A DNA stretch of 9,649 bases, from the NCBI GenBank assembly GCA_949123685.1, contig CASBHZ010000099.1, positions 1-9,649 of the forward strand, read 5' to 3'. Shown one piece after another: positions 1-9,649 of this stretch; within the stretch, counting starts at the first letter, position 1, and each line of letters begins with the position of its first letter. The notes beneath the pieces are model-generated. The model saw only the letters and a list, made by a program, of their open reading frames with translations. It had not been told where the DNA came from and made no database searches. The translations under genes were made by a program, and so were the position numbers. This stretch comes from an uncultured Bacteroidales bacterium. Its GTDB lineage: Bacteria; Bacteroidota; Bacteroidia; Bacteroidales; Muribaculaceae.

Positions 1-46
1 TAAGTAAGTGTCAAGTATGTTTTAAAACATACTTGACACTTACTTA
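1..46. repeat. 46-bp perfect palindrome, possible terminator or miniature repeat
   Basis: Two 23-base arms are exactly complementary with no spacer; the centre is TTTTAAAA. The outer bases are TAAGTAAGTG and CACTTACTTA. As RNA this would form a stem of about 21 bp with a tiny loop, which could terminate a gene lying to the left of the window. However, no clean U-run follows (the next bases are ATTAATAGG), so the terminator reading is only moderate. The end motif TAAGTAAGT is shared with the ends of the 188-bp element at 3112-3299, so it may instead be a short relative of that repeat. The palindrome begins at the window edge, so its full extent is unknown. Confidence 0.6.
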
Positions 47-60
47 ATTAATAGGTTTTC

Positions 61-91
61 TTTGCAATTTGAAATTAAAAAACTATCTTTG
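61..91 (+). promoter_or_regulatory. Bacteroidota-type promoter of the M16 peptidase gene
   Basis: A -33 box TTTG at 61-64 is followed by exactly 19 bases and then the -7 box TATCTTTG at 84-91. This matches the Bacteroidota primary sigma consensus TTTG-N19-TAnnTTTG perfectly. Transcription should begin around 95-98, giving a leader of about 100 bases before the chosen start at 200. The decamer AACATACTTG at 93-102, at the predicted start site, repeats one arm segment of the upstream palindrome (26-35). Confidence 0.7.
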
Positions 92-199
92 TAACATACT
101 TGTAGCATCTGAATTAGCATTTCAATGCAATATGACATAAAAAATCCACTTCATACACCACGATTTCACAAACAACATAACATATTTAAACCAATCATT

Positions 200-3016
200 A
201 TGATTATTAAGAGAATGTTAAGTGCGGCAATAATGCTTGCAGGGGCATTTGGAGCTTTTGCACAACAGCCGCAAATGCAGCCACTGCCGCTTAATCCGGC
301 AGTGAAACATGGAACGCTGCCTAATGGTCTTCAGTATTTTATTCTTCACAATGAAGAACCTAAAGAGCGTGCGAACTTCTATATCGCACAAAAGGTAGGA
401 TCAACACTCGAAAGTTCCGAACAGCTTGGATTGGCTCACTTCCTGGAGCATATGGCTTTTAACGGAACAAGTCATTATCCAGGTAAGGATATGCTAAATT
501 ATCTTCAGGCTAAAGGCATCCGCTTTGGTGCCGACATTAATGCTTATACGGATTTCGATGAGACCGTGTATAACATAAACAATGTTCCCACTACAGATGC
601 CGCCTTGATGGATAGTGTGTTGCTTGCCATCCATGACTGGAGCTGCGAAATTCTGCTTGAAGAGGATGAAATCAATGCCGAGCGCGGGGTGATTGAAGAA
701 GAATGGCGTTCAAGAAATAATGCCGGTTCACGTATGCTTGAATATGTTCTTCCAAAAATCTACCAGGAGTATCAGTATCAGCAGACTCCAATCGGCAAGA
801 TAGAAGTTATTCGTAATTTTCCACCGGAAGTATTACGTGCATATTATAAAAAATGGTATCGTCCGGATCAGCAAGGTATAATTATTGTCGGAGATTTCGA
901 TGTTGCAGAAATGGAGAAAAAGGTGATTGATCTTTTCTCTCCCATACCTATGCCTGAAAATGCAGCAGAAAGAACTTATCCCACAGTCAGCGACAACAAG
1001 GAACCGATATTCGTTTTCTTTGATGATCCGGAAAGCCAATTCCCACGATTGACATTAAGCTTCAAGACGGAAAAAACACCGTTCGAGATGCGTAACACAC
1101 TTGCCGGTTTCGTACAAGACGAACTTCTTGAATCAATAATAGCCAGATTGATAAACACCCGTTTGGATGAATATAGCCAGAAACCTGAGTGTAAATATGC
1201 TTTCGCACGTGTTGGCTTTGGAAATTATTGGATATCTAAGACAAAAGCGTCATTCACGATTACAGTTGTCGGAAAAACAGAAATGAAAGAGGCCTTTGCC
1301 GAGGCTATTGCAATTATTGCCAGAGCTTGCAAAACAGGATTTACGGATTCAGAGCTTCAGCGAGTGCGCGACACAATGATTTCAAGATATGAAAAAATAT
1401 ATAACGAAAGAAACAAGACAACAAGCGACGCTCTTGCATCTGAGCTTATTCGTCATTTCGTTGATAATGTGGCTACACCTGGCATAGAGACAAAATTCGA
1501 ACTTGCCAAACAGCTTCTTCCCAACATTCCTGTCCAGGCTATAAATCAGGTAGCTGCAACAATACTGACTCCGGAAAATCAGGTAATGGTAATTGATCAG
1601 CCAAGAAAAGAAGGATTCACGGTAGTGACCGAACAGGATATGCTTCCAATTCTTAATAACGCCATGAATGCAGAATATGAAGCTTATGTTGATGAAGTGA
1701 TCACAGATCCTCTTATTGAAAAACTTCCAAAACCAGGAAAAATTAAATCTCAGACATCCGGAAAATTTGGAACAACTGAGCTTGTACTCTCTAATGGCGT
1801 AAAAGTGATTGTTAAACCCACTGATTTTAAGGATGACGAAATACTCATGACTGCATTCAAGGACGGAGGCAAACGCTCTTATCCTGAATCTCAGGCAGCC
1901 AATGTTCTCCTTATGGAAGATGCATACTCTGTAAGCAAATTAGGTAGTTTCGACAATACGAAACTCAGGAAATATCTTGCCGGCAAAATGGCTGGTCTTT
2001 CATTCTCTATCGGAAATACTGTGACCGAGTTCGAAGGCATGAGTTCCGTTAAGGACCTTCCTACGCTTATGGAACTTATATACGCTGCGTTCACGTCTAT
2101 AAATCCGGATCCTGCAACCTATAATGCACAGATGGATCAAGCTCGCACTTTCTTGAAAAACCAAGATGCGAACCCTGACAAGATATTCAACAAGCATCTC
2201 GCAGCAGCAAGATACGGCAACAATCCCATGTTCCAGGAAATTGACATCAACACTCTTGATGCTGCAAACTATCTTGAAATGCTTGACATGATCAAACAGG
2301 CTACAGCCAATGCCGCTGATTACACTTTCATTTTCGCCGGCAATGTTGACATCGATACCCTCAAACCACTTCTCGAGCAATATGTAGCAACACTTCCTTC
2401 ATCAAAGAAAGGGAAGACAGCTGTTAAAAACCTTTCTTCAATCAGTATTGCAAGCGGACAAGTTGTAGACCATTACAAACAGCCGATGCATTCTCCCAAA
2501 TCTCAAGTTTTTGCCATTTCTTCAGGAACCAATGTGCCATATTCAATTGAGAACTCTGTTAAACTAAGCATGATAGGGCAGATCCTGAGCATGGTTTACA
2601 CAGAAACTCTTCGTGAAGAGATGGGCGGCACATATAGCCCCGGGGCAGGCGCGGTATTGAACCCGCATACCGGTCAGTGGATGATTCTATATACATACCA
2701 GACAAACTCTGACATACTCGGCAAGATGGAAGAACGCGCCAATGCAGAATTGATGAAGCTACTGAATGAAGGTGCAAGCGAGAAAGACTTCAACAAAGTT
2801 AAAGAGGCAGCGATGAAACAGTATGAGATAAACGTTCGTAACAATAGTTACTGGACCAACAACCTGCTCATGCTCGAAAAGGGTATAGACGACATAACCA
2901 ATCATAAAGCCGCAATCGAGAATCTAACACTCGCAGACTTAAATAAATTCATGAAAGGTCTCTATAACGGCAAGAACCGTATAGAAGTTATCATGGAAGG
3001 TGTAGAAGCTAAATAA
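200..3016 (+). CDS. Secreted M16 (pitrilysin/insulinase) family zinc metallopeptidase
   Basis: A 938-residue exported zinc endopeptidase, probably degrading peptides in the periplasm. The start at 200 is chosen because it places a signal peptide at the N-terminus (basic MIIKR, then a hydrophobic stretch, cleavage likely after AFA at residue 21); ATG 215 is also possible. The inverted zinc motif HFLEH lies at residues 80-84, and the likely third zinc ligand is a glutamate 77 residues later, in the ERGVIEEEW segment. A second M16 half starts near residue 525 and lacks HxxEH, as expected for the inactive partner domain. It carries an Arg805/Tyr812 pair in LREEMGGTY, spaced like the substrate-binding Arg/Tyr pair of insulysin. 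The length fits the two-repeat, single-chain M16 proteases common in Bacteroidota. The gene has its own promoter and terminator. The natural substrate cannot be read from the sequence. Confidence 0.95.
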   Translation: MIIKRMLSAAIMLAGAFGAFAQQPQMQPLPLNPAVKHGTLPNGLQYFILHNEEPKERANFYIAQKVGSTLESSEQLGLAHFLEHMAFNGTSHYPGKDMLNYLQAKGIRFGADINAYTDFDETVYNINNVPTTDAALMDSVLLAIHDWSCEILLEEDEINAERGVIEEEWRSRNNAGSRMLEYVLPKIYQEYQYQQTPIGKIEVIRNFPPEVLRAYYKKWYRPDQQGIIIVGDFDVAEMEKKVIDLFSPIPMPENAAERTYPTVSDNKEPIFVFFDDPESQFPRLTLSFKTEKTPFEMRNTLAGFVQDELLESIIARLINTRLDEYSQKPECKYAFARVGFGNYWISKTKASFTITVVGKTEMKEAFAEAIAIIARACKTGFTDSELQRVRDTMISRYEKIYNERNKTTSDALASELIRHFVDNVATPGIETKFELAKQLLPNIPVQAINQVAATILTPENQVMVIDQPRKEGFTVVTEQDMLPILNNAMNAEYEAYVDEVITDPLIEKLPKPGKIKSQTSGKFGTTELVLSNGVKVIVKPTDFKDDEILMTAFKDGGKRSYPESQAANVLLMEDAYSVSKLGSFDNTKLRKYLAGKMAGLSFSIGNTVTEFEGMSSVKDLPTLMELIYAAFTSINPDPATYNAQMDQARTFLKNQDANPDKIFNKHLAAARYGNNPMFQEIDINTLDAANYLEMLDMIKQATANAADYTFIFAGNVDIDTLKPLLEQYVATLPSSKKGKTAVKNLSSISIASGQVVDHYKQPMHSPKSQVFAISSGTNVPYSIENSVKLSMIGQILSMVYTETLREEMGGTYSPGAGAVLNPHTGQWMILYTYQTNSDILGKMEERANAELMKLLNEGASEKDFNKVKEAAMKQYEINVRNNSYWTNNLLMLEKGIDDITNHKAAIENLTLADLNKFMKGLYNGKNRIEVIMEGVEAK

Positions 3017-3034
3017 TAGTTTCACTTAAATATT

Positions 3035-3080
3035 TATAAAAATAAGGTCGGACACAACGTTGTTCGACCTTATTTTTATA
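3035..3080. terminator. Intrinsic terminator after the M16 gene, symmetric
   Basis: A perfect 16-bp stem pairs 3035-3050 with 3065-3080. It is extended inward by a G-U pair and three further pairs, leaving a loop of about 6 bases. The GC-rich part (AAGGTCG/CGACCTT) is flanked by an A-run on the left and TTATTTTTATA on the right, so it would work in either direction. It begins 19 bases after the stop codon of the M16 gene. Its last two bases overlap a candidate -7 box for the next gene. Confidence 0.85.
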
Positions 3081-3086
3081 TCTTTG
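3079..3086 (+). promoter_or_regulatory. Candidate -7 box for the M3 peptidase gene
   Basis: TATCTTTG fits TAnnTTTG and is identical to the -7 octamer of the M16 gene. It starts within the last two bases of the preceding terminator. No proper TTTG is found 19 bases upstream; only GTTG at 3059-3062, at a 16-base spacing. If it is used, the mRNA of the M3 gene has a leader of about 220 bases containing the whole 188-bp inverted repeat. I saw no better match nearer the gene. Confidence 0.4.
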
Positions 3087-3107
3087 CATAAAGATTAGAA
3101 TGATCTC

Positions 3108-3248
3108 TTATTTAAGTAAGTAATGAAAATTAATCGATATATGTAAGTAATGAAATCTTGCACTATAAAACTTGTTCTTTTTGGCTGTTTTCACCTTGTA
3201 ATTCAGTCGCATATGCCTATATGCTCCTTCATTACGCGGCAAAAACAT
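3108..3248 (-). CDS. Possible 46-residue basic peptide encoded within the inverted-repeat element
   Basis: An ATG at 3248 opens 46 codons ending in TAA at 3110-3108. The peptide starts MFLPRNEGAYRHMRLNYKVK, continues with a lysine-rich part (TAKKNKFYSAR), and ends with two FHYL units nine residues apart, the in-frame outcome of the 27-base duplication. It has no signal peptide, membrane segment or recognisable domain. It covers most of the folded element, on the strand opposite to both neighbouring genes. A -7-like octamer (TATTTTTG, minus strand 3258-3251) sits immediately upstream but lacks a -33 box, and the predicted transcript would start at or after this ATG; an internal ATG at codon 13 exists. 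More likely it is a by-product of the repeat than a gene. If other copies of the repeat keep the frame, that view would change. Confidence 0.2.
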   Translation of the reverse strand: MFLPRNEGAYRHMRLNYKVKTAKKNKFYSARFHYLHISINFHYLLK

Positions 3249-3299
3249 CTCAAAAATAACGGTGTTTTATATGTGCATTAATTTTTATTACTTACTTAA
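3112..3299. repeat. 188-bp imperfect inverted-repeat element (MITE-like or structured repeat)
   Basis: The ends are 23-base inverted repeats, 3112-3134 and 3277-3299, matching at 22 of 23 positions with the remaining one a G-U pair in RNA. Inside them, 3159-3171 (TGCACTATAAAAC) pairs with 3264-3277 apart from one bulged T, with the last base shared with the outer arm. Next, 3178-3183 pairs with 3251-3256, and then comes an apical hairpin at 3186-3247. Nearly the whole segment can therefore fold into one long rod, with 3135-3158 as the only large unpaired stretch. That stretch holds a second copy of the motif TAAGTAATGAAA (3117-3128 and 3144-3155, 27 bases apart). The ends carry TTAA. There is no room for a transposase, so a non-autonomous mobile element or a REP-like dispersed repeat is the best reading; copy number in the genome cannot be seen here. 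Confidence 0.7.
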
Positions 3300-3314
3300 C
3301 AAAATAACAACTAT

Positions 3315-5453
3315 ATGAACTATTTTTTTAAATCATTGACAGCTTTAACCATGGTAACATTCGCTGCTTCCGCAACAGGAGCCGTGTCCAATCCATTGAT
3401 TGAAGGATCGAAACTTCCTTACGGCACAATGCCTCTTTCCCAAATTACTCCCGCCCAATATGAAGAGGGTGTGCTTGAAGGTATAAAACTTCAGAATCAA
3501 GAGATAAATGCTATAGTTAGACAGCGTAGCGTACCGACATTTGAAAACACCATAGTTGCCCTTGACAGAAGTGGGGAAGTGCTTAACAGATCCATCCTTG
3601 CTTTAAGTAATCTGGAAAATGCATCAGGAAATCCTGAAATAATGGCTATCCTTGCGAAAGTAACGCCGGCTTTATCCGAACATTCCTCAAACATAATGCT
3701 AAATGAGCATCTTTGGAACAGGGTCAAACAAGTCTACGACAATAAAGACAAAGACAAAAGCCTGACCCCCGAAGATCTCCGGCTTATTGAAAAAACATAT
3801 CTCGGTTTCATACTTTCCGGTGCAGACCTTAAAGGTGCAGACCGTGAAAAATTCCGCAAACTTAATTCGGAATTGTCTGAACTTACTGTCAAATATGGAC
3901 AGAACGTTTCCAACGCGATGAAAGAACCTTCACGACGGATGTGGCTCAAAAAATCAGATCTGACAGGCATACCGGAATCGGTGATTGAATCATATCGAGA
4001 AGCCGCCAAGGAAACATTAGCACAAGAGGGCAAAAATGATGACGAGTCATTATATCTTGTAACGGTATTTGCACCGTCCTATCAACCGTTCATGAAATAT
4101 TCTGAACGCAGGGACCTTCGCGAGCAGCTTTACAGATTGTCAAACAGCCGTAATAATGGAGGGAAATTCGACAACACTGCAATACTTCGCGATATTGCAA
4201 ACGTGCGCCTTGAGATAGCCCAGCTAATGGGTAAGAAAACGTTTGCTGAATATCAACTGCAAACTACAATGGCAAAAACTCCTGAAACCGTAATGGAGTT
4301 TCTTGAAAACCTAAGGAATGCATATACGGAACCTATGAAAGCTGAATTAAAAGAGATTCAGGACTATGCAAGATTATCGGAAGGCAGTGACTTCAAACTT
4401 TCGGCATGGGATTATTCCTATTGGGCAGATAAACTGAAAAATGACCGATATGCCTTCAATGACGAAGACATGAAGCCATATTTTGAATTAAACAACACTA
4501 TCAAGGGGGTATTCGGTCTCGCAACCAAATTATATGGCTATAAGTTCAAGGAAACAAAAGACATTGACAAATATCATCCGGATGTTAAGATATATGAGGT
4601 ATATGAAAAAGACGGAAAACTTCTCGGTATACTTTATGCTGATTTCTTTTATAGGGATGGCAAAAGCCCAGGAGCCTGGATGACAGAGTTTAGAGGTGAG
4701 ACAAAAGATGACGAAGGAAAGAAAAGTATACCTCTCATATCTATCGTATGCAACTTTTCAAAGCCAGTCGGCAATGCCCCCGTGCTTCTCACTCCATCTG
4801 AGGTGGAAACATTCCTGCATGAATTTGGACATGCATTGCATGGGCTTTCATCAGAAGCTAAATATGCATCTCTCAGTGGTACCAATGTAGATCATGATTT
4901 CGTTGAACTGTTCTCTCAGTTTAATGAGAATTATTTGACTGAAAAAGAATACCTCGACAGTTTTGCGAAACATTATAAAACGGGTAAGAAGATGCCACAG
5001 GAGCTGATTAATAAATTCCTGAAATCTTCTCAGTTTGGAGCAGCATATGCTTGCCTGCGCCAACTTGGCTTTGGCTATCTTGACATGGCTTATCACACCA
5101 TAGCATCTCCCTTAAGGGCATCTGCAAATCTCGAAGAGTTTGAGAAGAATGCCCAAGATCCGGTCAGATGTTTTGAAGCAGTGGAAGGATGTATGACATC
5201 TCCTTCATTCGGTCATATTTTTTCCGGTGGATATGCAGCCGGATATTATGGATATAAATGGGCTGAATCACTTGATGCGGATGCATTCGCGGCGTTCAAG
5301 GAAACCGGCATCTTCAATAATAAGACCGCTTCTAAATTCCTTAAGATGCTTCAAGCTGGAGACACGGTGGATCCGATGGAACTATATGTTGGATTCCGTG
5401 GCAAAAAGCCCACTGTAGACGCCCTCATGGAACGTGACGGAATCAAAAAATAA
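3315..5453 (+). CDS. dcp: Secreted M3 family zinc metallopeptidase, peptidyl-dipeptidase Dcp type
   Basis: A 712-residue zinc peptidase of the thimet/Dcp family, which in characterised relatives removes C-terminal dipeptides or cleaves short oligopeptides. The zinc motif HEFGH is at residues 502-506, with E503 catalytic. The third ligand is E531 in HDFVELFSQ. The C-terminal substrate-binding motif FGHIFSGGYAAGYYGY (H634, Y640) is intact. The tail, ending in RGKKPTVDALMERDGIKK, resembles that of E. coli Dcp. The length is normal, with a short N-terminal addition: a signal peptide (MNYFFK, then a hydrophobic stretch to about residue 20-23), which points to the periplasm. The ATG lies 15 bases downstream of the 188-bp element, with no Shine-Dalgarno sequence but an A-rich leader. 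It is separated from the M16 gene by a terminator, so the two peptidases are neighbours rather than an operon. Confidence 0.95.
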   Translation: MNYFFKSLTALTMVTFAASATGAVSNPLIEGSKLPYGTMPLSQITPAQYEEGVLEGIKLQNQEINAIVRQRSVPTFENTIVALDRSGEVLNRSILALSNLENASGNPEIMAILAKVTPALSEHSSNIMLNEHLWNRVKQVYDNKDKDKSLTPEDLRLIEKTYLGFILSGADLKGADREKFRKLNSELSELTVKYGQNVSNAMKEPSRRMWLKKSDLTGIPESVIESYREAAKETLAQEGKNDDESLYLVTVFAPSYQPFMKYSERRDLREQLYRLSNSRNNGGKFDNTAILRDIANVRLEIAQLMGKKTFAEYQLQTTMAKTPETVMEFLENLRNAYTEPMKAELKEIQDYARLSEGSDFKLSAWDYSYWADKLKNDRYAFNDEDMKPYFELNNTIKGVFGLATKLYGYKFKETKDIDKYHPDVKIYEVYEKDGKLLGILYADFFYRDGKSPGAWMTEFRGETKDDEGKKSIPLISIVCNFSKPVGNAPVLLTPSEVETFLHEFGHALHGLSSEAKYASLSGTNVDHDFVELFSQFNENYLTEKEYLDSFAKHYKTGKKMPQELINKFLKSSQFGAAYACLRQLGFGYLDMAYHTIASPLRASANLEEFEKNAQDPVRCFEAVEGCMTSPSFGHIFSGGYAAGYYGYKWAESLDADAFAAFKETGIFNNKTASKFLKMLQAGDTVDPMELYVGFRGKKPTVDALMERDGIKK

Positions 5454-5468
5454 CATAAGAACACCTCA

Positions 5469-5521
5469 TATTATAAAAATAAGTTTCGCAAATTGAACTT
5501 GCGAAACTTATTTTTATAATA
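5469..5521. terminator. Bidirectional terminator between convergent genes
   Basis: A perfect 23-bp stem pairs 5469-5491 with 5499-5521 around a 7-base loop (5492-5498). The inner GTTTCGCAA/TTGCGAAAC part is the stable core, and the outer part supplies A-runs on one side and U-runs on the other for both transcripts. It lies 15 bases after the stop of the M3 gene and 38 bases beyond the stop of the methyltransferase gene, so it can serve both. Confidence 0.9.
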
Positions 5522-5559
5522 GCATCAATACATCCGTTAGTTAAAACAACTTCAATGTT

Positions 5560-6771
5560 TCACATTCTTGATGCCACACAGATTATATTCTTATTGTCAA
5601 AAGCTTTGAAAGCATAAAGAAACTTGTCTGTTCCTTCTTCTAATTTTAGTTTATTTCTTAATGTTTTTGCATCCAAAGGATAATTCTTTATAACAACATT
5701 ATATCTGCCGCCTTTCATGTTTTTCAACTCAAGTTTGCCGGGAAAGGATTCAATCTCAAGTATTCTACCCGGAAAATCAGAGTATAGTTTGCTTGAAATA
5801 TAAAGAGAAGTATTATTAGACACACGTTTAAGTCCCGGAAACTTGTCACATATAGCTTTGAAAGACCTGAGTTTCATCAATCCGGCGTTAGGTTCATAAA
5901 GATAATTGCCCACAACCAAATCTTGACTTGATATAAAAGGGGGATGACTCTTTTCCAACTCTTCCGGAGTAAAGAAAATGTCTGAGATTATGCCACTATC
6001 ATCAAAATCAATTACACGCACACCACCGAACAGTGAAGTTTTACAAATATCTACAAGAACCTCCTTACATTCACCTTTAACACAAACTATGTGTATGCAT
6101 GATACGTAATTTATTTCCCGCCTTATTTGTGAAAGGTCAAGAAGGGGAGATGACTTGATAAATATCCGGTCTGCCTTCTCAAGCATATCGGGTAAAATAT
6201 CAATAACGTTTGGCGTGCAGTCAGAAAAAGAATATGTTCGCCGGTTATTCTCATCCCTTCTCGCAGGATCAATAAATATACAATCAAAATGAGTTTTAGA
6301 GTTTTTAATTAAACTGACACTGTCGGTACATTCAGGTAACAGACTCTTAATATTCAGGATTCTTGAATTATGAACCAATGCATCACATTTATTATGGTCA
6401 ATATCGCATGCGATTACATTATTTCCATGTATTGCTATTGTCATAGCATCAATCCCGAGACCAGCTGTCATATCAAGAACCTTATGCCCTGATCCTACTA
6501 AAGCCGCATGATATTCAGCCACCCGTTCATCAGAAGCTTGTTCTGACGATATTGAATCAGGGAATATAAATTGCCTGAAACTGAGAAAAGACGGTAACTT
6601 GTGGGTGGTCTTCCTACGGGAAACAATCTGACATACTGCAAAATTTAAAGAAAATGGCAGATCTTTATTATGGTATTTCAGAAGTAGTTCATTACAATCC
6701 TCTTTTGCGTTTTCCAAAATAAAAGCAAAAAATGGATTTTCCGGATCATCAAATTCATTATAATTGATCAT
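5560..6771 (-). CDS. Class I SAM-dependent methyltransferase, PG_1098-like with THUMP-like C-terminus
   Basis: A 403-residue cytoplasmic protein with no signal peptide. The Rossmann methyltransferase core is in the middle: motif I VLDMTAGLGIDA at residues 98-109 binds SAM, the acidic ribose-binding segment ACDID is at 121-125, and motif IV IDPARRD is at 167-173. The order, spacing and IDPARRD signature match the family typified by Porphyromonas gingivalis PG_1098. In that family a helical N-terminal part precedes the catalytic domain, and a ferredoxin-like plus THUMP-like region follows it (here roughly 240-403). THUMP-like domains suggest RNA as the substrate, but the target base is unknown to me and not visible in the sequence. 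Transcription runs opposite to all four other genes, from its own promoter at 6886-6856. The single ATG at 6771 is the only plausible start. Confidence 0.88.
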   Translation of the reverse strand: MINYNEFDDPENPFFAFILENAKEDCNELLLKYHNKDLPFSLNFAVCQIVSRRKTTHKLPSFLSFRQFIFPDSISSEQASDERVAEYHAALVGSGHKVLDMTAGLGIDAMTIAIHGNNVIACDIDHNKCDALVHNSRILNIKSLLPECTDSVSLIKNSKTHFDCIFIDPARRDENNRRTYSFSDCTPNVIDILPDMLEKADRIFIKSSPLLDLSQIRREINYVSCIHIVCVKGECKEVLVDICKTSLFGGVRVIDFDDSGIISDIFFTPEELEKSHPPFISSQDLVVGNYLYEPNAGLMKLRSFKAICDKFPGLKRVSNNTSLYISSKLYSDFPGRILEIESFPGKLELKNMKGGRYNVVIKNYPLDAKTLRNKLKLEEGTDKFLYAFKAFDNKNIICVASRM

Positions 6772-6855
6772 TCTTAATATAATGTATGAAGTTCAGCAAT
6801 AATTCTATCATAAGCAAATGCCGCACTAATATTTGTTTAATTTAAACACGACATG

Positions 6856-6886
6856 CAAATTTAATACTTTAAACAACCCAATCAAA
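6856..6886 (-). promoter_or_regulatory. Bacteroidota-type promoter of the methyltransferase gene
   Basis: Read on the minus strand, TTTG (6886-6883) is followed by exactly 19 bases and then TAAATTTG (6863-6856), a perfect TTTG-N19-TAnnTTTG match. Transcription should begin near 6850, giving a leader of about 80 bases. A short palindrome, TGTTTAA-T-TTAAACA (6834-6848), lies just downstream of the predicted start site and could act as an operator, although this is inference. Confidence 0.65.
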
Positions 6887-6891
6887 ATTTA

Positions 6892-6940
6892 GAAGCTGTT
6901 TAAATCAAACATGTTCATCCGTTACATTGAAGTTGTTTAA
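6892..6940 (+). repeat. Pair of 12-base direct repeats in the divergent promoter region
   Basis: GAAGCTGTTTAA (6892-6903) and GAAGTTGTTTAA (6929-6940) differ at one base and start 37 bases apart. The core GTTTAA or its complement occurs three more times in the same gap (6835-6840, 6842-6847, 6869-6874). The 282-base gap 6772-7053 is otherwise AT-rich with no gene. The copies lie between the two divergent promoters, where a shared regulator could bind, but AT-rich bias may explain some of them. Confidence 0.4.
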
Positions 6941-6949
6941 GCAACTTCA
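6928..6949. other. Short hairpin or dyad in the divergent intergenic region
   Basis: TGAAGTTG (6928-6935) and CAACTTCA (6942-6949) are perfect inverted 8-mers around TTTAAG. The dyad includes the second GAAGTTGTTTAA direct repeat. There is no U-run, so it is not a terminator. It lies about 80 bases upstream of the amidase -7 box, a position compatible with an operator. Confidence 0.35.
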
Positions 6950-7027
6950 TTATTTGCGAAACTTGAATTACTTGTTTATTTTGCGTTAACAAAATTTAAA
7001 TATTTTTTTAGGATGCGAAAAAAGAGG

Positions 7028-7035
7028 TATATTTG
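7028..7035 (+). promoter_or_regulatory. Candidate -7 box for the amidase-MCE unit
   Basis: TATATTTG fits TAnnTTTG. At the expected 19-base spacing upstream is TTTT (7005-7008), inside a T-run, instead of TTTG. Transcription would begin near 7038-7042, leaving a leader of only about 12-16 bases before ATG 7054. This also argues against the in-frame TTG at 7033, which lies inside the box. Confidence 0.5.
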
Positions 7036-7053
7036 CAACCAAATTTTGGAAAA

Positions 7054-8580
7054 ATGAATTTCAAACGCTATATACATACATTATCATTAGTTTCTATATT
7101 TTCATTTCTCAGCACATGTCCCTCTCAAACGGCACAGGCTGCTGAAGCTCCCAAGAAAGGACATGAATACACCATAGTCATAGATGCCGGACATGGCGGG
7201 CATGATGCCGGTGCTGTTGACAATAATGTAAAAGAGAAAGACATCAACCTTGGAGTAGCTAAAAAATTAGCTGCCAAAATAAAAAGGGGGATGAAAGATG
7301 TAAAGGTTGTATTGACGAGAGAGAATGATTCTTACATCACTTTGCAAGAAAGGGCAAAGATAGCCAATGAAAACAAGGGAAACCTTTTCATATCAATCCA
7401 TACAAACTCTGTTGACAAAACCAATCCCAACCGTAAACGTGTAGCAGGAGCTTCCGTATATGCACTCGGACTCCATAAAGACAAAAATAACCTGCAAGTA
7501 GCGAGACGGGAAAATTCAGTAATTGAGTTAGAAAAGAATTTTGAACAGAAGTATAGCGGGTTTGATCCATCCAAAGATGAATCTTATATAATTTTTGAGA
7601 TGGCACAAAAAAAGAACCTTGGACAAAGCTTGAAATTTGCGGACCTTGCCCAGAAAAACCTTGTGAAAGGTGCCGGACGGGCTGACAGGGGAGTTAAACA
7701 GGCCGGTTTCTGGGTTTTATGGGCAACCTCAATGCCATCCGTGCTGGTAGAACTTGATTTCATATGCAATCCCAACTCTGCGGTATACATGGGATCTGAA
7801 AAGGGACAACAACAACTTGCTGAAGCTTTATATAAGGCAGTTGAACAGTATATGGGTAATAAAAAGGGGAATACTGTTAATGACTCCCATGCCGTGACAA
7901 AGAAAGAAAACTCTGTCAAACATGGCACACCTGTGCTCGCATCCTCACAACATAACGAAAAAAAGATTGAGAGGACACAAACGTCCTCCCGTCCTGCGTC
8001 TGCATTCACTAAAAGACGCAGGCGCTCTGAAGCTGCTAAAAAAGCTTCTGCCATAAGAAATGTAGAAACAGCCGCAATCCCTCTTCACAAGGAAAACGAG
8101 CGACTTGCAATACCGGAAGTTAAGGAAGCCGAACCCGTTTTGGCTATCGAAAAGCACACGCCTGCTGAAGATACAAAAAAGAAAAAGGGAAAAAAATCCA
8201 ACAATAAAAAACAAAATAAAAAAAATACAAGAACTTATAACAACAAGACTGTGACTGTCAACTCAGATGGATCCACATCGTTAGCTGACAACAATCAGAA
8301 AGCTGGTATTGCTCTAAAAACGCACAAGTCCATATCAGGATACCATTCTAAAGTTGAAAGACTCACTACAGTCTACAAGATTCAGATTCTTGCAAGTTCA
8401 GATATCCTGAAACAGAACAATCCGCGTTTTTGTGGGTTAACACCTGTGAAATCATTTAAAGAAAACAATTTATATAAATACACCTACGGCGAAAGTGAAA
8501 ATAGGCAGGATATGGAAATTTTATTAAAAAAAGTAAAAGAAATGATTCCTGATGCTTTTATCATCAAAAGCCGAAAATAA
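7054..8580 (+). CDS. Exported N-acetylmuramoyl-L-alanine amidase (Amidase_3) with C-terminal SPOR-like domain
   Basis: A 508-residue zinc amidase that should cleave the bond between MurNAc and the stem peptide of peptidoglycan, acting in the periplasm in cell separation or wall turnover. A signal peptide (MNFKRY, then a hydrophobic stretch) probably ends after AQA at residue 29. The Amidase_3 domain spans about 37-262, with all expected residues present: H47 in DAGHGG, E61 in KEKD, H116 in SIHTN, and catalytic E233 in VLVELDF. A long polar, lysine-rich linker follows (about 263-437, including a nearly all-lysine stretch at 375-390). The last 70 residues (VYKIQIL at 440-446, later LYKYTYG) resemble a divergent SPOR domain, which in relatives binds glycan strands stripped of peptides. 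ATG 7054 is preferred over TTG 7033, which falls in the -7 box. The MCE gene starts 19 bases after the stop, so the two are likely co-transcribed. Confidence 0.93.
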   Translation: MNFKRYIHTLSLVSIFSFLSTCPSQTAQAAEAPKKGHEYTIVIDAGHGGHDAGAVDNNVKEKDINLGVAKKLAAKIKRGMKDVKVVLTRENDSYITLQERAKIANENKGNLFISIHTNSVDKTNPNRKRVAGASVYALGLHKDKNNLQVARRENSVIELEKNFEQKYSGFDPSKDESYIIFEMAQKKNLGQSLKFADLAQKNLVKGAGRADRGVKQAGFWVLWATSMPSVLVELDFICNPNSAVYMGSEKGQQQLAEALYKAVEQYMGNKKGNTVNDSHAVTKKENSVKHGTPVLASSQHNEKKIERTQTSSRPASAFTKRRRRSEAAKKASAIRNVETAAIPLHKENERLAIPEVKEAEPVLAIEKHTPAEDTKKKKGKKSNNKKQNKKNTRTYNNKTVTVNSDGSTSLADNNQKAGIALKTHKSISGYHSKVERLTTVYKIQILASSDILKQNNPRFCGLTPVKSFKENNLYKYTYGESENRQDMEILLKKVKEMIPDAFIIKSRK

Positions 8581-8599
8581 TATCCGAAATTTATTGGTC

Positions 8600-9502
8600 A
8601 TGAAAAAAATATTTAACAAGGAGTTTATAATCGGCATCTGTGTAATTGCCGCCATCGTTATTCTGATTTTCGGGATAGACTACCTAAAAGGTATCAACCT
8701 GTTCAGTCCTGCAAATTTCTATTATGCGTCATATAATAACGTTGCCGGACTGGAAATCTCATCCCCTGTGACTATAGACGGATATAAGGTAGGGCAGGTC
8801 AGGGAAATTCAATTTGATTACGAAAATCCAGGGAAAATAAAAGTGCTATTGGCTCTAAATAAAAAATTGAGGATTCCGGTTGATTCAAAAGCAACTATGG
8901 GATCTACGCTCATGAGCGGCAATTTTATTGCAATTAAACTTGGAAAAAGTTCTGAAAAGATCCCTGTGGGAGGCAACATCGAATCATTCGAGACGTCTGA
9001 CCTCATGTCATCTCTGAGTGAAGATATAATGCCGGCAGTCAACCAGATCCTTCCACGTGTTGATTCGCTTCTATATAACCTTAACCGTCTTGCTGGCGAT
9101 CCGGCATTGACATCTTCGATTCAACGCCTTGACGGCATAACTGAAAATGTCTTAACAGCAACTAATGGTTTAAATTCAACAATAAACAGGGATCTTCCCG
9201 TAGTAATGAGAAATGTTAAATCCATTAGCCACGGTCTTGATACAGTCACTGCCAATCTTGGTGTTTTATCTGCTCAATTAAAATCCCTCCCTTTAAACAC
9301 AACTGTAGATAATGTTAATGCATTAACTGAAAATTTGACAAAATTCTCAAATCAACTTAATGATCCCAATTCTACATTAGGATTGCTCATGAATGACCCT
9401 GAACTTTACAATAAATTAAACAGGGTAGCAGCAGATGTGGATTCACTAATAGTTGACATAAAGAAGAATCCCAAACGCTATATAAGCATTAAATTATTAT
9501 AA
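8600..9502 (+). CDS. MCE/MlaD family lipid-transport protein
   Basis: A 300-residue inner-membrane-anchored periplasmic protein. MCE proteins form hexameric rings that carry lipids between the two membranes, usually with an MlaE-type permease and an MlaF-type ATPase; neither is in this window. One N-terminal membrane helix spans residues 9-26. A single MCE domain spans about 39-131, with the signature VAGLEISSPVTIDGYKVGQV. A long helical tail follows and ends in the PELYNKLNRVAADVDSLIVDIKKNPKRY segment, common in Bacteroidota versions and much longer than in the 183-residue E. coli MlaD. ATG 8600 is chosen because it puts MKKIFNKEF directly before the membrane helix; the in-frame ATG 8552 overlaps the amidase gene and adds 16 unsupported residues. 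It is the second gene of a unit with the amidase, a pairing often seen in this phylum. Confidence 0.93.
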   Translation: MKKIFNKEFIIGICVIAAIVILIFGIDYLKGINLFSPANFYYASYNNVAGLEISSPVTIDGYKVGQVREIQFDYENPGKIKVLLALNKKLRIPVDSKATMGSTLMSGNFIAIKLGKSSEKIPVGGNIESFETSDLMSSLSEDIMPAVNQILPRVDSLLYNLNRLAGDPALTSSIQRLDGITENVLTATNGLNSTINRDLPVVMRNVKSISHGLDTVTANLGVLSAQLKSLPLNTTVDNVNALTENLTKFSNQLNDPNSTLGLLMNDPELYNKLNRVAADVDSLIVDIKKNPKRYISIKLL

Positions 9503-9521
9503 CGACATGAACTGGAAGATA

Positions 9522-9552
9522 ATTCTTATTTAGAATGATTCCAAATAAGAAT
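9522..9552. terminator. Weak AT-rich hairpin after the MCE gene
   Basis: ATTCTTATTT (9522-9531) pairs with AAATAAGAAT (9543-9552), followed inward by one mismatch and three more pairs (GAA/TTC) around a TGA loop. It starts 19 bases after the stop codon, but the stem has almost no GC and no U-run follows. It could help termination or protect the mRNA 3' end. The palindrome at 9600-9649 is a stronger terminator candidate. Confidence 0.35.
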
Positions 9553-9599
9553 AAATATGGAATAAATTCCTAAGACACGTTTTTATAATAATTTCAACT

Positions 9600-9649
9600 A
9601 TAATAATAAATTGGCATCATATTTAAATATGATGCCAATTTATTATTAT
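9600..9649. terminator. Perfect palindrome at the window end, likely bidirectional terminator
   Basis: Two 25-base arms are exactly complementary around the centre ATTTAAAT, with no spacer. The core TTGGCATCAT/ATGATGCCAA gives a stable stem, and AATAATAAA on the left and TTTATTATT on the right provide A- and U-rich flanks in both directions. It lies about 100 bases after the MCE stop codon and suggests that a convergent gene, or another unit, follows beyond the window. The palindrome may extend past the edge. Confidence 0.65.

Follow-up and report, generated by a model that had tools for sequence, protein, structure and literature searches.

Inverted repeat between two peptidase genes

The window, which is the whole 9,649 bp stretch analysed here (contig CASBHZ010000099.1 of a Muribaculaceae assembly, GCA_949123685.1), encodes an M16-family and an M3-family peptidase, and the space between the two genes is largely taken up by an inverted repeat. 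This raises the question of whether the repeat is a mobile element, and of which kind, or a leader belonging to the M3 gene. Comparison of TTAAGTAAGTAATGAAAATTAAT, which starts at 3112 bp, with the reverse complement of the right end showed that 22 of 23 bases were equal, as an earlier note made from the letters of the window had stated, and a repeat search of the window gave inverted arms of 31 nt (3112 bp–3142 bp and 3269 bp–3299 bp) that were 87% complementary. The claim of the same note that almost the entire intergenic segment folds as one rod was confirmed. The 188 nt formed a single rod with a folding energy of -58.5 kcal/mol (z -8.5) as plus-strand RNA and -60.0 kcal/mol (z -8.4) as minus-strand RNA, and a z of -8.2 was obtained for the plus strand with DNA parameters; in each of these three folds, 0 of 200 shuffled sequences were as stable. 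A terminator-like hairpin was present ahead of the repeat, where it had been described (Table 1).

The ORF list of the window contained no ORF of at least 60 aa inside the element, and a search of the window with Rfam 15 at the gathering score identified no family. The same search on the elements of five other loci returned one match, a tRNA, and the best sub-threshold match had an E value of 0.26. A second copy of the end sequence in subterminal position is possibly a second transposase site.

Table 1 Features of the window around the inverted repeat
Feature	Position (bp)	Strand	Basis
M16-family peptidase gene	125..3016	+	ORF list, domain match
Terminator-like hairpin after the M16 gene, outside the element	3035..3080	+	Repeat search
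TATCTTTG, -7-box-like	3079..3086	+	Read from the letters
MITE (186 bp with its two terminal TA)	3113..3298	.	Bounds from copies in G001, G002, G004 and G005; inverted repeat
Left TA, target dinucleotide	3113..3114	.	TA at both ends in 56/62 copies; single TA at the empty site of a sister copy
Terminal inverted repeat at the left, of (TA)AGTARSTNNTNNAAATTA type	3115..3142	+	Repeat search, comparison with IS630 ends
End sequence repeated in subterminal position	3140..3155	+	Direct repeat of 3110-3128 (repeat search)
Structured rod core (model R1)	3159..3272	-	108.7 bits, the window copy being among the 29 sequences used to build R1; 14/22 pairs with changes on both sides
Rod tip (GAAGGA-hairpin-GACTGA), with an A-U and a G-C pair flanked by two tandem G.A mismatches	3203..3230	-	
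Right terminal inverted repeat	3269..3296	-	Together with TA, 26/30 outermost nt equal to those at the right end of a G001 IS630 (L213)
Right TA, target dinucleotide	3297..3298	.	As for the left TA
M3-family peptidase gene	3315..5453	+	NCBIfam: Dcp and oligopeptidase A as best matches, each scoring under its cut-off

Pairing and strand of the rod core

The inner rods of 29 elements from several subfamilies were aligned on the minus strand of the window, and this alignment was used to build a model of the core, which we have designated R1. The core rod is approximately 115 nt long. RNAalifold predicted 22 pairs in the 29 rods and the changes on both sides of 14 of them are compensatory. The proportion of paired cells (96.4%) and the covariation score were reached in 0 of 500 partner shuffles and the number of pair types in 1 of 500, a significance that is overstated because the copies are related to each other; when the partner was slid out of register, pairing fell to 31–49%.

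The tip of the rod was then compared in a 109-row alignment (A2), whose counts lean to the model because A2 was fitted to R1. The A-U pair between the mismatches was replaced by G-C in 9 rows, and the four mismatch positions were G.A or A.G in 93, 102, 99 and 93 rows respectively. Three rows were opposite-strand matches and were set apart for the strand comparison (n = 106). This revealed that the strand carrying the G.A mismatches folds better than its complement as RNA in 104 of the 106 rows, with a mean gap of approximately 10 to 13 kcal/mol per element type, and also in 104 of 106 with DNA parameters (gap approximately 4 to 6 kcal/mol). For the core of the window the RNA folds were -37.0 kcal/mol (G.A strand) and -30.9 kcal/mol (complement). 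At one locus (L168:2681-2796) the tip is now a perfect palindrome from which the G.A mismatches have gone. A promoter within the G.A strand (TATTTTTG) was considered and dropped, as by eye some subfamilies have it and others are without it. A search for the core in open-access papers, which exclude most subscription journals, found nothing.

Copies in related genomes

Copy counts were taken from genomes that encode relatives of the M3 peptidase. At E ≤ 1, 31, 25, 2, 52, 20 and 2 matches were found in G001, G002, G003, G004, G005 and G006 respectively, counts which take in weak and end-only matches. All six genomes carried relatives of the element, G003 with a 28-base end match only; in these relatives the repeat is dispersed and multi-copy. 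The best match had 86% identity over 147 of 201 bases (G001), and several copies were located at contig ends. Four genomes gave 22, 22, 33 and 15 hits to the pattern of the tip and 0 to its reversed control.

The phage and plasmid collections contained no match to the window element; the plasmid collection likewise had no match to a G614 copy, and the phage collection none to a G564 copy. Two IMG/VR contigs, which may be prophage or host DNA, each carried a copy close to the G001 subfamily (L378:12980-13094 and L379:11465-11579). Several variant forms were also seen. Units of 35–38 bp, hardly more than two ends, were present at L190:1993-2027, L185:2443-2480 and L084 (about 411–448), and internally deleted copies of 106 bp at L155–L158. 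Some of the G004 rods (L108, L123 and L159) had an extra segment of approximately 45 nt with GACGAGT repeats in one arm. The copies at L080 and L085 had identical flanks.

Ends and target site

The ends of 62 copies, the window copy included, were delimited from the inner end sequence alone, with no requirement for TA. TA was present at both ends of 56 copies and missing from one or both ends of the other six. At L101 (AA..TT) and L236 (CA..TG) both end dinucleotides had changed in step, as an inverted repeat does and a duplication does not. TTAA had been put forward as a palindromic target site, and a TTAA-target element was rejected on these counts, as TTAA occurred at both ends of only 6 of the 62 copies, the window copy among them, compared with 56 for TA. 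Since only those 6 copies have a T before and an A after, T 3112 and A 3299, which complete the TTAA in the window, were read as flanking bases outside the element. The inverted repeat reported at 188 bp is real; the element defined by comparison is 2 bp shorter.

A clean empty site was found for one sister copy. The site occupied in G001:C13 is a single TA, read straight through, in the orthologous G726:C176, and the copy in G001:C13 was therefore inserted with duplication of TA. In G726 two sites were each covered without a break, this one and another with six extra bases, which represent indels or else the footprint of an excision. A copy nested in L170 was compatible with TA. At the other candidate empty sites (G002 compared with G003 and G005) the junction flanks were too diverged. 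The alignment of copies, a check suggested in the earlier note, defined the ends, and the empty site showed the TA duplication at one sister copy.

IS630 transposons with the same ends

Of 20 genomes of M3 relatives, 8 contained IS630-type transposases (Pfam DDE_3, PF13358), and several of these transposases sit in Muribaculaceae elements of approximately 1.1 kb that have the ends of the MITE (approximately 20–30 bp). A transposase gene between shared ends had been proposed as a check on mobility, and both ends were indeed found 950–1350 bp apart at 21 of 44 PF13358 loci, which include fragments and repeats of one place, compared with 0 of 78 M3 loci (mean length 9.2 kb). At L210 and L213 the HTH and DDE_3 domains were encoded in two overlapping frames, as in other IS630 elements. 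G002 had 25 matches to the element, yet a PF13358 match was absent from it. DDE_Tnp_1 was rejected as a partner; its 14 loci had no convincing pair of IS630-type ends and no core.

The window element is a 186-bp non-autonomous IS630-type MITE, new of this kind: it is multi-copy in relatives, has IS630 ends, encodes no ORF of at least 60 aa and has a sister copy with a duplicated TA, so that the MITE-like reading of the earlier note was upheld. We put at roughly 0.9 the probability that the element is an IS630 (Tc1/mariner-like) MITE for which an IS630 transposase presumably provides movement in trans with duplication of TA. The transposase would bind the ends of the MITE in trans, excise the element and then insert it at a TA, and the target TA would become duplicated upon insertion. 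Such mobilisation in trans is the most plausible reading.

The closest known counterpart is RUP of Streptococcus pneumoniae, described as a 107-bp MITE of IS630-Spn1 (PMC2229807). Both elements are small, intergenic, dispersed and base-paired and have IS630-like ends and a TA insertion site; unlike the 186-bp window element, RUP is 107 bp long and belongs to another phylum, and the account of RUP in that review (PMC2229807) gives no further motif, whereas the window element has a conserved strand-specific core. By analogy with RUP as outlined there, the window element would work in the same way, with movement in trans presumed. ERIC and Correia/NEMIS, which were compared by description only, are also short, have TA ends and form long RNA stem-loops that have been proposed to affect mRNA, but the 2007 review, in its description of them, names no IS partner (PMC2229807).

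Neighbouring genes and the M3 leader

The closest M3 relative found was from a Muribaculaceae isolate, and most of the named relatives were Muribaculaceae, Porphyromonadaceae, Bacteroides or Bacteroidales records. The -7-box-like sequence ahead of the element (Table 1) fits the Bacteroidetes -7 box, TAnnTTTG. If this putative box is the M3 promoter, the element would lie in the M3 leader, between the box and the M3 start codon, and an RNA rod there may affect expression; were the leader transcribed through the element, the rod may alter mRNA stability or the start of translation. This position is what speaks for the element acting as a leader that regulates the M3 peptidase gene in cis, which we nevertheless regard as highly improbable, since elements of like kind occur elsewhere in many genomes and R1 found the core upstream of M3 at 0 of 78 M3 loci (L001 and a few other contigs end at M3). 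The only one of these loci matched by R1 was L054, where the core is not upstream of M3. An ancestral M3 leader is refuted by the same 0 of 78, and a recent effect of the element on M3 is possible. The earlier note had named a segment that is single-copy and kept only with M3 as the finding that would speak against mobility; what was found was a segment that is multi-copy in relatives and upstream of M3 at none of the 78 loci.

At L002, where M3 is 85% identical, the M16-terminator-M3 order is kept with a short leader and the element is absent. The window element's own empty site is represented by this diverged locus alone. At L003 (about 3880–3980) the M16-M3 gap contains a different, G+C-rich palindromic stretch.

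The neighbours of 58 copies were surveyed, L083 and L247 being one place. None of the 58 lay within an ORF of at least 90 aa; the two neighbours both lay on the G.A strand for 17 copies and both on the opposite strand for 16. With no orientation bias, a function tied to the transcript of a neighbour is not supported.

The core in elements with other ends

In the family of G001, R1 identified the core in 179 of 297 genomes; among 393 genomes drawn over the order it did so in 17, of which G001, G023, G027 and G042 are shared with the 179. IS630 was seen in 21 of the 297 family genomes. The core was not commoner with IS630 (13 of 21 genomes) than without it (166 of 276), which counts against a simple partnership of the two; R1 also counts elements of other types, and repeats are lost from draft genomes. 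At the IS630 loci from the genomes of M3 relatives the core was absent save for one weak match (L217, E 0.056).

Two further kinds of element were distinguished by reading the ends. Type 2 elements have the ends GARNCTGTTT... and one or two cores each, and 8 of 9 copies in G564 were flanked by a 3-bp duplication of TTA or TAA; the 36 rows assigned to type 2 include some that are unplaceable. Type 3 ends, AGGTNRGTTCTRTAAATT (start AGGTNRGTTCT), were present at six loci, and no consistent duplication was seen among the loci read. A scan of 20 single-end regions, from which only two ORFs were put to Pfam and neither proved to be a transposase, gave no transposase with type 2 or type 3 ends. Ends of IS5 type, GAGACTGTTGCA and ACGTGAGTTCGATATAA, are given for the Porphyromonas gingivalis elements MITE239, MITE464/PgRS and BrickBuilt in PMC4596501. 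These MITEs are also from Bacteroidales and their IS5-type ends, as printed there, resemble the type 2 and type 3 ends by eye, whereas the window element has IS630 ends. A TAA-flanked type 2 element at L174:2495-3060 has a truncated IS630-type element on one side and a full one on the other, an insertion of one element type into or next to another.

Inverted double cores were found at L260, L275, L286, L307, L308, L319, L320, L138, L134, L190 and L054. Such double-core elements are BIME-like and approximately 330 bp long in G027 and G001. The earlier note had offered a REP/BIME-like repeat as the alternative to a MITE, and the double cores agree with that part of it. In its full form, this reading has a RAYT (Y1) transposase mobilise the repeat by recognising its single-stranded hairpin tip, the IS630-like ends being secondary. 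The core shares with REP/BIME and RAYT systems a palindromic, intergenic nature, a hairpin that folds on one strand with strand-fixed mismatches, and inverted pairs in G027, G001 and others; Y1_Tnp matches occurred in all six genomes, many in frames of approximately 320–495 aa. The core was absent, however, from the examined flanks of all 16 Y1 loci, the copies are bounded by IS630-type ends, mostly with TA, and the GTAG/CGTC tags described in PMC3733652 were not seen by eye. We consider movement by a RAYT improbable. Y1-like frames of approximately 320–495 aa with a common C-terminal VSPFI...EKxxR... were observed at L142–L144, L147–L149 and L151–L154 (six genomes) and are possibly domesticated RAYT-like proteins.

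The core resembles a structured, strand-specific module joined to the ends of two, perhaps three, Bacteroidales transposon groups. As a folded middle is common to elements with different ends, this middle may serve a function in its own right, as the conservation of the core also suggests; candidates are host-factor binding, an RNA fold and assistance with transposition. Most simply, the structured middle would have been retained as the ends were exchanged for others, and for this the element or the host would have to benefit. A fuller version of this, in which the core is a self-standing module, active as RNA or ssDNA, that spreads through Bacteroidales by repeated re-pairing with unrelated transposon ends, and a candidate host or Y1-type protein bound to the G.A tip benefits the composite element, is put forward tentatively and at less than even odds.

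The core could also be merely the inherited middle of one ancient MITE, its mismatches frozen and under no selection. Template switching can make the two arms of a palindrome alike, the relatedness of the copies inflates the shuffle results, and the tip of L168 is without the mismatches, all of which are in keeping with such an origin. Against it, both sides of the outer pairs vary but the G.A positions are kept, and the one-strand fold persists in elements with other ends. We think passive inheritance rather unlikely, and we infer selection on the fold of the core.

Significance of the element and its core

Several Muribaculaceae genomes carry tens of matches between genes, and as some of these are at contig ends, draft assemblies may break there. 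As a MITE alone, the window element is ordinary; its interest lies in the common core. If the core has been exchanged between transposon groups, such MITEs would be more than shrunken transposons and would contain a part kept for a purpose. If that is true, the G.A tip would be a handle for finding the protein or process involved.
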